Shown here: positions 1-6,018 of the stretch, in pieces
Layout of the letters: each line of letters begins with the position of its first letter
Numbering within the stretch: the stretch's first letter is position 1
Source of the DNA: Actinomycetes bacterium
GTDB taxonomy: Bacteria > Actinomycetota > Actinomycetes > Actinomycetales > Beutenbergiaceae
Assembly (NCBI GenBank): GCA_021793935.1
Contig: JAJYRV010000135.1
Location: 1-6,018, forward strand
DNA: 6,018 nucleotides
Direction of reading: 5' to 3'
Notes under the pieces: generated by a model
The model's input: only the letters and a program-made list of their open reading frames with translations
Database searches by the model: none
Told to the model about the DNA's origin: nothing
Translations under genes and position numbers: made by a program

Positions 1-1306
1 CCGAGGGGCGGGTATCAGCGGGGCGGAACGCGTCGTCGGCGTCGATCTCGGTGAGGTTCTCCCGCAGCCACTGCCCGTAGGGGTGCTTGGAGGCGATCTG
101 GGCGCGCACGGCGTCGGAGGGCAGCAAGTTGCCCACGACCGTGTCAACGGCGATGAGCTCGCCGGGGGCGAGCCGGCCCTTCTTCGTGATCGTCGAGGGG
201 TCGAGATCGACCACCCCGGTCTCGGAGGCGAACACGACGAGCCCGGTTTCGGTCACCCAGTACCGCCCGCTGCGGGTGCCGTGGCGGTCGAGGACCGCGC
301 CCACGAGGTAGCCGTCGGCGAAACACGTCACCCCGGAGCCTTCCCACGGCTCGACGACGGTGGTGCAGTAGTTGTAGAAGTCCCGTTCGGCTTCGCTCAT
401 CCGGTTCCCCCACTGTTCGGGGATCGCCATCCGTAGGGCGTGGGTGAGTTGGCGCCCCGAGCGGTGAAGCAGTTCGACGAACTCATCGAGGCTTCCTTCG
501 GCGGTGCGTTCCTCAGGAACGGCGCGCAGGCAGGAGCCGAGCAGGTCCGATTCCATCAGCGGCAGGCGGGCGTCGAGCCAGGTCCGGTTCGCAGGGTAGG
601 AGTGGATGGCCCCGTCGTGGGCGAGGATGCGGTGTGGTTGGGCCTGGTTCCACGACTCGTAGTGGCTTCCCTGGCAGGAGTGGACGACGGCGATCTCGGT
701 GCGGTACAGCGGATCGGCGAGGTCGGCGTAGAACACCGCGAGCCGCGGGGCAGGAACCAGCCCCTTGTACACGATCGTCGTGCGCGACAGCGAGGCGAAG
801 TAGGCGAGGGAGTTCTGCTCCACGCGGCGCCGGAGCCGGTACAGACCCGCGTCGATCTCCACTTGGGAGACCTCGGTGGCGGGGAAGAGCACCACTTGGC
901 GCATCGCAGGCAGGAGCGCCCGGGGTTCCATCTCGACGATCGTGTCATTGATCGGCACCTCACGCCAGGTGAGGACGGCGAACCCCTCCTCGGCGGCGAT
1001 CTCGGTGATGAGGTCCTGCTCCGCTTGCACTTCCTGCAGGAAGGCGAACCCGACGGCGTAGCGGCCGACCGGGGGGAGATCGGAACCGATCTCGGCGCGC
1101 AACACCCGATCGGGGATGTGGGTGAGCACCCCGCTCGCCCGTGAGCAACCGTGGTGGAGGTTCTCCAGCGCTGCGAGGGCGGTGTCGAGGACGTCCCGCC
1201 CGGGGGTGCCCCGCAGGGTCGCGACGAAGGCGACTCCTTCGTGGCCGGAGTGGACGGCGGGAGTTTGGGCAGAGCCACGTTGGTTCGTTTGTCGAACCTT
1301 ACTCAT
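1..1306 (-). CDS. GltB-like glutamate synthase large-subunit homologue, N-terminal part, degenerate glutaminase domain (partial)
   Basis: I translated 435 codons from ATG at 1306 to the window edge and found no stop; the 3' end lies outside the window. AAGGA sits eight bases before the ATG. The fold follows the class II amidotransferase domain of GltB: GVAFVATLRG (24-33), ALENLHH (46-52), VYKGL (179-183), HSCQGSHYESW (209-219), RILAHDGAIH (226-235), DEFVELLHRSGR (274-285), MAIPEQW (293-299), VEPWEG (318-323), RYWVTETGLVVFASETGVVDLDPS (348-371, given here in two parts: RYWVTETGL and VVFASETGVVDLDPS). In usual GltB the first block reads HDACGVGF, where the Cys is the nucleophile; here it is SGHEGVAF, with Glu23 in that place. 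HSRFSTNT has become HSCQGSHY, AHNGEIN has become AHDGAIH, the SDS/SDT aspartate is lost (TAEGSLDE), and DRNGLRP is DRHGTRS. The loop normally reading RGATGAEPxTGDGAG is about eight residues shorter. Homology to GltB is secure; glutaminase activity is unlikely. Whether the synthase domain and a gltD follow cannot be seen. Confidence 0.88.
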   Translation of the reverse strand, partial: MSKVRQTNQRGSAQTPAVHSGHEGVAFVATLRGTPGRDVLDTALAALENLHHGCSRASGVLTHIPDRVLRAEIGSDLPPVGRYAVGFAFLQEVQAEQDLITEIAAEEGFAVLTWREVPINDTIVEMEPRALLPAMRQVVLFPATEVSQVEIDAGLYRLRRRVEQNSLAYFASLSRTTIVYKGLVPAPRLAVFYADLADPLYRTEIAVVHSCQGSHYESWNQAQPHRILAHDGAIHSYPANRTWLDARLPLMESDLLGSCLRAVPEERTAEGSLDEFVELLHRSGRQLTHALRMAIPEQWGNRMSEAERDFYNYCTTVVEPWEGSGVTCFADGYLVGAVLDRHGTRSGRYWVTETGLVVFASETGVVDLDPSTITKKGRLAPGELIAVDTVVGNLLPSDAVRAQIASKHPYGQWLRENLTEIDADDAFRPADTRPS

Positions 1307-1363
1307 CCGCGGCGTCCTTCCCTCTCGTCGATCATCGGTGGGGACGTCGCTGGCCCTCTCCTC

Positions 1364-1392
1364 ACTGTATCGGCCTTGCCTGGAGTTTTCGA
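1364..1392 (-). promoter_or_regulatory. Candidate sigma-70-type promoter for the GltB-like gene
   Basis: In the gap after lgt, read on the minus strand, TCGAAA (1392-1387) and TACAGT (1369-1364) are separated by 17 bases. Each matches the TTGACA/TATAAT consensus at four of six positions, and the -10 keeps the TANNNT pattern that matters most in actinobacteria. A start near 1357 would give a leader of about 50 bases ending in the GAAGGA ribosome-binding site at 1320-1315. The GltB-like gene could therefore be transcribed separately from the trp-lgt operon. I see no convincing rho-independent terminator in this gap, so read-through from lgt is also possible. Confidence 0.45.
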
Positions 1393-1408
1393 CTCGTCGC
1401 CGCGGCTG

Positions 1409-2287
1409 TTACCGAACCGTATCCTCACCCTCGGTCTCCACGTCCGCTTCCTCGGGTTCTCGACCCGGGAGCCACGCGCTATCTTCCCGGGGACCCTTGC
1501 GGCGAAGGATGAGGACCATCGCGACCGAGACGGCGAACACGAGCAGCGATACCCACACGTTCAGGCGCAGGCCGAGGATGTGTTCGGCCGTATCGATGCG
1601 GAGCATCTCGATCCACGAACGCCCGGCGGTGTAGAAGGCGACGTAGAGCCAGAACACCCGCCCGTGACCCAGGCGCCAGCGGCGGTCAACGGCGATGAGG
1701 ATCGCGGCCGCGGCGAGGTTCCACAGCAGTTCGTAGAGGAACGTCGGGTGGAAAAGTGTTCCACTGGGGTAATCCAACCCCTGCGCCGCGAGCGCCGCGT
1801 CAGAGATCTGCAGCCCCCAGGGGAGGTCGGTGGGCGCGCCGAACAGCTCCTGGTTGAAATAGTTCCCGATCCGACCCACCGCCTGGGCAATGAGGATGCC
1901 GGGCGCGAGGGCATCGGCGAACACCGTCAGCCGGAGCCCCTTGGAGCGCAGGTACCACCACGCCACTCCCGCGCCTGCGGGGATGGCGCCCCAGATGCCC
2001 AGGCCCCCTTCCCAGATGTACAGCGCCTTGACCGGGTCTCCGCCCGGCCCGAAATACGCGGCCGGGGAGGAGATCACGTGGTAGATTCGGGCGCCGATGA
2101 TGCCGGCGGGCACGGCCCACATCAGGGCATCGACGAGCACTCCCTCGGGTCCGCCCCGTTCCCGATACCGGCGCGAGGCGAGCCACCCGCCGATGATGAT
2201 CCCGGTGATGATAGCGATCGCGTAGGCCCGCAGTGGCAGGGGCCCGAGGTACCAGACGGCCTCCGATGGGCTGGGGATTCCGGTCAT
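1409..2287 (-). CDS. lgt: Prolipoprotein diacylglyceryl transferase
   Basis: Lgt is an integral membrane enzyme that moves diacylglycerol from phosphatidylglycerol to the lipobox cysteine of prolipoproteins, the first step of lipoprotein maturation. The 292-residue product is of normal length. It opens with WYLGPLPLRAYA (12-23) and then a membrane segment. The Lgt signature GRIGNYFNQELFG is at 138-150, aligning with GRIGNFINGELWG of E. coli and keeping the Arg, Asn and Glu of that motif. GGLGIWGA (94-101) is the actinobacterial form of the loop that holds a histidine in E. coli. The late segment AGRSWIEMLRID carries the second conserved arginine region. Several hydrophobic spans fit a multi-pass topology, and the last 30 or so residues form an acidic, Glu-rich cytoplasmic-type tail, which is common in this phylum. 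The ATG overlaps the trpA stop as ATGA and lacks a strong ribosome-binding site, so translation is probably coupled to trpA. Confidence 0.95.
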   Translation of the reverse strand: MTGIPSPSEAVWYLGPLPLRAYAIAIITGIIIGGWLASRRYRERGGPEGVLVDALMWAVPAGIIGARIYHVISSPAAYFGPGGDPVKALYIWEGGLGIWGAIPAGAGVAWWYLRSKGLRLTVFADALAPGILIAQAVGRIGNYFNQELFGAPTDLPWGLQISDAALAAQGLDYPSGTLFHPTFLYELLWNLAAAAILIAVDRRWRLGHGRVFWLYVAFYTAGRSWIEMLRIDTAEHILGLRLNVWVSLLVFAVSVAMVLILRRKGPREDSAWLPGREPEEADVETEGEDTVR

Positions 2288-3080
2288 CGCGTGCCCCGGA
2301 CGCCGCGGGCGAGGTCGGTGATGAGGTCCTCCACCGCTCCGAGCGCCTCGGCCTCATCCCCAGAGGAGGCGAGCGCTTTGACCGCCGCCGATCCCACGAT
2401 CACCCCGTCGGCGTAGGCGGCCACCTGGGCGGCCTGTTCGGCGTTGGATACGCCCAGCCCCACGCACACCCGCGGCGCGCCGGCGGCCCGGCAGCGCTGA
2501 ACTAGCTCCTCGGCGGCCTGCCCCACACTCGCCCGGGTGCCGGTGACCCCCATCGTCGAGGCGGCGTAGAGGAAACCCCGGCCCGCTGCGGCGGTCATCT
2601 TCAGCCGCTCGTCGGTGGATGAGGGGGCGACGACGAACACCTTGTCGAGGTCATGGGCGTCGGCCGCGGCGCTCCATTCGCCCGCTTCGTCCGGGGTGAG
2701 GTCGGCGGTGATGAGGCCCGCTCCCCCGTGCTCGGCGAGGTCGGCGGCGAACCGCTCCACGCCGTAGCGGAACACCGGGTTGTAGTACGTCATCACGAGG
2801 GTGGGCGCGCCCGCGTGGGATACCTCCCGGACCGCGGTGAACACGTCGGCGATCCGCACCCCTTGCGCGAGCGCCTGCTGGGCGGCCGCTTCGATCACGG
2901 GGCCATCCATCCCCGGGTCGGTGTAGGGCAGGCCGAGTTCGATGATGTCGGCGCCCGCGGCGATCGCGGTCCTGGCGGCCTTGATCGACAGGTCGAGGTT
3001 CGGGTACCCCACGGGCAGGTAGATGATGAGGGCGGCACGGTTTTCGGCCTTCGCCGCGTCAATCGCAGCCGCAGTATGGC

Positions 3081-3084
<4 letters not shown>
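2284..3084 (-). CDS. trpA: Tryptophan synthase alpha subunit
   Basis: TrpA cleaves indole-3-glycerol phosphate to glyceraldehyde-3-phosphate and indole, and passes the indole to TrpB through the complex's internal tunnel. The 266-residue product has the usual length for this TIM-barrel protein. The catalytic pair is present and numbered as in the Salmonella enzyme: Glu49 in [11 protein letters not shown] (47-57) and Asp60 in MDGPVIE. Other family blocks are YLPVGYPN (22-29), [16 protein letters not shown] (98-113), [11 protein letters not shown] (124-134), [10 protein letters not shown], and the phosphate-binding end VCVGLGVSN (206-214) with ADGVIVGSA (225-233). The start codon is GTG (3084-3082), overlapping the trpB TGA as GTGA. 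A good ribosome-binding site, GAAGGGAG, lies six bases before it inside the end of trpB. The form YLPVGYP and [10 protein letters not shown] is what I expect in actinobacteria. Nothing looks damaged. Confidence 0.97.
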
Positions 3085-4300
<1,216 letters not shown>

Positions 4301-4304
<4 letters not shown>

Positions 4305-5113
4305 GGCCGGGCCGCCCTGAGCGCGGGGTGGGAACCTGCGGCGACCATGTCGGCGACGGCGGTTCTCGGGCTGCCCTGCGTCACGAGGGCCTCCCCGACG
4401 AGCACGGCATCGGCGCCGCGCCGGGCATAGTCAAGGACGTCGTGGGGTCCGCGCACCCCGGATTCGGCGACCTTGAGCACGTTCGCGGGGATGAGCGGGG
4501 CGAGTTCGGCGAACACCTCCCGGTTCACCTCCAGGGTGTGCAGGTTGCGGGCGTTGACACCGATGACCTTCGCCCCCGCATCGACGGCGCGGTGCACTTC
4601 CTCCGCGGTGTGGGCTTCCACGAGCGCGGTCATTCCCAGGGAGTTCACGCGATCGAGGAGTCCTTCGAGGGCGGGTTGTTCGAGGGCGGCGACGATGAGG
4701 AGCACGAGGTCGGCCCCGTGCGCGCGGGCTTCCCAGACTTGGTAGGGGGTGACGACGAAATCCTTGCGCAACAGTGGCACGTTCACCTGCGCGCGCACGT
4801 CATCGAAATCCGCGAGCGACCCGCCGAAGCGGCGTTCTTCGGTGAGTACGGAGATGACCGCCGCTCCGCCCGCTTCATAGTCGACGGCCAGTCCGGCCGG
4901 GTCCGCGATGTCGGCGAGGGCTCCCTTGGACGGGCTCGAACGCTTCACCTCGGCGATGACCGTGACCATGTCGTCACGACCGAGCGCGCTCACCCCGTCC
5001 TTGGCTGACTCCCTTGCCAGCGCCTTTTCCTTCAGTGCATCCAACGGCAACGCGGCCTCTCGCTTGGCCAGGTCGACCCGCACATCCGCGATGATCTGTT
5101 CCAAAATGGTCAT
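4301..5113 (-). CDS. trpC: Indole-3-glycerol phosphate synthase
   Basis: TrpC closes the ring of the CdRP intermediate (1-(o-carboxyphenylamino)-1-deoxyribulose-5-phosphate), releasing CO2 and water, to give indole-3-glycerol phosphate, the substrate of TrpA. The 270-residue product is a single-domain TIM barrel of normal length with no fused TrpF. Catalytic and binding residues are all visible: Glu55 and Lys57 in [13 protein letters not shown] (52-64), Lys117 in [10 protein letters not shown] (112-121), Glu166 in LVEAHT (164-169), Asn187 in IGVNARNL (184-191), and Glu217-Ser218 in AESGV (216-220). [12 protein letters not shown] (88-99) and [11 protein letters not shown] near the C-terminus complete the phosphate site. 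The ATG at 5113 has AGGAAGGG ending four bases upstream, a strong ribosome-binding site. It is the first gene of the coupled trpC-trpB-trpA-lgt run. In actinobacteria the missing TrpF step is usually done by the bifunctional PriA; that is family knowledge and is not visible here. Confidence 0.97.
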
Positions 5114-5136
5114 TTCGCCCTTCCTGGTTCCTCTCC

Positions 5137-5166
5137 ATGGTAGAGCCGATCTCCCGGTGACTCGAA
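5137..5166 (-). promoter_or_regulatory. Weak promoter candidate ahead of trpC
   Basis: Read on the minus strand, TACCAT (5142-5137) matches the -10 consensus at four of six positions and fits TANNNT. The hexamer 18 bases upstream (5166-5161, TTCGAG) is a poor -35. A transcript starting about seven bases after the -10 would have a leader of roughly 15-20 bases that carries the AGGAAGGG ribosome-binding site, a sensible layout. The trp genes could equally be read through from the DUF2752 gene only 81 bp upstream. Confidence 0.35.
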
Positions 5167-5171
5167 CCGGG
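5153..5171. repeat. 6-bp inverted repeat with 7-base spacer upstream of trpC
   Basis: CCCGGT (5153-5158) and ACCGGG (5166-5171) are perfect inverted arms around a 7-base centre. The dyad lies 40-58 bases before the trpC start and covers the -35 position of the candidate promoter. It could act as a repressor site in DNA or fold as a small RNA hairpin on a read-through transcript. No T-rich tract follows on either strand, so it is not a standard terminator. In G+C-rich DNA a 6-bp dyad can arise by chance. Confidence 0.4.
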
Positions 5172-5194
5172 TCATGCTGCGAGACGGCGACGGG

Positions 5195-5578
5195 TTAGAA
5201 GTTGCGCAGGATCCCGAATCCGACGATGACGATCGCGCCGATGACGACGATAGTCGGCGGGATCTGCCATGCGGGAAGATTGCGCCAGGCTCGCCACCAC
5301 CACCCGGCGATGAGCAGCGCGGCGACCGGCAGGGCGATGGTGAGCAGCGGGTTCATTGCCCACGCACCGGCGAGGTCGAGGTGGGCGAGGTCATGGACGG
5401 CGCGAAGCCCCCCGCAGGTCGGGCACAGGTAGCCGGTGAACGCGAGGATGGGGCACATCCCGTAGCCGCCCTCGTGGGGGCTGCGGACGGTGACCAGGAG
5501 GGTCGCGGCGCCGAGAATGACAATGGTGATACTCGGCGTTTTCACGTCCCGTTCGAGCGCGCGAGTGAGAGTTGCCAT
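5195..5578 (-). CDS. DUF2752-type small membrane protein with conserved cysteine motif
   Basis: The 127-residue product is a small membrane protein of unknown function. Hydrophobic spans lie at about 17-31, 77-95 and 106-124. Between the first two is the block that marks DUF2752 proteins: CPILAFTGYLCPTCGGLRA (42-60), then HDLAHLDLAGAWAMNPLL (62-79). The three cysteines (42, 52, 55) and the following Arg and Asn-Pro are the family's invariant-type positions; a metal-binding or redox role is possible but unproven. An in-frame TAA lies four codons before the ATG, so this is the earliest start. A GGGGAAGG tract lies 12 bases upstream, rather far for a ribosome-binding site. The gene follows the DUF4190 gene by 30 bp and precedes trpC by 81 bp. 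From memory, DUF2752 genes sit next to trpC in other actinobacteria, including streptomycetes, so the linkage may be old. Confidence 0.85.
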   Translation of the reverse strand: MATLTRALERDVKTPSITIVILGAATLLVTVRSPHEGGYGMCPILAFTGYLCPTCGGLRAVHDLAHLDLAGAWAMNPLLTIALPVAALLIAGWWWRAWRNLPAWQIPPTIVVIGAIVIVGFGILRNF

Positions 5579-5584
5579 AGAGCC

Positions 5585-5590
5585 AGGTTA
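5585..5590 (-). promoter_or_regulatory. Possible -10 element for leaderless transcription of the DUF2752 gene
   Basis: TAACCT (minus strand) fits TANNNT and ends six bases before the ATG at 5578, so a transcript would begin at or next to the start codon. Leaderless messages with this spacing are common in actinobacteria. The base evidence is a single hexamer; the region 17-18 bases further upstream has no clear -35. Confidence 0.25.
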
Positions 5591-5608
5591 CCTTCCCCGC
5601 CGCCGGGC

Positions 5609-6018
5609 CTAACCGGTGACGATCGCGAGGAAGAGGATGAACCAGCTAAACACTCCGAGGGCTGCTCCGATGCTGCCGGTGATGATCCCACCAACGGCGG
5701 ATCCGCCGTTGGTCGCCCGCCCCTCGGAGGCGAACCTGCGCCCCTTGACGCCCAGGACGATCGCGATGATCCCCATCGGCACCGAGAGCAGGATGGTTAC
5801 GCACAGCACGATGGAAAGGATCCCGAGGATCAACGCCGCGCTCGCCGTGCCGTTCTTCTCCGCAGCCTGCGAGGGCGCGTACACGTATCCATACCCGGGA
5901 GCGGAACCGGGGAGGGCCCCGCCCGGGGGTGGGGGCAGGTTCGGCGCCGGCGAACTCTGCTCAGGCCCGCCGAAGGGATAGCCCGCAGGCGCCGCCGGCG
6001 GGGGCGGGGGCGGTGACG
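5609..6018 (-). CDS. DUF4190-type proline-rich membrane protein, C-terminal part (partial)
   Basis: The start lies beyond the right edge; 135 codons before the TAG stop are visible. The first 44 or so visible residues are rich in Pro, Gly and Ala (runs such as SPPPPPPAAPAG and NLPPPPGGALPG, plus YGYVYAP), a disordered cytoplasmic tail of the kind often found ahead of DUF4190. Next comes EKNGTASAALILGILSIVL, the usual family entry (NGxAxASLVLGIL), then a second span SVPMGIIAIVLGVKG, a short polar loop GRRFASEGRATNGG and a last long span ending FSWFILFLAIVTG. The NG...SAVGGIITGSIG block corresponds to the family's second NGxAIAGxVLG repeat. A GTG at 5884 could be taken as a start but would remove the proline-rich segment, which is open and in frame, so a start upstream is preferred. 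Function is unknown. It is 30 bp ahead of the DUF2752 gene and probably co-transcribed with it. Confidence 0.82.
   Translation of the reverse strand, partial: SPPPPPPAAPAGYPFGGPEQSSPAPNLPPPPGGALPGSAPGYGYVYAPSQAAEKNGTASAALILGILSIVLCVTILLSVPMGIIAIVLGVKGRRFASEGRATNGGSAVGGIITGSIGAALGVFSWFILFLAIVTG
5690..5713. repeat. Perfect 24-bp palindrome inside the DUF4190 gene
   Basis: Twelve consecutive base pairs are self-complementary with no spacer, with arms reading ACCAACGGCGGA and TCCGCCGTTGGT centred between 5701 and 5702. I checked every pair. It lies in frame in the polar loop between membrane spans and encodes TNGGSAVG. As RNA it could form a 10-bp stem closed by a GAUC tetraloop. No T-tract follows, so it is not a standard terminator. 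Confidence 0.9.

Follow-up and report, generated by a model that had tools for sequence, protein, structure and literature searches.

Here we analyse a 6,018-nucleotide stretch of DNA (the window; contig JAJYRV010000135.1 of assembly GCA_021793935.1, from an actinomycete of the family Beutenbergiaceae) whose genes all lie on the minus strand. They are a DUF4190-like gene, the product of which scores slightly below the Pfam cut-off, a DUF2752 gene, trpC (indole-3-glycerol phosphate synthase; positions 4301..5113), trpB (3081..4304), trpA (2284..3084), lgt (prolipoprotein diacylglyceryl transferase; 1409..2287) and an open frame (2..1306) that runs off the window. trpB has a PALP-family match and takes its name from its position and from annotated plasmid matches, the best of which for TrpB is to Microbacterium (72.5%), a result that fits an actinobacterium but goes no further. 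Overlaps of four bases join trpC to trpB, trpB to trpA and trpA to lgt (2284-4304), pointing to a single tightly coupled operon. A gap of 102 bases separates lgt from the open frame, its downstream neighbour. This frame holds the N-terminal 435 codons of a protein that we refer to as pseudo-GltB and that begins with a degenerate class II glutamine amidotransferase (glutaminase) domain.

In the Microbacterium record NZ_CP072877.1, the gene order is trpB, lgt, a match to gltB, gltD and pyk. Pseudo-GltB, which likewise follows the trp genes and lgt, therefore occupies the ordinary slot of gltB, the gene for the large chain of glutamate synthase. The simplest history is that a gltB native to this slot switched function; origin as a duplicate of another gltB is a possible alternative. 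Between lgt and gltD of the Microbacterium record, the region that matches gltB (418756-423077) has no listed gene and matches as eight pieces in frames of differing length; this copy looks frameshifted or badly assembled.

The pseudo-GltB frame starts with ATG and is free of stops for 435 codons up to the window edge, with AAGGA, a sequence like a ribosome-binding site (1315..1319, minus strand), 8 nt upstream of the ATG. Its GC3 is 0.88, against 0.83-0.89 for lgt and trpABC, its codon use is like that of these neighbours, and among the three minus-strand frames the true one alone scores positive for codon use. An earlier reading of the window from its letters (the sequence-only reading) had described the frame as intact, with ordinary codon use and a good ribosome-binding site, and these data bear it out. 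Because the window carries only 435 of about 1241 codons, the rest of the protein is described here through its relatives, the closest of which are P0001 (95% identical) and P0002 (93%).

Glutamate synthase, a textbook enzyme of nitrogen assimilation, couples two active sites and also has a tunnel for ammonia and a chain for electron transfer. The glutaminase domain of pseudo-GltB is recognizable along its whole length, as had been claimed: Pfam GATase_2 (PF00310) matches residues 24-413 over profile positions 2-420 (E = 2.1e-99), and the five solved sequences matched by the 435 residues are all large chains of glutamate synthase. Domain-level homology goes together with the Ntn-hydrolase fold of PF00310, which is predicted to be kept. 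In the sequence alignment, residue 23 pairs with Cys22 of Bacillus subtilis GltA. In the structural comparison it is the first aligned residue and lies opposite residue 1 (22 in 7mfm) in seven of the seven glutamate synthase chains among the matches listed, and it pairs with residue 1 or 2 in the PurF, GlmS/GFAT, AsnB/ASNS and EgtC chains among them. Unlike these class II (Ntn) amidotransferases, which it resembles in whole-domain match and fold, pseudo-GltB has no N-terminal nucleophile: Glu stands in place of Cys, and 22 residues are encoded ahead of it. In ordinary GltBs, a propeptide is cleaved off ahead of Cys1. The nine full-length relatives described below (the clade) have an N-terminal leader of their own with the consensus MSKVRQPN (M1 and N8 in all nine), which reads MSKVRQTN in the window (1283-1306, minus strand).

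The glutaminase site has been altered at several separate places. The sequence-only reading had named these from family motifs, and computed alignments agree with it site by site. Aligning 248 further proteins that have the domain gave the residue counts, which at each site include only those with a letter there. At the nucleophile position, where an alignment might have placed a conserved Cys at the mature N terminus, all 236 others have Cys, whereas the window (Glu23; codon 1238..1240, minus strand, as are all codons given here) and the nine clade members have Glu. The Asn of HNGEIN, which we take to be the oxyanion Asn, is kept in 244 of 244 others and is Asp in the window (Asp231) and throughout the clade. 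The motif has become HDGxIH (Asp231-His235; 602..616), with both Asp231 and His235 present in all nine members. Among the 248 aligned proteins, neither Glu at the nucleophile site nor Asp at the oxyanion site occurs outside the clade. The Arg of HSRFSTN and the Asp of SDS presumably bind glutamine. The former, found in all 246 others save for a rounding remainder and in none of the clade, is Cys211 in the window (674..676) and Cys, Gly or His in four, four and one of the relatives. The latter, found in 98% of 246 others, has given way with the adjacent Ser to Ala269-Glu270 (497..502). Position 269 is variable in the clade (three Ala, two Thr, two Ile, one Val and one Pro), and Glu270 is fixed in all nine. 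DRNGLRP reads DRHGTRS (269..289), within one of the best-conserved blocks of the clade; its Asn position is His in the window and in eight of the relatives, and Tyr in the ninth. The glycine-rich loop thought to be about eight residues short proved to be a deletion of the eight residues RGAxGAEx at the His52-Gly53 junction (1148..1153, between window positions 1150 and 1151), common to the window and all nine relatives. Cys328 (323..325) is Cys in the whole clade and in 9 of 108 ordinary GltBs.

Relatives were sought among predicted proteins in three length ranges (roughly 240-760, 460-1465 and 760-2410 residues), in which 7998, 7992 and 7998 candidates were scored and the best 120 of 152 matches, all 26 matches and the best 120 of 2482 matches were listed, respectively. 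Nine full-length relatives of 1218-1248 residues, 63-95% identical to the window domain in the search itself and 62-95% when aligned, are among the best 120 of 2482, where ordinary GltBs are mostly about 1520 residues long and at most 48% identical to it. Homologues sharing the Glu23 and Asp231 changes, which the sequence-only reading had proposed to look for, thus exist, nine of nine having both; Cys at position 211 recurs in four. A profile of the C-terminal two-thirds returned the same nine (at least 1091 bits) and 17 proteins at no more than 491 bits. The lowest identity to P0001 within the clade is 57%. Against the NCBIfam equivalog NF008730 (cut-off 1047 bits), four of the nine members score 540.5-582.5 bits, below the cut-off, and the partial window fragment 255; the ordinary GltBs P0010 and P0012 score 1640 and 1636.

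In a full-length tree, built by a quick method from the whole clade plus 57 of the 110 other long proteins, the nine form one group (SH-aLRT 100), and because of a long-branch warning this tree was used only for the unity of the clade. In a tree of the glutaminase domain (39 hand-chosen rows), the window and the clade again form one group (100/100), which falls into a supported set (97/99) together with Ruania, an Actinotalea caeni record and Pseudactinotalea. As the stem is long (2.29), an origin in the Micrococcales near Ruania is a lead only. Two other GltB-like proteins, P0246 (1466 residues) and P0249 (1452 residues), are also strongly diverged, with end branches of 1.34 and 1.4; they keep the Fe-S cysteines and KPGEGGQLP and are without G-x-M-G-x-D.

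Scans with a few short peptide patterns of the species genomes of GTDB r220 gave 24 pattern matches and no relative for the window query, and 85 pattern matches and no member for the clade-alignment query, whose sole match was distant and partial (30% identity, covering residues 312-386 of the query, in a genome of the Nitrospiraceae). The same kind of scan of IMG/VR viral contigs gave 28 pattern matches and no relative, and 105 plasmid records have a match, every one below 60% identity. The empty pattern-limited scans of species genomes and viral contigs would suit an artefact of assembly, chimerism or misprediction, as would the provenance of the nine clusters, which represent 23 member sequences: eight carry the single source 'lgn' and the ninth is flagged as window-encoded. 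Such an artefact is hardly credible, however, given that separate clusters with 57-89% identity to P0001 have the same deletions and substitutions and that the neighbours in the window are normal and in normal order.

The loss extends beyond the glutaminase half that the sequence-only reading had seen, for in the relatives the synthase site has been dismantled too. These losses are read from the nine relatives, the window ending before that domain. The 3Fe-4S motif C-x5-C-x4-C is present in 110 of 110 ordinary proteins longer than 1440 residues and in none of the nine. The loops GAMSxGxIS, NxGEGGE, KPGEGGQLP and SGHDGGTGA, which we take to hold FMN and 2-oxoglutarate, are likewise absent from all nine. 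The segments of P0010 that have no counterpart in the clade are residues 881-925 (GAMSYGSIS through NTGEGGE), 950-985 (starting QIKLAQGAKPGEGGQLPP), 1043-1057 (LISGHDGGTGASPLT) and 1120-1160, and two more deletions of 32-33 residues each lie ahead of the first of these. The motif G-x-M-G-x-D, which by counting along the alignment carries Met479 of the Azospirillum enzyme, occurs in 108 of 110 ordinary proteins and in no clade member. In their strict forms, the motifs scored are found in 107, 110, 110, 110, 108, 109, 106 and 108 of the 110 ordinary proteins. We infer that the window's own protein continues like its relatives and has also lost the synthase site.

These losses bear on one role offered by the sequence-only reading, that of an ammonia-dependent glutamate synthase, in which the glutaminase half alone would be lost and the synthase half would reduce 2-iminoglutarate with free ammonia. 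Although the window by itself displays only the glutaminase half, such a synthase is very improbable, because all nine relatives have also lost the FMN-site loops and the three Fe-S cysteines, and two of these relatives are 93-95% identical to pseudo-GltB over the 435 residues that the window encodes. The other roles it had offered, a regulator of a true GltB or an enzyme with another substrate, are possible.

The scaffold has been kept. All nine relatives have four Pfam domains, of which the window spans the first only, in the same order as in GltB (alpha-GltS; 1ea0, 1ofd/1ofe and 7mfm), and the central, barrel and GXGXG beta-helix domains are still recognizable. The P0001 model (residues 20-1213) superposes on 1ofe at 2.9 Å across 1166 residues, a likeness to GltB that is to be read with the bias towards the known fold of models built on alignments that include ordinary GltBs. 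Compared with GltB, the clade proteins are about 280 residues shorter and lack the nucleophile Cys, the oxyanion Asn, the glutamine-binding Arg and Asp, the FMN-site loops, the 3Fe-4S cysteines and the electron-transfer motif of the Met479 type.

Conservation within the clade is uneven, with 60-76% of positions invariant in the six best conserved blocks. It reaches its peaks in the Ntn core and the beta-helix, and the glutaminase domain ranks first among the domains (0.68; 176 of 411 positions invariant). Within it, residues 326-400, divided into three blocks of 25, have 60-68% of positions invariant in each block. In the central and synthase halves, most of the ordinary constraint is gone; together with the long branch of the clade, this could reflect partial relaxation. 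Decay of a gene in a lineage that no longer needs GltB, with frames surviving by chance or because the loss is recent, would be consistent with the loss of both active sites, with that long branch and with the lost constraint. We nevertheless regard decay as improbable. The nine members are full-length, form one clade and diverge down to 57% identity with P0001, conservation is uneven, and codon use is ordinary. Under neutral simulation, 435 codons acquire a mean of 5.0 stops at 71% identity and 6.9 at 63%, and none of 500 runs was stop-free at either level. Because 189 of 500 runs stayed free of stops at 95% identity, the argument rests on the diverged members. As the databases hold predicted proteins, broken copies would appear as shorter entries, and no shortened clade member is among the matches listed in the three length ranges. 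Full-length members, the lack of shortened entries there and the simulations together argue, at the level of protein sequence, for purifying selection, and the conservation pattern of the relatives likewise speaks against neutral decay. The overall interpretation of the sequence-only reading thus holds in part: maintained divergence of an unbroken gene is upheld by nine intact relatives of one clade with domain-specific conservation, and the ammonia-dependent synthase is disfavoured by the loss of the synthase site in these relatives.

The residues that replaced the old glutaminase site bear on another alternative, a new enzyme or sensor. Here the glutamine pocket would have been rebuilt from Glu23, Asp231, His235, Ser236 and Glu270, perhaps with Cys328 and His342, to bind a metal or other ligand, for a new reaction or for metabolite sensing. 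The first five of these are fixed in all nine members and replace residues whose conservation in 108 ordinary GltBs is 98% or more (a count made without the divergent, long-branched P0246 and P0249, which have the Fe-S cysteines). Cys328 is found in nine and His342 in eight members; both neighbour formerly conserved motifs in the sequence, and they sit in the clade's best-conserved domain. Uniform residues at or beside the old pocket (Glu23, Asp231, His235 and Glu270) would indeed be compatible as well with a new site for catalysis or for a ligand. They are unremarkable by themselves, however, because 176 of the 411 domain positions are invariant anyway, and the former Arg (Cys, Gly or His) and Asp (Ala, Thr, Ile, Val or Pro) sites vary freely. 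We consider a new enzyme or sensor rather doubtful.

The known split or stand-alone GltB-domain proteins (such as archaeal synthase-only forms and the GlxBCD/Mgs type) reuse single GltB domains and retain the active site of whichever domain they carry. Pseudo-GltB differs from them in that its domains are all joined and both sites are lost. Pseudo-GltB also resembles inactive or clade-restricted homologues of metabolic enzymes: PDX1.2, a regulator of plant vitamin B6 synthesis (PMC6829848), and an inactive homologue of S-adenosylmethionine decarboxylase, for which the active partner and the effect on it are stated (PMC10211241). Regulation of an active relative is a well-known role of pseudoenzymes (PMC10211241, PMC6829848). 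Both homologues have a reported regulatory role, whereas any partner of pseudo-GltB is hypothetical, and its chain of about 1240 residues has lost two separate active sites. The term 'glutamate synthase' does not occur in the main text of the pseudoenzyme review PMC10211241, and no inactive glutamate synthase homologue was found in the literature covered (titles and abstract openings, with most subscription journals outside the coverage).

A pseudoenzyme, in the definition given in PMC10211241, lacks the conserved catalytic motifs of its enzyme family. Such motifs are absent from the glutaminase site in the window and from both sites in the relatives. Upkeep by selection is indicated indirectly, by nine intact members, domain-specific conservation and simulation. 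Pseudo-GltB is thus very probably a maintained pseudoenzyme. It would not hydrolyse glutamine, bind FMN or an Fe-S cluster, or make glutamate; its scaffold would keep the shape of the alpha subunit without the chemistry, and its role would be one of binding. The target may be a partner protein (GltD, an active GltB, a different nitrogen enzyme or some other protein) or a metabolite. A non-catalytic job appears the most likely, since the catalytic parts of both active sites have been lost with the scaffold kept, and since the best-conserved parts are now the Ntn core and the beta-helix. If it is a pseudoenzyme, a structural or regulatory subunit is somewhat favoured, by analogy; binding of a partner is our first choice, and ligand binding by the rebuilt Ntn pocket the alternative. 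Overall, the best explanation is a maintained pseudo-GltB that probably serves as a non-catalytic structural or regulatory subunit. More tentatively, it may be the first pseudoenzyme of glutamate synthase, in which the rebuilt Ntn pocket (Glu23, Asp231, His235 and Glu270, with His342 and Cys328) and the beta-helix bind a new ligand or metal and sense nitrogen status or control a partner enzyme from the former position of gltB.

Where a gene occupies the gltB slot and matches GATase_2 strongly, it may be annotated as glutamate synthase and wrongly read as a sign of the GS-GOGAT route. For the family, a glutamate synthase scaffold of roughly 1200 residues that lacks the machinery of either site raises the question of what the scaffold is for once the chemistry is absent, and the clade offers a natural probe of it.
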